Positions 1 through 61,085 of a stretch of 61,085 nucleotides of DNA are shown here, one piece after another. The notes beneath the pieces were generated by a model. The model ran no database searches, had not been told where the DNA came from, and was given only the letters and a program-made list of their open reading frames with translations. The stretch covers positions 1 through 61,085 of IMG/VR virus record IMGVR_UViG_3300036715_000569; one strand, written 5' to 3'. Numbering within the stretch: the stretch's first letter is position 1; each line of letters begins with the position of its first letter. The position numbers and the translations under genes were made by a program. Source of the stretch: a virus.

Positions 1-1
1 T

Positions 2-502
2 CTAATCAAAAAATACATCATCCCCGAGCTTCAAAAAGTCAGATAACGTATAAGAGTAGTATCCTTTATACATCATTATTTCGTCTATTTGAAGCTTTTC
101 CTTGACTAAAATAAATTCAGGCACGTTATTATATTTTATTATTAGAAGTAATAATTTATTTGCACTTACAGAATCCTGTGTGGCTTGTTCTAGCCATTTA
201 TCCCATTGTGTTACTTCTTTATTAATTACAGACTGAAATGATGGCGCAGTCTTATAATGCTTACACTCGATGCTGTATTTAAAGCTTTTTGGGCACATTA
301 AATCGCCGAATACTGCATGATCTAAGTCATGGTGTGCGACTCTACGCACATTGGCCCCACCGAAGAACGAACCGCTGTCAGAATTGCGTCGGAATCCAGT
401 CTCGAGCCCCAGGAAAGCCTTAAATCGTGCCGACAACAAGTTAGCCATCTTTCGTTCAAATGTATTACCTTTGTTTTTACCATTCACTTTTCCTACTGCC
501 AT
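2..502 (-). CDS. PD-(D/E)XK family nuclease
   Basis: This 166-residue protein has the spacing of a PD-(D/E)XK nuclease core: Glu16 in an N-terminal helix (FERK), Asp67 in FGDL, then Glu79-x-Lys81 in the strand IECK. Such small single-domain enzymes in phages include Holliday junction resolvases and other structure-specific or repair nucleases; the exact substrate cannot be told from sequence. It starts with ATG and ends with an amber TAG at the left edge of the window, so it is complete. It diverges from the endolysin gene, and a late-type octamer lies between them. The nuclease fold is fairly sure from the motif; a resolvase role would be a guess. Confidence 0.65.
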   Translation of the reverse strand: MAVGKVNGKNKGNTFERKMANLLSARFKAFLGLETGFRRNSDSGSFFGGANVRRVAHHDLDHAVFGDLMCPKSFKYSIECKHYKTAPSFQSVINKEVTQWDKWLEQATQDSVSANKLLLLIIKYNNVPEFILVKEKLQIDEIMMYKGYYSYTLSDFLKLGDDVFFD

Positions 503-532
503 ATTAACTCCCCATTTATTATAGTTATCTTC

Positions 533-540
533 GATAAATA
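533..540 (+). promoter_or_regulatory. Late-type promoter octamer GATAAATA
   Basis: GATAAATA lies 28 bases upstream of the endolysin start. It matches the octamer found before most virion genes here and resembles the T4 late promoter TATAAATA. Confidence 0.6.
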
Positions 541-568
541 ATAAAATATTAAAACTAAGGAGAACTAT

Positions 569-1153
569 ATGTATTCACGATCATTTGAACTAGCAGTGCA
601 ACATTCTATGTTATACGAAATTGGCGGATTTTTTAAATTTGATGCACCTGGATTCAAGGAGGGCTTAATAGATACACCTGAACACCGTAAGGCATGCGGA
701 TATGCAAATGACCCACTCGATCACGGTGGTGAAACAAAATATGGAATTGCAAAAAAACCTAATCCACAGCTAGATATAACTCATATGGATTGGGAGGGAG
801 CTAAAGCAGTTTATTTTTCTAATTATTGGTTAAACAGTAAATGTGATAAAATGAATGGTAGATTAGCAGCGTTACAATTCGACGGTGCAATTCAGCACGG
901 ACCAGGTACTGCATCAAAATTTATTCAACGTGCAATCGGTGTAGACGATGATGGTAGCATTGGGTCTGTAACATTAGCAGCATTAGCAACAAAGGATCCA
1001 ATTGCCATTTGTAATCTAGTATGCGATCAGAGAGAAAAATTTTATATCAACATTGTTGCTAATGATGCTACGCAGGATAGATTCTTAAAAGGTTGGCTAC
1101 GTAGGGTATCAGAAATGCGTCTTTTTGTTACAGACTTAACAAAAACATTTTAA
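569..1153 (+). CDS. Endolysin, GH108 N-acetylmuramidase
   Basis: This 194-residue muramidase should cleave the glycan backbone of host peptidoglycan at lysis. Family glycoside hydrolase 108 has a catalytic Glu in an N-terminal E-x-G-G motif, here Glu17 in YEIGG, followed by the signature YANDP-x(3)-GGETKYGI at residues 45-60. The linker between them is longer than in the ZliS type, a pattern also seen in other phage endolysins. The C-terminal half (about residues 100-180, with AIQHGPG and a VDDDG turn) fits the peptidoglycan-binding PG_binding_3 region. There is no signal peptide or membrane segment, so export would need a holin. A strong ribosome site (AAGGAGAA) precedes the ATG. The spanins that would complete lysis are far away at 55.5 kb. 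Confidence 0.9.
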   Translation: MYSRSFELAVQHSMLYEIGGFFKFDAPGFKEGLIDTPEHRKACGYANDPLDHGGETKYGIAKKPNPQLDITHMDWEGAKAVYFSNYWLNSKCDKMNGRLAALQFDGAIQHGPGTASKFIQRAIGVDDDGSIGSVTLAALATKDPIAICNLVCDQREKFYINIVANDATQDRFLKGWLRRVSEMRLFVTDLTKTF

Positions 1154-1189
1154 CGAACCAATATTGTTAGCCGGGTTAACATGTTAACG

Positions 1190-1800
1190 ATAAAATAGTG
1201 TAACAGTAAGACTGTTTAATAAAAATCAATAGGTATCGGGAGTGACGCGCCCCGATACTTACATAATCAAAGCGTATAGGTTTTATAAATCATAACACAT
1301 AAATCATAAATCATAACACATAACTCATAAAACCCAAATCTAATTTAAATCTAACTCATTTTCGCAGCAAACTATATTATAAGGTTAACGAGCCTAGTTA
1401 TTAATTTCGTTGGCGTGTCGTTCGGAATGGAGCGCAACAGCCAAGCCCGGTGAATATACATCGGCAAGTTATAAGAAAGCGACCAATGTCGTTAGTAAGA
1501 TAATAAGTTTAAGTTTGTGGGAGGCACGTGAAAACAGGGTATGCCCTCCCAGATGCGTTATCATTGGTTATAAGTGATAACAATAGCATTGAGTCCGTAT
1601 GGTGTAAAAGCCTTAGACCCCTTCAGGAGCCGTGTGTGAATAGCACGGTGTAGTTGACATAATCAATCCAACACTACGAAAAATTCCGATATAACAGTCT
1701 GCGAAGCTCCCAAAGTTTCCGGTATCCAGGTTTTGGATACCCTTGGTCTGACTCCTCACCCAAAGCATTGGTAAGCTGGAGCATATTATTACTCTATTGA
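1190..1800 (+). ncRNA. Candidate large structured RNA
   Basis: No convincing gene occupies 1154-1936. The stretch contains many clean hairpins: GTATCGGG with CCCGATAC (1233-1240/1251-1258); GGGAGGCA with TGCCCTCCC near 1520-1550; GTTATCA with TGATAAC near 1560-1585; CCGTG with CACGG near 1630; GTAGT with ACTAC near 1650-1677; and GGTATCC with GGATACC near 1720-1742. A perfect 14-base palindrome (GTTAACATGTTAAC, 1175-1188) sits just upstream. The density of GC-containing stems in AT-rich DNA suggests an ornate non-coding RNA. Large phage RNAs of similar size near tRNAs (for example GOLLD) exist, but I cannot assign a family. Limits are approximate. Confidence 0.5.
1285..1335 (+). repeat. Short direct repeats (ATCATAACACATAA type)
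   Basis: Several imperfect tandem copies of a 10-14 base unit built on CATAACACATAA and CATAAATCATAA lie between the endolysin and the structured RNA candidate. They have no coding sense; their role is unknown. Confidence 0.5.
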
Positions 1801-1824
1801 TTTATATTGTTTTGTCTATATAAT
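1797..1824 (+). promoter_or_regulatory. Sigma70-like promoter for the 1937 gene
   Basis: TTGATT and a perfect TATAAT are separated by 16 bases, about 110 bases upstream of the small gene at 1937. Between promoter and gene are two copies of GATGCGATAGCAG (1859-1871 and 1896-1908), possibly an operator or leader element. Confidence 0.55.
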
Positions 1825-1936
1825 ATAAGATGTAATACAAGCATTAGATTAAGTAGTGGATGCGATAGCAGACAATACAATCTATATGCTGATGCGATGC
1901 GATAGCAGTGCATCAATAAACCCATAAAGGATAGTA

Positions 1937-2182
1937 ATGATACCTATAGATATGAATGAAGCAAAACGAGCATTTATCGAAAACAAGATAGATATATGGG
2001 CTATGTCTTTCCTTGAAGGAGTAGAAAAAGAAGAACATATAACAGAAAAGCAATATGATAAGATAGTTGAGATTGCTAAAAAGATGTTACCATTTAAATT
2101 ATTGATTACTACTGATTTAAATGGTAACGGATGTAAGACAGATATATACTTTAACCAGAAGTATTACCCAGATGAATATTAA
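1937..2182 (+). CDS. Small protein of unknown function
   Basis: An 81-residue acidic, helical protein preceded by a good ribosome site (AAAGGATAGTAATG). I do not recognise a family. The middle is charged (EKEEHITEKQYDKIVEIAKK) and the end is Tyr/Asn rich. It has a host-like promoter rather than the late octamer, which suggests early or middle expression. It converges with the next leftward gene and overlaps it by four bases at the stop codons, so the pair ends back to back. Confidence 0.6.
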   Translation: MIPIDMNEAKRAFIENKIDIWAMSFLEGVEKEEHITEKQYDKIVEIAKKMLPFKLLITTDLNGNGCKTDIYFNQKYYPDEY

Positions 2183-2682
2183 TCTATTTCGGTTTTCTTA
2201 TATATTTTCTTTATTAGTCGTAATACATTAATATCGTTATAGTCTGTAGTTGAACATCTACGTAAACGAATAGACATAAAATCACTTCCAATTGATTCTA
2301 TAGAAACTATGCCGGTGAACTTTTGAAAATGAAGTGAAACAAATGCATTAATGCGTAATTCGATATTGCCTATGGGCTCTTGCCTATCTATATGTTTTAA
2401 TAATTTAATTTCACCCTTTATAATATATACTTCAGATGATATCCGTTCGCCAAATGGTTGATTTATATATATGTACCCTGAATTTACTACATTAGGCGTA
2501 TCCAAATACATATTAACAATTTTATCTTTTAATAAAACTGTTTCATATGGACTCCAACTAATGTGTTGGGCATCGAGTAATCGTGATAAATCATACATCC
2601 ATCTTTGTTTAGGATAACGTTCCCAGCAATCACTATCATTATATGGTATGTCGAGTTCAGTAGTGTGTATTTTCTTTTGCAT
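2179..2682 (-). CDS. Conserved phage protein of unknown function
   Basis: A 167-residue protein. I place the start at the ATG at 2682, which has AAGGA five bases upstream, rather than at an upstream GTG. The N-terminal region contains WERYPKQRWMYD followed by a Leu/Ser-rich segment; a similar YPKxRWxY motif is familiar from uncharacterised T4-like phage proteins, but no function is known to me. It follows the gp26 frameshift product directly: the stop of that product and this start lie within a repeated GGAATATATG, which suggests translational coupling in the leftward tail-assembly operon. Confidence 0.6.
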   Translation of the reverse strand: MQKKIHTTELDIPYNDSDCWERYPKQRWMYDLSRLLDAQHISWSPYETVLLKDKIVNMYLDTPNVVNSGYIYINQPFGERISSEVYIIKGEIKLLKHIDRQEPIGNIELRINAFVSLHFQKFTGIVSIESIGSDFMSIRLRRCSTTDYNDINVLRLIKKIYKKTEID

Positions 2683-2689
2683 ATATTCC

Positions 2690-2928
2690 TTACATATATT
2701 CCTTACCACCGGGATTCTGTTCTTTTAAGCGTTTATTAATGACGCCGATAGCTATTTCTCTATCCTCGAAGCTCATACCCCACGCAGAATTCCATTCAAT
2801 GCCACCTTTCATAAAGAAACAAATATCAGTGACTTGTTCTCTTAATGATATTGCATCCTTAGTATATGATTGAATAAGGTCACCTAATTGATTACTAGGT
2901 AGAAAAATTAATGACCTTATGAAAAATT
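2690..2928 (-). CDS. gp26 -1 frameshift extension (gp51/GT-like)
   Basis: Downstream of gp26, in the -1 frame, is an open segment of 77 codons with no start codon near its beginning. It ends in a conserved-looking WGMSFEDREIAIGVINKRLKE. It becomes a continuation of gp26 if ribosomes slip on A-AAT-TTT (2929-2923), a canonical X-XXY-YYZ heptamer read as Asn-Phe in gp26, giving a fusion of about 357 residues. An 8-bp inverted repeat ATAAGGTC/GACCTTAT (2920-2913 with 2881-2874), enclosing a nested ACCTA/TAGGT stem, follows the heptamer and could stimulate the shift. In lambda-like phages a -1 shift makes gpG-T just before the tape measure gene; in T4 the hub proteins gp26 and gp51 are separate. 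The W..M...DRE pattern supports a real coding region. Confidence 0.7.
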
Positions 2929-3762
2929 TACTGGATTAAAGTCGACTTCACTTTCCCAATTATGATTACATTTTTCACATACAGCAGTAAATGACTTTTT
3001 AATACCGATTTGATTTATTTCCTTAATTAAGTCGGAAATCTTATCTACACTCTTTTTATCAATATTTTGCAAGAATTCTTTAATGTCAGTCTTATTACTT
3101 ACATTAATACTATTACTTTCATCTACTACTTTGATGATAGAATTCAGCATCAAATCATATGTAACTTGAGACAGTTCCTTAAATGCTGATGCAAAAAGTT
3201 TTAATCTTGCTTCTTCGGAAATTGCTTCATTTTCGATAGCACGAGTTAACTTACTTTGTTCGAATTGTGCGTGTAAGCCTCTTAATAATTCTGGAAATCC
3301 GTATGGCTTAACGAATACACTAAGCCCGGACTCTAAGTTAGCTACATATTCAGTTTCTAAATATGTCATATTATTAAGTGAATACTGGATGTCTAACTTA
3401 AATGTATTCTTATGAGAACATTCGGGACACGTTAATTCAGTTTCTAATGCATCGTTATATGTTGCATATCTGATAGCAGTGATAATAGCATCGATGTCAT
3501 TTGTTAATAATAGCCTAGGATTACTAACAGCTGGAGCACAACTTCTAATAACTTCGATTAAAGCTTCACCGTTCAATAATGCATCCGGATTCTTTAATAT
3601 AAGTTCATCCTTACCAGTCATAGGCATAATTCCGATTTCATCTGTATCTGTAAATGTAATAGCCCCGGGATCGTAATATGATCTTCCACTCGGTAATTTC
3701 AAAAATAACTTGTATTGTCTGAAATAACCCTTAAGTGGATTCTGATGTATTTGTTGTTCCAT
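2917..3762 (-). CDS. 26: Baseplate hub assembly protein gp26-like
   Basis: A 281-residue protein resembling T4 gp26 (T4-like baseplate hub subunit family). Early residues carry the family's LPS-GR-YY start, followed by a GE-L..V..SC core. Two Cys pairs (CPEC near residue 123 and CEKC near residue 262) would form a zinc site joining the ends of the domain. In T4 this protein acts in hub assembly, where the tail tube begins. It is divergent from the tape-measure-like gene, with late octamers for both directions in the 81-base gap. The last codons hold a slippery heptamer that probably gives a longer fusion product. Confidence 0.75.
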   Translation of the reverse strand: MEQQIHQNPLKGYFRQYKLFLKLPSGRSYYDPGAITFTDTDEIGIMPMTGKDELILKNPDALLNGEALIEVIRSCAPAVSNPRLLLTNDIDAIITAIRYATYNDALETELTCPECSHKNTFKLDIQYSLNNMTYLETEYVANLESGLSVFVKPYGFPELLRGLHAQFEQSKLTRAIENEAISEEARLKLFASAFKELSQVTYDLMLNSIIKVVDESNSINVSNKTDIKEFLQNIDKKSVDKISDLIKEINQIGIKKSFTAVCEKCNHNWESEVDFNPVNFS

Positions 3763-3783
3763 GTTTCCTTCCTTTAAATAATT

Positions 3784-3791
3784 GATAAATA
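3784..3791 (+). promoter_or_regulatory. Late-type promoter octamer, rightward
   Basis: GATAAATA, 53 bases upstream of the tape-measure-like gene; one half of a divergent pair. Confidence 0.65.
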
Positions 3792-3812
3792 GTAATTAAT
3801 ACTGTTTATCTT

Positions 3813-3820
3813 TATTTATC
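3813..3820 (-). promoter_or_regulatory. Late-type promoter octamer, leftward
   Basis: GATAAATA on the minus strand, about 50 bases upstream of gp26; the other half of the divergent pair. Confidence 0.65.
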
Positions 3821-3843
3821 AAGGTACTTAATTAATCAAATTT

Positions 3844-6800
3844 ATGGCTGATAATATTCATATTGCTAGTGTAGCAGACGGTGCATTTGAAAATGCATTG
3901 GGTGATCTACCACCTTGGGCTACAGAAGACACAGCGTTATCTATCGAAGGCATTTTACGGAAAACTTTAAATCTTCAAACTACTGCTTTAACTCAGTTAG
4001 TTAAAAAAGCCACTAAAGGCGATAATTCGATAGATGCTAAAGAAACAAATGACGAATTAGCAAAACTTACTAAAAACCTACACGACGAAAATGCACAACG
4101 TAGTAAAGATAAGAAATATTGGAACGACGAAAATAATCAAGATAAGAAAAATAAGAAACGATGGGCGGATGAAGAAGGTATGTCTGGTCGGAAACTTATA
4201 CTAGAAGGATTACTTGTTAAAGCAGGTTTAGCTATAAAAGGGGCATTCGAGGATAATAAGAAGACGTTTGACTCACTGACAGAATCTGGCATTAATGTTA
4301 TGAGCGGTTTGGAAGACGCTGCCGATGGATTTACAGCGTTGCGTGAGCTTACTGCTATTACCGGAGTTAGGTTCACTGAACTTTCGGCATCTATGCAAAA
4401 GTATAGCTCCGCAGTGAATTCATTCGGTGTCGGAAAATTTGCTAAAACAGTTGGTATGGCATCTGCTAATTTAACTCAATTCGGATATTCGAGTAAAGAA
4501 TCGGCAGAATTATTAGGTGCAATGTTAAGTGTGCAACAAGGTGTTTCTGACGTCAGTCAAAAAACGGCAATAGAGACAAATGCAGATTTACAACGATTTG
4601 GCAGAAGTGTATCAAGATTAGCAATTGCATCCGGTGTAGCCCGAGAAAAAATTATAGAAAATGCAGTTGCAATTGGACATAGCACAGATGCAAATTTATT
4701 AGCTGGTCAAATTGGTAATAAAGCTGCTGAAGGTATGACTACATTTCTTGCGTCATTTAAAGATCAAAATATTGCTAAACAAATTTTAAAATTAATGTCG
4801 GATCCTATTAAGCCATTAAATGAATCCTTTATGAACTTGCAAAAAGTTGGTCTAGGTGGGTTTGCCCAGTCATTTACACAATTTACTAAAACATTAGAAG
4901 GTATGCCCGAAGATGTTAAACAGCAGGCATTAAAATCATTTATTGACGCACATAAAGGGGAACTCGATAGAGAAAAACAAAGGTTAGCTTTATTAAAACA
5001 GGCCGGGGTAGCAGAAGCTGGAGCAGCATTAGACTTAGTAGTAGGACTTCAGCAACAAGCTAACGCAATTAAAAAGTTAACGCCTGAAGAAATTAAGCGT
5101 TTAGAGGCTAGTAACGAGGCAAGTAAGAATCTTTCAAATGCATTTGAAAGATTCAGGTCACTATTACAGCGGGCTTTTGGTCCGACAGCAGGTATGTTAA
5201 ATCTATTCACAACTCTATTAACCGGTATAATTGCACCATTAGAATGGGTAATATCATTATTTGATAAGATAGGCGAAACATTATCAGCATTTACTGGTAT
5301 TAATATGGACTTAACTCCGTGGATTGGTCTAGCTGCGATTGGGTTCGCATTATATAAAAGTGTTTCTATTTTTAAACTTGCTGCTGATTTTATGGCTAAG
5401 ACATTATTTGGAATAGGTAAAAAACGTGGTGTAGAAGGTGTAACAGGAAAAGTAGCTGGCTCTACAGCTGGTAAAGAAACTATATTAGGCGGATTAGGTA
5501 AAGGTATCGGGAGTATAGGTAAAGGTATTGGTGATATACTGTCAGGACTTGCAGATGGATTAAAATCTTTGGCTTCCCCAAAGGTATTTATAGGTATTGC
5601 AGCTTTAGCAGGCCTTGCCGGTGTTACATTTATTATGGCTAAGGCATTTAAGGAATTTAATGATGTAAAATGGACTGATGTCACTTTAGGCATTGTAGTA
5701 ATTGCAGGACTGGCAGTTGGTGCAGCAGCATTAGTTAGTATTGCCCCCGAAATTGCAATAACAGCAGTTGCGATTGGATTATTGGGAGGTGCAATATGGT
5801 TACTTGCTAAAGGACTCAAAGAATTTCCGACAAACATTTTACCGGATATGTCAGAATCATTTGGAAAATTAGGTAATATAATAGGTAGTGTGTTTGGCGG
5901 ATTGTTAGATATAGTATCTGATGTTTTTACAGCCATTAAAGACATAGTGATGCCAGTTATACACGGGATTACAGCAGGATTTAAATTGATTGGCCAAATA
6001 GTATCCGATGTATTTAAATTTATATGGAGTACAATATCTTCGGTGGCAAATGATATCGGAAAAGTATTTAACGGAGTTTTATCAGTAATTAAATCGGTGT
6101 TCAGTGGTATTTGGACAGTTATATCTTCGGTATTTACTTCTATTGATGACATAGTATCAGGGGTAATTGGTACCATTACATCGACTATATCCGGATTAGG
6201 TTCTATACTAACAGCACCGTTTAAGTGGGCAGGTAATATAATAAATAGTATATTGAGTGGTATTAGTGACACAATATCTACATTAATAAATCCTATTAAA
6301 TGGTTATCCGATAAAATGGGTAGTTTATTTAGTAGTTCCGGACCAGATTCAGCTACTAAACAATTATCTAATTTATCAGATTCAGCACAAGGACTTAGCC
6401 CTTATGCTAAAACATTAGATGTAATAAATTCAAGTTTAACCCAAATGTCTTCCACACTATCATCATTCACCGGGTTGAATAAAATAAAGAGTATAGTAGA
6501 TACAATAAATGGTGTAGATACGATAAAGGCACTAGCATTAGGTGCTATCGCATCGATTGGTGCAGTATCATTACCTGCGGCTCGACCGACTAGCGGACCG
6601 AGTGCATCAGCAACACCGAAATCTTCGACTTTAAATAGTCCTTCGGCAGTATCAACCGATCCAGCTGTGGGCGGAGATCAATCTGTAGGAAAAGAACAAT
6701 CGTTACCGGCCAGTACCGGAACAGAGCGTGGACAAGCAAATGATGGCATAAATACTGCACTTGGCTATCAGAGTTCACTATTAGAACAATTATTATTAAG

Positions 6801-6861
6801 CACAAATAATTTAGTGTCAGTTAATAAAGATATATTAAAATATGCAAGAAACAGTGCATAA
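3844..6861 (+). CDS. Tape-measure-like tail protein
   Basis: A 1005-residue protein with the features of a tail tape measure or hub-associated protein. It has a charged helical N-terminal part (about residues 60-130), a long helical middle, hydrophobic membrane-like segments near residues 490-515, 580-600 and 613-660, then a repetitive amphipathic region of aromatic/valine repeats (about 680-830). The C-terminal 150 residues are Ser/Pro/Ala rich and low in structure. Tape measure proteins set tail length and often assist DNA passage through the inner membrane, which fits the hydrophobic stretches. It lies opposite the gp26/frameshift chaperone pair, the usual neighbours. No lysozyme or peptidase motif was seen. 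The detailed family is not certain. Confidence 0.65.
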   Translation: MADNIHIASVADGAFENALGDLPPWATEDTALSIEGILRKTLNLQTTALTQLVKKATKGDNSIDAKETNDELAKLTKNLHDENAQRSKDKKYWNDENNQDKKNKKRWADEEGMSGRKLILEGLLVKAGLAIKGAFEDNKKTFDSLTESGINVMSGLEDAADGFTALRELTAITGVRFTELSASMQKYSSAVNSFGVGKFAKTVGMASANLTQFGYSSKESAELLGAMLSVQQGVSDVSQKTAIETNADLQRFGRSVSRLAIASGVAREKIIENAVAIGHSTDANLLAGQIGNKAAEGMTTFLASFKDQNIAKQILKLMSDPIKPLNESFMNLQKVGLGGFAQSFTQFTKTLEGMPEDVKQQALKSFIDAHKGELDREKQRLALLKQAGVAEAGAALDLVVGLQQQANAIKKLTPEEIKRLEASNEASKNLSNAFERFRSLLQRAFGPTAGMLNLFTTLLTGIIAPLEWVISLFDKIGETLSAFTGINMDLTPWIGLAAIGFALYKSVSIFKLAADFMAKTLFGIGKKRGVEGVTGKVAGSTAGKETILGGLGKGIGSIGKGIGDILSGLADGLKSLASPKVFIGIAALAGLAGVTFIMAKAFKEFNDVKWTDVTLGIVVIAGLAVGAAALVSIAPEIAITAVAIGLLGGAIWLLAKGLKEFPTNILPDMSESFGKLGNIIGSVFGGLLDIVSDVFTAIKDIVMPVIHGITAGFKLIGQIVSDVFKFIWSTISSVANDIGKVFNGVLSVIKSVFSGIWTVISSVFTSIDDIVSGVIGTITSTISGLGSILTAPFKWAGNIINSILSGISDTISTLINPIKWLSDKMGSLFSSSGPDSATKQLSNLSDSAQGLSPYAKTLDVINSSLTQMSSTLSSFTGLNKIKSIVDTINGVDTIKALALGAIASIGAVSLPAARPTSGPSASATPKSSTLNSPSAVSTDPAVGGDQSVGKEQSLPASTGTERGQANDGINTALGYQSSLLEQLLLSTNNLVSVNKDILKYARNSA

Positions 6862-6910
6862 TTACTTGATTTTCTATTATAAAGAGTGTATAAGTTATAG
6901 TGAAATGTTC

Positions 6911-6918
6911 TATAAATA
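6911..6918 (+). promoter_or_regulatory. Late-type promoter octamer TATAAATA
   Basis: A perfect T4 late octamer TATAAATA 20 bases upstream of the portal gene. Confidence 0.7.
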
Positions 6919-6938
6919 TTAATATAAAGAGATAATAC

Positions 6939-8651
6939 ATGACTTGGAAAAAGTTTTTTCGCCCCGTTAATTCGGTCTTACCAGTTGCACAGCGAGCAGT
7001 AGATAGCACGTCTGCTTATGCATCAACGGCAAAATATAGTAACTGGTTACCCGAAGTATACTCTGGCCCACCGGATCGTTTACAACGTTATGCAGTTTAT
7101 GATCAAATGAATTATGATCATGAAATCAGTGCGGCATTAGATACAATAGCAGATTTTGGAACAGAGTGTGACGAAGTTAGTAAGTTGCCACTTGTCATTA
7201 AATTTAATGACGAACCCACTCCGTCTGAAACTCAAATTTTAGAAAAATCATTAGGACAATGGTGTAGACTTAATAAAATTAATCGTAGACTATGGAGAAT
7301 GTTTCGTTCTGTTTTAGTTTATGGAGATCAATTTTTCTTGCGTGATCCAGAATCATTTAAGTTATATTGGATTGACCCTGCTAAAGTGGAGAAAGTTATC
7401 GTAAACGAAAGTGACGGTAAGAAAATCGAAAGTTATTTTATTAAAGACATCGACCTTAATATGAAGAGCTTAGTTGGCACCAATCAGCTAAACAAAATGT
7501 CAAATGAAGCGTTTGGATCCAATAGTATCGTATTTTCTCCACCGATGCAAGGTAACATGAATTATGTATCAGGTGGCTATGGCGGAGCAGGTACTGCAAA
7601 CTATCAAGACGGTGGTGCTGTAGCTGTAGATGCTGAACATATCGTGCAACTATCGCTTACAGATGGTATGAATGCTGCATGGCCTTTCGGTCTCAGTATA
7701 TTAGAACAAATTTACAAAGTTTATAAACAAAAAGAATTATTAGAAGATGCTATTCTAATATATCGTATACATCGTGCTCCAGAGCGTCGTGTGTTTTTTA
7801 TTGACGTTGGTACAATGCCGCCTAACAAGGCCCAGCAATATCTAGAGCGTATTCGTTACGAAGTTCAGCAAAAACGTATTCCAAGTAGAACTGGCGGCGG
7901 CGCTAATGTTGTTGATTCTACATATAATCCTATGTCTATCTTGGAAGATTATTTCTTTGCTGTAACAAGTGAAGGTCGTGGATCTAAAGTTGAAGTTTTA
8001 CCGGGTGGTGAAAACTTAGGCGATATTGACGACTTACGTTATTTCAACAATAAAATGCTTCGCGCACTTGGTGTACCTAGTTCGTATTTGCCGACAGGTC
8101 CGGAGGACGGAACAGCATCGATGAGTGATGGTAAAGTAGGAACTGCTTTTATTCAAGAATTTAGATTTTCGAAAGTAGTTGCTAGATATCAGCAGCAAGT
8201 TATTGAACCTCTTGACTTGGAATTTAAGTTATTTTTAAAATTTCGAGGTATTACAATTGACAATAGTTTATTTGAAATAGAATTTACACCACCTCAATCA
8301 TTCTCCGAGTATAGGCAATTGGAACTTGATTCGGCACGTATTAATACATTTACAGCCTTAACAGATATTTCATTTGTATCAAAAAGATTTATTCTTAAAA
8401 CATATTTAGGATGGTCAGAAGAACAATTGGCTGAAAACGAACGTATGTGGAAAGAAGAGCGTAGTCGTTTAACAAAAACTTTTGCACCCGACTCATCTGG
8501 TGGCGCATCCTCTGGTTTATCTGATGTAGGTATTACAAGTTCGGGAATTGATGATATGGCACCCGAGGACACTGGTGCAGGTGATTCAGGCGACATGGGT
8601 AGTGATATGGGGGCAACCGACGCCGAAGTAGATAGTTTTGGTGAACAATAA
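6939..8651 (+). CDS. 20: Portal vertex protein gp20
   Basis: A 570-residue T4-type portal protein; the dodecameric ring through which DNA is packaged and ejected and on which the prohead starts. Typical gp20 blocks are present: the early tyrosine/aspartate block RYAVYDQMNYDHEISAALD, then FRSVLVYGDQFF near residue 125, ERRVFFIDVG near residue 280, and the late ALGVPSSYLP near residue 380. Length is close to T4 gp20 (524 residues), with an extra acidic Gly/Ser/Asp tail. It begins the order 20, small core proteins, 21, 22, 23, as in T4. The stop overlaps the next start by one base (TAATG), so the next gene is coupled. Confidence 0.95.
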   Translation: MTWKKFFRPVNSVLPVAQRAVDSTSAYASTAKYSNWLPEVYSGPPDRLQRYAVYDQMNYDHEISAALDTIADFGTECDEVSKLPLVIKFNDEPTPSETQILEKSLGQWCRLNKINRRLWRMFRSVLVYGDQFFLRDPESFKLYWIDPAKVEKVIVNESDGKKIESYFIKDIDLNMKSLVGTNQLNKMSNEAFGSNSIVFSPPMQGNMNYVSGGYGGAGTANYQDGGAVAVDAEHIVQLSLTDGMNAAWPFGLSILEQIYKVYKQKELLEDAILIYRIHRAPERRVFFIDVGTMPPNKAQQYLERIRYEVQQKRIPSRTGGGANVVDSTYNPMSILEDYFFAVTSEGRGSKVEVLPGGENLGDIDDLRYFNNKMLRALGVPSSYLPTGPEDGTASMSDGKVGTAFIQEFRFSKVVARYQQQVIEPLDLEFKLFLKFRGITIDNSLFEIEFTPPQSFSEYRQLELDSARINTFTALTDISFVSKRFILKTYLGWSEEQLAENERMWKEERSRLTKTFAPDSSGGASSGLSDVGITSSGIDDMAPEDTGAGDSGDMGSDMGATDAEVDSFGEQ

Positions 8652-9109
8652 TGAAATTAAGTGAGATCACCGAAAGTTTTGATAGTAAGATTCGGGGTAG
8701 ATTAATACAGTCTACCCCGAATCTATTTATTGTTCGTGCAACAATAGGCGACCGTGACATTGATTTTACAGCGTCACGTATGTCACTTAGTTTAGATGTA
8801 GAATCAGAGACCGATAATGCGTGGGAAATAATGTTTTATGAACGTAAGGATGGGGATATATCTACAAGGAAGTCAGGTTCGGGGAATGAAATGCAAGTAT
8901 TTGCATTTATTTTGGATGCAATAAATGAATTAATAACCCGATATTCACCGGACGAAATGTTATTCAGTGCTACTAAGACAGAACAAAGTAGAATAGGATT
9001 GTATAATAAGATGATTAAACGGATTAAAATTCCTGGTTATACAGGGCAGATGACGCATTCAGATAAGTCGGCGAATCAATATAGTATTATTAAAGATAAA
9101 TTGCATTAA
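8651..9109 (+). CDS. Conserved phage protein of unknown function
   Basis: A 152-residue protein coupled to the portal gene. The second half has a pattern I associate with an uncharacterised phage family: a Gly-Ser-Gly turn, a helix VFAFILDAINELI, then SPDEMLFSATK and SRIGLYNKMIKR. That looks like a small alpha/beta fold, GNAT-like in order but without a clear acetyl-CoA motif. The beginning MKLSEITES is a common start in T4-like gene products. An unusual 13-bp perfect inverted repeat lies within its first 25 codons. The function is unknown. Confidence 0.65.
   Translation: MKLSEITESFDSKIRGRLIQSTPNLFIVRATIGDRDIDFTASRMSLSLDVESETDNAWEIMFYERKDGDISTRKSGSGNEMQVFAFILDAINELITRYSPDEMLFSATKTEQSRIGLYNKMIKRIKIPGYTGQMTHSDKSANQYSIIKDKLH
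8689..8723 (+). terminator. 13-bp perfect hairpin inside a coding start
   Basis: GATTCGGGGTAGA (8689-8701) and its exact complement (8711-8723) form a GC-rich stem with a nine-base loop inside the 5' part of the gene after portal. It could act as a terminator or attenuator between portal and downstream genes, or control translation of the host gene. It is followed by TATTTATT rather than a pure U run. Confidence 0.4.
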
Positions 9110-9199
9110 TTTTCCAACCGCGGCCATAGTATACATACCTGATATCGATATGTTTTCTTTTTTGTCGGTTCTCATCTAGTGCGAGTTTAATAATTGTAT

Positions 9200-9215
9200 T
9201 ATAAATAGATAAATA
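9200..9215 (+). promoter_or_regulatory. Two overlapping late-type octamers
   Basis: TATAAATA (9200-9207) runs directly into GATAAATA (9208-9215), about 35 bases upstream of the small gene with a probable non-AUG start. Confidence 0.6.
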
Positions 9216-9249
9216 GTTCATATTATTGTTTATCTAAGAGGCACCCAAA

Positions 9250-9468
9250 ATCAAAGCAAAAGAATTATTATGTGAATTTTACGATCCAGCAGATGACCAA
9301 CTAGGTCAAGCAAAGATGGATGACACCAGGCGCCCACGCCTGACAATGTTACACATTCAGAAATTACGTAAATCACGTGACGCTGAAAAATATGAAAAAG
9401 CACAACATTTAAATTTCATACCCGATATGTATGGTCAAGCAGACGCAGGTGGTATGCCAGGTTTATAA
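9250..9468 (+). CDS. Small head-region protein, probable AUC start
   Basis: A 72-codon open frame encodes a charged protein (KAKELLCEFYDPADDQ, then DDTRRPRLTMLHIQKLRK and a Met/Gly-rich end) in the T4 position of the small prohead core genes 67/68. The frame has no ATG or GTG before residue 23: a TAA lies 13 bases upstream, then a good ribosome site AAGAGGC, and eight bases later ATC AAA GCA AAA. Either AUC initiates, as AUU does in bacterial infC, or the start codon has mutated. Two late octamers upstream and the rich coding pattern argue that it is expressed. Confidence 0.6.
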   Translation: MKAKELLCEFYDPADDQLGQAKMDDTRRPRLTMLHIQKLRKSRDAEKYEKAQHLNFIPDMYGQADAGGMPGL

Positions 9469-9484
9469 ACACTGTGTTTATCTC

Positions 9485-9560
9485 GATAATATCGAGACTA
9501 AATATGTGTAACGATTGAAAATTCAAAAATAGCCTATTTCTAGGCTATATCTCCCTATAT
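9485..9560 (+). terminator. Two small hairpins, possible terminator
   Basis: CTCGAT-aat-ATCGAG followed by ATAGCC with GGCTAT (about 9527-9547) lie between the 72-codon gene and the acidic core gene. There is no long U run, so termination is uncertain. Confidence 0.35.
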
Positions 9561-9591
9561 TCTTAATGAGTAAGTTAAATACATAGAATAC

Positions 9592-9599
9592 TAATAAAT
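9592..9599 (+). promoter_or_regulatory. Late-type octamer AATAAATA
   Basis: AATAAATA 37 bases upstream of the acidic prohead core gene; one mismatch to the common GATAAATA. Confidence 0.5.
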
Positions 9600-9636
9600 A
9601 GTATAATGAAATTTACTAAATTAAGGAGAACTAAGC

Positions 9637-10641
9637 ATGTCACAACAAAAAAAGCTTGAAAAGGTTCTGGATTTGCTATTAAGCGAAGATTCCGACCAAG
9701 CCGCTGAACTTCTTCACCAAATCATTGTAGAAAAAGCTCGTACAATTTATGAAAGCATCGTTGATGAAGAAGATGACGCCGAAAATGAAAAAGATGAACT
9801 CGACGAATCCGATGAAGTTGGTGGCGAACCAAACAAAGACTTTACTGATGAAATTTCATCAGACGAAGACGAAGTAGATGCGGATGAAGAAAACGACGGC
9901 GAAGCAGGTGCTGAAGACGATGATGAAGAGGGTTATGATGATGAATTCGGCGGCGATGATGATGCTGGCGAAGGATCAACTGAAGACCGCGTTGAAGACC
10001 TGGAATCTCAACTAGCTGAACTTCGTGCAGAATTCGATGCCTTAATGGGCGAAGAAATGCAAGAACCTAATCATGCAGATTTAGGTGATAAGTTTGGTGG
10101 TGACGACGAAGTCGAGCCAGCTGGTGACGAATTTGATGGGGATGAAGGCGCTGGTATGCCTGATTTCGGTGGCGAAGGCGAAACTAAAGTTGTTGGCGAA
10201 GTTGTAGCAAGTATGTTTGAAAAAAGAAAGACAGCTAAACTTAAAGTAGCACCACAAAAGAAAGATTTAAAGAAAGATAAAAAAGTTGATGAAGAAACTA
10301 AGTTTCTGAACACAGTTGCTGATACTGGTCAAAAAGGAACAGCAAAATTGGTCGGAACAGGTAAGTCGACACCACTCGGTGCTGAACAAACTAAGTCTTC
10401 GTTTACAAACATTCCTCCACGTAAAGACTACGGTGGAAAACCAGCTAAGATCGGCGGCGGCCCAGCTGGCGAATACGGTAAATACAATGGTGACTGTGCT
10501 GCAAGCAAAACACCAACGGATAACGTAAACATTAAGCCGAAAAATTCCTCAATTAAAGCTGATACTACTGCTAAATTTACTGGTGGCAAGACAGCAGGCG
10601 AGGGCTTTACTAAATCCCCATTCACTAAGAAGCCGGGTTAA
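9637..10641 (+). CDS. Acidic prohead core (scaffold) protein
   Basis: A 334-residue protein between portal and the gp21 protease. After a helical start (residues 1-50, KVLDLLLSED and EKARTIYESIVDEED) comes an extremely acidic stretch to about residue 160 made largely of Asp, Glu and Gly, with one helix (DRVEDLESQLAELRAEFDAL). The C-terminal half switches to Lys, Thr, Gly and Ser. Strong charge segregation and the position match T4-type core proteins, which fill the prohead and are degraded by gp21. I infer scaffold or core function; T4 genes 67 and 68 are much shorter, so orthology is not claimed. A strong ribosome site (AAGGAGAA) precedes it. Confidence 0.55.
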   Translation: MSQQKKLEKVLDLLLSEDSDQAAELLHQIIVEKARTIYESIVDEEDDAENEKDELDESDEVGGEPNKDFTDEISSDEDEVDADEENDGEAGAEDDDEEGYDDEFGGDDDAGEGSTEDRVEDLESQLAELRAEFDALMGEEMQEPNHADLGDKFGGDDEVEPAGDEFDGDEGAGMPDFGGEGETKVVGEVVASMFEKRKTAKLKVAPQKKDLKKDKKVDEETKFLNTVADTGQKGTAKLVGTGKSTPLGAEQTKSSFTNIPPRKDYGGKPAKIGGGPAGEYGKYNGDCAASKTPTDNVNIKPKNSSIKADTTAKFTGGKTAGEGFTKSPFTKKPG

Positions 10642-10650
10642 GGATAGATA

Positions 10651-11289
10651 ATGGCTATGGCAAATAAACTGTACGAGTACTTGTCCTTTGACAAGGCACA
10701 CGTTCAACTTCTAGAAGAAGATAATAAACAAGGTGGTAAAGATCTTTGTATGAAAGGGATCTTTATTCAAGGTGACGTAAGGAACCAGAATCAGCGTGTT
10801 TATCCTGTTCGTGAAATTACCCGTGCCGTTAATTCTATTACTGAAAAGTTAAGTAGTGGTCAATCAGTTATGGGAGAGCTCGACCATCCGGAAGAGCTTT
10901 CAATTAACTTAGACCGCGTGGCTCATCTAATTACAGAAATGTGGATGGATGGTGCTGATGGATACGGTAAGTTGAAGATAGTCCCAACTCCGATGGGCAA
11001 CATTGTAAAGACATTGTTACAGTCGGGCGCAAAGTTAGGCGTATCTTCCCGTGGTTCTGGAAATGTAAATGACGATGGTACTGTTTCAGATTTTGAAATT
11101 ATTACTGTTGACATTGTTGCGCAACCAAGCGCACCAAACGCATTTCCTAGAACAATATATGAAAGTTTATTTAACATGAAGGGTGGTTCCCGAGTTATTG
11201 TTACCGCAAGGGAAGCATTAACAGAGGCATCTGCTCAAAGACAACTTGTTAAAGACCTTCAAAGATTTATTCAAGAGTTAAAAATTTAG
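10651..11289 (+). CDS. 21: Prohead core protease gp21
   Basis: A 212-residue T4-type prohead protease (herpesvirus assemblin-like fold). The catalytic His is His79 in GELDHPE and the nucleophile Ser lies in LGVSSRGSG (Ser132 or Ser133), at the spacing and in the motifs of T4 gp21. It removes the core and trims head proteins after the (L/I)xE motif before DNA packaging. Length equals T4 gp21 (212). It follows the acidic core gene by nine bases with AAGGATAGATA as its ribosome site and is followed by gp22, so scaffold, protease, core and capsid form one operon. Confidence 0.92.
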   Translation: MAMANKLYEYLSFDKAHVQLLEEDNKQGGKDLCMKGIFIQGDVRNQNQRVYPVREITRAVNSITEKLSSGQSVMGELDHPEELSINLDRVAHLITEMWMDGADGYGKLKIVPTPMGNIVKTLLQSGAKLGVSSRGSGNVNDDGTVSDFEIITVDIVAQPSAPNAFPRTIYESLFNMKGGSRVIVTAREALTEASAQRQLVKDLQRFIQELKI

Positions 11290-11300
11290 GAGAACTCAAG

Positions 11301-12425
11301 ATGGCAAAAAAAATTGATGAACTCTTGAGCGAAAGCGTTGGACTATCCGAAGATACTAGAAACCAGATCGTTGGTTTGTGGGAATCTAGACTATCCGAAG
11401 CTCGTGAAGAAGTTGCTGCAACACTCCGCGAGGAATTTGCACGTAAGTTCGAACACGACAAGGGTGTGCTAGTTGAATCGATGGATCGTTTCTTAACTGA
11501 TAAAGTCCGCGTTGAACTCGAGGAATTCGCTGATGACAAGCGAAAACTTGTCGCAGAACGTATTGCCTACAAAGGTAAAATCGTTGAACACACAGGCATG
11601 TTGAACAAATTTGTAACAGAAGCTGTAGCAAAAGAGATGAAAGAATTCTATGCTGAAAAGAAAGCAATGAAGGAAAATTTTGGTAAACTAGAAAACTTCT
11701 TATTGAAACAACTTGCCGAAGAAATTCGTGAGTTCCGTTCAGATAAGAAATCTTTGGTAGAACAAAAAGTCAAAATGGTTACAGAAGGAAAACAAAAATT
11801 ACACGAAACAAAGACACAGTTTATTAAGCGCGCCGCTCAAATCATCGAGTCAAACATTGAAAGAACTTTACGTAATGAAATCGGTCAATTCAAGGAAGAC
11901 ATTCGTGTTGCCCGTGAAAACGATTTTGGTCGTAAGATTTTCGAAAGTGTGGCAGCTGAATTCATGACTTCATACCTTAACGAAGGTACAGAACTGAAAA
12001 AGCTTCAAAAAGTTGTCGAATCTAAAAATACAAAAATTGCTTCATTGACAGAATCTGTTAAGAAGAGCAGTGGACTTATGGAAAGATTAGACGGTAAATT
12101 GAAAGCAACTCAGGACTTGGTCGAAAGACAAAAAGTTATGAGTGAATTACTAGCACCATTGTCTAAGGACAAGAAGTCGGTAATGAAAGAATTACTTGAA
12201 TCGGTACAGACAAAGAATTTGCAAGGTCAATATAACAAATATTTGCCAAGCGTTCTAAATGAAGCTGTCGCATGTAAACCTGTTGCTGCAAGGCCACAGT
12301 TGAACGAAGCAACATTGTCATCCAATACAGGTAATAGAGTGAAGGTCACTCAGAATGAAGAGTCGGGTGATTCTTCGGAATTAAATCATATCTTGTCCTT
12401 AGCCGGCATTAGAAAAGTAAACTAG
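11301..12425 (+). CDS. 22: Major prohead scaffold core protein gp22
   Basis: A 374-residue, strongly helical, Lys/Glu-rich protein with long coiled-coil stretches (about residues 20-110 and 115-290). In T4 gp22 forms the bulk of the prohead core around which gp23 assembles and is then cut to pieces by gp21; several LSE/LxE sites compatible with that cleavage are present. It is longer than T4 gp22 (269). It sits between gp21 and gp23 with a ribosome site (TTAGGAGAA) overlapping the end of gp21. It ends in an amber codon that also starts the gp23 ribosome site (TAGGAGAAA). Confidence 0.88.
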   Translation: MAKKIDELLSESVGLSEDTRNQIVGLWESRLSEAREEVAATLREEFARKFEHDKGVLVESMDRFLTDKVRVELEEFADDKRKLVAERIAYKGKIVEHTGMLNKFVTEAVAKEMKEFYAEKKAMKENFGKLENFLLKQLAEEIREFRSDKKSLVEQKVKMVTEGKQKLHETKTQFIKRAAQIIESNIERTLRNEIGQFKEDIRVARENDFGRKIFESVAAEFMTSYLNEGTELKKLQKVVESKNTKIASLTESVKKSSGLMERLDGKLKATQDLVERQKVMSELLAPLSKDKKSVMKELLESVQTKNLQGQYNKYLPSVLNEAVACKPVAARPQLNEATLSSNTGNRVKVTQNEESGDSSELNHILSLAGIRKVN

Positions 12426-12436
12426 GAGAAATTATA

Positions 12437-13609
12437 ATGGCAACAAAGCTATTTGAATCAAACTGGGGTGCGACAAAGTCAGCCCTTTTAGAAGGTCTTA
12501 CAGGTAATCGCCGTCAGTCTATGGATGTTGTTTTTGAAAATACACGTAGATATTTGTCAGAATCTGCTTCCGCAGGCGCAACACAAGCAGGTAACATCGC
12601 TGTACTTAACAAAGTTATGCTTCCGTTAATTCGTCGTGTTATGCCTACAGTTATTGCGAATGAAATTATGGGTGTTCAACCTATGACAGGTCCAGTAGGA
12701 CAAATCCACACATTGCGTGTTCGTTATGCGAACACAGCAGCTGGCGTAACAGCTGGTACAGAAGCACTTGGTCCATTTGAAATTGCTAACGCATATTCAG
12801 GTAACGAAGTTGCTGCTGATCCTGCCGCTGCTTCAACAGCACGTTTGGAAGGTGTTCCAGGTAACAAATTGAGCATCCAAATCTTGAAAGAAACTGTCGA
12901 AGCTAAGACACGTAAATTGTCAGCTCGTTGGACTTTTGAAGCAGCACAAGATGCAAATGCCATCCACGGTATTGACATCGAAGCTGAAATCATGCAAGCA
13001 CTTGCACAAGAAATCACTGTTGAAATCGACCAAGAAATGTTGTTTAAATTGGGTAGCTTAGTTCCAGTTGCTCCAACAACATTTAACCAAGCAGCAGTAT
13101 CAGGTACAGCAACTTATGTTGGTGACGAAATGGCTGCTCTTGCAGTTATGATTAACCAACAAGCTAACTTGATCGCAGCACGTACACGTCGTGGCGCAGC
13201 TAACTGGTGTGTTGTCAGCCCAACAGCTTTGACAATTCTTCAGTCTGCTACTACTTCATCGTTTGCACGTACTACAGAAGGCACTTTCGAAGCTCCTACA
13301 AACACTAAGTTTGTTGGTACATTGAATAGCACAATGCGCGTATATGTAAACCAGTACGCTGGTGATGGCGATGCAGTATTGTTGGGTTATAAAGGCCCAA
13401 CAGAAACAGATGCAGCAGCTTACTACTGCCCATATATTCCTTTGATGAGCGTTGGTCCAGTTATGGATCCACAAACATTTGAACCAGTCGTTTCGTTTAT
13501 GACTCGTTATGGATATTTGGAACTTACTAACACAGCAAACAGCTTCGGTAACGCAGCTGACTATTTGTCGAAAGTGGGCATCAACAGCGGTACGCTCAAG
13601 TTTTATTAA
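12437..13609 (+). CDS. 23: Major capsid protein gp23
   Basis: A 390-residue HK97-fold major capsid protein of the T4 type. The family signature near residue 60 is clear: LPLIRRVMPTVIANEIMGVQPM. The N-terminal 45 residues would be removed by gp21, most likely after LSE in YLSESASAG. It is shorter than T4 gp23 (521), lacking much of the insertion-domain region. Codon use is strongly biased to GCA, ACA and GTT, as expected of the most abundant virion protein. The ribosome site is TAGGAGAAA. A strong terminator follows 52 bases after the stop, so the head operon ends here. Confidence 0.95.
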   Translation: MATKLFESNWGATKSALLEGLTGNRRQSMDVVFENTRRYLSESASAGATQAGNIAVLNKVMLPLIRRVMPTVIANEIMGVQPMTGPVGQIHTLRVRYANTAAGVTAGTEALGPFEIANAYSGNEVAADPAAASTARLEGVPGNKLSIQILKETVEAKTRKLSARWTFEAAQDANAIHGIDIEAEIMQALAQEITVEIDQEMLFKLGSLVPVAPTTFNQAAVSGTATYVGDEMAALAVMINQQANLIAARTRRGAANWCVVSPTALTILQSATTSSFARTTEGTFEAPTNTKFVGTLNSTMRVYVNQYAGDGDAVLLGYKGPTETDAAAYYCPYIPLMSVGPVMDPQTFEPVVSFMTRYGYLELTNTANSFGNAADYLSKVGINSGTLKFY

Positions 13610-13661
13610 TCAAATTGGAAAGAATCTAAACAATTCTTTCTTACAGATTACAAAACAAAAC

Positions 13662-13689
13662 AAAAAAGCTCCGATTAAGGAGCTTTTTT
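13662..13689 (+). terminator. Rho-independent terminator after gp23
   Basis: AAAAAAGCTCC, loop GATTAA, GGAGCTTTTTT: an A-stem-U structure able to work on both strands. It separates gp23 from the opposed homing endonuclease gene. A second small hairpin (GAAAGAAT with ATTCTTTC, about 13619-13640) precedes it. Confidence 0.85.
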
Positions 13690-13694
13690 CTTGA

Positions 13695-15143
13695 CTAGAG
13701 TTGTCGAACCCACACAGATTGACCACAGTCCCAATATCGTCTGTACTTAGCAAGAAACATATTTTCAGATTCTGATTTCGTAGAATCGAACGTAGGTAAC
13801 CATTTACTTAATTGCGATTTTTGACATTTAAACCGTGATATAGGATAGTTACCATCGGTCCAAAAATATCCCGGAGTAACAGCCTTTGATAACTCAAACC
13901 CTAAATTTTTATAAGAATTGCCATTAAATTTACTCATATCGCAATAAGAAACAATTGTTTTATTTGTATAAAATTTTATAATTTGATTAAATAATCGTTG
14001 TGTACCACCCACAACGATGCAATTTATTTTGGTGCATAATCTCAATAATTCAATGTCTGCATTACTAGAAAATCTAGATTTACCTATAGTCATTAACATA
14101 TACAATTCGTTATTAAAATATAACCCAATCGCATTAGATGATGTTATATAGCCTTGTAAATGATTTTTATTCAAAAATTCTTTCTCATCATTCTTTGATA
14201 CATCACGTATTGTAAACTTTCTAGCGTACATCTTAGAAGCCAACCCTAATTTTGTTTTAATTATTGATTTGATAATATCGGGTTTATTAATCCATTCGAA
14301 ATCGGTTATTTGGATAAGATCTACATTATTTAATTTAGCTAAATCTGTCTTATCTTTATGTTTATTTTTATTTTCAATAAGCGGGGTATGTGTACAATAT
14401 GGATTATGTGAGTGCCAATATAATCCATTTAGTTCTATGCCAAACTTATGAGACGGAATATACACATCTATTTCTTTAGACCCTAATGTAGCCCAGTCGC
14501 TGTGTGTATATTGTATATTGATACTATCTAAAAAATTACAAATTTCTTTTTCTTGAATTGAATAGTTAGTTCTTTGACGAATAGTAAATCCGTGTTTTTT
14601 ACAATATTCTCCCACTGTACTATAATATACGTTTAGGTCTTGTGCTATTTCTGTTAGAGATTTTTGATTATCGATATATTCTTTTTGCATCCACAGCCTA
14701 TCATTTAGTAATATTTCATTCTCCGGTGTAAGTTTAGATTTTGATAGTATTGTTCTGACTTCGGGTCTTTGTAAACTAAACGGTACTCCAAATTTTGCAA
14801 TCATTGTATTTTCTCTTTTGGCATTTATTGTTAAATTTTCTTCTTTAGTCGTTAGGCTTTTAGTTTTAGAAACATTTATTGATATAGAATTGGCAGTGCA
14901 TTTACATTTATTCGCAGGACCACAACCGACCCATCCTTCAGATATCCGATTAACAGTTTTTTTATTACCAAATTCGCATACGTTAGATTCGTTATGTAAT
15001 GCAGAATATATAATTTCGGGATAGTGCATTGAGTCAGATAAAGTATTCTCTTGAACCCACTTAGCTAGTTCGTTATCTTTCTTTATAAACGTCGAATAGT
15101 GTTTCGGTTTGTCTTTTATTATTTCTAATATTTTATTTCTCAT
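13695..15143 (-). CDS. Homing endonuclease, Vsr-like (EDxHD-type)
   Basis: A 482-residue mobile endonuclease on the strand opposite to its neighbours. The N-terminal part has a zinc-type Cys cluster (VGCGPANKCKC) and helix-turn-helix-like segments (SLTEIAQDLNVYYSTVGEYCKKHGF). Near residue 225 is DVYIPSHKFGIELNGLYWHS, the core of the Vsr-like homing nucleases related to I-Bth0305I. The C-terminal region (from about residue 315, NHLQGYITSSNAIGLYF, then IVSYCDMSKFNGNSYKNLGF) is the domain that accompanies these enzymes in phages. It sits directly behind gp23, a conserved gene and thus a typical homing target. It is probably a free-standing selfish gene. No intron or intein boundary is seen. Confidence 0.75.
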   Translation of the reverse strand: MRNKILEIIKDKPKHYSTFIKKDNELAKWVQENTLSDSMHYPEIIYSALHNESNVCEFGNKKTVNRISEGWVGCGPANKCKCTANSISINVSKTKSLTTKEENLTINAKRENTMIAKFGVPFSLQRPEVRTILSKSKLTPENEILLNDRLWMQKEYIDNQKSLTEIAQDLNVYYSTVGEYCKKHGFTIRQRTNYSIQEKEICNFLDSINIQYTHSDWATLGSKEIDVYIPSHKFGIELNGLYWHSHNPYCTHTPLIENKNKHKDKTDLAKLNNVDLIQITDFEWINKPDIIKSIIKTKLGLASKMYARKFTIRDVSKNDEKEFLNKNHLQGYITSSNAIGLYFNNELYMLMTIGKSRFSSNADIELLRLCTKINCIVVGGTQRLFNQIIKFYTNKTIVSYCDMSKFNGNSYKNLGFELSKAVTPGYFWTDGNYPISRFKCQKSQLSKWLPTFDSTKSESENMFLAKYRRYWDCGQSVWVRQL

Positions 15144-15239
15144 TTATTGGCCTTTGATGTAACAGCTTATTACTTAATATTTAGTATTTATACTTTATAA
15201 CATACACATATCCTAGTGTCAACTTATCGATAACTTTCT

Positions 15240-15247
15240 GATAAATA
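15240..15247 (+). promoter_or_regulatory. Late-type promoter octamer GATAAATA
   Basis: GATAAATA 23 bases upstream of the first fibre gene. Confidence 0.65.
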
Positions 15248-15270
15248 TATGAAACGGTAGGTATACAACT

Positions 15271-17127
15271 ATGGCTCAAAAAATTAAAGTTCAAGACGGT
15301 AATATTCTTTATGTAGCAAGCGATTCTACTTACGATGTAAATTTCGGCATTAATGGATTACTAACAGTTACCAAAGAAATTATGGTGGGCGATATAGCGC
15401 TCGGCCTCGGCACGATAACAACATCACCTGCACAAAATTTAACTATAACGACAGGATTGGGTGCTAACTTACTGTTGCAACCAGACGCAGCACTAATTCT
15501 TAACGGTGTGCAATGGCCGGTCGCACCTATATCGACATCGCCGGGTTCATATTTAGGCGCATCGGCATTAAATACTTTAGAATTTTATTCCTTTGTTTTT
15601 GCATCTTCGGTTAGTGATTCTTTAACACCTGGTTTAAATCCAATAACAGGCCTTGATTTTTTATATCCTACTATCCAGCCGGGCCAGGTAGTTGTTGGGC
15701 CAACCGTTGTATATGATAATGTTGGTACAAATCAGTGGCGTATATTACAGCCAAGATTAGGATATACGCCGGTTAATATAGCTGGTGATACAATGACCGG
15801 TTACTTAATGTTAAATGCTGATCCTACCACAGGACTTGGCGCAGTAACTAAACAATATGTTGATCAGATTTCTACTGGCATTAATATTCATGGATCGGTA
15901 GAAACTTCGACAACACCATTAAATAATTTAACACCGAATTCGTATACAAACGGTAGCTCCGGTGGCGGATTTGATCTAGGTGGTCAAGGTGTTGGTGCAA
16001 CACTTACATCTGTTAGTAATGTTTATATAAACACACTAGGTATTGGCGGAGATACATCGATTAGTGTAGGTAGTAGGATATTAGTTAAAGATCAGACGAA
16101 TATTATCGAAAATGGTGTATATACTGTTACAAATTTAGGTGCCGAAGATCCGGGCGGATTTCAGTGGATGTTAACTCGCGCAACTGATTATGATAATAGT
16201 CAGGCTAATGAAGTTCGTGCAGGTGATGTGATATATATACAAGAAGGAACATTAAGTGGTACTCAGTGGGTGCAGACTAGTACAGGCACCGGCCAGTCGA
16301 ACGCAACAATTATCGGAACCGATAATATTACATTTACACAATTCTCCGGTGTCGGTGCAATAACTAGCGGACCCGGTATTGACGTTACTGGTAATGTTAT
16401 CTCTAATACAGGTGTTATATCAAATATAGCAAGTACAGGTATTTCTATATCTGGAGCAACTGGTGCAGTTACTATTACTAATACCGGCGTTACTTCGTTA
16501 ACAACTAATACTGGTTTAAGCACGAACGTGAGTGCAACTGGTGCAGTTACTATTACTAATACAGGTGTATTATCATTTAATACGCGCACAGGAGCAATAA
16601 CGTTAACAAGTTTAGATGTAACAACTGCATTAGGATATACGCCTGGTAGTGGTAGTGGAACAGTTTCTAGTATAGGGATGACAGTTCCTGCCTTCCTATC
16701 AGTTTCACCCTCGCCTATTACAACATCGGGCACATTTGCAGTTACTTTATCAGGGACAGCGTTACCTATTGCAAACGGTGGTACCGGCCAAACAACTGCT
16801 AATGCAGCAATTAACGCACTGGTCCCCGATCAAACTGCTAATGGCGGAAAATTATTAACTACAGACGGTACTAACACATCGTGGGCTAATCAAATATGGT
16901 TATCACCGACTAGTTCTGTAGCAATCGGCCCAGCAGTTACGGCACCCGAATTATCAACAACGGCGACAGATGGATTCTTTTATATTCCGTCATGTGCAGG
17001 TGTACCTACAGGAGTTCCGACAAATATTCCGGGCAGAGCACCGATGGTAATAGATAGCGTTAATAATAGATTATACATATATGCAGGAGGATCTTGGATA
17101 GCTCTTAACCTTGCAGTTTATTCTTAG
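15271..17127 (+). CDS. Tail fibre/virion adhesin 1
   Basis: A 618-residue beta-rich structural protein, low in Cys and rich in Thr, Ser, Gly and Asn. Residues 175-200 contain the fibre repeat GDTMTGYLMLNADPTTGLGAVTKQYVD, typical of phage fibres. The block ILVKDQTNIIENGVYTVTN is followed by repeated TGAVTITNTGV units, as in the next fibre genes. The C-terminal FFYIPSCAGVPTGVPT...APMVIDSVNNRLYIYAGGSWI matches the ends of several genes here and probably forms a trimeric tip. No S74 chaperone was seen. The N terminus (MAQKIKVQDGNILYV) differs from the following paralogues and may be the attachment end. It opens a rightward operon of fibre genes. Confidence 0.75.
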   Translation: MAQKIKVQDGNILYVASDSTYDVNFGINGLLTVTKEIMVGDIALGLGTITTSPAQNLTITTGLGANLLLQPDAALILNGVQWPVAPISTSPGSYLGASALNTLEFYSFVFASSVSDSLTPGLNPITGLDFLYPTIQPGQVVVGPTVVYDNVGTNQWRILQPRLGYTPVNIAGDTMTGYLMLNADPTTGLGAVTKQYVDQISTGINIHGSVETSTTPLNNLTPNSYTNGSSGGGFDLGGQGVGATLTSVSNVYINTLGIGGDTSISVGSRILVKDQTNIIENGVYTVTNLGAEDPGGFQWMLTRATDYDNSQANEVRAGDVIYIQEGTLSGTQWVQTSTGTGQSNATIIGTDNITFTQFSGVGAITSGPGIDVTGNVISNTGVISNIASTGISISGATGAVTITNTGVTSLTTNTGLSTNVSATGAVTITNTGVLSFNTRTGAITLTSLDVTTALGYTPGSGSGTVSSIGMTVPAFLSVSPSPITTSGTFAVTLSGTALPIANGGTGQTTANAAINALVPDQTANGGKLLTTDGTNTSWANQIWLSPTSSVAIGPAVTAPELSTTATDGFFYIPSCAGVPTGVPTNIPGRAPMVIDSVNNRLYIYAGGSWIALNLAVYS

Positions 17128-17136
17128 TCGAAAGGT

Positions 17137-17144
17137 GATAAATA
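17137..17144 (+). promoter_or_regulatory. Late-type octamer before fibre 2
   Basis: GATAAATA at 17137-17144, followed immediately by ATG of a 12-codon open frame (17145-17183) whose TAA overlaps the ATG of the fibre gene at 17177, suggesting a leader peptide or coupling. Confidence 0.5.
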
Positions 17145-17176
17145 ATGAAAACACTGAAAAGTAATGGAAATTCGAC

Positions 17177-18397
17177 ATGGTAATTAAAGTAAGTACACTG
17201 CTAAGTCATAATACTAAACTAATTCTCGACTCGTCTCCTACTCTCGGCGGATCCTTAAATACTGATAATTTTCCTATTGTAAATAGCGGTAATCCCGTAA
17301 CTATTACAGGAAACGATTATCCTACAACAACTGGATTAGCAGGACAAGTTTTAACAACGAACGGTATGGGTATGTTGTCGTGGACATCAAACGGTTCAGG
17401 CTCAGTAACATCGGTTGGATTAACAAGTTCGGGTAGTTCTATAACTATTTCCGGTATACCTAATCCTATCACGACATCTGGCACATTTAATGTAGATTTA
17501 CCTTTGTCTGGTGTAGTGCCTACTACTTATGGATCGTCGTCTTCTGTGGGTGTATTTACTGTAAATTCACATGGTATTACAACATCGGCATCGAATACTG
17601 CTATCAGCATAACACCCGCCGCAGCTGGGCTAGGAAATGTAACAAATTCTTTGCAAGTTATTAATCTTGGTGGCGCACCAAGTATGCAAGAGGGGTTGGG
17701 CATTCCTATCGCATCAGCAAATGTAGGCGCAGTATATATAGATCGTTCAGTAACAAACGGTAATGGAATTTATTTTTATGATGGTGTAGCTTGGCAAGTA
17801 GTTGCACAGAAACTTAATTTATATAATGAAAAATCTTCAGTATTTACCGCACCTGTAGCACAAGGCACAAATTCGATTGCATTAGGCGAAGGTGCTCAAA
17901 CTACTGTATTAGGCACTGATGCACTTGCGATAGGACAATATTCGGTAGCTAGGACCCAGGGTGGTGTAGTACAAGCTAGTGGCAGATTTGCTACAAACGG
18001 CGATGCCCAAACTGGTAGATATTTGTTAAGATCTACAACTATCGATGCCACACTTACTGAATTATTTATTAATGGTACAGCAGGTGGGACAAGATTAAAA
18101 TTAACAGATGATGCAACATGGACATTTAGAATAACAGTTACAGCTCATAGAACAGATTTAAATGATGGACATGCAGGATACACAGCTTCGGGTGTAATTT
18201 ATCGAGGAGCCGGTGCTCCTACAACAAGTATTCAAGGTTCAGTTCAAAAGGTAGTATTAGCTGAATCAAATCCAACGTGGGATATAAATATAAGCGCAGA
18301 TACAGCCGATGGTTCTTTACGGGTAAGAGTTATAGGTGAAGCAGGCAAAATAATACGATGGGTCGCACTAGTAGAGACAGTTGAAATAACTAACTAA
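17177..18397 (+). CDS. Tail fibre/virion adhesin 2
   Basis: A 406-residue fibre-family protein. The N-terminal half has repeated beta motifs (GLAGQVLTTNGMGMLSW, SVTSVGLTSSGSSITISG). The C-terminal 190 residues form a domain shared with the next two genes: it begins with a YadA-head-like turn repeat (NSIALGEGAQTTVLGTDALAIGQYS), continues ASGRFATNGDAQTGRYLLRS, and ends WVALVETVEITN. YadA-like repeats build left-handed beta-roll trimers, so this is likely a receptor-binding tip. The start is coupled to a short upstream reading frame. I infer paralogous adhesins made by duplication. Confidence 0.7.
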   Translation: MVIKVSTLLSHNTKLILDSSPTLGGSLNTDNFPIVNSGNPVTITGNDYPTTTGLAGQVLTTNGMGMLSWTSNGSGSVTSVGLTSSGSSITISGIPNPITTSGTFNVDLPLSGVVPTTYGSSSSVGVFTVNSHGITTSASNTAISITPAAAGLGNVTNSLQVINLGGAPSMQEGLGIPIASANVGAVYIDRSVTNGNGIYFYDGVAWQVVAQKLNLYNEKSSVFTAPVAQGTNSIALGEGAQTTVLGTDALAIGQYSVARTQGGVVQASGRFATNGDAQTGRYLLRSTTIDATLTELFINGTAGGTRLKLTDDATWTFRITVTAHRTDLNDGHAGYTASGVIYRGAGAPTTSIQGSVQKVVLAESNPTWDINISADTADGSLRVRVIGEAGKIIRWVALVETVEITN

Positions 18398-18407
18398 GGA
18401 AAATAAG

Positions 18408-21400
18408 ATGGATTTTAATTTTGATATAGGTGCGATTTACGGTGGACTTCAATCACTAGATGTCACAACATTACCGCCACTAGGTGGACAAGCAGGCGTT
18501 CTTACTATCATAGGTACAGGCGCTATAACATTACCAAAAGGTATTACTTCGGAAGAACCGGCTAGTCCTGTTAGTGGAATGTTCCGTTACAATACTGACT
18601 TTAACGGATTAGAATACTTTGATGGAACTGTATGGCAGCAACTTTCATTTGCATCTGGAGCAGTTTCTAGTTTCAAGTTAACTGACAGTTCGACTACACC
18701 GATTTATACAACTTCGCCGACAGTATCTGCTACTGGGGTGATAGCAGCAACAATAACTCTTAGCTCGCAAAGTGCTAACCGTATTTTTGCAGGACCTGCT
18801 TCAGGTTCCCCGGCAGAGCCCACTTTCCGTGCATTAGCAACATTAGACATACCTCCTGTATCTAACTTATCGGGCGGGCTTGCAGGTACAGTCCCATATC
18901 AATCTGCACCGAATGTAACATCATTTACAACTGTCGGTACAACAGGACAAATTTTAACATCAAATGGTTCTGGCGCTCCGACGTGGAATACATTATCTGA
19001 TTCAGCAGTTACATCATTTAGTGCTGGTACAACTGGGTTTACACCAGCTACAGCAACAACTGGTGCAGTTACATTAGCAGGAATTCTTTCACTTGTTAAC
19101 GGTGGTACAAACAGTGGAAATACAGGTTCTAATGGATCCATTATGTATAATAATGGAACACAGATTGTTAACAGCACTGTTGGTTCAAACAACCAGGCAT
19201 TATTATCCTCTGGCGCAGGTGCTCCGACATGGTTAACAGTTTCGAGCACACTAACAACAAATGAAATCTTACAAGGCGATGGTGCTGGAGCATTTACTGC
19301 GAATGGTGCAATATTTGCAGGCTCTCCTACATATTCCGGTGTAACATTAAACGGTGTAGTAACAAACTCGACAGATGCAGTTACAAAAGAATATGTCGAC
19401 GGATTAACAAACGGACTTTCTTGGAAACAAGCAGTTCGCGCAGGCACAACTGTAGCAGGCACTCTTGCTACTTCATTTGCAGCAGGTCAGACACTAGATA
19501 CTACATATACATTAGTATTAGGAGATCGTATCCTTGTTAAGAATCAAACAACAGCATCAGAAAACGGTATTTATATTGTTACTGCTGGTACACCGACACG
19601 CTCGTTGGATGCAAATTCAACATTTGAATTAACTGGTGCAGCAGTTTATGTTGACACGGGTTCCATTAATGCTAACACAGCATGGACACAAGTAACATTA
19701 GATCCAGTTATTGGCACAAATCCTATTGTGTGGGCTCAATTCTCCGGCCAAGGAACATATACAGCTGGCGCAGGTTTAGCCCTATCTGGCGGACAATTTA
19801 GTGTCAAAACAGATGCAGTTACAACATATATCGACGGCAGTAATAATGTAGCAGTTCTATCGTCAACAACACTTGACCAAGTTTTGTTATCACAAGGTAC
19901 TGGTAATACAGCAATATGGGGTGCATTGACACTCGGAAATAGTAATTCTGTTTCAGGAATATTAGCAGTAGTAAATGGCGGTACAGGCGCAACAACATTT
20001 ACAACTGATGGCGTTCTATACGGTAATGGTACAAGTGCTATTCAGTCAACAGCGGCAGGAACAAATGGTCAAGTATTAACAGTTACCGGTGGTGTTCCAG
20101 CGTGGGGCACTAATGCAGTTTCGTTAGCAGCAGACACTGGAACAGGTTCTATTGCGCTCGGCGGAACATTAACTATCGATGGTACAACGAATCGTATTTC
20201 TACAACAGCTACAGGATCTACATTCTCGGTTGATATTTCGACAGCTTATGTTGGTCAAGCAAGTATTACAACACTCGGGACTGTAACAACTGGTACATGG
20301 AATGCAACATCGATAGGTGCAGCTTATGGCGGTACAGGCCAAACTACTTACACAGTTGGTGCAACTCTGTACGCAGATACAACAACTTCATTAGCACAAC
20401 TTCCGATTGGAACAGCTGGACAAATCTTGACAGTGGTTGCTGGTATTCCTAGTTGGACAACTATCTCAACTGAAGCAGTTACTACATTCCAAACAAGTTT
20501 ATCTGGACTGACACCGAGCACACCTACCATGGGCGCAGTTACATTAGCTGGTACATTAGGTTTTGCAAGCGGTGGCACAGGTTTATCAACATTAGGCACA
20601 GCAAATCAGTTCTTAAGTGTAAATGCTGGCGCAACTGCAATTGAATATAAAACAATTTCGGCAGGAACAGGTATTTCTGTAACTCCTGGAGCCGGCGTTC
20701 TTACTATTGCAAACACTGGTGTAACATCCGTTGGATTCTCCGATTTATCGACAACTCCGATTTATACTGTCGCTGGTTCACCTGTAACAACAACAGGAAC
20801 ATTATCAGTAACATTAAATTCGCAAACAGCTAATACAGTATTTGCAGCACCAAACGGAAGTGCAGGTCAACCTGGATTCAGAGCATTAGTGCTTGACGAT
20901 TTAAGCGGAGCATTACAACTTTACAAGGAAAATGCAACAGCACCAGTGACACCGATAGCAACAGGTACTAATTCGGTTGCAATTGGTAATGGTGCAACAG
21001 CTTCGGCAACAAATGCGTTTGCTGAAGGCGAAGGTTCTGATGCACGTATATATGGTCAGAAAGCTTATGCAAATGGTAGTTTTGCTACAGCAGGTGATGC
21101 ACAGCACGGATTGTATGTATTACGTAACCAAACAACAACTGGCACAACTTATACTGAATTATTCCTAGATGGCGTAGCAGCAACTAAGCGTTTAGTTATA
21201 GCAGATAATTCAGTTTATGTATTCGATATTCTTGTTGCAGGTCGACGTACAGATGCAACTGGTGGCGGCGCAGGATATAGATTTGTAGGCATTGCGAAAA
21301 AAGACACAACAGCGGGATCAATGACATTCATTGGCTCACCATCTAAGACTATATTAGGTGAAACAAATACTCAATGGGATGCAAGAGTTACAGCAAACAC

Positions 21401-21494
21401 TACAACAGGGTCAATACTGATCGAAGTTCGTGGTGAAGATCTTAAAGATATAAACTGGGTAGCTACAGTTCAGACAACAGAAGTAACTAACTAA
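18408..21494 (+). CDS. Tail fibre/virion adhesin 3
   Basis: A 1028-residue paralogue of the flanking fibre genes, with ribosome site AAGGAAAATAAG. It starts MDFNFDIGAIYGG; the next two genes start MDFDFTTET and MDLDFTLER. Residues 45-80 hold the insertion motif seen in this group (EEPASPVSGMFRYNTDFNGLEYFDGTVWQQL). Repeated modules AYGGTGQTTY and GTAGQILTVVAGIPSWTT follow, with one ILVKNQTTASENGIYIVT block near residue 370. The end carries the shared YadA-like turn repeat and C-terminal domain (residues about 850-1028, ending TTEVTN). Probably a long beta-structured adhesin on the tail or capsid. Confidence 0.72.
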   Translation: MDFNFDIGAIYGGLQSLDVTTLPPLGGQAGVLTIIGTGAITLPKGITSEEPASPVSGMFRYNTDFNGLEYFDGTVWQQLSFASGAVSSFKLTDSSTTPIYTTSPTVSATGVIAATITLSSQSANRIFAGPASGSPAEPTFRALATLDIPPVSNLSGGLAGTVPYQSAPNVTSFTTVGTTGQILTSNGSGAPTWNTLSDSAVTSFSAGTTGFTPATATTGAVTLAGILSLVNGGTNSGNTGSNGSIMYNNGTQIVNSTVGSNNQALLSSGAGAPTWLTVSSTLTTNEILQGDGAGAFTANGAIFAGSPTYSGVTLNGVVTNSTDAVTKEYVDGLTNGLSWKQAVRAGTTVAGTLATSFAAGQTLDTTYTLVLGDRILVKNQTTASENGIYIVTAGTPTRSLDANSTFELTGAAVYVDTGSINANTAWTQVTLDPVIGTNPIVWAQFSGQGTYTAGAGLALSGGQFSVKTDAVTTYIDGSNNVAVLSSTTLDQVLLSQGTGNTAIWGALTLGNSNSVSGILAVVNGGTGATTFTTDGVLYGNGTSAIQSTAAGTNGQVLTVTGGVPAWGTNAVSLAADTGTGSIALGGTLTIDGTTNRISTTATGSTFSVDISTAYVGQASITTLGTVTTGTWNATSIGAAYGGTGQTTYTVGATLYADTTTSLAQLPIGTAGQILTVVAGIPSWTTISTEAVTTFQTSLSGLTPSTPTMGAVTLAGTLGFASGGTGLSTLGTANQFLSVNAGATAIEYKTISAGTGISVTPGAGVLTIANTGVTSVGFSDLSTTPIYTVAGSPVTTTGTLSVTLNSQTANTVFAAPNGSAGQPGFRALVLDDLSGALQLYKENATAPVTPIATGTNSVAIGNGATASATNAFAEGEGSDARIYGQKAYANGSFATAGDAQHGLYVLRNQTTTGTTYTELFLDGVAATKRLVIADNSVYVFDILVAGRRTDATGGGAGYRFVGIAKKDTTAGSMTFIGSPSKTILGETNTQWDARVTANTTTGSILIEVRGEDLKDINWVATVQTTEVTN

Positions 21495-21520
21495 TTAACT
21501 AACTAACAGGAAATAATGAC

Positions 21521-23866
21521 ATGGATTTTGATTTTACAACAGAGACGATAACCCCGGATAGTACCTCGATATTGACAATCGGCGGTAACGGGGCGCTGGA
21601 ACTGCCGGTAGGTACTACTGGTCAACAACCTGGTTCAGCAATTGCAGGTGCGATGCGATTTAATACTAATGGAGGTATAGGTAATGGATATGTAGAATAC
21701 TACGATCAGTCACCTGGGTGGAAACAATTTCCGACAGTTGTATCATCTGTAGCATCATTCCAAACAAGTTTATCTGGACTAACACCGTCAACTGCAACAA
21801 CTGGTGCAGTTACATTAGCAGGTACATTAGGTTTTGCAAGTGGCGGTACTGGTTTGACATCAACACCAGCTAACGGACAAATTGATATCGGTAATGGTGC
21901 AGGATTTACACGAACAACATTAACAGCAGGAACAGCAATTAGTGTTGTAAATGCATCTGGCGCTATTACAATCAATAACACTGGTGTTACATCGAATGTC
22001 GCAGGAACAGGCATTTCTGTATCTGGAGCAACTGGTGCAGTTACTATCACTAACACTGGTGTTACATCAGCAATCGGTACAGCAGGTAATATTACAGTTT
22101 CGGCAGCAACAGGTGCAGTGACATTTAACTTAGGTGCAGTAACACAGAGTACTGGTTCGAATCTTGTTAAAATAACACTTGATTCTTTTGGTCGTGTTGT
22201 AGGTAATACAGCCGTATCACAAAGTGATTTAACAACAATTTTAGGAACTGCATATCTTTCTACAACAGGCGGAACAATGTCTGGTGCTATTAATATGGGA
22301 ACTAATCAGATTAATAACTTAGGAATGTCTGTAACTCCGGTAGGAACAGATGCAGTCAATGTAAACTATGTACAAGCTCAATTGTCGGGTTTATCATGGA
22401 AACAAGCAGTTAAAGCAACAACAACCGGTATTCTTACAGCTACATATGCAAATGGTGTGAGTGGTGTTGGTGCAACATTAACAGCAACAACGAACGTAGT
22501 TCTTCCAGCAATTGATACTATTTCACTTGTTGCATCTGATCGTGTTCTTGTTAAAAACCAAGGTAATACATATGAAAACGGTATTTATGTAGTCACAAGT
22601 TTAGGTTCTGCTGGTGTTTCACCGTGGGTATTAACTCGTGCAACTGATTCCGATACAGCAGCGGAAGTAGACGGTTCAGCAGTGTATGTTCAACAAGGTG
22701 CAACATTAACAGATACAGGTTGGACAGAGACAGCAACAATGACTGCTATCGGTGCAGGTAACCCGATTATATGGGCACAGTTTTCTGGTTCTGGTGCATA
22801 TGCAGCAGGAACAGGTTTATTATTGACAGGTAATACTTTTTCTAACACCGGTGTTCTTTCATTCCAAACAAGTTTATCTGGTTTGACTCCTAGCACATCG
22901 ACTACTGGTGCAGTTACATTAGCAGGTACATTAGGTTTTGCAAGTGGCGGTACTGGTTTGACATCAACACCAGCTAACGGTCAACTTAATATCGGTAACG
23001 GTGCAGGATTTACACGAGCAACATTAACAGCAGGAACAGCAATTAGTGTTGTAAATACATCTGGTGCTATTACTATTAATAACACAGGTGTTACTTCGTT
23101 CCAAACAAGTTTGTCTGGTTTAACACCGAGCACGTCAACTACCGGTGCAGTAACATTAGCAGGAACATTGGGTGTTGCAAACGGCGGCACAGCATTAACA
23201 GCTACACCAACTAACGGACAATTATTGATAGGTAACGGTACTAATTATTCATTAGCTACACTTGCAATTAGTGGTACAAGCCTTTATGTTGCAAACGGTG
23301 CTGGTACAATTACTTTATCTGGTCCAAAATATTGGTCAGAAACATCTACGGCACCGACTGTAGCACCATCGGCGGTAGGTACAGCATCTATCGCTACAGG
23401 CACAGCTTCATTAACACGAGTATATGGTCAGGTAGCAAATGCTTCAGGTAATTTTGCAGCAGCAGGCGATGCACAAAACAGCACATACATGTTACGTGCA
23501 GCAACACCGGCTACAACTGGTACAGTCGTTGCATTCTTAGATGGTTCAGTAGCAAGATTAGTTCTACCAATTAACTCTGCATTTATGTTTGATGCTGATA
23601 TTGTATGTCGTTCGACAACTGGTGTAAGTGTATACGGTGCATGGAACATCAAAGGACTAATTACTCGAGAAGCAGCGGCAGCAGTGGCAATCCAAGGGTC
23701 GACTGCAACTACTCGTATTGCTAGTGTTGGCTCAGGGCTTAACACAAACTCGGTAACTGCAACAGCAGATAGTGCTAATAGTGCATTACAATTTAATGTG
23801 ATCGGTACAACAGCAGCAACACTCCGTTGGGTAATTACTGTAAGAACTACAGAAGTGACTAATTAA
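21521..23866 (+). CDS. Tail fibre/virion adhesin 4
   Basis: A 781-residue paralogue of the previous gene with the same plan: a MDFDFTTETITPDS start, then IAGAMRFNTNGGIGNGYVEYY, beta repeats QTSLSGLTPSTATTGAVTLAG, one VLVKNQGNTYENGIYVVTS block near residue 345, and the shared C-terminal domain (from about residue 610) ending TVRTTEVTN. A 76-base stretch is perfectly repeated within the gene (21801-21876 and 22905-22980), which would favour recombination and length change. Start chosen at ATG 21521, where AACAGGAAATAATGAC supplies the ribosome site. Confidence 0.72.
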   Translation: MDFDFTTETITPDSTSILTIGGNGALELPVGTTGQQPGSAIAGAMRFNTNGGIGNGYVEYYDQSPGWKQFPTVVSSVASFQTSLSGLTPSTATTGAVTLAGTLGFASGGTGLTSTPANGQIDIGNGAGFTRTTLTAGTAISVVNASGAITINNTGVTSNVAGTGISVSGATGAVTITNTGVTSAIGTAGNITVSAATGAVTFNLGAVTQSTGSNLVKITLDSFGRVVGNTAVSQSDLTTILGTAYLSTTGGTMSGAINMGTNQINNLGMSVTPVGTDAVNVNYVQAQLSGLSWKQAVKATTTGILTATYANGVSGVGATLTATTNVVLPAIDTISLVASDRVLVKNQGNTYENGIYVVTSLGSAGVSPWVLTRATDSDTAAEVDGSAVYVQQGATLTDTGWTETATMTAIGAGNPIIWAQFSGSGAYAAGTGLLLTGNTFSNTGVLSFQTSLSGLTPSTSTTGAVTLAGTLGFASGGTGLTSTPANGQLNIGNGAGFTRATLTAGTAISVVNTSGAITINNTGVTSFQTSLSGLTPSTSTTGAVTLAGTLGVANGGTALTATPTNGQLLIGNGTNYSLATLAISGTSLYVANGAGTITLSGPKYWSETSTAPTVAPSAVGTASIATGTASLTRVYGQVANASGNFAAAGDAQNSTYMLRAATPATTGTVVAFLDGSVARLVLPINSAFMFDADIVCRSTTGVSVYGAWNIKGLITREAAAAVAIQGSTATTRIASVGSGLNTNSVTATADSANSALQFNVIGTTAATLRWVITVRTTEVTN
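21801..21876 (+). repeat. 76-bp intragenic direct repeat, copy 1
   Basis: Identical over 76 bases to 22905-22980. It encodes the fibre module GAVTLAGTLGFASGGTGL. Partly degenerate further copies occur near 20540 and 23130. Confidence 0.85.
22905..22980 (+). repeat. 76-bp intragenic direct repeat, copy 2
   Basis: Second exact copy of the 21801-21876 sequence within the same fibre gene. Confidence 0.85.
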
Positions 23867-23871
23867 TAATA

Positions 23872-23879
23872 GATAAATA
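23872..23879 (+). promoter_or_regulatory. Late-type promoter octamer GATAAATA
   Basis: GATAAATA 26 bases upstream of fibre gene 5. Confidence 0.6.
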
Positions 23880-23905
23880 CGATTATTAACACATAAAGGG
23901 TCTTG

Positions 23906-25285
23906 ATGGATTTAGATTTCACACTTGAAAGAATAACACCCGACTTGTCCGATGTATTAAATATCGGCGGGACGGGTGGTCTCTGCATAACATTAGGTAC
24001 TACACTCCAACGACCCTCGTCTCCAATTAACGGAACTTTTAGATATAATACTGACACTGCATTATTTGAAGGATATCAAAACAACACCTGGACAAATTTT
24101 GCCCTGGGTACTGTTACTTCTGTTGGGTTAGCTTTACCGTCGATATTTACAGTATCCAACTCGCCAATAACTTCGTCGGGTACATTAACCGGTACATTAA
24201 CAACGCAGGCGAATAATACAATATTTTCTGGTCCCGTAACAGGTGGCCCATTAGCACCAACATTTCGAACTATTTCTTTATTACAACATGATATTTCAGA
24301 CGTAGTTATTACTAGTCCGACTGCCAACCAAGTTCTTGCATTTAATTTAGGAACTAGTAAGTGGATTAATACAGGTACAGTAGGTGCTAACGCAACAGGT
24401 ACTATAGGTGTATCACCGACCGGCGGCGGCACAGCATGGACATTGATTTCTGGAACATCGTATCGTGCAGATTTTGTCCATAACTTAGGCACAACAAACG
24501 TTGTTATTACGGTATATGATACTAATAATAGTGCAATCGTTATTCCGAATCTAGTTGTAACGACTGATGCAAATACAGTTAGGGTCACAGTAACAGGAAA
24601 TACAAAAACACTTAAAGTTGTAGTTGTTGCAAATGGTCAGTCTATTGTTGCAGGTGGATCTACACCGACTTCAGTTATTACAGCACAAGATGGTGTAACC
24701 GTATCGACAGCAGCAACAAAATTAAATTTCACTGGACAAGCAGTTAAGGTAACTGACGCAGGTTCAGGTACAACTAATATTGCAGTAGGCTCGCGTTTTA
24801 CTTTTTTTGCAAATTCGTTAGATACTCCGAATAATGCAGATTTTGCAATTAATGCACTTGCTCCTGTTACAACTGATCCAACTTACGCATCATTAAATAT
24901 TAGGTCCTTTAGTAATACAGTTGAACAAGGCGTAGCATGTTTAATCTCGATCCCAACTGGTGCGACACAATTAATTGTAAAGATAAGAGGAAGAGCACAA
25001 ACTGCACCGGGTGCAGCTTCAGTAGTCCAACCTAGGTTATACTATAGATTATTACCTAATAATTCGGCTGTCGGTGCTTGGTCTGTAGCACAAGAATTAG
25101 CAAATATTGCTATTCCTACTAATGCAAACTTCCAATATTCTACACAGACTATTACATTAGCAACACTAGGATTAACAGCTGGAAATTTATACCAATTTGA
25201 ATTCACTCGTAGGATTGCGGGTGTTACAGGAACTAATTTAGCAGCAAATTTCTTAATGGCTGAAATTACTTTAGAGTTAGCATAA
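23906..25285 (+). CDS. Tail fibre/virion adhesin 5
   Basis: A 459-residue protein that shares only its N-terminal part with adhesins 3 and 4 (MDLDFTLERITPDLSD, then LQRPSSPINGTFRYNTDTALFEGYQNNTW). Its C-terminal half is different: a beta domain WTLISGTSYRADFVHNLGTTNVV and a final segment rich in aromatic/Arg residues ending AEITLELA. A shared base with a replaced tip is typical of adhesin diversification. The start is the ATG at 23906 rather than the TTG just before it. The stop overlaps the next start (TAATG). Confidence 0.68.
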   Translation: MDLDFTLERITPDLSDVLNIGGTGGLCITLGTTLQRPSSPINGTFRYNTDTALFEGYQNNTWTNFALGTVTSVGLALPSIFTVSNSPITSSGTLTGTLTTQANNTIFSGPVTGGPLAPTFRTISLLQHDISDVVITSPTANQVLAFNLGTSKWINTGTVGANATGTIGVSPTGGGTAWTLISGTSYRADFVHNLGTTNVVITVYDTNNSAIVIPNLVVTTDANTVRVTVTGNTKTLKVVVVANGQSIVAGGSTPTSVITAQDGVTVSTAATKLNFTGQAVKVTDAGSGTTNIAVGSRFTFFANSLDTPNNADFAINALAPVTTDPTYASLNIRSFSNTVEQGVACLISIPTGATQLIVKIRGRAQTAPGAASVVQPRLYYRLLPNNSAVGAWSVAQELANIAIPTNANFQYSTQTITLATLGLTAGNLYQFEFTRRIAGVTGTNLAANFLMAEITLELA

Positions 25286-26004
25286 TGGCAATTTTAATGA
25301 ATGCATCTGACAAACATATTTATAGTGTAAGTTCCAATTTCCGTAGATCTACAGACCCTTACACAATCACCGTATGGATTAATGCAGTCTGGGATGGTGG
25401 TATACCTCTGAGTTTTGTTGGTATGTATGATGGCGGAGTTACTACGCCTACTCCAACAACTGGGTTGCAAATTGGTACTAGTGCTGGCAATGGCAAAGTA
25501 TCGACATGGACTTATGGTGGCACAATATTAGTAGAAAGTGCTACAGCAGTAATGATACCATATAACAACACATGGCAAATGATTACATATACATTCGATG
25601 GAACAACTCATCGATTATATAGAAACGACATTCTGCTAAATACAGCAGTGGGTAATACAGTTGCAGGAACATTTACTCAGGTCTATATTAACGGATATCC
25701 ACCCACTGGTTCTGCCGCAGAAACAGCAGCATACTCAGTGGATTCTTATACATATTTTGGTAGAACACTTTCTGGAACAGAAATACAAACAATATATAAT
25801 GCTGGTGGTGCAAGACATGGTATAACATATCAACAACTTGCAAGATATGAATTTGATGAATTAGCACAAGGTGCAACAACTTCATCAATTATCGACATGT
25901 CGGGTAATAATAATACATTAAGTAGTACAGGTGCTAGTGCGACACCGATAACATATACATATACGAATTCGTATGCAAATTCTAATTTAAGGCCGGTACA
26001 ATAA
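25285..26004 (+). CDS. LamG-fold (concanavalin-like) tail protein
   Basis: A 239-residue protein with a laminin-G/concanavalin A-like lectin fold: YTITVWINAVWDGG near residue 28, then WQMITYTFDGTTHRLYRNDILL near residue 100 and YFGRTLSGTEIQTIYNAGG near residue 155, the classic order of LamG_3 strands. Such domains bind sugars or proteins, so a role in host surface binding is likely. It is translationally coupled to adhesin 5 (overlapping TAATG) and followed two bases later by the next tail gene. Confidence 0.75.
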   Translation: MAILMNASDKHIYSVSSNFRRSTDPYTITVWINAVWDGGIPLSFVGMYDGGVTTPTPTTGLQIGTSAGNGKVSTWTYGGTILVESATAVMIPYNNTWQMITYTFDGTTHRLYRNDILLNTAVGNTVAGTFTQVYINGYPPTGSAAETAAYSVDSYTYFGRTLSGTEIQTIYNAGGARHGITYQQLARYEFDELAQGATTSSIIDMSGNNNTLSSTGASATPITYTYTNSYANSNLRPVQ

Positions 26005-26005
26005 T

Positions 26006-26752
26006 ATGACAGACGTTTTAGGAACATTATCTTTCTTAGATACACCCGATGTTAATGGTGTACTGGTTCTGACAGCAACATCCGGTGTGAATTCCGTGTT
26101 AGGCGTTGTTGGACAAACAGTGGTAACTGGTTCGTTACCAACATTTACAATTGGTTTGGTAAATGATGTAATATTGCCCGGAACAGGAGCAGTTACTATA
26201 CCGGCAGGAACAACCGCTCAACGACCGGCTATACCGACTGTCGGTATGTATCGACGTAATTCTACTTTAGGATATGATGAACTATATAACGGTGTAATAT
26301 GGCAACCATTAGGTAGAGTATTACAAATGGTGTCAGGTACTATTACTGCATCTTCGGGCACAACAACTGTACCTTTAGATAATACAATACCACTAAACAC
26401 CGAAGGTAATCAAATCTGGACAACATCTTTTACGCCTATTTCGGCAGCATCGAGAATTGTAATTAGTTTTACTATCACACACGCTTCGTCAATTGTTAGT
26501 GCAACAAACATTATGTCAGTATTCGCCGGTACAACAAATATTGGCGCAACAATGTGTAAAACATCAGCAACAGCGAATACAGCATCTAATATGGCATTAT
26601 CACTTACATATGCACCGGGCTCACTTACTACAATTACATTCTCTGCTAGATTAGGTGGATCTGCCGCTGCAACAACATACTGCAACCTAATATCCACTGC
26701 TACACTAGGTGGTGCAGCAGTGACTGAATATACAATTACGGAGATTCTATAA
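26006..26752 (+). CDS. Tail fibre/adhesin 6
   Basis: A 248-residue member of the same family. It keeps the shared insertion motif GTTAQRPAIPTVGMYRRNSTLGYDELYNGVIWQPLG near residues 68-105, followed by a beta-sandwich-like C-terminal domain (IVISFTITHASSIVS, ending AAVTEYTITEIL) of a kind common at the tips of phage fibres. Overlaps the next gene by one base. Probably a short, exchangeable tip subunit. Confidence 0.65.
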   Translation: MTDVLGTLSFLDTPDVNGVLVLTATSGVNSVLGVVGQTVVTGSLPTFTIGLVNDVILPGTGAVTIPAGTTAQRPAIPTVGMYRRNSTLGYDELYNGVIWQPLGRVLQMVSGTITASSGTTTVPLDNTIPLNTEGNQIWTTSFTPISAASRIVISFTITHASSIVSATNIMSVFAGTTNIGATMCKTSATANTASNMALSLTYAPGSLTTITFSARLGGSAAATTYCNLISTATLGGAAVTEYTITEIL

Positions 26753-27258
26753 TGTTAACAACAATGTCTTATATGGATGCAATTTCAACCGGTTTTCCGG
26801 GTGTAGGGTGTAGCGCAATAGGCGACAACACTGTATATGAAAATATTATGTGGGATAGCGGTGATGCTCTTCCGACCAAAGACGATTTAGATATATGGAT
26901 ATCAAATTATATAAGAAGTCAGCTACTGACTGCAATTTTAGCTGAACGTGATAGGCGTCGAAATGGTGGAGTAAAAGTCGGTACAAATTGGTTTCACTCA
27001 GACGATCCATCTAGAATTCAACAATTAGGGTTAGTAATGTTTGGAGCAAATATGCCAGCAAATATTATGTGGAAAACTATGTCTGGATCATTTGTTTTAA
27101 TGACCCCTACATTAGCTTTACAAATATTCCAAGCATCGGCAGGCAGTGATATGACAATTTTTGGAGTAGCAGAACAAAAAAAGGCAGCATTATTGGCGAG
27201 CAGTTCGCCAGATACGTTTGATTACTTAACAGGTTGGCCATTAATTTACGGAGAATAA
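26752..27258 (+). CDS. DUF4376-like tail protein
   Basis: A 168-residue protein with the DUF4376 pattern in its C-terminal two thirds: ERDRRRNGGVKVGTNWFHSD, then SRIQQLGLVMFGANM, MWKTMSGSFVLMTPTLALQIF and a last helical part. This domain is frequent at the C terminus of phage fibres and fibre-assembly proteins. It overlaps adhesin 6 by one base and probably works with it. The N-terminal 45 residues (MSYMDAISTGFPGVGCSAIGD) are not recognised. Confidence 0.65.
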   Translation: MLTTMSYMDAISTGFPGVGCSAIGDNTVYENIMWDSGDALPTKDDLDIWISNYIRSQLLTAILAERDRRRNGGVKVGTNWFHSDDPSRIQQLGLVMFGANMPANIMWKTMSGSFVLMTPTLALQIFQASAGSDMTIFGVAEQKKAALLASSSPDTFDYLTGWPLIYGE

Positions 27259-27259
27259 T

Positions 27260-27892
27260 ATGAATATCTTTAAGAAGGCATGTGGGACAATTGCAGATTT
27301 TGTAGTCATTAATATCGGCAAAATACACTGGGGATACAAAAATGGATTAACAGAACACGAGTTATCTGATATTCGTGCATTACTTGTTCCTAATTACTAT
27401 ATTATCCTTACGCATCGAAATAATCATTTATCTACTTTTTTTGTCGGCTTTGCAAACTGGGTATTAACTCGTAAATGGAGTTATTGGGCACACGCCTTAA
27501 TGAATTTAGAAAATACAGTTGTAACCGATGAAGATTTTAGATTAATAGAGGCTACTGGTGCCGGTACACATTATTCACCATTTAATTTAGTATTTCAGGT
27601 ACACGGTGTTGTATTGTTAAAACCAAAGAATATGTCTGCAGAATATTGGACGACGATTATGGAAAAAGCTCAGACAGAACTGGGTAAACCATACGACTCA
27701 TTATTCGACCTTAAAAATGACAATGCGTTAAGTTGTGTAGAACTTGTTCGCACTGCATTAATGGCTGAACCGGACTATGCAACAAATTTTGCAAATTTTG
27801 AAAAGATGATTAGTGAACGTAAAAATTTAACACCACAGATGTTTTATGATAATCCGGATTTCGAAATTGTTTATGAAACTAGACACAAATAG
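27260..27892 (+). CDS. Permuted NlpC/P60-like hydrolase
   Basis: A 210-residue protein resembling permuted NlpC/P60 (YiiX/YaeF-type) papain-like enzymes. A His in WSYWAHALMNLE (about residue 76) precedes the probable catalytic Cys in NALSCVELVRTAL (about residue 157), the reversed His-before-Cys order of this group. These enzymes hydrolyse amide or acyl bonds in cell-wall peptides or lipids. There is no signal peptide. It is the last gene of the fibre operon, so it could be a virion-borne wall hydrolase or act late in infection. It ends in TAG and overlaps the opposed Nudix gene by 14 bases. Family moderately sure; substrate unknown. Confidence 0.62.
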   Translation: MNIFKKACGTIADFVVINIGKIHWGYKNGLTEHELSDIRALLVPNYYIILTHRNNHLSTFFVGFANWVLTRKWSYWAHALMNLENTVVTDEDFRLIEATGAGTHYSPFNLVFQVHGVVLLKPKNMSAEYWTTIMEKAQTELGKPYDSLFDLKNDNALSCVELVRTALMAEPDYATNFANFEKMISERKNLTPQMFYDNPDFEIVYETRHK

Positions 27893-28334
27893 GATGCTGA
27901 CTTAAGATAAGTTTTATGCGATCTTCTGCTTTTTGATTGCAGAAACTTATCTTAGCACCCTGATGAAACGGCTTAGGCCATTGCCCTACATCGATCCAGC
28001 AATATCCACAGTTTTCGTTATTTAATTCTGGAATAAATTCATCTTCGACGATACAGACAAACGAATAATATTTAAAGTGTTTGTCTTTACTCTGATATAC
28101 ATCAAACGGATAGATTTTTTCAATATCAGGAATAAAATTCATTTCTTCAGATAATTCTCGAAGAAGCGATTCCTTAGGTTGCTCCCCTTCCTCCATCATA
28201 CCGCCAAATAATGCCCACGTTAAAGCATGAGTCTTATGAGGCGCACGAAGGCTGAGTAATACTCTTTTAGTTTTAGTTGCAACTATAAGAGTGCCTACAC
28301 CTATTTTATTTAAAATTTGATTGACATTGTCCAT
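27879..28334 (-). CDS. Nudix hydrolase
   Basis: A 151-residue Nudix enzyme with a complete Nudix box at about residues 44-66: GGMMEEGEQPKESLLRELSEEM (G-x5-E-x7-REL-xEE). Nudix enzymes cleave nucleoside diphosphates linked to another moiety; phage members act on dNTPs, ADP-ribose, NAD or RNA caps. The substrate cannot be read from the sequence. The gene has no ribosome site: a perfect TATAAATA lies five bases before the ATG, so the late transcript would start at the initiation codon (leaderless). Confidence 0.88.
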   Translation of the reverse strand: MDNVNQILNKIGVGTLIVATKTKRVLLSLRAPHKTHALTWALFGGMMEEGEQPKESLLRELSEEMNFIPDIEKIYPFDVYQSKDKHFKYYSFVCIVEDEFIPELNNENCGYCWIDVGQWPKPFHQGAKISFCNQKAEDRIKLILSQHPICV

Positions 28335-28339
28335 ATAAC

Positions 28340-28347
28340 TATTTATA
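28340..28347 (-). promoter_or_regulatory. Late octamer giving a leaderless Nudix mRNA
   Basis: TATAAATA on the minus strand, then five bases, then ATG at 28334. In T4 the octamer spans about -13 to -6, which would put +1 at the A of ATG. Confidence 0.6.
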
Positions 28348-28354
28348 ATAAATA
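28347..28354 (+). promoter_or_regulatory. Late octamer giving a leaderless HNH mRNA
   Basis: AATAAATA, five bases, then the ATG at 28360. It is divergent from the Nudix octamer and shares one base with it. Confidence 0.55.
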
Positions 28355-28359
28355 CTAAT

Positions 28360-29042
28360 ATGAACTATTTAAAACATTACAATAAATTAATTGATCGAGC
28401 TAAATGTAGGCACCTAGCAGGATATTCTGAAAAACATCATATAATACCACGATGCATGGGTGGTTCGGATGAGTCTGATAATTTAGTTAAGTTAACACCC
28501 GAAGAACATTTTGTTGCACATCAATTATTAGTTAAGATTTATCCAACAAATACGAAACTTATTCTTGCCGTTAGAATGATGTGTATTACCTCTACTAACT
28601 TAATTCGCAATAATAAGCAATATAGTTGGTTAAAAGAAAGATTTATACAATCTAAAATTGGAATACCTAGATCCGAAGAAACAAAGCTAAAACTCAGCGA
28701 AAATGCTAAAAGAGCCGGCAGAAAACCTCCAAGCAGAAAAGGTGCTACTATGTCAGCAGAATCAAGAATAAAGATAGGCAATGCACTCCGTAAAGAGAGT
28801 CCAGTAAAGGTAATATCTGCACCAGTGAGCAGGAAGCATTCGGAAGAAACAAAAGTAAAAATACGAGAAAACCATAAAGGAATGCTCGTAGAACACACTC
28901 AGACGAAACTAAGATTAAAATATCTGTTACAAAAAATAATCTTCCTAGTTATGTTTGTCCACACTGTGGCACGGAAAGTAAATCGGGAGTTATATTTCGT
29001 TGGCACTTTGATAATTGCAAATTTATTCATAGTTCGATATAG
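28360..29042 (+). pseudogene. HNH homing endonuclease, frameshifted
   Basis: The first 177 codons encode an HNH endonuclease: YSEKHHIIPRCMGGSDESDNLVKLTPEEHFVAHQLL is the beta-beta-alpha metal site, followed by NUMOD3-type DNA-binding repeats (RSEETKLKLSENAKR, HSEETKVKIRENHKG). At about 28885-28895 the frame breaks. The -1 frame continues with HSDETKIKIS and a zinc-finger end SYVCPHCGTESKSG...RWHFDNC, stopping at 29042, whereas the original frame continues with an unlikely hydrophobic sequence to 29106. A single-base deletion, an assembly error or recoding could explain it. It ends 19 bases inside the converging gp15 gene. Probably a decaying mobile element. Confidence 0.72.
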
Positions 29043-30471
29043 TTGTACCATTCGGCGCCGATATAATATTGTCAATTCTCCAATAACCACCGGAATAAAT
29101 TCCTAAATATGTATACGCCCACTCATTAGTATTTGAATCGTATGCATACTGTGCCCCATTAGAATTACTGGTTACGTAATTCTTACCTATAGAATTACGT
29201 GAGTCAAAAATAACCACCCACTGTCCACCATTATATTCAATTATGTCATTTGGGTATGCAATAATATTTTGACCCCATGGGCTTGTTGGAACATTTGGTG
29301 GTATTGCAGGTTCTTCGCCTCTACTATTATGTGACGTTAGTAAATATCGTTGTCCTGCCAAAGCAGGCGGTAATCCGTTACCCGGAGTAATTTCGATTGG
29401 GTCGATAATCGACTGTATAGGCGAAATTGTATTAGGGGGTAAAGTGTCTAAGTCAGGAGTAAATAAGAGTACGTTTTGACGAATAGGATCGTGTGTAATT
29501 CCACCGATTATGTCAGAATCCCCGATGTCTAGGTTAGGGTCTAATTTTAGCCGAATATTGGTGATATTAGGGGTGATCTGCCCATAGATTTCAAACAAGT
29601 GTAACCAGCTTAATAGTGGATCTGCCAGCCCAAATTCATTCAATAAAGTAATCTCGTCACCCGTAATAGTATGTGCAACAGATATTTTATAATTACCTTC
29701 CGTTGTTACAATTTGTACAGGATAAGCTGACAACGAAGTAAATGGGTCATATACTCCGTCAATTTTTGCAGCAATATCAGCAACATCGGCAACATCGAAT
29801 ACTCGTGTAACAATTTCTGCAATCATACCACTTCGTTTAAGTTTAGCAGGTGGATTAATCCATCCTTCTATCTTAAATTTATAGCTCATTACATCACGGT
29901 CGTCCGCACCACCTTGTGGTATTGATCGATTCGTCCATGTAACATCTTCCATCCACACTTCGAAAATACTTGTCCAATCTAGTGTATTACTATTTTGCTG
30001 TAACTGAATTGATTTGTTAAAAATAACTGCTATTTGTTCGAATATCTGCAACTTTGTTTGGATATTAGGTGTCCATACATCTAATTTAAATATAAAGTCA
30101 TACGGAACAGGCATGTATCTATCAATGTCTTGTCTGATACCCGGACCACTACCATATACTTTTGTTAATGGGTCGAATTCTCTTTCCATAACAGTGGCTT
30201 TACCGACAAACTGGGAATCTTGTCTACGCTTATCATTCATCTTTATACTATCTATGTAAGCACTAAACATAGGTGACGGTAACATAGTATTTTCACTAGC
30301 ACCTTTTATCAACTGTGCAACCATAGATGATGGGTCGCCGTATAAAATAGGCACCCGCTGAATTGTGTATAAGCCATTTGCATCTGGTCCATTTCTAATT
30401 TTTATGTCGGAAAATATCCGCATAAATTGGAGTAGATATCGGCGTGTCTGGTTGTCGTAGAAGAAATCCAT
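29023..30471 (-). CDS. 15: Tail sheath stabilizer/completion protein gp15
   Basis: A 482-residue homologue of T4 gp15, the hexameric ring that caps the sheath and tube and joins the tail to the neck. The start at 30471 gives MDFFYDNQTRRYLLQFMRIFSDIKI, which aligns with the start of T4 gp15, and has AAGGAAACTA as ribosome site; a start 36 bases upstream lacks one. The core motif FKLDVWTPNIQTKLQIFEQI and the end of the conserved region KFKIEGWINPPAK are clear. The C-terminal 250 residues extend well beyond T4 gp15 (272 residues). It lies in a leftward operon with gp14, as expected for neck and tail-completion genes. Confidence 0.9.
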   Translation of the reverse strand: MDFFYDNQTRRYLLQFMRIFSDIKIRNGPDANGLYTIQRVPILYGDPSSMVAQLIKGASENTMLPSPMFSAYIDSIKMNDKRRQDSQFVGKATVMEREFDPLTKVYGSGPGIRQDIDRYMPVPYDFIFKLDVWTPNIQTKLQIFEQIAVIFNKSIQLQQNSNTLDWTSIFEVWMEDVTWTNRSIPQGGADDRDVMSYKFKIEGWINPPAKLKRSGMIAEIVTRVFDVADVADIAAKIDGVYDPFTSLSAYPVQIVTTEGNYKISVAHTITGDEITLLNEFGLADPLLSWLHLFEIYGQITPNITNIRLKLDPNLDIGDSDIIGGITHDPIRQNVLLFTPDLDTLPPNTISPIQSIIDPIEITPGNGLPPALAGQRYLLTSHNSRGEEPAIPPNVPTSPWGQNIIAYPNDIIEYNGGQWVVIFDSRNSIGKNYVTSNSNGAQYAYDSNTNEWAYTYLGIYSGGYWRIDNIISAPNGTTISNYE

Positions 30472-30479
30472 TAGTTTCC

Positions 30480-30944
30480 TTAAATATAGTTTGTATAAAA
30501 GTTCCATCCTAGAAACTTTAGATGGAGTGCTGTTAAAAATTCGGTCTTTTCTGATTGATCATTAAAAATAAGCGTATCTACGGACGAGTCTTCTGTCGAT
30601 ATATTATTTGGTGGAAAAATTGCAGACTGTCCATTCGACTTCACAAATGTAATTTGATTTTGTAAACTGTCAAATTTCACATCTTCTTGAGTGGTTCTGA
30701 TTGCCATAGCAAAACTTGCTGGCGATCCTAACAATGATAAAGGTGCATAACTTTGACCTTTTACTAATTGATTAGTTGATACGCAGTGTTGTCTTTCCAA
30801 TTCTATGAATTTTATATAATCGACTTTATCGTTAGATGACGCCTCTGATAACGGAATATTTAGGTCTTCTATTAGTTTTCGATAATCACAGAGCAGTAAT
30901 TCCAAAACATCGATTGATTGATTATTAAATTCATGTAATTGCAT
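30480..30944 (-). CDS. Unknown protein between gp14 and gp15
   Basis: A 154-residue protein not recognised. The N-terminal half is helical and acidic (VLELLLCDYRKLIEDLNIPLSEASSNDKVDYIKFIELERQ); the rest is beta-like and hydrophobic (SYAPLSLLGSPASFAMAIRTTQ). It is packed tightly between gp14 and gp15: its ATG directly abuts the gp14 stop and its stop precedes the gp15 ribosome site, so it is almost certainly co-translated with neck proteins and may be a minor neck or tail-terminator component. Confidence 0.6.
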   Translation of the reverse strand: MQLHEFNNQSIDVLELLLCDYRKLIEDLNIPLSEASSNDKVDYIKFIELERQHCVSTNQLVKGQSYAPLSLLGSPASFAMAIRTTQEDVKFDSLQNQITFVKSNGQSAIFPPNNISTEDSSVDTLIFNDQSEKTEFLTALHLKFLGWNFYTNYI

Positions 30945-32165
30945 TTAATTCCCTTTCTTTGCAGCTCTATCGTCTGCAATTTTACTGCGAATAGCTTCAG
31001 TTTTTGTTACTGCTACTTTACGATCAGCATATAAATCTACTTTTTGTTTTACAATTTCACTAACAGCTTGTTTTTCTGGCACAACAGTACCATTAGCTAA
31101 TATAGTATCATTATTGTTATCAATGAATGTGTCGAGGACACGGTTATAGGCAGTCCAGTGTTTCAATATGTCTTGTTCTATCAATTTAAATACATTACCT
31201 TGTTTTTGGAACAATCTTTCGGGATAATAATCTATGCGTAAATAATATTGTCCATCTGTCATACCCGGTGGAAAAGTTATACCTGCACCAACAAGTGGTT
31301 GCCCATTCGGTGGTTCACCGTCTCCACTAAAATAATAAGGCACTAGTGTAGGATAATTTGTATTTGGGTCTATATTGATATATAAATTTGCACTTTCGAA
31401 AAATTTCGGATCAAAGAATGCATTCTGTGCAGCTTCCGCAATAATTGCATCACTGATGCCGATAATTTTGCAAAATAAGTTTAATGTATTAGTAATATTA
31501 TGATTCTCCCCTGTACCCGGATTGCCATCAGCATCAGCAGTATTAGTAAATCCTTCCGGCATAATACCGATACCTTGACCTACTCCGCCATCCGTCTGCC
31601 CTGTTGCTGCCTGATCAATTATTTCTTGATATTCTACTGAAGCAACCATCAGTTTAGCTCTTATCAACCAAATATGAGGAAACCACTTAGGCCCATATCC
31701 ACCTGCCGCATATAATGCATCCTGAACAACATAATATCGGTTAATACCGACAGCATTATCGAAGATAGGGACATCTCTCATACTAGGAAACTCTAAAACA
31801 TCACCTGCAATAAGTTTTCTACCTAATGCATCAATCATATCAGTGTAATGAAACTGTATACGGATCGTATCCGATGAAAGGAAAATACCAAACTGAGACA
31901 AATCATAATTTACGTCTTGTGGCTGGTGGTGTCCACGCATTTCGATCACATCTGGATTGTATTTTCTATTATTATTTGTTTGAAATAATACATCTTGTAT
32001 AGTAGTTAGTGAAGTATCGGTGCTACCGGCAGCATCTGTTGTTGGCCCTATATATTCGTGTACCAATATACCATCGCCAGCCATACGGAAGTTTTCACCT
32101 ACAGCTCTATCTATGAAGTTAAAATCATTGCCCTTAGTGGGTGACCACAGTGAAATTCTTGCCAT
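30945..32165 (-). CDS. 14: Neck protein gp14-like
   Basis: A 406-residue protein upstream of gp15 whose central part fits T4-like gp14: DVIEMRGHHQPQDVNYDLSQFGIFLSSDTIRIQFHY, then GRKLIAGDVLEFPSMRD and a PHIWLIRAKLMVAS segment correspond to the MRG..., FG-x-DT and GD-L-x-FP steps of the family. In T4, gp13 and gp14 form the neck that links portal and tail after packaging. It is longer than T4 gp14 (256). The start follows a late octamer by 20 bases with a GGAGAA ribosome site. gp13 rather than gp14 identity cannot be excluded. Confidence 0.65.
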   Translation of the reverse strand: MARISLWSPTKGNDFNFIDRAVGENFRMAGDGILVHEYIGPTTDAAGSTDTSLTTIQDVLFQTNNNRKYNPDVIEMRGHHQPQDVNYDLSQFGIFLSSDTIRIQFHYTDMIDALGRKLIAGDVLEFPSMRDVPIFDNAVGINRYYVVQDALYAAGGYGPKWFPHIWLIRAKLMVASVEYQEIIDQAATGQTDGGVGQGIGIMPEGFTNTADADGNPGTGENHNITNTLNLFCKIIGISDAIIAEAAQNAFFDPKFFESANLYINIDPNTNYPTLVPYYFSGDGEPPNGQPLVGAGITFPPGMTDGQYYLRIDYYPERLFQKQGNVFKLIEQDILKHWTAYNRVLDTFIDNNNDTILANGTVVPEKQAVSEIVKQKVDLYADRKVAVTKTEAIRSKIADDRAAKKGN

Positions 32166-32184
32166 ACATATTCTCCGTTTCTAT

Positions 32185-32192
32185 TATTTATC
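32185..32192 (-). promoter_or_regulatory. Late-type octamer for the gp14-gp15 operon
   Basis: GATAAATA on the minus strand 19 bases upstream of gp14; divergent from 32209. Confidence 0.65.
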
Positions 32193-32208
32193 AATACATC
32201 ACTTCAAT

Positions 32209-32216
32209 GATAAATA
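32209..32216 (+). promoter_or_regulatory. Late-type octamer for fibre gene 32275
   Basis: GATAAATA 58 bases upstream of the fibre gene. A short hairpin (CTGGTAAnnnTTACCAG-like, about 32230-32250) lies in the leader. Confidence 0.6.
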
Positions 32217-32274
32217 GTTCAGCACTAGACTGGTAATTTTTACCAGACAGGATAACACCTGAACAGGAGAGCTT

Positions 32275-32934
32275 ATGTCAATTACACTGAACGCCAAAGG
32301 TACGAGCGTACCCTCTTTCACAATCGGAAAGGGCGGTGTTACTATCTATCAAGGATTATCTGATCCATACCCAACTTATACACTAAAAGACGGCGATTAT
32401 TGGCTCGATAAAACAACAAATGCATTAAAAGTATGGTCTACAGTTGGACCTGCGTGGCAAGCTCCTCGTTTAGCCGATTTACATTTCGTCAATAATAGTA
32501 TTGTTGCAACTGGCGGCCAAGATTTGACACTATCTGTAGATGTCAACCATTCAGTTAACATAGATGCAGGTAATTCCGGACCAGCATTAATAACTGCAAC
32601 AAACAGTCAAGATCTTCATATTAACCCTGCAACAGGCGGCGGCCAATATTTAGTATTAAATGTTAATCGCTGGCCGACAGCTGACGGTACGGCAAATCAA
32701 GTATTAACAACGAATGGAGCCGGCGTATTGAGTTTTACTACACTTAACATAATAGGATCTCCTGCACCAGCAACTAATGCAACAACAGGTTTCGCATATA
32801 TTCCTGTAACGACAGGTACACCTACTGAAACACCGACAGCAATTACTGGATATACGCCGATGATGACAGACTCGAGTGGTTCGAAATTATGGGTATATAT
32901 CGGCGGGTCATGGAAATACACCATACTTTCATAA
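32275..32934 (+). CDS. Tail fibre/adhesin 7
   Basis: A 219-residue fibre-family protein. The N-terminal part includes GGVTIYQGLSDPYPTYTLKDGDYWLDKTTNALKVW; the end FAYIPVTTGTPTETPTAITGYTPMMTDSSGSKLWVYIGGSWKY closely parallels the end of adhesin 1, so both probably share the same trimeric tip. Good ribosome site (CAGGAGAG). It lies alone behind its own late octamer and opens the second fibre cluster. Confidence 0.65.
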   Translation: MSITLNAKGTSVPSFTIGKGGVTIYQGLSDPYPTYTLKDGDYWLDKTTNALKVWSTVGPAWQAPRLADLHFVNNSIVATGGQDLTLSVDVNHSVNIDAGNSGPALITATNSQDLHINPATGGGQYLVLNVNRWPTADGTANQVLTTNGAGVLSFTTLNIIGSPAPATNATTGFAYIPVTTGTPTETPTAITGYTPMMTDSSGSKLWVYIGGSWKYTILS

Positions 32935-32945
32935 TAATATTTTTA

Positions 32946-32953
32946 GATAAATA
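32946..32953 (+). promoter_or_regulatory. Late-type promoter octamer GATAAATA
   Basis: GATAAATA 51 bases upstream of the gene at 33005. Confidence 0.6.
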
Positions 32954-33004
32954 TTGGATAGCAACACAATTAGCAATAACCGAACATAAATTAAGGAATA
33001 AATC

Positions 33005-33607
33005 ATGAGTAAGGCATTCTCACTAGGTAAGGCGCTAATTGCAGGCGCATCCAACGCAATTCTTATTAACACGAATACAGACGACGGTATTAACAAATTA
33101 CAAGTAACTGGCGGTGTGATATCATCCGGCACAGTTACAGCAGTTACATTCAGTGGATCAGGTGCAAGCTTAACATCTATTCCGAATTCAGCATTTACTA
33201 ATAATTCAATAACAATCGGTTCTACTAGTGTTGCACTTGGTGCAACAGCAGCTACTATTGCTGGATTAACATTAACTAATCCAACAATTACGAATTATAC
33301 AGAAACATTATATGTTCCTTCGGCAGGGTCTGCATTTACTATTGCATTAACCGACGGTACAATGCAGAAATTTACAACTAATGCTAATGCAACTTTTACA
33401 TTACCTGCATCAGTTGCGGGTAAGAGTTATACAGTTTTAGTATTATACGGCGGAACACACACTGTAACATGGGCAGGCGGATCGACTATTAAATGGCCAA
33501 GTGGTGTGGCACCGACTGCAACAAGCGTTTCGAGCAAGATAGATATTTATGTATTTACGTGTGACGGAACTAATACATACGGCCAAGACGGCGGAAGGAA
33601 TTTCTAA
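33005..33607 (+). CDS. Tail fibre/adhesin 8
   Basis: A 200-residue fibre-family protein with ribosome site TTAAGGAATAAATC. It contains one copy of the unit that the big fibre at 36280 repeats many times (SGSGASLTSIPNSAFTNNSITIGSTSVALG) and a C-terminal beta domain (MQKFTTNANATFTLPASVAGKSYTVLVLYGG, TVTWAGGSTIKWPSG) typical of small tail proteins. Overlaps the next gene by one base, so the two are translated together. Confidence 0.62.
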   Translation: MSKAFSLGKALIAGASNAILINTNTDDGINKLQVTGGVISSGTVTAVTFSGSGASLTSIPNSAFTNNSITIGSTSVALGATAATIAGLTLTNPTITNYTETLYVPSAGSAFTIALTDGTMQKFTTNANATFTLPASVAGKSYTVLVLYGGTHTVTWAGGSTIKWPSGVAPTATSVSSKIDIYVFTCDGTNTYGQDGGRNF

Positions 33608-36231
33608 TGTTTTCAACATCGAAATTTTTCCATAATAATACAGTAACACCGACTACATACGTAGATAATGTATTTTCTGCGTATACGTATGCAGGTATGG
33701 GTACCACCGGCGCAAATCGTATTAATAATGGGTTTAATATAGCGAAAGTAGGAGATGCATTTTATGCAAATACTACGTTATTAATGGGGTTTGATTATGA
33801 CATAGTAAATGATAAAACTGGTATTATCGATCTGCCCGTAGTTACTGGGTCGACAGTTTTTAGCGGTGCTGGCGTATTTACATCGGCGTGTATGAACGGT
33901 GCAGGTATAAATGCTGCTACAAATTGTGTAATTAAAACTACAACAAATAGTCTTGGTGCTAATTTTCATAATCCATTTTGTATAGAAGCATGGGTAAGAT
34001 GTAGTACAGGTGCAACCGCTGGTGGCAATGTATATGTATCGTTAATAGAATATACTGACTCGGCAAATACAGTTAATTTTGATGTACAATCTGCGGACGG
34101 TGCAACAGCATCAGTTATTTTTTCTGTAACAGGTACAAATCCAACAACATTGTCATATACAACAACCGGCCTTACTACTCTCCAATTAATTCGAATATCA
34201 TATGATGGTACTACATTAAGAATATATCAAAATGCTGCACTTCAGACATCTGCTGCTTGGTCGGGATTTACTAACGGAACATTTACTTCTAATGCATGTA
34301 AATTTCAAGCAATTGGCGGCAGCGTAACTGGAACAGCAGCACAATTACAATTCGATGAACTTCGTTGGACATTCGGGGTAGATCGGGCAGCTGATGCAAC
34401 GACTTTACCTACTGCATTATTTCCTAGAACTTCGACAGCAACAGCAGCACTAGCAACTGATGCTATGGTATGGATTAAGAATAGAACCAGTGCCGTCGAT
34501 AACGTATTACAAGACAATGTTCGTGGATTTACTAATGCATTAGGGTCTAATTTACTTACAGGCAGCACGGTTATAAACGGAACCTTCCCTCGTTCGTACG
34601 GATTTGAATTTATAGGTTCGACTGCAACATTAAATGCGCAATCTAATAATTATGTTTCTTGGACATTTCTTAAACAAGTAAAATTTTTCGATATCGTAAC
34701 ATATACAGGTAATGGCGCAAACAGAACAATAGCACATTCGTTGGGATCAGTTCCCGGTATGATTATGGTATTTCGAACTGACATAACAAGTGCAACAGCA
34801 CGAATGGTATATCATGCAAATATACCTAACACGCAATACCTATCATTAAATACGTCAGGCGCAGCAGTAACAGACGCAACTGTATGGAATAGCACAAGTG
34901 CAACATCGTCGGTCTTCAGTGTAGGTACCCATACTGACGTAAATGCATCAGCTGGAACATATGTAGCATATATATTTGCTAACGATACAACATCAACAAG
35001 TTTGATAAAAACTTCGTCATTTACAACAGATGCAAGCGGTAATGCAACTGTATCACTAGGATGGGAACCACAATTCGGTATTATCAAAGGAACTGGCGCC
35101 GCAAATAACTGGATTATGCTAGACGAAACTAGAGGATGGTCGCCAACCGCATCGTCGACTTTATCTTTACTCGCAAATACAAACGCCACAGAAACCGCTG
35201 TAAGTTTATCTTCACCGAACGCATCAGGTTTCTCTGTAACAGGGTTAGCTGTATCGTCAACATATGTATATACAATGGTTCGACGCCCGAATAAACCGCC
35301 CACAGCAGGAACACAAATTTACAATGCAATAAGTCGTGTTGGTACATCGAGTATATTTGCATATACTACTTTAGGATTCGCACCAGACCTTGTTGCAATT
35401 AAATCTACTAGTGCTACGTCATCTCATTATTGGTTTGATAGGTTACGTGCAGCAACACAATATTTAAGTTCGAACTTAACAAATGTGCAGGCAACAGATG
35501 CTGTTTCTTTAACTTCTTTTGATATGAGTGGGTTTACAGTTGGTAATTCTTCTGGTACAGCGCCGGTCAATAGTAGTGGGTTGACATATATAAATTACGG
35601 ATTCAAACGTGCCCCGGGTGTGCTTGATATGGTTTACTACAACACAACTGGCGTAAATAAGACAGAAGCGCATAACCTCAGTGTACAGCCGGAGTTATGG
35701 ATGGTTAAATGTGTTAGCGCACCTAGAGGGTGGTTCATTGGAAGCACACTGCTTGCTGCAACAGAGTATCTGCAACTTGAGACTACGGCTGCAAAGATAA
35801 CTGATGCAACCGCTTGGAATAGTACATACCCGACTGCATCGGTAGTAAGCCTAGGTACTCTTACTGGTATTAATGAAGGCGGTGCAACCAAGACTCAAAT
35901 TATGTACCTCTTTGCTACTGTATCAGGTATCACTAAAGTTGGATCGTACACCGGAAATGGAACTTCTATAAATATTGACTGTGGATTCGCAGCAGGCGCT
36001 CGTTATATATTAATTAAACGAACAGATTCTACAGGCGATTGGTATGTATGGGATACTGTGCGTGGTATTATTGCAGGTAACGACCCACACATAAGTCTTA
36101 ATACTACGGCAGCACAAGTTACTACAGATGATAGTATTGGTCCGTATACACCTGGATTTACTGCTAACCAATTAGCAGCAACAAACATTAATGTAACAAG
36201 CGCAACATATATATTCTTAGCGATAGCATAA
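33607..36231 (+). CDS. Large tail adhesin with LamG and repeated domains
   Basis: An 874-residue protein. Residues about 60-260 form a LamG/concanavalin-like jelly-roll (FCIEAWVRCSTG, LQLIRISYDGTTLRIYQNAAL, LQFDELRWTFGVDR). The rest is at least five diverged copies of a roughly 110-residue module starting near residues 358, 460, 570, 672 and 780, with cores such as YTGNGANRTIAHSLGSVPGMIMV and DATVWNSTSATSSVFSVG; this unit is common in uncharacterised marine phage tail proteins. It is probably a receptor-binding adhesin with several sugar-binding-like beta domains, coupled to the short gene before it. Confidence 0.7.
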   Translation: MFSTSKFFHNNTVTPTTYVDNVFSAYTYAGMGTTGANRINNGFNIAKVGDAFYANTTLLMGFDYDIVNDKTGIIDLPVVTGSTVFSGAGVFTSACMNGAGINAATNCVIKTTTNSLGANFHNPFCIEAWVRCSTGATAGGNVYVSLIEYTDSANTVNFDVQSADGATASVIFSVTGTNPTTLSYTTTGLTTLQLIRISYDGTTLRIYQNAALQTSAAWSGFTNGTFTSNACKFQAIGGSVTGTAAQLQFDELRWTFGVDRAADATTLPTALFPRTSTATAALATDAMVWIKNRTSAVDNVLQDNVRGFTNALGSNLLTGSTVINGTFPRSYGFEFIGSTATLNAQSNNYVSWTFLKQVKFFDIVTYTGNGANRTIAHSLGSVPGMIMVFRTDITSATARMVYHANIPNTQYLSLNTSGAAVTDATVWNSTSATSSVFSVGTHTDVNASAGTYVAYIFANDTTSTSLIKTSSFTTDASGNATVSLGWEPQFGIIKGTGAANNWIMLDETRGWSPTASSTLSLLANTNATETAVSLSSPNASGFSVTGLAVSSTYVYTMVRRPNKPPTAGTQIYNAISRVGTSSIFAYTTLGFAPDLVAIKSTSATSSHYWFDRLRAATQYLSSNLTNVQATDAVSLTSFDMSGFTVGNSSGTAPVNSSGLTYINYGFKRAPGVLDMVYYNTTGVNKTEAHNLSVQPELWMVKCVSAPRGWFIGSTLLAATEYLQLETTAAKITDATAWNSTYPTASVVSLGTLTGINEGGATKTQIMYLFATVSGITKVGSYTGNGTSINIDCGFAAGARYILIKRTDSTGDWYVWDTVRGIIAGNDPHISLNTTAAQVTTDDSIGPYTPGFTANQLAATNINVTSATYIFLAIA

Positions 36232-36251
36232 AGAATATAATTAAAATAATA

Positions 36252-36259
36252 GATAAATA
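36252..36259 (+). promoter_or_regulatory. Late-type promoter octamer GATAAATA
   Basis: GATAAATA 20 bases upstream of the S74 fibre gene. Confidence 0.65.
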
Positions 36260-36279
36260 ACGGAAACGGAGAACTTCAG

Positions 36280-39200
36280 ATGGCAATTCAACTTTCAGGT
36301 GTACAATTAGGTAATATCGGGGGCGGTCCATCCTCTGTTACGTTAGAGGATTTAGCTGACGTTCTTATCGTTACTCCCCAGACTGGTCAATATTTAAGAT
36401 ATAACGCATCGATTTCTGAATGGCAAAATGCATTCATAAATTCAGATGTATATTCGTATCTTAATACAAATTTAACAAGTTCGAACGGTGTTAACCTTGT
36501 AAAGACACCTGGGCCAAATACAATCGATATTACGTTAGCTTTATCGGCTTCTGGTGATGCGACAGGTAATGTTTCCGGTGGAGTATTACCATTGACACTT
36601 GCTAATGTAAATGCGAATGTAGGAACTTTTGGTTCTGCTTCCCAGATACCTGTTTTTACTACGAACGCAAAAGGTTTGATTACAGGTGTAACAACTGTTT
36701 CATTTAGCGGTACCTCCCCACTTGCAACAAGTTTAGCGGGAGGCTCTGTAGGTGCGCTACCGTACCAGTCAGCTTCGTCGGTTACATCATTTCTTACAGC
36801 AGGAACATCGAGTCAGGTACTTATATCAGGAACGACACCTAGTTGGACTAATGCGCCTACTTTAAGCGGTGTAAATTTTTCTAGTATTCCGAACTCAGCA
36901 TTAGTTGGCACAGGACAAATTACAGTTGGTTCCACAGCAATATCATTGGGCGATACAGTAACTACAATAGCTGGATTGACATCTGTTACATCGACAACAT
37001 TTGTTGGCGCATTGACAGGTACTGCAACAAATTCTACAAATGCTGCTATCACAGACGATGTGGCAAGTGCTCCAGCAAACTTTATTACGATGGTTTCGAC
37101 AGCCAGTGGTAATCGACCAATCAAGACTTCTAGCACAAAGTTGTATTTTGTACCATCGACAGGAATATTGACATCAACTGCATTCGCAGGCTCTGGTGCA
37201 GGGTTAACTAACATTCCAAACTCAGCACTTACTGGCTCCGGCGCAATAACAATCGGTTCTACTTCGGTAGCACTTGGTGACACAGAAACTACTATTGCAG
37301 GATTAACATCTGTTACATCGACGACATTTGTCGGCGCATTGACAGGTAATGCTTCTACTGCGACATTAGCAACTACATCAACAAATGTCGCAGGCGGCAC
37401 AACAGGTGCAGTACCATATCAAACAGCAGTAAGCACAACAGCATTATTAGCAGCAGGAACATCGAGTCAGGTACTTGTATCAGGAACAACTCCTAGCTGG
37501 TCGAATACACCGACATTGACTGGTACGAACTTTACTAGTATTCCGAATGGTGCATTATCTAATAGTTCGATAACAGTTGGATCTACAGCGATTGCATTAG
37601 GTGCAACTACGACAACATTAGCTGGCTTAACATCTGTTACATCTACAACATTTGTTGGTGCATTAACTGGCGCAGCAAGTGCTAACGTATTAAAAGCTGG
37701 CGATACAATGACTGGTTTGTTAATATTGAGTGGTGATCCAGTCGCTGCTATGGGCGCAGTGACAAAACAGTATGCTGACGGAATAGCATCCGGCGTTAAT
37801 ATTCACGCTGCATGTGATACAGCAACTACAACAGCATTAGCAACAAGCACATATAATAACGGTACAGGTGGTGTTGGTGCCACACTAACAGCAACAGCGA
37901 ACGGTGTATTAGGTACAATTGGCGGGTATGCAGGTCTTATTGTAACTAATCGTGTTCTTGTTAAAAACCAAGTAGCAGGGTTACAGAACGGCATTTATGT
38001 AGTTACATCACTCGGGTCTGCAGGCACACCGTGGATACTGACTCGTGCAGATGACTTCGATGGTTCCCCTGCAAGTGAAGTTGTGGCCGGCGATTTAACT
38101 TATGTATCGAATGGAACAAATAGTGGTACACAGTGGGTTCAAACAGCAGTAGGTACTGGTACAGGCGGTCCGGGTTCGTATATTATTATTGGAACAGATG
38201 CGATAGTATTTGGTCAGTTTGCTGGGTCAGGCACCCTGACAGCTGGAAGCGGCATTGACATTACAACAAATGTTATTTCGAATACAGGTGTATTAAGCAA
38301 CATCGCTGGTACTAATATTTCTGTATCTGGTGCAACCGGTAATGTAACTATTGCAGTTACAGGTACTGTTCCATCGGCAACAACAGCAACAACAGCAACA
38401 AATATTGCTGGCGGAGCAGCAGGTTCAATTAATTATCAAACAGCAGCTAGTACAACAGCATTATTAGCAGCAGGAACATCGAGTCAGGTACTTGTATCAG
38501 GAACAACGCCTAGCTGGTCGAATACACCGACACTAACTGGTACGAACTTTACAGGTATCGGTAACGGTGCTCTGACAAACAGTTCCGTAACATTAGGTTC
38601 TACAAGTGTTTCATTAGGTGGCAGTTCAGCATCTATCGCTGGTTTGACGTCCGTTACAGCAACTACATTTACTGGTGCTTTGGTAGGTAATGCTTCTACG
38701 GCAACAAGTGCAACTAACGCAACAAATACAACGATAACGGATGATACATCAACTAATGCTACTAAGTATATTTCGTGGGTTGATGCAACTAGTGGTAACA
38801 ATCCAGTAAAAGTGTCGAGTACAAAACTTACAATCAATCCAAGTACAGGTGTATTGACAGCTACGTCGTTCGCAGGATCTGGCGCAGGTTTAACTAGTAT
38901 TCCGAATAGTGCCTTAACTAACAGTTCTGTAACAATTGGCTCAACTTCGGTTGCACTTGGCGTAACAGCAACAACATTAGTTGGTTTGACATCTGTTACA
39001 TCGACGACATTTGTCGGCGCATTGACAGGTAATGCGTCGACATCAACTAGTGCAACAACTGCAACTAATCTAGCAGCTGGTGCAGCTGGTTCACTTCCTT
39101 ATCAGTCAGCATCAGGTACGACAACAATGTTGACAGCAGGAACAAATGGTTTTGTATTAACATTAGCAGCAGGCGTTCCGACCTGGGCAGCTTCTACAGG

Positions 39201-40134
39201 TGGTGTAACATCCATTGCAGGAACAGCAAACCAGATTACAGCATCAGCATCAACTGGCGCAGTAACACTATCTCTTCCAGCTACAATTAATGGATTAACA
39301 TCTGTTTCATCGACAGGATTTACTGGTGCATTAACAGGTAATGCAACAACTGCGACAACTGCAACTAATATTGCAGCAGGCGCAGCAGGATCAATTCCAT
39401 ATCAAACAGCAGCAAGTACGACATCATTGTTAGCAGCAGGAACAAATGGATTTGTATTAACTGTTGCCGGTGGATTGCCTACATGGGCAGCAAACGCTAG
39501 TACAACATCATTTGTCGAAGAATCAACAACTGCTACAGCAAGTCAGACAACATTTAATGTTACCGGCGGATACTTAGCAGGATTGATTAGTGTTTATTAC
39601 AACGGATTATTGTTAACAAATGGTGTTGACTATACAGCAAGTAATGGAACAACTTTTGTTTTAACAACTGGTGCAACAGTTGGGGCAGAACTTGTATCAA
39701 GAGCATTTACTGGCTTGACAATAGCTAATGCATTACCGTTAACAGGTGGTACATTAACTGGCGCACTCATCGGAACTTCAATAACAATGTCGGGCACAGT
39801 GACAGCATCGACATTTAACGCTACATCTACCAAGCGTGTTAAAAAAGCAATTAAGAATTTAGGTAAGTCATACTTAACTAAGTTTGCAGATTTGAAACCA
39901 CGTGAATATGATCGTAAAGATTATGTTGCACATGAGTTTGGGTTCGTTGCTGAAGAAATGGCACTTGTGTATCCAGAGATTGTTGGTGTTGACAGTGGTG
40001 GCCAACCAAATGGTATCGACTACGGTAAGTTGTCAGCTATCTTAACTGCTAAAGTTCAGGAACAACAGACAACAATTGATAAGTTACAAAGTCAAATGAC
40101 TAAAGTAATGGGAATGTTAAAAGGTTTGAAATAA
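36280..40134 (+). CDS. Large tail fibre with S74 intramolecular chaperone
   Basis: A 1284-residue fibre. The body consists of tandem units built on PYQTAxSTTALLAAGTSSQ, then a SIPNSAL segment and GLTSVTSTTFVGALTG, at least six diverged copies, interrupted near residues 470-660 by the GDTMTGLLILSGDPVAAMGAVTKQYAD repeat and a VLVKNQVAGLQNGIYVVT block. The C-terminal 110 residues are a peptidase S74 chaperone: the Ser/Lys site in ATSTKRVKKAIKNLG, then FGFVAEEMALVYPEIVGV, IDYGKLSAILTAKVQEQ and a final coiled coil. S74 domains fold and trimerise fibres, then cut themselves off, here before the Ser of TSTKR. Repeated DNA inside the gene would allow recombination. Confidence 0.88.
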   Translation: MAIQLSGVQLGNIGGGPSSVTLEDLADVLIVTPQTGQYLRYNASISEWQNAFINSDVYSYLNTNLTSSNGVNLVKTPGPNTIDITLALSASGDATGNVSGGVLPLTLANVNANVGTFGSASQIPVFTTNAKGLITGVTTVSFSGTSPLATSLAGGSVGALPYQSASSVTSFLTAGTSSQVLISGTTPSWTNAPTLSGVNFSSIPNSALVGTGQITVGSTAISLGDTVTTIAGLTSVTSTTFVGALTGTATNSTNAAITDDVASAPANFITMVSTASGNRPIKTSSTKLYFVPSTGILTSTAFAGSGAGLTNIPNSALTGSGAITIGSTSVALGDTETTIAGLTSVTSTTFVGALTGNASTATLATTSTNVAGGTTGAVPYQTAVSTTALLAAGTSSQVLVSGTTPSWSNTPTLTGTNFTSIPNGALSNSSITVGSTAIALGATTTTLAGLTSVTSTTFVGALTGAASANVLKAGDTMTGLLILSGDPVAAMGAVTKQYADGIASGVNIHAACDTATTTALATSTYNNGTGGVGATLTATANGVLGTIGGYAGLIVTNRVLVKNQVAGLQNGIYVVTSLGSAGTPWILTRADDFDGSPASEVVAGDLTYVSNGTNSGTQWVQTAVGTGTGGPGSYIIIGTDAIVFGQFAGSGTLTAGSGIDITTNVISNTGVLSNIAGTNISVSGATGNVTIAVTGTVPSATTATTATNIAGGAAGSINYQTAASTTALLAAGTSSQVLVSGTTPSWSNTPTLTGTNFTGIGNGALTNSSVTLGSTSVSLGGSSASIAGLTSVTATTFTGALVGNASTATSATNATNTTITDDTSTNATKYISWVDATSGNNPVKVSSTKLTINPSTGVLTATSFAGSGAGLTSIPNSALTNSSVTIGSTSVALGVTATTLVGLTSVTSTTFVGALTGNASTSTSATTATNLAAGAAGSLPYQSASGTTTMLTAGTNGFVLTLAAGVPTWAASTGGVTSIAGTANQITASASTGAVTLSLPATINGLTSVSSTGFTGALTGNATTATTATNIAAGAAGSIPYQTAASTTSLLAAGTNGFVLTVAGGLPTWAANASTTSFVEESTTATASQTTFNVTGGYLAGLISVYYNGLLLTNGVDYTASNGTTFVLTTGATVGAELVSRAFTGLTIANALPLTGGTLTGALIGTSITMSGTVTASTFNATSTKRVKKAIKNLGKSYLTKFADLKPREYDRKDYVAHEFGFVAEEMALVYPEIVGVDSGGQPNGIDYGKLSAILTAKVQEQQTTIDKLQSQMTKVMGMLKGLK
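37306..37352 (+). repeat. Intragenic direct repeat, copy 1
   Basis: A 47-base stretch encoding TSVTSTTFVGALTGN is identical at 38989-39035. Further near-copies occur at about 36980, 37630 and 38650. Confidence 0.8.
38989..39035 (+). repeat. Intragenic direct repeat, copy 2
   Basis: Second exact copy of the 37306-37352 sequence in the same fibre gene. Confidence 0.8.
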
Positions 40135-40929
40135 ATGACTGCTAATATCCAATCAAACGGAACAGACTTAGACACTCTGTTCGCGGCACATGTGACAAAC
40201 AATGCCGCAAACGCGACTGGATATCAGGTCGCAGGTGTCGATATTTCGACGCGCTTCGATCCATTAGCCAATCCGGCACCAGCAAATGCAGGGAGTAGGT
40301 TACCTGCTTCGGGGATTACGACTAGTGCAACAGGTTATTCACCTAATACTGACCTTGCCACCATCTTTTGTGGTAATGCAAGTCAGTATTCATTGACGAC
40401 ACCTGCAAATGGCTCAGGCTCGTTGGCAGGGTTTACTTCGCCTACCACGTTGACGCATACTATAACAATTACATTTGCAAATGCAGCAGCATTGACAAAT
40501 TATTTCTTTTTTGGTGGTCGTATACAGATTTCATGTAGCCAATCAGCTGGTACAACAGCAGATACAACATTAGCAACTATGTTTACTAATATGGGCACTA
40601 TTGTTATATATGACGCAGGTCATTTTCAGTCTGGCGGTGCCGGCGGTACAGTGACAAATGCAGGAACCGGTGGATCGAATATCGGTACTACACCTGTTGC
40701 ACTATATAATACGACAGATGGTTCGCCATATACTGCGACTACATATAGTATAAGTATGGTGGCCAACGCAGCAGCAGGCTCGGCAACAGTGCTTACTATT
40801 ACAACAGTTCTTACAGTTGTTACTGGAGGTACAGTGGCAGATACTTATACAGGAACATATACATCGAACGTGCAGCAACGTAATTATTCGACACAAACTG
40901 TTCCAACATTTAGTCACACTGGCCCTTAA
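40135..40929 (+). CDS. Tail-associated structural protein
   Basis: A 264-residue beta-rich protein that starts at the base after the S74 fibre stop. It has LDTLFAAHVTNNAANATGYQVAGVDIS at the start, a central TITITFANAAALTNYFFFGGRIQI and a final YSISMVANAAAGSATVLTITTVLTV strand region, a pattern seen in hypothetical phage structural proteins next to fibre genes. It is likely a fibre partner or adaptor. The operon ends behind it at a clear terminator. Confidence 0.6.
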   Translation: MTANIQSNGTDLDTLFAAHVTNNAANATGYQVAGVDISTRFDPLANPAPANAGSRLPASGITTSATGYSPNTDLATIFCGNASQYSLTTPANGSGSLAGFTSPTTLTHTITITFANAAALTNYFFFGGRIQISCSQSAGTTADTTLATMFTNMGTIVIYDAGHFQSGGAGGTVTNAGTGGSNIGTTPVALYNTTDGSPYTATTYSISMVANAAAGSATVLTITTVLTVVTGGTVADTYTGTYTSNVQQRNYSTQTVPTFSHTGP

Positions 40930-40945
40930 TTCAGGTTGACTTACA

Positions 40946-40980
40946 AAACGTATGATGCTATATTAGCTCATACGTTTTAT
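40946..40980 (+). terminator. Terminator ending the fibre operon
   Basis: AAAACGTATGA, loop, TCATACGTTTTATTTT: an 11-bp stem with a U-rich end directly after the last fibre gene. Confidence 0.8.
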
Positions 40981-41041
40981 TTTAACTTGTTTTATAGTGA
41001 GCACTAAACAGAAAAGGTGCAATCAACGATATAGATAACGG

Positions 41042-41070
41042 TTGACACTTAACTAAAACGATGTTAGAGT
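41042..41070 (+). promoter_or_regulatory. Tandem sigma70-like promoter 1
   Basis: TTGACA, 17 bases, TAGAGT. First of three host-like promoters in the 450-base gap before the RNA locus. Confidence 0.55.
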
Positions 41071-41135
41071 AACTACTTATTAAATATGTTCGAAGACGGC
41101 TTAAACCGTGAACCAATATTTTGTAAGATGGTAGA

Positions 41136-41164
41136 TTGACACATATTATAAACGATGTTAGAAT
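41136..41164 (+). promoter_or_regulatory. Tandem sigma70-like promoter 2
   Basis: TTGACA, 17 bases, TAGAAT. The -10 region shares AACGATGTTAGA with promoter 1, suggesting duplication. Confidence 0.6.
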
Positions 41165-41171
41165 CACAGAT

Positions 41172-41179
41172 GATAAATA
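41172..41179 (+). promoter_or_regulatory. Late-type octamer GATAAATA
   Basis: GATAAATA just downstream of promoter 2; a second copy in the same context (CAGATGATAAATAA) is at 41307. Confidence 0.5.
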
Positions 41180-41227
41180 AATATACGTAAGTAAATATGT
41201 TTGTCTTAAGAAGATAACTTGAATGAC

Positions 41228-41256
41228 TTGACAAGCTGCTATAAAGGTTATACACT
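41228..41256 (+). promoter_or_regulatory. Tandem sigma70-like promoter 3
   Basis: TTGACA, 17 bases, TACACT. Weaker -10 than the other two. Confidence 0.5.
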
Positions 41257-41306
41257 TGCAGTAAGGTAGTAAAGAATCACATTAAACAGTGTTTTTTTAC
41301 ACAGAT

Positions 41307-41314
41307 GATAAATA
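41307..41314 (+). promoter_or_regulatory. Late-type octamer before the 41377 gene
   Basis: GATAAATA 62 bases upstream of a 52-codon gene. Confidence 0.5.
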
Positions 41315-41376
41315 ACTTTGTGAACATATAAATTGTTCGCATAGATAACTTTTAATTGGAATTATAGGACTTAATA

Positions 41377-41535
41377 ATGTTTGAAACTAGCTTTAAACTC
41401 GCGAATAAGAAACATACGATGGCGTCAGCCACTGTGCGTCAATGCGCAAGTTATTGGTTAGGCTTTACATCACCTAGTAATAATGAACAAGATCCGATTA
41501 AGATGGCTTCTTTTTATAAGGGCTCTAGCAACTGA
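41377..41535 (+). CDS. Small protein of unknown function
   Basis: A 52-residue protein (MFETSFKLANKKHTMASATVRQ, ending MASFYKGSSN) with a weak AGGA ten bases before the ATG. Upstream promoters of both classes and a terminator 25 bases behind the stop make it a self-contained unit. No domain is recognised. The Arg/Lys and Ser content would allow nucleic acid binding, but this is not evidence of function. Confidence 0.45.
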   Translation: MFETSFKLANKKHTMASATVRQCASYWLGFTSPSNNEQDPIKMASFYKGSSN

Positions 41536-41559
41536 AAAGTAACTAGAACATTTACAAAA

Positions 41560-41590
41560 AGAAGCCACTAGGAAACTAAGTGGCTTTTTT
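41560..41590 (+). terminator. Rho-independent terminator
   Basis: AAGCCACT, loop, AGTGGCTT followed by a T run, closing the small gene ahead of the RNA locus. Confidence 0.8.
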
Positions 41591-41599
41591 ATTGATTCT

Positions 41600-41882
41600 G
41601 ACAAATTAGATATCAATGTTGCAAAATGTAGTAAAATGCTGTAGAGTGTGTAGATACTGGGAACGCAGCCCAGGCCCCACACTTAAAACATGGGTCGAAA
41701 GAGGGCGTGTTAGGGGATGGTAAGGCTGTGGCATGAATCCAGCTTGTAAAAACCTGACAATATAAAGTGTTTTACAAATATGTAATGCACTTTATATTAA
41801 AATATATTGAGTTGATATGGATTGAAATATCGCAAACAGTATATTTTAATATAGGCATTCGAAAGAGTGCTTTATGAATTAT
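41600..41882 (+). ncRNA. Structured spacer before the first tRNA
   Basis: No gene is seen. Two long hairpins stand out: TATAAAGTG with CACTTTATA (from 41761) and the 11-bp pair ATTAAAATATA/TATATTTTAAT (about 41797-41852) enclosing GATAT/ATATC. A GC-rich hairpin at 41640-41685 precedes them. These long stems resemble other stem-enclosed spacers in the RNA locus. Function unknown. Confidence 0.4.
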
Positions 41883-41969
41883 GTTGTATCGTCAGAGTTG
41901 GAGAGCTGAAGCGGGCTGTAACCCCGTTCCCTTATGGGTGAGTAGGTTCGAATCCTACATGCAACACCA
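41883..41969 (+). tRNA. tRNA-Tyr(GTA)
   Basis: Acceptor GTTGTAT/ATGCAAC, anticodon loop CTGTAAC on a GCGGG/CCCGT stem, long variable arm, T loop TTCGAAT, encoded CCA. Confidence 0.9.
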
Positions 41970-41975
41970 AACAAT

Positions 41976-42050
41976 GGGGGCAGCAGTGGTTTGCGGATCA
42001 CACTTGCAATGTGATTGTCTAGTAGGATTCGATTTCCTCGGCCTCCACCA
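41976..42050 (+). tRNA. tRNA-Ala(TGC)
   Basis: Acceptor GGGGGCA/GGCCTCC with a G3-T70 wobble (the alanine identity pair), anticodon loop CTTGCAA on TCACA/TGTGA, T loop TTCGATT, CCA encoded. Confidence 0.85.
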
Positions 42051-42058
42051 ATAACAAT

Positions 42059-42154
42059 GGAGTAATAGTTTAACGAAAAAACGGCGGCACCTATTGATTT
42101 ATTATCACCGGGAGGATCGCACTTAATAGGTTTAATTCCTATTTTACCCCACCA
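42059..42154 (+). tRNA. tRNA-like, isotype undetermined
   Basis: Acceptor GGAGTAA pairs with TTACCCC with one A-C mismatch, followed by ACCA; positions 8-9 are TA, the D stem is probably GTTT/AAAC and the T arm is ATAGG/CCTAT with an odd TTTAATT loop. The 96-base length and the region ATTGATTTATTATCACC give no clean seven-base anticodon loop (the best, TTTATTA, would read as TAT). Either a diverged class II tRNA, an interrupted anticodon arm or a decaying gene. Confidence 0.5.
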
Positions 42155-42230
42155 AGTTTAAAGAATGCTTTCAGCAAACACACAAATTGAAAAACTTTTA
42201 ATCTTTCAAGATAAAAGCATTCTGTTTTAA
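42155..42230 (+). ncRNA. tRNA-locus RNA module M1 (Lys-like hairpin)
   Basis: First copy of a repeated module: conserved AGTTTAAAG, a 10-bp closing stem AGAATGCTTT/AAAGCATTCT, conserved CAGCAAACA on the 5' side and CTGTTTTA on the 3' side. The short payload folds as TTGAAAAA, loop CTTTTAA, TCTTTCAA (one A-C mismatch), the shape of a lysine (TTT) anticodon arm without the rest of a tRNA. Confidence 0.6.
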
Positions 42231-42234
42231 TTAA

Positions 42235-42309
42235 GCCTCGTTCGTATAACGGACATTACACTGGATTGTCGATCCAATTACAGCGGTTCAACTCCGCTAC
42301 GAGGCGCCA
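42235..42309 (+). tRNA. tRNA-Asp(GTC)
   Basis: Acceptor GCCTCGT/ACGAGGC, G73, anticodon loop TTGTCGA, T arm AGCGG/CCGCT with loop TTCAACT, CCA encoded. Confidence 0.9.
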
Positions 42310-42375
42310 TTTTTAAAGATTACCTACCGCATACAAAATTCACTCAAAATGAAACCATAAGCGTAATCTGTTTTA
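42310..42375 (+). ncRNA. tRNA-locus RNA module M2 (Leu CAA-like hairpin)
   Basis: TTTTTAAAG, closing stem AGATTAC/GTAATCT, CCGCATACAAA on the 5' side and CTGTTTTA on the 3' side. The payload is one hairpin TTCA, loop CTCAAAA, TGAA, which has U33 and would read as anticodon CAA. Confidence 0.6.
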
Positions 42376-42381
42376 GTTTTT

Positions 42382-42457
42382 GCCGGTGTAGCTCAGTGGT
42401 AGAGCACTTCCCTTGTAAGGAATAGGTCGACAGTTCAATTCTAGTCCATCGGCACCA
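42382..42457 (+). tRNA. tRNA-Thr(TGT)
   Basis: Acceptor GCCGGTG/CATCGGC, A73, anticodon loop CTTGTAA on TTCC/GGAA, T loop TTCAATT on an imperfect T stem, CCA encoded. Confidence 0.85.
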
Positions 42458-42461
42458 AGTT

Positions 42462-42522
42462 TTTAATTTAGTATATGCTGATAAGGCGCCGTACAGGACA
42501 GACGGAACCCTACTAAGTTAAA
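42462..42522 (+). ncRNA. Stem-enclosed structured spacer
   Basis: A 12-bp stem TTTAATTTAGTA/TACTAAGTTAAA (one G-T) encloses 37 bases with GC-rich segments (GGCGCCG, GACGGAACCC). It lies between tRNA-Thr and tRNA-Pro and resembles 45131-45186 in plan. Function unknown. Confidence 0.4.
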
Positions 42523-42531
42523 TTGTATTAT

Positions 42532-42607
42532 CTCTGTAAAGTGTTATCTGGTTGCATGTGCCGTTTGGGGCGGTATGGTGTAGGTTCAAATCCTACTACG
42601 GAGACCA
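42532..42607 (+). tRNA. tRNA-Pro(TGG)
   Basis: Acceptor CTCTGTA/TACGGAG, anticodon loop TTTGGGG on TGCCG/CGGTA, T arm GTAGG/CCTAC with loop TTCAAAT, CCA encoded. Confidence 0.88.
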
Positions 42608-42731
42608 AGTTTTAAAGGATCCATTCAGCATAACAACTACACTCTTAATGTCGTGGTCGCAGGTTCGAGTCCTGTTCACTGTGTAAACAGTGGTAGCTCA
42701 GTTGGTAGAGCACGTAAAACTGATCCTGATT
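42608..42731 (+). tRNA. Circularly permuted tRNA-Lys(CTT), module M3
   Basis: Between the module flanks (AGTTTTAAAG, stem AGGATC/GATCCT, CAGCA, CTGATTTA) lies a tRNA in rearranged order. First the anticodon arm CTACA-CTCTTAA-TGTCG (loop 42642-42648), the variable loop TGGTC, the T arm GCAGG-TTCGAGT-CCTGT and the 3' acceptor strand TCACTGT; then a GTAA linker; then the 5' acceptor strand ACAGTGG, TA, and the D arm GCTC-AGTTGGTA-GAGC-A. Rejoined at positions 26/27 it reads as a normal lysine tRNA close to bacterial tRNA-Lys in D and T arms. The acceptor strands pair over seven bases, so the linker is a GNRA-like cap. There is no encoded CCA. A normal tRNA-Lys(CTT) also exists at 43790. Confidence 0.75.
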
Positions 42732-42785
42732 TAATTTTAAAGTATAAAGTTCGGCAGTAAATCGAATTCACTACTTAGTAACAAT

Positions 42786-42859
42786 GCTTCTTTAGGTAAA
42801 TGGTATACCGGGATCTTGATAAGGTCTTATCGATGGTCCGATTCCATCAAGAAGCACCA
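42786..42859 (+). tRNA. tRNA-Ile(GAT)
   Basis: Acceptor GCTTCTT/AAGAAGC, D arm GGTA/TACC, anticodon loop TTGATAA on GGATC/GGTCT, T arm GATGG/CCATC with an unusual loop TCCGATT, CCA encoded. Confidence 0.87.
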
Positions 42860-42887
42860 GTAATCAAATATATTTGTCGGGTTCGAC

Positions 42888-42895
42888 GATAAATA
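42888..42895 (+). promoter_or_regulatory. Late octamer giving a leaderless endonuclease mRNA
   Basis: GATAAATA, five bases (CTATT), then ATG at 42901. Confidence 0.6.
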
Positions 42896-42900
42896 CTATT

Positions 42901-43704
42901 ATGATAAACTGTCCTAAATGCAACATCTTATTTGATGAACAAGGCAAATGGGGTATTAAACAATTTTGTTCCAGATCCTGTGCAAATAGTCGCGGTCCGC
43001 GATCACAAGCAGTTAAAGATGCGATATCTGCAACATTATCCGGCACGGTCGGTCACACTAATATATATAAAGGATGTGAATTAGTCGAAAGAGAAGATCG
43101 TTTCTGCAAAGAATGTTCTAAAACTTTTAGGATTCTTCCATCTTCGTCACAGATATATTGTTCTAAAGAGTGTCGAACACCACACATAGGCGGATATAGG
43201 CAAGGGTCTGGTAGATCGAAATCCGGATATTATAAAGGAATATATTGTGGATCGACATATGAACTTGCGTGGGTTATATACAGATTAGATCACAATTTAT
43301 CTGTTAAAAGATTTGATGGTTACATTTTATATGGCGATAATAAAAAATATTATCCCGATTTTATTGATAATAATTGTGTTATTGAGATAAAAGGTTGGAC
43401 AACAACTGATACTGATATAATTATAGAACAAAAAATGTTAGCATCGAGTCTAGCAGGTTACAAAGTTATTTTACTGAAAAAAGAAGATTTACAGAAAGAA
43501 TTTTGCTGGATAATAGAGAAATATAATACAAATAAGGTATATACACTATATGATGAATATAGTCCAGTTTTTAACTATGTATGTAATCACTGTAATACAG
43601 AATTTGGCAGAAATCATCGGATAAAAACAGAAAATAAATTTTGTAGCAGGGTTTGCGCAGGATTAAATAATAAAGGTAAGAAGATACAAACTAATATTTC
43701 GTGA
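42901..43704 (+). CDS. Homing endonuclease with zinc fingers (PD-(D/E)XK-like)
   Basis: A 267-residue free-standing endonuclease inserted between tRNA-Ile and tRNA-Glu. Three Cys4-type fingers flank the core: CPKCN...CSRSC near residue 4, CKECSKTF...CSKEC near residue 75, and CNHCNTEFGRN...CSRVC near the end. The centre has SGYYKGIYCGSTYELAW, then KKYYPDFIDNNCVIEIKGW, with the D and E-x-K of a PD-(D/E)XK or Vsr-like nuclease (about residues 148-160). I start it at ATG 42901, five bases after a late octamer, rather than at a TTG upstream. Its stop lies within the acceptor stem of tRNA-Glu, so it is fused to the tRNA boundary. Likely a selfish element that targets tRNA-locus DNA. Confidence 0.75.
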   Translation: MINCPKCNILFDEQGKWGIKQFCSRSCANSRGPRSQAVKDAISATLSGTVGHTNIYKGCELVEREDRFCKECSKTFRILPSSSQIYCSKECRTPHIGGYRQGSGRSKSGYYKGIYCGSTYELAWVIYRLDHNLSVKRFDGYILYGDNKKYYPDFIDNNCVIEIKGWTTTDTDIIIEQKMLASSLAGYKVILLKKEDLQKEFCWIIEKYNTNKVYTLYDEYSPVFNYVCNHCNTEFGRNHRIKTENKFCSRVCAGLNNKGKKIQTNIS

Positions 43705-43780
43705 TGACGGCTGGTAACTGTCAGTGCCCTTTCAAGGCACCGCTCGTGTAGCTGGGGTTCGATTCCCCCACGAAATACCA
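43696..43780 (+). tRNA. tRNA-Glu(TTC)
   Basis: Acceptor ATTTCGT/ACGAAAT, D stem TGAC/GTCA, anticodon loop CTTTCAA on GTGCC/GGCAC, T loop TTCGATT, CCA encoded. The variable region is longer than usual for tRNA-Glu. The first bases overlap the end of the homing endonuclease gene. Confidence 0.85.
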
Positions 43781-43789
43781 ATTTTTTTA

Positions 43790-43865
43790 GGGTTCGTAAC
43801 TCAGATGATTAGAGTCCTGCCTCTTAAGCAGAGAGACCCCGGTTTGAATCCGGGCGAACCCACCA
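43790..43865 (+). tRNA. tRNA-Lys(CTT)
   Basis: Acceptor GGGTTCG/CGAACCC, anticodon loop CTCTTAA on CTGC/GCAG, T arm with loop TTTGAAT, CCA encoded. Normal gene order, unlike the permuted Lys module. Confidence 0.88.
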
Positions 43866-43943
43866 ATCATTGTGCTATATGTAGTCACTATGTTATGCTA
43901 TGTATGATGCACCAGGTAGATAGTAGTTTAAAAGGAGTTTATT

Positions 43944-44111
43944 ATGAGAATGAATGACACAAACGATGATGAGAATACAGGTACAGGTACAGGCGCTGAT
44001 ACACCGGTGGGAGCAGATCCATTTACTCCGGTCGATGATAGTCACGCAAATACACGTTATGTAATAATTGCTATAGCTGTATTAGTAATTATTGCTCTTA
44101 TTATATTGTAA
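43944..44111 (+). CDS. Small C-terminally anchored membrane protein
   Basis: A 55-residue protein with a strong ribosome site (AAAGGAGTTTATT). The first 33 residues are acidic and Gly/Thr rich (DENTGTGTGADTPVGADPF); the last 20 are one hydrophobic helix (YVIIAIAVLVIIALIIL). It is therefore a tail-anchored inner-membrane protein with an acidic cytoplasmic head. Another single-span mini-protein with the opposite topology lies next to the spanins at 55336. A lysis or superinfection role is possible but unproven. Confidence 0.6.
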   Translation: MRMNDTNDDENTGTGTGADTPVGADPFTPVDDSHANTRYVIIAIAVLVIIALIIL

Positions 44112-44125
44112 GATACAAAAGATAG

Positions 44126-44205
44126 GTGAGCTAACCTTGTACATGTAAGCTTGCCCGTAAGTCGCGGAGGCCCGACACCGCGTTATAAAATCAGGCGTGA
44201 ACAAT
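44126..44205 (+). ncRNA. Structured spacer before tRNA-Gly
   Basis: Hairpins GAGCT/AGCTT and CGCGG/CCGCG (about 44162-44182) in a stretch with no gene. It may be a diverged tRNA-like element; no anticodon arm could be fixed. Confidence 0.3.
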
Positions 44206-44277
44206 GCGGGTTGTTTGTGGAATACGTTTAGCCTTCCAAGCTGAAAGATGCAGGTTCGAACCCTGTAGCCCGCTCCA
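44206..44277 (+). tRNA. tRNA-Gly(TCC)
   Basis: Acceptor GCGGGTT/AGCCCGC, T73, anticodon loop CTTCCAA on TTAGC/GCTGA, T arm GCAGG/CCTGT with loop TTCGAAC, CCA encoded. Confidence 0.88.
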
Positions 44278-44292
44278 TATCGAAAGTAAACT

Positions 44293-44585
44293 ATGTTTAA
44301 TTTTTTTAAAAAAGAAAATGGGCGTTAGTAAAGAGTTTTAAAGCAACTTTAAATTATGCAGATTATTACATTCATTTATTTGAATCTGAAACAGGTAGTC
44401 GTAAAGCTGAATATATCAAAAATGGTAGTAAGCATCAATTATCTGATTTAAGAACTTTAGAATCATCCGACTTGTATCAATTAAAGGTATATCGATGGTT
44501 GCAAGGTCGAAGGGATCCAGATATCCCGATGTATAGTCAGATAGGTGAAGACGATACAGCAAATTTTTTGAAAGGTAGTATATAG
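44293..44585 (+). CDS. Small protein interrupted by a -1 shift at T7A6
   Basis: From ATG 44293 the frame gives only MFNFFKKENGR and an amber stop. Sliding back one base at the run of seven T and six A (44301-44313) opens a continuous frame of 90 codons to TAG at 44585. That gives MFNFFKKRKWALVKSFKATLNYADYY and a soluble, charged body (SDLRTLESSDLYQLKVYRWLQGRRDP). The combined 97-residue product looks like a real basic-to-acidic small protein. Polymerase slippage on the homopolymers, ribosomal frameshifting, a pseudogene or a sequencing error are all possible. No domain recognised. Confidence 0.5.
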
Positions 44586-44599
44586 TAAATAGTTTCTAT

Positions 44600-44678
44600 T
44601 CCGTAGAATTCGAGCATGGTGCACGGACTTGCCTGTTAAGCAATGACTAGTTGGGATCGTTACCCAAATACGGAGCCA
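44600..44678 (+). tRNA. tRNA-Asn(GTT)
   Basis: Acceptor TCCGTAG/ATACGGA (one mismatch), G73, anticodon loop CTGTTAA on TTGC/GCAA, T arm TTGGG/CCCAA with an aberrant loop ATCGTTA, CCA encoded. Confidence 0.75.
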
Positions 44679-44705
44679 TAATAATGTAGTAAATAGTTTT
44701 ACAAT

Positions 44706-44779
44706 AGGTCAGTAGTGTAATGGTAGCACACGACACTCCAAACGTCTTAGCGAGGGTTCGATTCCTTCCTGATCTGCCA
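44706..44779 (+). tRNA. tRNA-Trp(CCA)
   Basis: Acceptor AGGTCAG/CTGATCT, G73, D arm GTGT-AATGGTA-GCAC, anticodon loop CTCCAAA on a short stem with an A-C pair, T loop TTCGATT, CCA encoded. Confidence 0.82.
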
Positions 44780-44785
44780 AGTTTT

Positions 44786-44863
44786 GCCAGTATAGCTCCA
44801 ATCGCGTAGAGCAGCAGCCTGAAAAGTTGTGTGTTGTCAGTTCGAGTCTGACTACTGGCACCA
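44786..44863 (+). tRNA. tRNA-Phe(GAA)
   Basis: Acceptor GCCAGTA/TACTGGC, D arm GCTC/GAGC, anticodon loop CTGAAAA on GCAGC/GTTGT, T loop TTCGAGT, CCA encoded. Confidence 0.9.
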
Positions 44864-44877
44864 AAATTTAGAAGTAA

Positions 44878-44905
44878 TTGACATATATGCTAAATAGTGT
44901 ATAAT
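44878..44905 (+). promoter_or_regulatory. Sigma70-like promoter inside the tRNA locus
   Basis: TTGACA, 16 bases, TATAAT: both hexamers perfect. It would drive tRNA-Met and the genes behind it. Confidence 0.75.
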
Positions 44906-45050
44906 TACTGTATTAAGAAGTATTTGCAACAGACGCCACAGCTACCGTCGCTACAATGGCAAGACGGAACTGTTGCAGTAAAATGGTAGTAATCTACAAG
45001 GTCTTGTGCTAAAGTCGTCCGAAGAGTAATGTCGAGGGTGCAATAACAGA

Positions 45051-45127
45051 CGCGGTGTGGAGCAGTGGTCAGCTCGCAAGTCTCATAAGCTTGAGGTCGG
45101 TGGTTCGAATCCACCCATTCGCAACCA
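45051..45127 (+). tRNA. tRNA-Met(CAT), initiator-like
   Basis: 5' CGCGGTG and 3' ...CGCAACCA give a C1-A72 mismatch, the mark of bacterial initiators, and the D region TGGAGCAGTGGTCAGCTCG is initiator-like; anticodon loop CTCATAA. The anticodon stem CAAGT/GCTTG lacks the three G-C pairs expected of a strict initiator. Confidence 0.75.
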
Positions 45128-45130
45128 ATT

Positions 45131-45186
45131 TAGTAATAAGATATATTAGAAGAGGCTAACGAATGCCGATCCCTATCTTATTACTA
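45131..45186 (+). ncRNA. 13-bp stem-enclosed structured spacer
   Basis: TAGTAATAAGATA (45131-45143) and its exact complement (45174-45186) enclose 30 bases with a small GGC/GCC hairpin. Same plan as 42462-42522. Confidence 0.45.
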
Positions 45187-45189
45187 TAC

Positions 45190-45275
45190 AGCTTTGAATC
45201 TGATATACCCCGGAGGCGTGAGCCGCATTTGAACGAACGGGTTCCTATACTAACAGATTCGATCATATTTTTATG
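45190..45275 (+). ncRNA. Stem-enclosed spacer with GTGA tetraloop
   Basis: GAATCTG/CAGATTC plus a TATA/TATA extension enclose a payload with the GNRA-capped hairpin GGC-GTGA-GCC and CCCG/CGGG pairing. Directly behind it (about 45275-45345) is a tRNA-like fragment with a TTCAAAT T loop but no matching 5' acceptor strand and no CCA. Confidence 0.4.
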
Positions 45276-45421
45276 TAGTAGCGTAACCAGGAAGCGTGTC
45301 GAACTAGGTAGTTCGAATGTGGGGTTCAAATCCTCCTATCTCTAAAATATGTTTTACAGTTTGAGCATACTATTATCGTTAGACCGGTAACAACGGGAGA
45401 GGTTAGTCACTGCTTAGAAAT

Positions 45422-45498
45422 GCCCCGATGACGGAATTGGTATACGTGTTTGCCTTAGAAGCAAAATCCTGCGAGTTCGAGTCTCGCTTGGGGCACCA
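45422..45498 (+). tRNA. tRNA-Leu(TAG), short variable loop
   Basis: Acceptor GCCCCGA/TTGGGGC, anticodon loop CTTAGAA on TTTGC/GCAAA, T arm GCGAG/CTCGC with loop TTCGAGT, CCA encoded. The variable loop is only five bases, although bacterial tRNA-Leu normally has a long variable arm. Confidence 0.85.
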
Positions 45499-45595
45499 AG
45501 TTTTAAAGAATAGTTGCAGCAAACAAACTGGCGGGAAACCGCTGCCAGACTGTTTAGGTAGGTCGCAAAACAATACCTTAAAAACTATTCTGTTT
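45499..45595 (+). ncRNA. tRNA-locus RNA module M4
   Basis: AGTTTTAAAG, closing stem AGAATAGTT/AACTATTCT, CAGCAAACAAA and CTGTTTCG flanks. The payload holds a GAAA-capped hairpin (CTGGC-GG-GAAA-CC, then GCCAG), a six-base linker, then TA plus a D-arm-like hairpin GGTA/TACC, the same D stem as tRNA-Ile. There is no T-loop consensus and no acceptor stem. Confidence 0.55.
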
Positions 45596-45597
45596 CG

Positions 45598-45720
45598 ATT
45601 TTAAAGCATGATTGCAGCAAACAAACTTATTCCAACCAGCCGCAAGGCACTCTGGAGGCTAGCCCGATGGGGGCAGATGACGTGGGTTCGATTCCCGGCA
45701 AGTCACAACATGCTGTTTTA
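45598..45720 (+). ncRNA. tRNA-locus RNA module M5
   Basis: TTTTAAAG, closing stem AGCATG/CATGCT, CAGCAAACAAA and CTGTTTTA flanks. The payload has a GCAA-capped hairpin (CCAGCC-GCAA-GGC, bulge, TGG), AGGC, then TA and a D-arm-like GCCC-GATGG-GGGC, and finally a T-arm-like GGG-TTCGATT-CCC inside TGAC/GTCA. tRNA-like parts in an unusual order; no complete tRNA can be built. Confidence 0.55.
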
Positions 45721-45728
45721 GTTTCGAT

Positions 45729-45803
45729 GTGGTTAGTGTTGTAATGGTAGCAACCAATCTTGTGACGATTGTAGCGCGGGTTCGATTCCCGTCTTTCCAC
45801 CCA
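45729..45803 (+). tRNA. tRNA-His(GTG)
   Basis: Anticodon loop TTGTGAC on CAATC/GATTG, encoded G at -1 facing C73, T loop TTCGATT, CCA encoded. The acceptor stem has two U-U mismatches in the middle. Confidence 0.8.
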
Positions 45804-45808
45804 ATTTA

Positions 45809-45816
45809 TATAAATA
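45809..45816 (+). promoter_or_regulatory. Late-type octamer TATAAATA
   Basis: TATAAATA 22 bases upstream of the small gene at 45839. Confidence 0.5.
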
Positions 45817-45838
45817 CTGTTATAGTATGGAGAGTATT

Positions 45839-46012
45839 ATGCAAAACATAAATGAATTAACATATACTAAAACTGAAGCAGAAGTATGTGCATTTCTGGA
45901 TGAACAAGCTCAGCGAATGAAAAAAAATAGAGCAGAGGTACAGTCCGCACTAATTATGCTTAAAGCAGAATTAAAAGAGAAACAAGGTGCGGATAGACGA
46001 AATAACAAATAG
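45839..46012 (+). CDS. Small helical protein of unknown function
   Basis: A 57-residue charged helical protein (TKTEAEVCAFLDEQAQRMKKNRAEVQSALIMLKAELKEK). The ATG at 45839 has GGAG seven bases upstream; an in-frame ATG twelve bases earlier has none. It probably forms a helical hairpin. It overlaps the next gene by 26 bases. Confidence 0.55.
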   Translation: MQNINELTYTKTEAEVCAFLDEQAQRMKKNRAEVQSALIMLKAELKEKQGADRRNNK

Positions 46013-46286
46013 TAATATTTTGTGGGGAAAATTAAAAGGTGCTAATTTTGATACTATACAAGATTATTCAAATATAGTTACTTTGTTAAAAACTTTGACA
46101 CAATTAAACAGTCACTATAGAGTTACTATTTACATGCAAACAATTTTAGATTTTGAAAGCATATTAACTAATTTTATAAACAATGATTACGGTAATTATC
46201 CTAGTTCGCAAGATATGAATAGGTTTAATAATAAATGTAAAAAGATGCTATCAAACATACAATATCTTAAATCTAAATTGCCATGA
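45987..46286 (+). CDS. Protein of unknown function
   Basis: A 99-residue protein with a GTG start (MRIDEITNSNILW); the beginning resembles the MRIDEI-type starts common in phage structural or virion-region genes. The rest is helical with Asn/Tyr/Leu (VTLLKTLTQLNSHYRVTIYMQTILDFESIL). Overlaps its neighbours on both sides (26 and 4 bases), so it belongs to a three-gene operon between tRNA-His and tRNA-Cys. Not recognised. Confidence 0.55.
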   Translation: MRIDEITNSNILWGKLKGANFDTIQDYSNIVTLLKTLTQLNSHYRVTIYMQTILDFESILTNFINNDYGNYPSSQDMNRFNNKCKKMLSNIQYLKSKLP

Positions 46287-46489
46287 TAAAACTTTTTATT
46301 ATTGTTTTTATATTACTGTCCTCGGGTTGTTCGACCTTTGAAGTAATGAAAAAGAATGGTAAAGTTTACATTACAACAGATGTCTTACCGCCCATAACAA
46401 ACGATAAAGGATATGGTGCTGATCCTGGCACACATCATCGAATTATGATAAACGGTAAGATAGAATATAGAATTATTCACACTTTTTAA
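46283..46489 (+). CDS. Small lipoprotein
   Basis: A 68-residue protein with a lipoprotein signal peptide: basic start, hydrophobic LFIIVFILL and lipobox LSSGC with Cys at residue 18. The mature part is about 50 residues (FEVMKKNGKVYITTDVLPP). Membrane-anchored lipoproteins in phages can block superinfection or act at lysis; neither can be claimed here. It overlaps the previous gene by four bases (ATGA) and stops one base before tRNA-Cys. Confidence 0.65.
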   Translation: MIKLFIIVFILLSSGCSTFEVMKKNGKVYITTDVLPPITNDKGYGADPGTHHRIMINGKIEYRIIHTF

Positions 46490-46490
46490 T

Positions 46491-46566
46491 GGACCGTTGG
46501 CCGAGATGATCAAGGCGCTAGTCTGCAAAACTGGCTATGGTGGATTGTGACCACCACGGTTCTCCA
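46491..46566 (+). tRNA. tRNA-Cys(GCA)
   Basis: Acceptor GGACCGT/ACGGTTC, T73, anticodon loop CTGCAAA on CTAGT/ACTGG, T arm GGTGG/CCACC with an aberrant loop ATTGTGA, CCA encoded. Confidence 0.82.
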
Positions 46567-46572
46567 AACAAT

Positions 46573-46606
46573 GCCAGGTAAACACATACATCTGTATGTG
46601 CTGGCC
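46573..46606 (+). ncRNA. Bulged hairpin between tRNA-Cys and tRNA-Leu
   Basis: GCCAG, a GTAAA bulge, CACATAC-ATCT-GTATGTG, CTGGC: a 12-bp interrupted stem that may be a processing signal or terminator-like element. Confidence 0.4.
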
Positions 46607-46615
46607 CCTAACATT

Positions 46616-46692
46616 GCCCACGTAGGCCAATCGGCAGAGTCTACAGTCTCAAACACTGCAAAGTATCGGTTCGAATCCGATCGTGGGTACCA
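46616..46692 (+). tRNA. tRNA-Leu(CAA), short variable loop
   Basis: Acceptor GCCCACG/CGTGGGT, anticodon loop CTCAAAC on CAGT/ACTG, T arm ATCGG/CCGAT with loop TTCGAAT, CCA encoded. The variable loop is again only five bases. Confidence 0.82.
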
Positions 46693-46716
46693 TAAACAAA
46701 TATTTACTGATTTTAG

Positions 46717-46745
46717 TTGACAGCAGTAGCAGTATAATGTATAAT
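46717..46745 (+). promoter_or_regulatory. Sigma70-like promoter before the rpoZ region
   Basis: TTGACA, 17 bases, TATAAT, both perfect. It would drive the D-armless tRNA-like RNA and the omega-like gene. Confidence 0.75.
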
Positions 46746-46753
46746 TACACTTC

Positions 46754-46826
46754 GGGCCGCTAAATGCCACGCAAACTAAGAATTTGCAGCAGACTTACAT
46801 CAGGGTCGCGCCCTGAGCGGTCCACC
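46754..46826 (+). tRNA. D-armless tRNA-like RNA (anticodon AAG)
   Basis: Acceptor GGGCCGC/GCGGTCC, then only ten bases before a perfect anticodon arm GCAAA-CTAAGAA-TTTGC, a 12-base variable region, and T arm TCAGG/CCTGA with loop GTCGCGC. The end is ACCG rather than ACCA. There is no room for a D arm. The anticodon AAG would be leucine. Truncated or mimic tRNA rather than a normal one. Confidence 0.5.
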
Positions 46827-46844
46827 GAACACATAAAGGATAAT

Positions 46845-47045
46845 ATGGCACGTATAACATCAGAAAAAGCAGCAAATATGATCGGCAATAAGTTTGATAT
46901 GATACTAATTGCATCGATTCGTGCTAAAGAATTAAAAAAGGGTCATTTAGCTAAAGTAGTATGCGATAATGGTCCTACAGTAACAGCTATTCGTGAAATT
47001 GAAGAAGGATTCATTGGTCGCGAGTATTTAAATAAGATAAAGTAA
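46845..47045 (+). CDS. rpoZ: RNA polymerase omega subunit homologue
   Basis: A 66-residue protein with the complete core of bacterial RNA polymerase omega: MARITSEKAANMIGNKFDMILIASIRAKELKKG, then TVTAIREIEEGFI, matching the conserved MARVT, IGNRFDLVLVAARRARQ and ALREIEEG segments of RpoZ. Omega clamps the beta-prime subunit and influences sigma and ppGpp response. The last 25 residues of the E. coli protein are absent. Start at 46845 with AAAGGATAAT as ribosome site; longer reading frames run back into the tRNA-like RNA and are not used. A phage omega could replace or compete with the host subunit when transcription is remodelled; that is inference. Confidence 0.85.
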   Translation: MARITSEKAANMIGNKFDMILIASIRAKELKKGHLAKVVCDNGPTVTAIREIEEGFIGREYLNKIK

Positions 47046-47053
47046 CAAATAAT

Positions 47054-47128
47054 GCCCGATTAGCTCAGAGGAAGAGCAACACTCTTACAAAGTGAAGGTC
47101 GACGTTTCGAAATCGTCATTGGGTACCA
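47054..47128 (+). tRNA. tRNA-Val(TAC)
   Basis: Acceptor GCCCGAT/ATTGGGT, D arm GCTC/GAGC, anticodon loop CTTACAA on CACT/AGTG, T region with TTCGAAA, CCA encoded. Confidence 0.85.
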
Positions 47129-47136
47129 AGTAATAC

Positions 47137-47222
47137 GGAAGATGATTTGCACAGGGTGCAACACTGTTTTGAAAGCAGCTGGACTCGAAAGGGTTTGGGT
47201 TCGATACCTACTTCTTCCACCA
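47137..47222 (+). tRNA. tRNA-Ser(TGA)
   Basis: Acceptor GGAAGAT/TTCTTCC, anticodon loop TTTGAAA, long variable arm ACTC-GAAA-GGGT as expected for serine, T loop TTCGATA, CCA encoded. Confidence 0.85.
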
Positions 47223-47226
47223 ATAT

Positions 47227-47301
47227 GCGGGCTTAATTCAGCGGTAGAATACCTGGTTGCCAATCAGATTGTCGTGAGTTCGATCCTCACAGTCCGCTCC
47301 A
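47227..47301 (+). tRNA. tRNA-Gly(GCC)
   Basis: Acceptor GCGGGCT/AGTCCGC, T73, anticodon loop TTGCCAA, T loop TTCGATC, CCA encoded. Confidence 0.88.
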
Positions 47302-47371
47302 AGTTTTAAAGGATTCTTTCAGCAACTTAAAATTTTAAATTGGTTTTAAAAGACAAAAGGTATCCTGTTTT
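47302..47371 (+). ncRNA. tRNA-locus RNA module M6
   Basis: AGTTTTAAAG, closing stem AGGAT/ATCCT (then TCTTT against AAAGG), CAGCA and CTGTTTTA flanks. The payload is a single AT-rich hairpin TTAAAATT, loop TTAAATT, GGTTTTAA, again with a seven-base loop, but not a recognisable anticodon. Confidence 0.5.
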
Positions 47372-47373
47372 AT

Positions 47374-47449
47374 CGTCTAATGGCAGAGAGGCAAGAGCGC
47401 AATCCTCATAAGATTGAATACAGTGGTTCGAATCCACTTTAGACGACCA
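47374..47449 (+). tRNA. tRNA-Met/Ile2(CAT)
   Basis: Acceptor CGTCTAA/TTAGACG, anticodon loop CTCATAA on CAATC/GATTG, T arm AGTGG/CCACT with loop TTCGAAT, CCA encoded. Elongator Met or lysidine-type Ile cannot be separated here. Confidence 0.85.
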
Positions 47450-47456
47450 ATAATAA

Positions 47457-47529
47457 CTGCCGTCCAACGGACTTGGTGGCGAGCCTTCGAAGCTTGCTTA
47501 CGGTGATTCGACTTCATCACGGCGGACCA
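47457..47529 (+). tRNA. tRNA-Arg(TCG)
   Basis: Acceptor CTGCCGT/ACGGCGG, anticodon loop CTTCGAA on CGAGC/GCTTG, T loop TTCGACT, CCA encoded. Confidence 0.85.
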
Positions 47530-47548
47530 GATTAACAGGGAGTAACAA

Positions 47549-47803
47549 ATGAACTATGATATTAAGAGTATGGTAAGAGATGGTAAGAAAGTCACTTTCT
47601 TATTTTACAAACAAAATGAATTATGGTATAAAACAGAATGCGGCTTTGCATTTCCTGTACCGATCAACGATACGGGCGATGGCGTTTTCTTAAGTGAAGA
47701 TAAAGCGATGTTGTTCATGCGTTATATAAGAAAAGAAATTGAAGTAATTAAAGCAGCAAAAATAGAACAATCCTCTGATACAACTGAGTTTGCGCAAACT
47801 TAG
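47549..47803 (+). CDS. Small protein of unknown function
   Basis: An 84-residue protein with ribosome site CAGGGAGTAACAA. It is predicted mainly beta at first (KKVTFLFYKQNELWYKTECGFAFPVPI) and helical at the end (KAMLFMRYIRKEIEVIKAAKIEQ). Its plan resembles small accessory proteins of T4-like phages; no function is known to me. It sits alone between tRNA-Arg and tRNA-Gln. Confidence 0.6.
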   Translation: MNYDIKSMVRDGKKVTFLFYKQNELWYKTECGFAFPVPINDTGDGVFLSEDKAMLFMRYIRKEIEVIKAAKIEQSSDTTEFAQT

Positions 47804-47854
47804 TGAATAGTGGCAAATGTGTATATCGACATACACTCAGAGGGCCAGTACAGT

Positions 47855-47928
47855 TGGGATATAGTGAAATGATATCACGCGGGATTTTGAATCCTTAGTT
47901 CTTGGTTTGATCCCAAGTATCCCTGCCA
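47855..47928 (+). tRNA. tRNA-Gln(TTG)
   Basis: 5' TGGGATA and 3' TATCCCT with a weak first pair typical of Gln, G73, anticodon loop TTTTGAA on a GGGA/TCCT-type stem, T loop TTTGATC, CCA encoded. Confidence 0.83.
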
Positions 47929-47942
47929 GTAACAAAGAATAT

Positions 47943-48033
47943 GGAATGCGGGCCGTGCGGTAAAGGCGACACCCTGCTAAGGTGCAAGTTCATGAAAATG
48001 GGCTGCAGAGTTCGACTCTCTGGCATTCCGCCA
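47943..48033 (+). tRNA. tRNA-Ser(GCT)
   Basis: Acceptor GGAATGC/GCATTCC, G73, anticodon loop CTGCTAA on ACACC/GGTGC, long variable arm, T loop TTCGACT, CCA encoded. Confidence 0.88.
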
Positions 48034-48039
48034 AATAAT

Positions 48040-48115
48040 CCCTGTATAGCTCAATGTTAGTAGCAATCCCCTTTTAAGGGATAGGTTCGGTGTTCAAGTC
48101 ACCGTGCAGGGACCA
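48040..48115 (+). tRNA. tRNA-Lys(TTT)
   Basis: Acceptor CCCTGTA/TGCAGGG, D region GCTC...TAGC, anticodon loop CTTTTAA on ATCCC/GGGAT, T loop TTCAAGT, CCA encoded. The stop codon of the opposed homing endonuclease lies inside its 3' end. Confidence 0.88.
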
Positions 48116-48944
48116 GTAATTTTAATAAATCCGAAATTTTAACTCCATTTTTGTATTCGTCATATGAAATACGGAATATAGTATTTTTGGTATTAGTGGT
48201 AATATATTCGTCACGCAATATGTCGGCAGCTATATGTTTTGGTACAAGATGTTGCTTCCCATCTAATTCGACTATTAAGTTTAGTTTAGGGAAATAGAAA
48301 TCAACAAAATACCATCTGTTAGTGATGTGGTTTCTTATACTATGCTCTGGTATAAAATCTGTGATATTATGTAAACTTAGCCATTGTTCGAATGATTCTT
48401 CCATGTATGATCGTTTATCTCTACGAAAATTACTTCGCTTATTTAAAATAATTCGTTCAGTAATATTATTAGATAATAACACAGATTTACATGTAGCAGA
48501 ACAAGTTTTTATATATTTATTTTTAATTAGATTATTACAGATAACACAAAATGATATCTTGCAATATTTTTGACAACCTTTATTCCATGGTATCTGCCCG
48601 GTCTTAGCAAGTATGCGTGATTGTTGTTTTTCGGGTGACATCATTTTGTTACTGTAATATCCACTACACGACTGCGAACAGAATTTATTGTGCCTGATTT
48701 CGTAATCTAAATTAGTTTGGCAATATTGACATTGATTAGGCGAAGTATTATACTGTGTTATGTTATTTAATTTTTGTTTAATCTGATATGCACCACCTAA
48801 ATGTGCTGATTCTTGTAATTGTTTAGTGTTCTGTTGTTTGCCGTCAGTTGTATGTGATATAAGGTAGTGTGTAAATATACCTTTAGCAGACTTAATTTCT
48901 CTACAGTGTATACAAGAAACTAATGGTGATTTATATGTGGTCAT
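48099..48944 (-). CDS. Homing endonuclease with zinc fingers and Vsr-like core
   Basis: A 281-residue free-standing endonuclease opposed to the tRNAs. Cys/His fingers occur at CIHCREIKSAKGIFTHYLISH (residues 11-31), CQYCQTN...CSQSC (about 75-95) and CVICNNL...CSATC (about 135-155). The C-terminal 90 residues hold FVDFYFPKLNLIVELDGKQH, the D and E-x-D/K core of Vsr/DUF559-like nucleases. I use the ATG at 48944, which has a perfect TATAAATA five bases upstream, so the transcript would be leaderless. Its end overlaps the 3' end of tRNA-Lys, so a tRNA gene marks its insertion point. Confidence 0.75.
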   Translation of the reverse strand: MTTYKSPLVSCIHCREIKSAKGIFTHYLISHTTDGKQQNTKQLQESAHLGGAYQIKQKLNNITQYNTSPNQCQYCQTNLDYEIRHNKFCSQSCSGYYSNKMMSPEKQQSRILAKTGQIPWNKGCQKYCKISFCVICNNLIKNKYIKTCSATCKSVLLSNNITERIILNKRSNFRRDKRSYMEESFEQWLSLHNITDFIPEHSIRNHITNRWYFVDFYFPKLNLIVELDGKQHLVPKHIAADILRDEYITTNTKNTIFRISYDEYKNGVKISDLLKLLVPAR

Positions 48945-48949
48945 ATATG

Positions 48950-48957
48950 TATTTATA
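48950..48957 (-). promoter_or_regulatory. Late octamer giving a leaderless endonuclease mRNA
   Basis: TATAAATA on the minus strand, five bases (CATAT), then ATG at 48944. Confidence 0.6.
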
Positions 48958-49011
48958 CTACCATCGACGATAACACCGAATTTAAAGAGCCCTACCATAC
49001 AAAGGAAATAT

Positions 49012-49260
49012 ATGTCTTATAGAAAATTAGTAATTAACGAAAAAACATACGAATATGTTATTGGTAAATCCCATACAAGGATTAAGGGTATCGGAGTTTT
49101 TTTAAATAACGATATTGGGTCTAGATATGATATTTTGTGTGAATGTTGCGGAACTCCTTTGTCGGAACTTTATAATGATTTGACAGCGACAGAAAACAGA
49201 GTAACACCGTCGGATATAAAGACTATGATATTAAAAACTATAAGTCCTGTAACATATTAA
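49012..49260 (+). CDS. Small protein with a CxCC motif
   Basis: An 82-residue protein with ribosome site AAAGGAAATAT directly before ATG 49012. It has a compact beta-like first half (KLVINEKTYEYVIGKSHTRIKGIGVF) and CECCG near residue 43 that could bind metal. The rest is polar (SELYNDLTATENRVTPSDIK). Not recognised. Together with tRNA-Leu(TAA) behind it, it resumes the rightward locus after the homing endonuclease insertion. Confidence 0.6.
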   Translation: MSYRKLVINEKTYEYVIGKSHTRIKGIGVFLNNDIGSRYDILCECCGTPLSELYNDLTATENRVTPSDIKTMILKTISPVTY

Positions 49261-49356
49261 AATGCACTGTATGTAAAACAATGCCTAAATTGATACGGAC
49301 GGCACTGATCACGCTGAAATAATCGATTTCGCCTCTAGCAATTACAGTGTATTTTA
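49258..49356 (+). ncRNA. Stem-enclosed structured spacer
   Basis: An 11-bp stem AATGCACTGTA/TACAGTGTATT (one G-T) encloses about 70 bases with GC-rich parts (GGACGGCACTGATC, TTCGCCTC). Lies between the 49012 gene and tRNA-Leu. Unknown. Confidence 0.4.
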
Positions 49357-49371
49357 ATATGTAGTATCAAT

Positions 49372-49449
49372 GCCCCTGTAGCCCAATTGGTAGCAGGTAA
49401 CAAGTTTAAGCCTTGTCGAGTGTCGGTTCGAATCCGTCCAGGGGTACCA
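49372..49449 (+). tRNA. tRNA-Leu(TAA), short variable loop
   Basis: Acceptor GCCCCTG/CAGGGGT, anticodon loop TTTAAGC on a perfect ACAAG/CTTGT stem, T loop TTCGAAT, CCA encoded. Third tRNA-Leu here with a variable loop of about five bases. Confidence 0.83.
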
Positions 49450-49567
49450 TTTTTAAAGAATGTTTACAGCAACACCATCTTAAAGCCAAACCGCGTGACA
49501 GGGTTCGATTCCCTGCTTGTAGTGTATCGGTAGCACAGCGGTCAAAAAAGAAATACATTCTGTTTTA
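49450..49567 (+). ncRNA. Permuted tRNA-like RNA without acceptor stem, module M7
   Basis: Module flanks TTTTTAAAG, stem AGAATGT/ACATTCT, CAGCA and CTGTTTTA. Inside, in order: ACCGC (49490-49494), GTGA, a perfect T arm CAGGG-TTCGATT-CCCTG, only CTTG, then TA, a D arm GTGT-ATCGGTA-GCAC like that of tRNA-Trp, A, and GCGGT (49538-49542). GCGGT pairs with ACCGC, so the two ends make an anticodon stem: the order is that of a permuted tRNA, but the seven-base acceptor strands are missing. Confidence 0.65.
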
Positions 49568-49572
49568 TCTGT

Positions 49573-49647
49573 TGGGAATTTGTCATCTGGTGATGATACT
49601 AGTCTCTGAAACTATTAAGATGCGTTCGATCCGCATATTCCCTGCCA
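49573..49647 (+). tRNA. tRNA-Gln(CTG)
   Basis: 5' TGGGAAT and 3' ATTCCCT, G73, anticodon loop CTCTGAA on TAGT/ACTA, T loop TTCGATC, CCA encoded. Confidence 0.83.
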
Positions 49648-49652
49648 AATAT

Positions 49653-49727
49653 ATCGCCCTCGTACAGTGGAGAGTACATAACTTTGCGAAAGTTAAAACA
49701 CAAGTTCGATTCTTGTGGGCGGTACCA
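49653..49727 (+). tRNA. tRNA-Arg(GCG)
   Basis: Acceptor ATCGCCC/GGGCGGT, anticodon loop TTGCGAA on TAACT/AGTTA, T arm ACAAG/CTTGT with loop TTCGATT, CCA encoded. Last gene of the main tRNA array. Confidence 0.86.
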
Positions 49728-49731
49728 ATCA

Positions 49732-49772
49732 AAAAAATACCCCTAATGTTTACGCATTAGGGGTATTTTTTT
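49732..49772 (+). terminator. Strong bidirectional terminator closing the tRNA array
   Basis: AAAAAAATACCCCTAATG, loop, CATTAGGGGTATTTTTTT: a long stem with A and T runs on the two sides. Confidence 0.9.
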
Positions 49773-49801
49773 GATTAAAATTCATTCGAACAAAATTCGA
49801 T

Positions 49802-49809
49802 GATAAATA
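49802..49809 (+). promoter_or_regulatory. Late-type octamer for the accessory cassette
   Basis: GATAAATA 26 bases upstream of the first Cys4 mini-protein. Confidence 0.6.
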
Positions 49810-49835
49810 CAGTTATATTTTAATCGAGGTACATT

Positions 49836-50081
49836 ATGAGTCATTTCTTAGACAAATTAAAGAATCAGGTATTATCTGTAAGAGAGGCAGCAAAAGCAGC
49901 TATAGTTTCGCCCGAAGTTAAGGAAGAACGACTTACAGTTTGCCATTCTTGCGAATTTTATTTTAAGCCGACTAATCAATGTAGGAAATGTGGATGCATA
50001 GTCTCCGCAAAAGCTTCATTAACTAAGTCTAAGTGTCCTGCTAATAAATGGGCAGTAATAGAAATTAAGAAAATAGATTAA
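49836..50081 (+). CDS. Cys4 zinc-binding mini-protein A
   Basis: An 81-residue protein. After a helical start (about residues 1-35) comes ERLTVCHSCEFYFKPTNQCRKCGCIVSAKASLTKSKCPANKW, with two CxxC pairs and a further C...CP-x-x-KW typical of a small zinc-binding family seen in many T4-like phages (DUF6171-like). A diverged paralogue is encoded at 53604. Function unknown; in both places it precedes a larger enzyme gene, suggesting a partner role. Confidence 0.68.
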   Translation: MSHFLDKLKNQVLSVREAAKAAIVSPEVKEERLTVCHSCEFYFKPTNQCRKCGCIVSAKASLTKSKCPANKWAVIEIKKID

Positions 50082-50087
50082 TTATAC

Positions 50088-50095
50088 GATAAATA
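50088..50095 (+). promoter_or_regulatory. Late-type octamer for the subtilase gene
   Basis: GATAAATA 31 bases upstream of the subtilase start. Confidence 0.6.
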
Positions 50096-50126
50096 CTATA
50101 CAAATACTTTAACAAGGATACAAATT

Positions 50127-51728
50127 ATGGCAAAATACCTGATAGATTTTAAGAATAACACAACACAGGTAGATATCGATGCATATCTATCTGCAAATAA
50201 CTGCACAATATTAAAAATATTCAGTAAACTTGAAAATACATATTATGTCGAGTGTAATTTGCATCCGTTAGCAACCGATATTATCGAGCATATTATCGAC
50301 GATGATGCAACTACTATACAGTTATTAGATATAACTCCTGTCATTCAGCCTGATGCAGGTTATCCAATAACAATCTCTACAACCGATGAAAAAGACTGGT
50401 GGAAAGTGTATTCTACGGCCAATATTGATATTGCCTCGATTACTTTGCCTATAATGGGTCATGGCACTGGAACGAATGTTTATATTATGGACAGTGGTAT
50501 CGAAATAACACATCCAGAATTTGTAGGTAAAGACATATCAATGGTATATTCACTTACAGGTAGTTTCGATGATAACACTGGCCACGGAACTGCATTAAGC
50601 AGCGTGATAGTTGGTAATACTTGTAGTATAACAAATGCAAGTTTAAAGGTTGTTAAGATATTTGACAATAATGTTGCAACTAAACAGAGTGACATATTAT
50701 ATGCACTTGATGCGATTTTACACGATGCGATTGCTTCGTCAAATTTAGTATCGATTGTAAACATGAGTTGGTCGATTGCAAGAAATACTTATATCGAAGA
50801 TAAAATCCGTGCATTAATTTACGCCGGATTATTAGTCGTATGTGCTTCGGGTAATTCGGGTTTACCGATTGGCGACGTAACACCGGCAGCAATGGACGAG
50901 GTAGTAACAGTAGGGTCATATAACGATTCGTTTAATCCGTCAAATTTTTCAAATTATACAGGAACACTTAATACTACACCGGGAGTTGTAAATACCGGGG
51001 CACTCGATACATGGGCACCAGGCGAACAAATATGGGCTGCTGCATTAGGTGGTGGCTATAGTTTTACGGGTGGCACAAGTATATCATCAGCAATATATTC
51101 TGCATCTATTGCATATAATGCAAGTCAGTTAATTGCCGAGACGACTGACATTTTAAGTATATATAGGACATCAGATGGTTTTATAGATAATGCAGCATTA
51201 ACAGTTCGTGATCGTCGTGGATTACTTAACCTATCGGATCCAAAATATGTAACTTCGGTTAATAAGATTTGTACATACCATAGTGAGTGGGTTAGATCTA
51301 CTAACAGAACGACAAACCCTGTTAGTAAGTTGGTTGTTAAAGTTGGTGATCGCCAGTCTACATATTTTAGTGATGTGCTACAAACTAAAACATATGAAGT
51401 GCTTACTCCACTACCGGATTTTGTAACTATAGAACGTACACTCATAATTGCAAGACCTATTGCGGAACCGACTTCGACATCAAGTGTAGATATATATGAC
51501 ATTCAGATTCGTATCACACCTATAGATTTGTCCGAACCCTATATAGCATTGATTAAATTAGTAGTAACAGGTACATTATTTGATGCAACACTATTACCGG
51601 CTGATGATCCGTTGATAGAAATAACATTACTAAGTGCATGTACAGCGGCTGTTCCACCGAATTGTCATTTATACAATTCTGCATGTACCGGTGCATGTGT
51701 GACGACTGGAAAAGTTTGCTCGTGTTAA
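50127..51728 (+). CDS. Subtilisin-like serine protease (peptidase S8)
   Basis: A 533-residue subtilase with all catalytic residues: Asp122 (YIMDSGIE), His153 (NTGHGTA), oxyanion Asn243 (CASGNSG) and Ser318 (GGTSISS). The first 95 residues resemble a propeptide-like domain (MAKYLIDFKNNTTQVDIDAYL), and there is no signal peptide, so it would act in the cytoplasm or in the virion. After about residue 380 is a beta-domain, and the last 35 residues are Cys-rich (six Cys: SAC, PNC, SAC, GAC, KVC, SC), unusual for a cytoplasmic protease and possibly metal-bound. The start of this gene is partly duplicated at 53489. Its substrate is unknown; it could mature a virion protein. Confidence 0.85.
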   Translation: MAKYLIDFKNNTTQVDIDAYLSANNCTILKIFSKLENTYYVECNLHPLATDIIEHIIDDDATTIQLLDITPVIQPDAGYPITISTTDEKDWWKVYSTANIDIASITLPIMGHGTGTNVYIMDSGIEITHPEFVGKDISMVYSLTGSFDDNTGHGTALSSVIVGNTCSITNASLKVVKIFDNNVATKQSDILYALDAILHDAIASSNLVSIVNMSWSIARNTYIEDKIRALIYAGLLVVCASGNSGLPIGDVTPAAMDEVVTVGSYNDSFNPSNFSNYTGTLNTTPGVVNTGALDTWAPGEQIWAAALGGGYSFTGGTSISSAIYSASIAYNASQLIAETTDILSIYRTSDGFIDNAALTVRDRRGLLNLSDPKYVTSVNKICTYHSEWVRSTNRTTNPVSKLVVKVGDRQSTYFSDVLQTKTYEVLTPLPDFVTIERTLIIARPIAEPTSTSSVDIYDIQIRITPIDLSEPYIALIKLVVTGTLFDATLLPADDPLIEITLLSACTAAVPPNCHLYNSACTGACVTTGKVCSC

Positions 51729-51729
51729 T

Positions 51730-52575
51730 ATGATTATATCGAATAAACATATAGGTGTTATATTCCACGCCCGTACTGGTTCCCATGTTTTTAGACATTT
51801 TTTATCAGAGTCGTTGCAAATTATGAATTTAGTTGAGCTATTTAATGCTAATGTAATCCAACCGGAGATAATAATCGATGAAGATACATCCACTGCATCT
51901 TTAATATTTTTACCAAGGTCCGGCCAACTGGTAGAAAACCCGATTAATGCAGAAAAGGAAACAGTTACACAATTAGTAATGTTAGATAAATTATCTAAAA
52001 TAAATAAACCTGCAATTTTTGGTATATTAGTTAGGAGTTACAAAAATAATTATCCCGCTTTTATTGAGAAATTAAGTAAGCAAGAAAATATACAATTTGT
52101 ACACTTAACTCGTGCTGATGTATTATATGGGATCATATCTACGATAATATGTGATGAGACAACAATATGGCATAATAAATCGGACTTACAACAGGAGCGT
52201 TATGTTGAAAAACGTATTTTTAATCCGTCGGTAATATTATATTGCTTGAACGCTTATTTAGACGAATTGAAGGAAATTCGTACACATTTTAACTCGGTAC
52301 ATACAATATATTACGAACAATTTCAATTTAATGTGAGCAATCTACATAATTTATTCTCCGGAATCCCTAAAAAAATAATATCTATTCCATTTAATAAATT
52401 TGTGGGAAATTATAAAGACATAATTAAAAATTTAGATGAAATAGAAGATTTATACGAGAAGTTCGTAAATGAACATGCGGAATATTTTCCACAATATTTT
52501 GGAAAATTACCCGATGTGATTATACCTGCGTGTCAAGGACGACAACCGAGGGATTTATCCAAATGTGGCAACTAG
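51730..52575 (+). CDS. Sulfotransferase-like protein
   Basis: A 281-residue protein starting one base after the subtilase stop. It begins with a P-loop-like strand-turn IGVIFHARTGSHVFRHFL (residues 8-25), matching the 5'-phosphosulfate loop (RTGS) of Stf0/sulfotransferase proteins. A second site FVHLTRADVLYGIIS (about 127-141) is placed like the 3'-phosphate motif. Sulfotransferases move sulfate from PAPS to an acceptor. The rest is diverged and the acceptor unknown. Its stop (TAG) overlaps the next gene by 13 bases, so the two proteins are made together; a PP-loop neighbour fits PAPS or adenylate chemistry. Confidence 0.55.
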   Translation: MIISNKHIGVIFHARTGSHVFRHFLSESLQIMNLVELFNANVIQPEIIIDEDTSTASLIFLPRSGQLVENPINAEKETVTQLVMLDKLSKINKPAIFGILVRSYKNNYPAFIEKLSKQENIQFVHLTRADVLYGIISTIICDETTIWHNKSDLQQERYVEKRIFNPSVILYCLNAYLDELKEIRTHFNSVHTIYYEQFQFNVSNLHNLFSGIPKKIISIPFNKFVGNYKDIIKNLDEIEDLYEKFVNEHAEYFPQYFGKLPDVIIPACQGRQPRDLSKCGN

Positions 52576-53492
52576 GTTCGGATGATTGGATCTCGTACGG
52601 GTGGGGACCAGACCTTCGGTCCGAAAGATATCCGATAAATTCCGGGAATAATTACTTAACAGTAGATTTTAGTAAATATAAATTACCGACAGCTAAAATA
52701 TCTCCTATTATTGCAGCAGTGGATGCAGTCAATGATATTGTTGCTAACTATCCCGGACCATATACTTTAATGTGCAGCGGCGGCGTAGATAGTCAGTCAA
52801 TGATATGGTGCTGGATTTTATCGGGTATACCATTTAATATAGTATCTATACGGTATATTTCTAACAGTGAATGTTTTAACGATTATGACTTAGATGAGCT
52901 ACGACAGTTTGCTGAAGTAAACAACCTCGAAGTTACATATATAGATTTCGATGTAATAAATTTTCTAGAAAATGATCTACAAGATATATCGAAAAACTAT
53001 GATTGTGATAGCCCACAATTCTGTACTCATATCAAAATGTCCGAATGTGTACAAGACGGTACTATTATGTTTAGTGGAAATTACATTCATGGGCAGTTTG
53101 GATTAAGTTATACTATGTTAGGTCTACATAGATACGCGATTGCATCACGTACAACATCTAGGAACATTATTCCTGCATTCTTTTTACATAATCCGTCGTT
53201 AGCCTTTTCCTTTACATATAACAACAATTATTGCTCTTCATATATACCTAAAGATATCTTCCTTGCTGCAGGTTTTCCGATAATTCCACCCCCGGAAAAA
53301 TATAATGGATTTGAAAAAATTAAAGAGTACTATGACCAATATAACGACAGAGTAACAAGCAGAACACGATTATTATATAGTTCTCAGCCTAGTAGACGAG
53401 TGTTTGATTTATTATTCAGATACCCGCTGCATTCTAGTAATATAAATAAACTATCATATGTAACAACTATTCTTAACGAGACACAACTATGA
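52563..53492 (+). CDS. PP-loop ATP pyrophosphatase 1 (asparagine synthase-like)
   Basis: A 309-residue protein. I start it at ATG 52563, where it overlaps the previous gene. The signature SGGVDSQSM near residue 74 (in YTLMCSGGVDSQSMIWCW) is the PP-loop of adenine-nucleotide alpha hydrolases (asparagine synthetase, PAPS reductase, tRNA-thiolation enzymes), which activate a substrate by adenylation. The beginning WQLGSDDWISYGWGPDLRSERYP and the end ...RTRLLYSSQPSRRVFDLLFRY are not diagnostic. The reaction is unknown. It sits between the sulfotransferase-like gene and a duplicated fragment of the subtilase gene. Confidence 0.68.
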   Translation: MWQLGSDDWISYGWGPDLRSERYPINSGNNYLTVDFSKYKLPTAKISPIIAAVDAVNDIVANYPGPYTLMCSGGVDSQSMIWCWILSGIPFNIVSIRYISNSECFNDYDLDELRQFAEVNNLEVTYIDFDVINFLENDLQDISKNYDCDSPQFCTHIKMSECVQDGTIMFSGNYIHGQFGLSYTMLGLHRYAIASRTTSRNIIPAFFLHNPSLAFSFTYNNNYCSSYIPKDIFLAAGFPIIPPPEKYNGFEKIKEYYDQYNDRVTSRTRLLYSSQPSRRVFDLLFRYPLHSSNINKLSYVTTILNETQL

Positions 53493-53599
53493 CACAACAC
53501 ATAATTGATTTTAAGAATAACGCAACACAGGTAGATGTCGATGTATATCTATCTGCAAATAACTGCTCAATATTAATTTGTATAAACATGCCTATATAA
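53489..53599 (+). CDS. Truncated duplicate of the subtilase N-terminus
   Basis: A 36-codon open frame that overlaps the previous stop (ATGA). It encodes MTQHIIDFKNNATQVDVDVYLSANNCSIL, clearly a copy of the start of the subtilase (MAKYLIDFKNNTTQVDIDAYLSANNCTIL), then diverges into ICINMPI and stops. DNA identity begins at the GATTTTAAGAATAAC segment and ends at CAATATTA. Either a remnant of a duplicated cassette or a free propeptide-like inhibitor; I favour remnant, since the open frame is short. Confidence 0.55.
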   Translation: MTQHIIDFKNNATQVDVDVYLSANNCSILICINMPI

Positions 53600-53603
53600 T
53601 ATT

Positions 53604-53864
53604 ATGACAAATTTTGTAGATAAATTTAATAATAGATATCGTGAGTTAGAACATATGACCCGTATGTTTACGGCCGAATTAACAGTTATTCCGATTCCTG
53701 TGATAGTATATGAAGATAGGATAAAAAATTGTAATAACTGTGAATATAAAAATCATGAAATATGTAATAAAACTGGATGTATTATAAGTATTATAATAAA
53801 ATCACCCACTCTTACATGTCCGATAGATAAGTGGCTAGCATTAACTAAACAAGACATAATATGA
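53604..53864 (+). CDS. Cys4 zinc-binding mini-protein B
   Basis: An 86-residue paralogue of the protein at 49836: a helical start, then RIKNCNNCEYKNHEICNKTGCIISIIIKSPTLTCPIDKW, keeping the CxxC, C-x-x-x-GC and CP-x-x-KW positions. One Cys of the second pair is changed (CNKTGC). It overlaps the following gene by four bases. With the subtilase fragment just upstream it suggests that a unit of the form Cys4 protein plus subtilase plus PP-loop protein was duplicated and shuffled. Confidence 0.62.
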   Translation: MTNFVDKFNNRYRELEHMTRMFTAELTVIPIPVIVYEDRIKNCNNCEYKNHEICNKTGCIISIIIKSPTLTCPIDKWLALTKQDII

Positions 53865-54478
53865 AAATAACATGTGGCCCGATAGATAATCAAATAACAA
53901 TTGATATAGAACTTCCTGTAGAAAAAGAGACAGTTGGTGTACTTGTAAGTGGCGGACTCGACAGTGCAATTCTATATTTTCTTATAATACAGGAAAATAT
54001 TCGATTAGGTAGCTTACATGACATAATACCCCTTACTGTCTCGAGAAAAGAAGGTTCGGTTTATTTTGCAGGCCCTGTAGTTGAACATGTACATCGTTAT
54101 TTTAATATTCCCTTAGTCCCTCATTTAGCAGTAGGCGATAATACACTATATGAACCTAAACAAGTTACTTCAGGAATGAATGATGCATATGCATTGGGGT
54201 GTAAACGAGTATATTTAGGGGTAATAATTCAACAACCGGAACATATGATAGGATGGTCACACCCTAAATTAAAAGAGACAGATAAATTTCGACTACCATT
54301 TATAAACGCTGATAAGAGTCATGTTGTAGATCTTATAAGAAAAGTAAATCAGGAATGGATATTTCATATTACACATAGTTGTGATCACGAATTGGGAAGA
54401 TGCAATGTATGTAATGGATGTAATGAACGTGCATGGGGATTCAGTCAATTAGGTGCGATAGATCCGGGTAAAGTGTAG
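53861..54478 (+). CDS. PP-loop protein 2, QueC-like
   Basis: A 205-residue protein with PP-loop VLVSGGLDSAILYF at residues 27-40 and, near the C terminus, SCDHELGRCNVCNGCNERAWGF: the four-Cys zinc site (C...C..C..C) of QueC, the enzyme that makes 7-cyano-7-deazaguanine. Phages use QueC-type enzymes to make deazapurines for DNA protection or for queuosine. No queD, queE, folE or transglycosylase gene is visible in this window, so a different adenylating role is equally possible. It overlaps both neighbours and ends in TAG. Confidence 0.65.
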   Translation: MKITCGPIDNQITIDIELPVEKETVGVLVSGGLDSAILYFLIIQENIRLGSLHDIIPLTVSRKEGSVYFAGPVVEHVHRYFNIPLVPHLAVGDNTLYEPKQVTSGMNDAYALGCKRVYLGVIIQQPEHMIGWSHPKLKETDKFRLPFINADKSHVVDLIRKVNQEWIFHITHSCDHELGRCNVCNGCNERAWGFSQLGAIDPGKV

Positions 54479-54936
54479 TGATAGAAACAAAACAAATATC
54501 CTTCTCAGAAATACTACCGATTTGGGCAGAATACTTATGGCCCGGAAGAACAAGTCCGATCGAACAATATTCGTGCATAGAATATGGGTCACATCCATAT
54601 ACTTATGACATGACATATAAGTATGCTAAACCGACATTTATTGCATTATACGATAATAATCGTCTTATTGGCGTGAACTCTGGTCACACTACAGGTAAAA
54701 CATATAGATCTCGTGGATTATATGTTTTTAATAAATATCGCGGTAATGGATACGGAACTGTATTATTATTAGAAACTATTAAAGTAGCTAAAGAATTAGG
54801 TAGCACATCTATATGGTCTATGCCTAGACAAACATCGATAAAATCTTACGCATCAGCAGGATTCGAATTAACATCCGAATGGTTTCCGACAGAGACATCA
54901 GTTCACAATGCATATGTTTCTATAGATTTATGCTAA
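54478..54936 (+). CDS. GNAT acetyltransferase
   Basis: A 152-residue GNAT enzyme with the acetyl-CoA loop motif in LYVFNKYRGNGYGTVLLLETIKVAKELG (R-G-N-G-Y-G, about residues 85-90) and the following WSMPRQTSIKSYASAGFELTSE strand-helix. It begins with GTG overlapping the previous stop by one base. GNATs transfer acetyl groups to amines on proteins, antibiotics or metabolites; the substrate is unknown. Last gene of the accessory cassette and convergent with the lipoprotein gene. Confidence 0.75.
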   Translation: MIETKQISFSEILPIWAEYLWPGRTSPIEQYSCIEYGSHPYTYDMTYKYAKPTFIALYDNNRLIGVNSGHTTGKTYRSRGLYVFNKYRGNGYGTVLLLETIKVAKELGSTSIWSMPRQTSIKSYASAGFELTSEWFPTETSVHNAYVSIDLC

Positions 54937-54937
54937 C

Positions 54938-55264
54938 TTATTTATGGGTTGCACCAAGACAATGCCATACTTCGTGACCTAGTGAATTAAGATTATTACT
55001 ATCATCAAAATTCTCTGGCTGAACTGCATAAATTTCACAAACATTAGTTGTATTCGGTTTACTACGCGCACATGCAGCATATCCGCCGGTCGGGGAATCC
55101 GAAGTACCTAAATTAACACATGCCTCTGAAATTTTCGATTTAGTGACCCAGTGTATTTCGATAACAGTTGAATCCCATTTAGCACGACTGGTTGTCTCAT
55201 ACACATTTGTAGACGAGGGTGAACACCCTGTTAATACGAACACGCAAAATAATAATTTCTTCAT
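54938..55264 (-). CDS. Metzincin-like lipoprotein
   Basis: A 108-residue secreted protein. Residues 1-14 form a lipoprotein signal (MKKLLFCVFVLTGC) with lipobox Cys14. The C-terminal end carries HEVWHCLGATH, an exact H-E-x-x-H-x-x-G-x-x-H metzincin zinc site, at the last 13 residues. Two further Cys pairs (EACVNLG...AACARS, NVCEIY) could form disulfides in the periplasm. At this size it is a minimal metalloprotease or a derived zinc protein; full metzincins also need a downstream Met-turn, which is missing here. Late octamer 18 bases upstream, with ribosome site ACGGAGAAG. It may act on host envelope proteins or in superinfection exclusion. Confidence 0.68.
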   Translation of the reverse strand: MKKLLFCVFVLTGCSPSSTNVYETTSRAKWDSTVIEIHWVTKSKISEACVNLGTSDSPTGGYAACARSKPNTTNVCEIYAVQPENFDDSNNLNSLGHEVWHCLGATHK

Positions 55265-55282
55265 ATACTTCTCCGTTTCCTA

Positions 55283-55290
55283 TATTTATC
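55283..55290 (-). promoter_or_regulatory. Late-type octamer, leftward
   Basis: GATAAATA on the minus strand, 18 bases before the lipoprotein gene; one half of a divergent pair. Confidence 0.6.
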
Positions 55291-55299
55291 ACACGTATT

Positions 55300-55307
55300 G
55301 ATAAATA
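55300..55307 (+). promoter_or_regulatory. Late-type octamer, rightward
   Basis: GATAAATA 28 bases before the small membrane protein and spanin genes. Confidence 0.6.
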
Positions 55308-55335
55308 ATATTACATAATCTTTACAGGAGATAAT

Positions 55336-55488
55336 ATGACATATTTATTATTAATCATAGTTATTGCTATATTTGCATTTATAGTATATACGAGTAACAA
55401 AAAAGAAACCCCTTCAGACCCGACATTACCTAATAATGCACCAAGTGCCGGTGGTGAACCATTAAATAAACCAACAAACGAGGTATAA
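55336..55488 (+). CDS. Small N-terminally anchored membrane protein
   Basis: A 50-residue protein with a strong ribosome site (ACAGGAGATAAT). Residues 3-20 are a single membrane span (YLLLIIVIAIFAFIVYT), followed by a polar Pro/Asn-rich tail (NKKETPSDPTLPNNAPSAGG). It lies directly in front of the spanin genes, where a holin or pinholin would be expected, but one span with an unstructured tail is not diagnostic. Confidence 0.6.
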   Translation: MTYLLLIIVIAIFAFIVYTSNKKETPSDPTLPNNAPSAGGEPLNKPTNEV

Positions 55489-55499
55489 ATAAGGACTAT

Positions 55500-55898
55500 A
55501 TGGGATTCGTATCTTTATTAATGGGTAACAAGAATTTAATTATAGGTGTCGTATTGCTTGCATTACTTGCAGGATTAGGCATCTATATTAAAATTTTAAA
55601 ATCCGAAGTAGCAACAGCAAAAGCAGATGCATTGGTGTTGACTGGTGAATTATCAGTTTCTCAAGCCTCGGTTAAAGGCTTGCAAGCATCGATAGTAAAT
55701 CAAAATACTGCAATAGCTAAAATGAAAGAAGACGCTGATGCAAGAGTAGCTTCTCATCAAGTCGAAATTGCTGAAGCTACAAAAAAATCGAATTCATATA
55801 AATTGCAAGCACAGAATTTAATGAATAGAAAGCCTCCAGAAAATATAAATCGATGCGATGCTGTTAATTTACTTATAAATGAGGAAATCGGACAATGA
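55500..55898 (+). CDS. Inner-membrane spanin (Rz-like)
   Basis: A 132-residue type II membrane protein: a membrane span near residues 13-31 (LIIGVVLLALLAGLGIYIKIL) and a long periplasmic coiled coil (about residues 33-110). Inner spanins span the periplasm and bind the outer-membrane lipoprotein; together they fuse the two membranes at the last step of lysis of Gram-negative cells. The partner gene overlaps the end by four bases (ATGA), as is usual. A TATAAATA at 55484-55491 overlaps the end of the previous gene. Confidence 0.85.
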   Translation: MGFVSLLMGNKNLIIGVVLLALLAGLGIYIKILKSEVATAKADALVLTGELSVSQASVKGLQASIVNQNTAIAKMKEDADARVASHQVEIAEATKKSNSYKLQAQNLMNRKPPENINRCDAVNLLINEEIGQ

Positions 55899-56161
55899 AA
55901 TATTCTATTTTATTAGTAGTTTCACTGTTAGCAGGTTGTGCAACAACTAAGCCCGTAATTGATGTGCAAACGCAAGAAGTATTCGTACCGATCGCAACAC
56001 CATGTAAAGCAGTAGTACCGTCTAGGCCAGATTTTAATTTTGATAAAGTAACTAAGACAGATGATGTTTTCGATAAGACTAAGTCATTATTAGCTGATAG
56101 AAAATTACATCTCGGGTATGAGACGGAATTACTTGCAGCATTGACATCATGTATTAAGTAG
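55895..56161 (+). CDS. Outer-membrane spanin (Rz1-like lipoprotein)
   Basis: An 88-residue lipoprotein with signal MKYSILLVVSLLAGC and lipobox Cys15. The mature part is short and helical with Pro and Lys (VFVPIATPCKAVVPSRPDF, then SLLADRKLHLGYETELL). It is the outer-membrane half of the spanin pair and forms the bridging complex with the Rz-like protein encoded just before. The o-spanin gene is separate with a slight overlap, not embedded as in lambda. Confidence 0.85.
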   Translation: MKYSILLVVSLLAGCATTKPVIDVQTQEVFVPIATPCKAVVPSRPDFNFDKVTKTDDVFDKTKSLLADRKLHLGYETELLAALTSCIK

Positions 56162-56169
56162 TATATAGT

Positions 56170-56412
56170 AACGACTAAGGCATTATTTGACTACATTTCG
56201 GGGTTGATAGCATTTCCCGCAAGATTTCCGGCTGCATCCGGTTTATCAAAAATATGCAGGTTGGTTTGTCACTAACCGGTAATGTCTTAACTGATTTTGT
56301 TACTCTATGAGAAATATCCGGAATAGGCTGTCTTAAAGAAATGGATATAATGGCCCCAGGCTGAATCAAGCCCTTTCCTATGCCGGTACTACAGTATTAT
56401 AGAGTAACAATC
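56170..56412 (+). ncRNA. Structured non-coding stretch behind the spanins
   Basis: No convincing gene lies in 56162-56487. A perfect 12-bp stem TTGTTACTCTAT/ATAGAGTAACAA (about 56299-56310 with 56398-56409) encloses CCGG-x-ATAGG pairing with CCTAT-x-CCGG and a small GGCT/AGCC hairpin. Upstream is CTGCAT/ATGCAG. The plan (long closing stem around smaller hairpins) resembles the spacers in the tRNA locus. The strand is uncertain. Confidence 0.4.
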
Positions 56413-56487
56413 GTTATATTATGATAGGCTGCAATAATCACCATAAATCGTGCAGAATAACACACTACGTGACGAATTATATACATA

Positions 56488-57345
56488 CTATCGTTCGTTC
56501 TCTAATGCAGATCTACATTGATCATCTAATGTGTGCGATTCATTGAAGAATACACTCTGTGCAGGCAAATTAGTTCTTGCAATATCCCCGACACGTGGAC
56601 ATTCGATCTTAATTGGTATAAATGTTCCACTCACTTTTTCCATAGATTTTATAACTTCTAAAACAGAATATCCTGTTGTATTACCGAGATTTTCTATACT
56701 ATTTGTTGCGCCGTGGTGAACTATGCGTAAGACTGAATCGACAATGTCATTTATATGCGTATAATTTCTGATAGCCGTACCATCTGGTGTATCGTAATTA
56801 TTTCCGAATATACTAATATCCTTAAACCGACCATTTACTGTAGCAGCCGCCCGTCTGATTAAATGATTATAATCATTATCGAATTTATTAAATCCATTAT
56901 TACCACTTACATTATAAAAGCGACATATTGAATAATTTCCGAGTTGTGCAATAACATCTTCGCCTACTTTTTTACTCATTGCATATGGGCTCGATGTTGG
57001 ATTGATAGCGACTCCTGTACTACAATAAATAAAATTAGGAATACTACCGATCGCATCAGCAACATTCCTTGTTCCGAATATGTTTGTATCATAATACATT
57101 TTAGGTTCTTTAATTGACACGCCTACCATTGTTTTTGCAGCAAGATGCACAACTGCATCATATTCGCCCAATCTGCTAACCATCGGATATCTAATATCCC
57201 AGTCTATAAATCTATCAACATATTTTGTAATATTATTCTGACGCAGATTATTATCAGTACCTGTTACAGTTAAACCGTGCTCTGCTAATGCTTTAACAAC
57301 GTGTGATCCAATATATCCTGTAGCTCCGGTAACAAATATCTTCAT
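56488..57345 (-). CDS. NAD-dependent sugar epimerase (GalE-like)
   Basis: A 285-residue extended short-chain dehydrogenase: Rossmann motif GATGYIGSH at residues 7-15, VVHLAAKT near residue 65, and the catalytic pair SPYAMSKK (Tyr-x-x-x-Lys near residues 120-124), with a STG strand supplying the serine. The pattern is that of UDP-glucose 4-epimerases and related nucleotide-sugar enzymes, somewhat shorter than E. coli GalE (338). Phages carry such genes to alter host surface sugars or to make sugars for DNA or virion modification. It is alone on the minus strand behind a late octamer. Exact sugar unknown. Confidence 0.8.
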   Translation of the reverse strand: MKIFVTGATGYIGSHVVKALAEHGLTVTGTDNNLRQNNITKYVDRFIDWDIRYPMVSRLGEYDAVVHLAAKTMVGVSIKEPKMYYDTNIFGTRNVADAIGSIPNFIYCSTGVAINPTSSPYAMSKKVGEDVIAQLGNYSICRFYNVSGNNGFNKFDNDYNHLIRRAAATVNGRFKDISIFGNNYDTPDGTAIRNYTHINDIVDSVLRIVHHGATNSIENLGNTTGYSVLEVIKSMEKVSGTFIPIKIECPRVGDIARTNLPAQSVFFNESHTLDDQCRSALENER

Positions 57346-57370
57346 AATATGCCTTAAAATGGTGATTAAG

Positions 57371-57378
57371 TATTTATC
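57371..57378 (-). promoter_or_regulatory. Late-type octamer for the epimerase gene
   Basis: GATAAATA on the minus strand 25 bases upstream of the epimerase; a plus-strand TATAAATA (57380-57387) lies beside it. Confidence 0.55.
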
Positions 57379-57411
57379 TTATAAATACCAGTATAAATTA
57401 TTATTGGTGCA

Positions 57412-57439
57412 TTGACATTTATAAAATTTAGTGTATAAT
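57412..57439 (+). promoter_or_regulatory. Sigma70-like promoter for the permuted tmRNA
   Basis: TTGACA, 16 bases, TATAAT, both perfect, just upstream of the acceptor piece of the tmRNA. Confidence 0.8.
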
Positions 57440-57445
57440 TATTAC

Positions 57446-57865
57446 AGTGAGATGGGAAACTTAATCACTAAAATATTCTGTTTGAAGTTGAACTAAAAGG
57501 TACTTAAGACGGGGATTCGATTTCCCCCGGCTCCACCAAAAACGTCTTAGAAATTGGGTAAACTCGAGTAAAACCTGATATGGCGCAACACTAGAGGTCC
57601 TGGATCCTCTTAACGCTGAAATAGGATGTTCCTGATGGGGCCGACCAGGTTTCGATTAGGTAATAAGTAAGAACAATTAGGAATCGGTAGATGACGACCG
57701 TAAATCGCATAAAATCGTAAATGCAAACGCAAATACATCTGAGTCTTTCGTAGCACTTGACCTATCCGCCTTGGCAGATAGCGATATGGCTATGGAAATG
57801 GTTGCCTAAGAAACACCGACTCCGAGGTAGGAAAAGCCTTGTAACCAAATAAACCAAAATAGAAC
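57446..57865 (+). ncRNA. ssrA: Circularly permuted (two-piece) tmRNA
   Basis: The 3' part of a tmRNA precedes its 5' part. Acceptor piece: T arm GGGGA-TTCGATT-TCCCC (57511-57527), CGGCTCC, A and CCA ending at 57538. After a 98-base intervening segment comes the coding piece, starting GGGGCCG at 57637 and continuing ACCAGGTTTCGATTAGG. GGGGCCG pairs with CGGCTCC over seven bases, including the G3-T70 wobble that marks alanine charging, with A73. TAAGTA/TACTTA could form P2 between the pieces. The tag frame 57723-57809 starts GCA AAC GCA AAT (ANANTSES...) and ends ...MEMVA before TAA: 28 residues, long for a tag. tmRNA frees stalled ribosomes and marks their products for proteolysis. Outer limits are approximate. 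Confidence 0.88.
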
Positions 57866-57870
57866 CTACG

Positions 57871-57892
57871 GGTTCTATTTTTATGACTATTA
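57871..57892 (+). terminator. Terminator behind the tmRNA
   Basis: ATAGAACC, loop TAC, GGGTTCTAT followed by TTTT. Confidence 0.8.
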
Positions 57893-57896
57893 TCGA

Positions 57897-57925
57897 TTGA
57901 CAAAAGAACAGTAACAATATATACT
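57897..57925 (+). promoter_or_regulatory. Sigma70-like promoter with regulated-looking leader
   Basis: TTGACA, 17 bases, TATACT, driving 58057 and 58428. The 130-base leader has its own strong ribosome site (AAAGGAGATTAAAATG at 57951-57967) that opens a two-codon frame ATG TTA TAG; ATTAAAAT/ATTTTAA and GGAG/CTCC pairings could hide that site. Confidence 0.6.
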
Positions 57926-57964
57926 GAAGGCTAAATACATTTACTAACTTAAAAGGAGATTAAA

Positions 57965-57973
57965 ATGTTATAG
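57965..57973 (+). other. Two-codon leader frame ending in amber
   Basis: ATG TTA TAG behind an excellent ribosome site. If UAG were read by the CTA-anticodon tRNA encoded at 58808, translation would continue for seven more codons to TGA at 57995-57997. This could couple leader translation to suppressor tRNA level. Speculative. Confidence 0.35.
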
Positions 57974-58056
57974 ATTTTAAACCACGGTCCTCCCTGAAAT
58001 GTTCAATTCAAAGCAACACAATAAACTGAATTACATTTTACAATTAAGGACATACA

Positions 58057-58431
58057 ATGAACTATATTATCGAAAAAGACCAACTCGCATCCGTTTTGGC
58101 AGCATGGAAACAACCTAAATCTCACACAGCGTCACAACATGTGATATACAATGTATTACGTGGATATGAACCGAAGCGTGGCTTCACACCAATTACCCGT
58201 CCGACCAAATTAGCAAACGGCGCCGAACAATGGTTTGGATATGACATGGCAATTTTTACAGCACGTTGGGAATTAAGAGAAATAAATAATAAGATGGGTA
58301 GATTTTCTACTGAAGCACAAGCGTTAATTAGAGCTTCGGCGGAGAATGACCGAATTAAAGCAACAAATACGAAATACGGAATTGAAATCACTTCCGAATT
58401 ACGCACAAAATTATTGGAGTTGTTAAAATGA
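58057..58431 (+). CDS. Protein of unknown function
   Basis: A 124-residue protein with ribosome site TTAAGGACATACA. It is soluble and mixed alpha/beta: MNYIIEKDQLASVLAAWKQP, then GYEPKRGFTPITRPTKLANG and a helical end (ELRTKLLELLK). Not recognised. It overlaps the Pth2-like gene by four bases (ATGA), so the two are co-translated; a link to tRNA or ribosome rescue is suggested only by position. Confidence 0.6.
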   Translation: MNYIIEKDQLASVLAAWKQPKSHTASQHVIYNVLRGYEPKRGFTPITRPTKLANGAEQWFGYDMAIFTARWELREINNKMGRFSTEAQALIRASAENDRIKATNTKYGIEITSELRTKLLELLK

Positions 58432-58772
58432 ATTCATACATATACACTTTTATCCGTGAGGATATACCCCATGCACAAAAAATTGTGCAACTCGGGCATG
58501 CCTGTCACGAAGCGGGTAAAATGTTAAATCCGGATGAACATAGAACTCCACCAAACTTAATTCTTTTATCTGCTAAAGATGAGGATGATTTGATAGACAT
58601 TGCTAATAGAATTGACTGTTTCGGAATTGACTTTCACATGTTCCACGAACCTGATGTAAATCGAGAAACAGGTGAGCAAATGGGTCACAGTGCATTATGC
58701 ACTCGACCAATCAAGTCTGATAGGGAACGGTCATTCTTCAGACAGTGGGATTTATATAGGCACACCGATTGA
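58428..58772 (+). CDS. Peptidyl-tRNA hydrolase 2-like protein
   Basis: A 114-residue protein resembling the Pth2/PTH2 fold: a first strand SYIYTFIREDI, the helix start AQKIVQLGHACHEAG corresponding to the Q-x-x-HA segment of Pth2, then PNLILLSAKDEDDLIDIANRI and a last HSALCTRPIKSD strand. Pth2 enzymes release peptides from peptidyl-tRNA left by aborted translation. It lies between the tmRNA and the amber-reading tRNA, which fits a rescue role. The similarity is at the pattern level; phage Pth2-like proteins are diverged and catalytic activity is not assured. Confidence 0.6.
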   Translation: MNSYIYTFIREDIPHAQKIVQLGHACHEAGKMLNPDEHRTPPNLILLSAKDEDDLIDIANRIDCFGIDFHMFHEPDVNRETGEQMGHSALCTRPIKSDRERSFFRQWDLYRHTD

Positions 58773-58797
58773 CAATAACATATGCATACGGTATAAT
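58769..58797 (+). promoter_or_regulatory. Sigma70-like promoter for the CTA tRNA
   Basis: TTGACA, 17 bases, TATAAT, both perfect, ten bases before the tRNA. Confidence 0.8.
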
Positions 58798-58807
58798 GTA
58801 TGCATAC

Positions 58808-58881
58808 GCCTTGTTAGCTCAGCGGTAGAGCCTGGTCTCTAAAACCTAAGGTCATCGGTTCGAATCCGGTACAGGGCACCA
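58808..58881 (+). tRNA. tRNA with amber anticodon (CTA), suppressor-like
   Basis: Acceptor GCCTTGT/ACAGGGC, A73, TA, D arm GCTC-AGCGGTA-GAGC, anticodon loop CTCTAAA between GGT and ACC, variable loop AGGTC, T arm ATCGG-TTCGAAT-CCGGT, CCA encoded. The seven-base loop with U33 and A37 puts CTA at 34-36, complementary to the UAG stop codon. The outer two pairs of the anticodon stem are mismatched. Several genes here end in TAG (gp22, 27892, 52575, 54478, the first nuclease), so it would allow partial readthrough rather than full recoding. Confidence 0.7.
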
Positions 58882-58894
58882 CTTTTATTATATT

Positions 58895-59107
58895 ATGGAT
58901 TTATTGACAGTAATTTTTGTTTCTAGACAAGGGCCTGATCATTTTCAGCTTATGCTCGACTGGTTAGCAAATAATGCAGATAGAGAAAATTATCAGTGGT
59001 TTGGATATTATGCTGGGTCAATTAAAGATCATAGTATATTTCACTTTTATAATGATGAAGTGGCAACAGTATTTAAACTTGTGTGGAACGGTAAATCAAA
59101 AATATGA
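58895..59107 (+). CDS. Small protein of unknown function
   Basis: A 70-residue acidic protein (MDLLTVIFVSRQGPDHFQLMLDWLANNADRENYQWFGYY) that starts 14 bases behind the CTA tRNA without a good ribosome site. The aromatic content suggests a compact globular fold. It overlaps the next gene by four bases (ATGA). Not recognised. Confidence 0.5.
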   Translation: MDLLTVIFVSRQGPDHFQLMLDWLANNADRENYQWFGYYAGSIKDHSIFHFYNDEVATVFKLVWNGKSKI

Positions 59108-59256
59108 ACTTAGCAGACAGATTTCGACAGTTTATGAGACCTTATTTAGATAAGTGGATGTCGATTGCACAAAAAGATCCGGACATTAGTTATGAAGATT
59201 ATAAAGAATTAAGAAAAATATACAAAGAGATTTATAAGCATGAACATAAACTTTGA
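59104..59256 (+). CDS. Small basic protein of unknown function
   Basis: A 50-residue protein (MNLADRFRQFMRPYLDKWMSIAQKDPDISYEDYKELRKIYKEIYKHEHKL), helical and Lys/Tyr-rich. It overlaps its neighbours on both sides (4 and 17 bases) in a tight run of small genes, which supports translation. No family known to me. Confidence 0.5.
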   Translation: MNLADRFRQFMRPYLDKWMSIAQKDPDISYEDYKELRKIYKEIYKHEHKL

Positions 59257-59506
59257 CCGTATATACACACGGTATGTTAAATATCGAATTATTATCAGAA
59301 ATTCGAATACATATCCATACGGAATAGAAAAGAAGGAGCCCGGATTTTTTACCGACTGGATATCTGTCGATGTTGCAAGTAGTATAATGATTGCCGAAAA
59401 TACATTGCATAAATATATTGCTGCTAAACTACCTCCGGTGGGAACAGTAGTGAAGACATACGACGAAAGTGACTTAATTGTTGATAAATTGACAGGAATA
59501 AGATAA
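59240..59506 (+). CDS. Small protein of unknown function
   Basis: An 88-residue protein (MNINFDRIYTRYVKYRIIIRNSN, then PGFFTDWISVDVASSIMIAENTLHKYIA). It begins inside the previous gene and ends on the base before the AbrB-like gene. Mixed fold; not recognised. Confidence 0.5.
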   Translation: MNINFDRIYTRYVKYRIIIRNSNTYPYGIEKKEPGFFTDWISVDVASSIMIAENTLHKYIAAKLPPVGTVVKTYDESDLIVDKLTGIR

Positions 59507-59704
59507 ATGGGTAAGAAATATACAGCAACTATTGAGGCAGATTCTTATAGTAATTCGGTAATAATGTTACCAGATGAAATGCTTAATGAATTAGGCTGGG
59601 CCGAAGAAGATGAATTAACAATAACAGCAGGTTCGGCAACAGGTGCAATCACGATTGTAAATGTGACACATAATAAGCGTAAACAGGGCGAGAAGAAAAT
59701 ATGA
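59507..59704 (+). CDS. AbrB/MazE-like DNA-binding protein
   Basis: A 65-residue protein matching the swapped-hairpin AbrB/SpoVT fold: YSNSVIMLPDEMLNELGWAEEDELTIT followed by GAITIVNV, the pattern of a beta hairpin, an LP-x-E-x-L-x-x-LGW helix and a D-x-L hairpin. Such proteins act as small transcription regulators or as MazE-type antitoxins. No toxin gene is recognised beside it. A 2-fold DNA-binding dimer is likely. It starts directly after the previous stop and overlaps the next start by four bases. Confidence 0.65.
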   Translation: MGKKYTATIEADSYSNSVIMLPDEMLNELGWAEEDELTITAGSATGAITIVNVTHNKRKQGEKKI

Positions 59705-59815
59705 AAGTATCATTCAGTGTTGATTTAGAAGGGTGTTTACCTTCACATCGAACCAAATATGATCTTGGAATTTAATGATTCGGATGAATTAAATATAAAA
59801 TTGCAATTCCAGTGA
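59701..59815 (+). pseudogene. Very short gene with a possible +1 frame break
   Basis: ATG at 59701 overlaps the AbrB-like stop and opens 24 codons (MKVSFSVDLEGCLPSH...) ending at 59775. In the +1 frame the sequence continues HIEPNMILEFNDSDELNIKLQF to a TGA at 59815, which reads more naturally. It may be one 38-residue protein with a single-base indel, or a degraded gene. Confidence 0.35.
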
Positions 59816-59852
59816 TTAGTAGTGTGTTTTTCATAATATATTATCTAGTTAG

Positions 59853-59881
59853 TTGACTTGCCCTACATTTTATTATATACT
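59853..59881 (+). promoter_or_regulatory. Sigma70-like promoter
   Basis: TTGACT, 17 bases, TATACT, about 40 bases before the zinc-finger protein gene. Confidence 0.6.
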
Positions 59882-59921
59882 AAAATCATAAATTATGCAA
59901 GTTTGAAAGTAACTAAATAAT

Positions 59922-60122
59922 ATGAAATCTACATCGAGATATGTTAAAGATGGTATAGCATATGTATATTGTCCGGAATGTGGCGGAGAAGGTCGTCAAA
60001 TGCATGGCGTAATGTATCCATCGGGGCATCACGAAATCTGGCTGCCATGTGAATTTTGCGAAGGTGAAGGCGACTTCGAAGAAGCAGACTATCTTGTATT
60101 AAAATTAGAAGGCAAAGTTTAA
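59922..60122 (+). CDS. Small zinc-finger protein (DnaJ-type CxxCxGxG)
   Basis: A 66-residue protein with CPECGGEG at residues 17-24 and CEFCEGEG at about 42-49, two CxxCxGxG elements as in the zinc domain of DnaJ and many small phage proteins. In between is a basic/aromatic loop (RQMHGVMYPSGHHEIWLP). It should fold around one zinc ion. The partner is unknown. It precedes the parvulin gene by 14 bases, so the two may form a small folding-related operon. Confidence 0.65.
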   Translation: MKSTSRYVKDGIAYVYCPECGGEGRQMHGVMYPSGHHEIWLPCEFCEGEGDFEEADYLVLKLEGKV

Positions 60123-60136
60123 ATAAAGGAAATGAA

Positions 60137-60406
60137 ATGAAAATTAATGTAAATCATATTTTAGTAAAAACACTAACAGAAGCAACAGCATTGCAAGCTA
60201 AATTAGCAGCAGGCGAAGAATTCACTAATTTAGCAAAAACCCATAGCACTTGCCCGAGCGGTAAATCTGGTGGTGGTTTAGGTTTCTTCGGTAAAGGCCA
60301 GATGGTTAAGCCATTTGAAGATGCAGCATTTGCGACACCGGTTGGCGAAGTAAGTGCGCCAGTGCAAACACAATTTGGGTATCACCTCATACAGAGGTTA
60401 TACTAA
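60137..60406 (+). CDS. Parvulin-type peptidyl-prolyl isomerase (PpiC-like)
   Basis: An 89-residue parvulin close in length to E. coli PpiC (93). All landmarks are present: NHILVKT at residues 5-11, the FTNLAKTHSTCPS helix, SGGGLGFFGKGQMVKPFEDAAF at about 45-65, and a C-terminal FGYHLIQ. Parvulins speed cis-trans isomerisation at prolines; a phage copy could help fold capsid or fibre proteins. No signal peptide, so it is cytoplasmic. Ribosome site AAAGGAAATG. The fit is strong. Confidence 0.9.
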   Translation: MKINVNHILVKTLTEATALQAKLAAGEEFTNLAKTHSTCPSGKSGGGLGFFGKGQMVKPFEDAAFATPVGEVSAPVQTQFGYHLIQRLY

Positions 60407-60828
60407 TACGATCTTAGGGATGGTACACTTAACGGTGCCCTAATACCTTTCTCGGGGAGAAATTGAGACGATGAATCACCAGCGTGAAAAGTGTGAGGCG
60501 AGGCAGGTGCCAAATGAAAAAATGTCAGTCACGCTTTTGACTATCAGTCTTATGTTTAACCCGGTAAAAGCATCGGTACTTCGTAAGACGCGGGTTTACC
60601 ACCCATAGCACTATTTCGTTAAGTAACAGACCAGAACAGAAAGGTGTATGCCGGGTTGACATGTGAGTTTACGTATTCGATGTAATCAACCACTGTCTAT
60701 GTCTTAATATATACCCTGTCGAGTATCGGGAAAATGTTCAGCTGTATTAAGGGGTGGTACCCGACAAAGATAATACATACGAGAGCTAAATGCAGGAATA
60801 GCAAGATACTCACTTAACATTTTTAATT
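60407..60828 (+). ncRNA. Candidate large structured RNA (right)
   Basis: A 420-base stretch without a gene. Hairpins include TTAGGG...CCCTAA with inner GGTAC pairing right after the parvulin, AACCCG/CGGGTT (about 60570-60596) and TCGGG/CCCGA (about 60727-60766). It shares CCGGGTTxACATGT and GTATCGGG with the left structured region (1170-1240), so the two may be related elements. Strand and limits are uncertain. Confidence 0.4.
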
Positions 60829-61085
60829 ATGCAAATAACAACTACAAAAATATTCTTTGGAACACCGTTCGAGATTGAATGTGCCCAAATAGAAAATGCT
60901 CCAGGAACTTGGAGCTCATCTAAAATATCCATTTTTAGAGACGAAATTCTTATAGGTGAATATATTAGGAATTATTCACGATATGATAAGGAAACATTTT
61001 ATCCATTCTTAGTAGATGATGATTGGTATGCACTATACAGTGCAGATTATACAGCAACTCGTGTAATGCGATTATATGATGATAG
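60829..61085 (+). CDS. Protein of unknown function, cut by the window end
   Basis: ATG 60829 opens 85 codons to the end of the window (MQITTTKIFFGTPFEIECAQIENAPGTW, later FYPFLVDDDWYALYSADYTATRV). It is rich in aromatic and acidic residues; no family seen. Incomplete at the right edge. Confidence 0.55.
   Translation, partial: MQITTTKIFFGTPFEIECAQIENAPGTWSSSKISIFRDEILIGEYIRNYSRYDKETFYPFLVDDDWYALYSADYTATRVMRLYDD

What the first reader, a model, noticed from the sequence alone, without database searches (positions are those of the whole stretch)
57446..57865. Phage-encoded circularly permuted two-piece tmRNA
The sequence shows a T arm, 3' acceptor strand and CCA upstream, and the matching 5' acceptor strand, D-like region and tag frame 98 bases downstream. 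The seven-base acceptor pairing includes the alanine G3-T70 wobble and A73. A perfect TTGACA/TATAAT promoter and a terminator frame the gene. Two-piece tmRNA is known from alphaproteobacteria, some cyanobacteria and a betaproteobacterial lineage; phage tmRNAs are rare and a permuted phage copy would be unusual. The 28-residue tag (starting ANANTSES, ending MEMVA) differs from the classic AA-ending tags, so tagged proteins might escape or redirect host proteolysis.
Basis: partly seen in the sequence, partly recalled or inferred. Interest (0 to 1): 0.9.

Follow-up and report, generated by a model that had tools for sequence, protein, structure and literature searches.

The report
Phage two-piece tmRNA with extended tag
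A large freshwater virus of bacteria carries its own two-piece ribosome-rescue RNA; that kind of gene was already known in phages, but this one belongs to a big, largely viral branch in which many copies encode a conserved degradation tag two to three times longer than usual.

Summary
Window 57474-57809 (+) matches Rfam's permuted tmRNA model at 107.4 bits (cut-off 47). Three other viral contigs carry the same kind of gene beside the same neighbour. The tag is probably translated: changes between relatives are mostly synonymous.

The interpretation needs two corrections. Phage-encoded permuted tmRNAs are already published (Melnitz and others). The MVA ending is no lineage trait: close relatives end in MAA or LLAA, and in E. 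coli LVA destabilises GFP much as LAA does, so escape from proteolysis is not supported.

What stands out is different. The gene belongs to a large set of viral permuted tmRNAs whose core pattern occurs in at least 120 viral stretches but in only two loci among 84,980 prokaryote genomes. Of 99 parsed copies, 38 encode 23-31-residue tags, in several conserved families. Some relatives carry genes inside the discarded segment, including a thioredoxin and a tRNA. Verdict: real, a new variant of a known kind.

The parts
57412..57439 (+). sigma-70-type promoter TTGACA-16-TATAAT
   Evidence: 12 of 12 matches; consensus only, not shown to be used
57474..57538 (+). tRNA-like 3' half (first in the gene): paired 5' region, T arm, acceptor 3' strand, A73, CCA
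   Evidence: RF04321 alignment; T stem 57511-57515/57523-57527, T loop TTCGATT 57516-57522, acceptor 57528-57534 by direct reading
57539..57636 (+). intervening segment expected to be removed, 98 nt; its ends pair (57541-57549 with 57622-57630)
   Evidence: coordinates and fold; in 90 copies with IVS of 50 nt or more, ends of the same IVS pair in runs of 8 or more in 91%, ends of different IVSs in 27%
57637..57722 (+). tRNA-like 5' half: acceptor 5' strand 57637-57643, D-like loop, stem CGGT..ACCG, stretch up to the resume codon
   Evidence: RF04321 alignment; acceptor pairs 7 of 7
57723..57809 (+). tag reading frame ANANTSESFVALDLSALADSDMAMEMVA and TAA; resume codon GCA 57723-57725
   Evidence: pN/pS 0.38 over six relatives
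57810..57857 (+). 3' part after the tag (CTCCGAGGTAG...GCCTTGTAACCAAA), probable pseudoknot region
   Evidence: by eye, same stretch present in the relatives; pseudoknot not tested
57858..57882 (+). terminator-like hairpin AATAGAACC-TAC-GGGTTCTATT-TTT
58428..58772 (+). 114-aa protein of unknown function that accompanies the tmRNA in relatives
   Evidence: 66-69% identical in L002, L003, L004, each with a permuted tmRNA 2-3 kb upstream; no Pfam family
58808..58881 (+). tRNA with CUA anticodon, conserved beside the 114-aa gene
   Evidence: neighbour, not shown to belong to the tmRNA function

Best explanation
The gene makes a functional two-piece tmRNA for use during infection. Transcribed from its own promoter, the precursor folds so that the two acceptor strands pair and the ends of the intervening segment close a hairpin beside them. 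Host tRNA-processing enzymes cut after CCA and before G1 (inferred), leaving two RNAs held together by base pairs. Host AlaRS charges the RNA through G3-U70, and host SmpB brings it to stalled ribosomes (inferred; two sibling jumbo phages bring their own SmpB). Translation resumes at GCA 57723 and adds Ala plus the 28-residue tag. The last residues act as the degron for host AAA+ proteases. The first 16-18 residues are an added, conserved stretch that most likely lengthens the unfolded tail or adds a second contact, so that the protease engages truncated proteins better. Net effect: ribosomes are recycled while mRNA is being broken down during infection. Shown: gene architecture, conservation, coding constraint on the tag. 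Inferred: processing, charging, tagging, the role of the extension.
For: RF04321 at 107.4 bits over the full model; 107-146 bits in most relatives. In 99 parsed copies G3-U70 is invariant and positions 4, 5 and 6 of the acceptor change on both sides while all seven pairs stay in 98 (at least 6 of 7 pairs was a condition for inclusion, G3-U70 was not). Tag: window against L003 7 of 11 changes synonymous (pS 0.36, pN 0.06; P 0.005), L002 against L004 7 of 8 (pS 0.38, pN 0.02; P 0.0004). The core LDLSALADSDM is kept while the RNA body around it diverges: the six tags of this class (window, L002, L003, L004, L103, L120), plus a diverged form in L125, fall in several parts of the tree. SmpB in two sibling phages, next to the tmRNA in one.
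Against: ARAGORN misses the window's copy and its tRNA-like part sits on a long branch (1.03 changes per site), so it could be decaying. Folding energy is not below shuffles. No SmpB in the window, which is a 61-kb fragment. No expression data. Nothing here tests what the tag extension does.
Confidence: 0.82

Rival explanations
1. The extension is more than a spacer: the long tag is a phage-specific peptide recognised by a particular partner (host adaptor or protease, or a phage protein) and sends tagged proteins to a chosen fate.
For: Several distinct long-tag families (LDLSALADSDM, SAMSFTGNTV, VTVSGKNVKFSAR), each conserved in sequence rather than only in length; the window's class recurs on diverged RNA bodies.
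Against: Many long tags still end in a canonical stretch such as ANESRFALAA or ANDEAFALAA, which suggests the ordinary degron is retained; no copy of the window's motif elsewhere in the held sequences.
Confidence: 0.25
2. Decoy: the RNA titrates host SmpB or blocks host trans-translation instead of tagging, as proposed for the tRNA-like-only tmRNA of mycobacteriophage DS6A.
For: The tRNA-like part has diverged strongly; inhibition of tmRNA by a phage tmRNA-like RNA has precedent (PMC11915505, PMC4131195).
Against: DS6A lacks a tag frame; here the tag is kept and under constraint.
Confidence: 0.07
3. A decaying or passenger copy of a host tmRNA gene picked up by the phage.
For: ARAGORN misses it; beta model under its cut-off.
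Against: Intact promoter, acceptor stem, T arm and tag; synonymous changes dominate; present beside the same gene in three other contigs; the viral core pattern is nearly absent from prokaryote genomes.
Confidence: 0.06

Closest known systems
Phage two-piece tmRNAs (Methylophilales phage Melnitz, Pelagibacter phage Mosig; PMC9004378)
   Same: Permuted gene in an aquatic phage; RF04321 113.4 and 93.6 bits
   Different: Tags of 14 and about 9 residues instead of 28; the Melnitz gene is alphaproteobacteria-like per its authors, this one is nearest the betaproteobacterial model
Betaproteobacterial two-piece tmRNA (Rfam RF01850)
   Same: Best-scoring lineage model for this gene and nearly all relatives; same order of parts
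   Different: Window scores 77.4 against a cut-off of 84; 13 of 14 strong Burkholderiales copies have 10-11-residue tags
tmRNA and SmpB of huge phages (PMC7162821)
   Same: Large phages carrying tmRNA, SmpB and release factors; sibling G002 has all three close together
   Different: No mention of permuted forms or long tags in the passages found
Long tags of Mycoplasma/Mesoplasma tmRNAs (own knowledge)
   Same: Tags of more than 20 residues
   Different: One-piece genes of cellular bacteria that rely on Lon; unrelated tag sequence; recalled, not tested

Membership tests
Permuted tmRNA (RF04321) | Covariance-model score above the curated cut-off | tested here: met
   107.4 bits against 47
Permuted tmRNA (RF04321) | 3' acceptor half upstream of 5' acceptor half, separated by an intervening segment | tested here: met
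   57528-57538, then 98 nt, then 57637-57643
Permuted tmRNA (RF04321) | Alanine identity: G3-U70, A73, CCA; T arm with TTCGANT loop | tested here: met
   Direct reading; invariant G3-U70 in 99 copies
Permuted tmRNA (RF04321) | Tag frame with Ala resume codon and stop, under coding constraint | tested here: met
   GCA ... TAA; pN/pS 0.38
Permuted tmRNA (RF04321) | Pseudoknots around the tag | not tested
   Model covers only the tRNA-like domain (PMC11915505)
Permuted tmRNA (RF04321) | Processing to two RNAs | not testable with these tools
   Needs RNA ends from infected cells
Betaproteobacterial tmRNA (RF01850) | Score above the curated cut-off | tested here: not met
   77.4 against 84, though E 2.8e-23; relatives reach 87-162 bits
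tmRNA-SmpB system carried by the phage | SmpB gene | tested here: inconclusive
   None in the window, a fragment; present in siblings G002 and G004

The most novel reading that the evidence does not exclude
Aquatic viruses maintain their own large branch of permuted tmRNAs, in which the tag has become a phage-specific peptide that redirects the fate of truncated proteins, and in which the discarded intervening segment serves as a slot for extra genes.
Probability: 0.22. Interest if true: 0.75.

Novelty: new variant of a known kind. Interest (0 to 1): 0.5.

Why it matters
The most frequent tmRNA tag length is ten residues (PMC11915505). A viral branch with many conserved tags of 23-31 residues gives natural variants for asking what tag sequence beyond the last few residues does, and whether phages steer protein degradation during infection. 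It also bears on why phages carry ribosome-rescue RNA at all, a question that published phage genomes raise but do not answer.

Tried and rejected
ARAGORN on the window: no tmRNA call. Nucleotide search of phage genomes: only short matches, none over most of the gene. Tag peptide against phage genomes: no match, but a 28-residue query has little power. A second pattern for the LDLSA tag class found nothing because my allowed gap was too short. Folding energy against shuffles: uninformative. Stop-codon reassignment because of the CUA tRNA: rejected, 10 of 42 plausible genes end in TAG. Copy of the tag motif in another protein (mimicry): none found in held sequences. First parse of the relatives failed through a wrong distance in my script and was replaced. 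Tree: placement of the window beside L103 joins two long branches and is unsafe. L274, a Burkholderiales hit with a 28-residue ARAGORN tag (GNQPSNLQ...), was not checked and may be a miscall.

Full report
What is there. The window is a 61,085-base virus record. A search of all of it against Rfam gives one permuted tmRNA at 57474-57809 on the plus strand, 107.4 bits against a cut-off of 47. A full-consensus promoter lies upstream and a hairpin with a T-run downstream. ARAGORN does not call this copy and the folding energy is no better than that of shuffled sequence, so the case rests on the covariance model and on relatives.

Relatives. A neighbouring 114-residue gene led to three other viral contigs (L002, L003, L004), each with a permuted tmRNA upstream (107-131 bits) and a tRNA beside that gene whose anticodon is read as CUA (CUAA in L003). 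The portal protein is 84-93% identical to that of contigs of up to 385 kb, and the best isolated match is Pseudomonas phage PA5oct, 286.8 kb, at 58%, so the window is probably a piece of a jumbo phage. Of 32 related records searched whole, 15 carry a permuted tmRNA above the cut-off, though many of these 32 were chosen because they have one.

A mostly viral branch. A pattern from the core of these genes (CCGTAAATC...CGTAAANGCAAACGC) matches 26 viral stretches and no contig of a collection with one genome for each of 84,980 prokaryote species, 257 billion bases. The patterns were drawn from viral copies, which favours viral matches. Permuted tmRNA as such is not viral only: 14 of 300 Burkholderiales genomes have a strong match, 13 of them with tags of 10-11 residues.

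Structure under selection. In 99 distinct parsed copies (two of them from the prokaryote assemblies above) the two acceptor strands pair at all seven positions in 98; positions 4, 5 and 6 vary on both sides; G3-U70 never varies. At least six pairs were required for parsing, so the pairing rate is inflated, but neither G3-U70 nor the two-sided changes were required. The ends of the intervening segment also pair with each other far more often than ends taken from different copies (91% against 27% with a run of eight or more). In the window these are 57541-57549 and 57622-57630. This fits a precursor held in place for cutting.

The tag. Tag lengths fall in two groups: 10-14 residues (61 copies) and 23-31 (38 copies). 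The share of long ones is biased upward because the first pattern selected for the start of such tags. Long tags form families: LDLSALADSDM (the window's), SAMSFTGNTV, VTVSGKNVKFSAR, FEYF. Many look like an ordinary ten-residue tag with an added front part, for example ANADTFDFSAMSFTGNTVRGA + ANESRFALAA. In the window's class synonymous changes dominate (pN/pS 0.38; window against L003: pS 0.36, pN 0.06). The SAMSFTGNTV and VKFSAR classes give 0.32 and 0.45; the FEYF class gives 0.96 and shows no constraint. So for three classes the peptide itself appears to be kept. In the window's class the MVA ending is shared only with L103; L003 ends MAA and differs there by one base.

How it probably works. 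Ordinary trans-translation with a longer tag. The last residues resemble degrons that ClpXP accepts: LAA and LVA both destabilise GFP more than AAV or ASV (PMC9097571), while a changed penultimate residue raises KM (PMC7652416). For longer degrons ClpXP translocates along the tail before meeting the folded part (PMC7652416), so a longer tail is usable and could help engagement; that is inference. The window has no SmpB, but two siblings do, in one next to the tmRNA and near an RF-1-domain protein; the rest presumably use host SmpB.

What is known. Two-piece phage tmRNAs were reported in 2022, mostly in aquatic phages (PMC9004378); tmRNA and SmpB in huge phages in 2020 (PMC7162821); 79 phage sequences are in the 2025 tmRNA database (PMC11915505). 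I confirmed permuted-model matches in the isolates Melnitz, Mosig and Phosso. I found no report of long-tag families in phages, but the library held is incomplete.

Genes in the intervening segment. In the parsed set, 15 of 110 segments hold a reading frame with a ribosome-binding-site-like motif that ends within 14 bases of G1, against 1.05 expected from shuffles. One is a thioredoxin (Pfam E 4.1e-21) inside a tmRNA scoring 136 bits (L192); several are similar small membrane peptides; L087 and L098 hold a tRNA-Arg. A tRNA in such a segment has one precedent (PMC11915505). The window's own segment holds no such gene.

Noticed in passing
L192 28-539 (-); also L187, L156, L165, L148, L190, L094, L091: Reading frames with ribosome-binding-site-like motifs inside the intervening segment of permuted tmRNA genes, most ending one base before G1; the one in L192 is a thioredoxin, several are similar small membrane peptides. 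15 of 110 against 1.05 expected.
   Followed up: partly
L087 2734-2808 (-), L098 498-572 (-): tRNA-Arg (CCG) nested in the intervening segment of a permuted tmRNA.
   Followed up: no
L129 1483-1908 and 2739-3290 (-); G002 261280-262043: A 369-kb sibling phage has tmRNA, SmpB and an RF-1-domain protein close together.
   Followed up: partly
window 58808-58881; L002 5363-5437; L003 5365-5439; L004 5361-5436: tRNA with CUA anticodon conserved beside the tmRNA neighbourhood, although TAG is an ordinary stop here (10 of 42 genes); in L003 ARAGORN reads a four-base anticodon CTAA.
   Followed up: partly
window 41883-49727: 23 tRNA genes in about 8 kb.
   Followed up: no
window 50127-51728: Subtilase-family protease (Pfam PF00082, E 1e-15) in the phage genome.
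   Followed up: no
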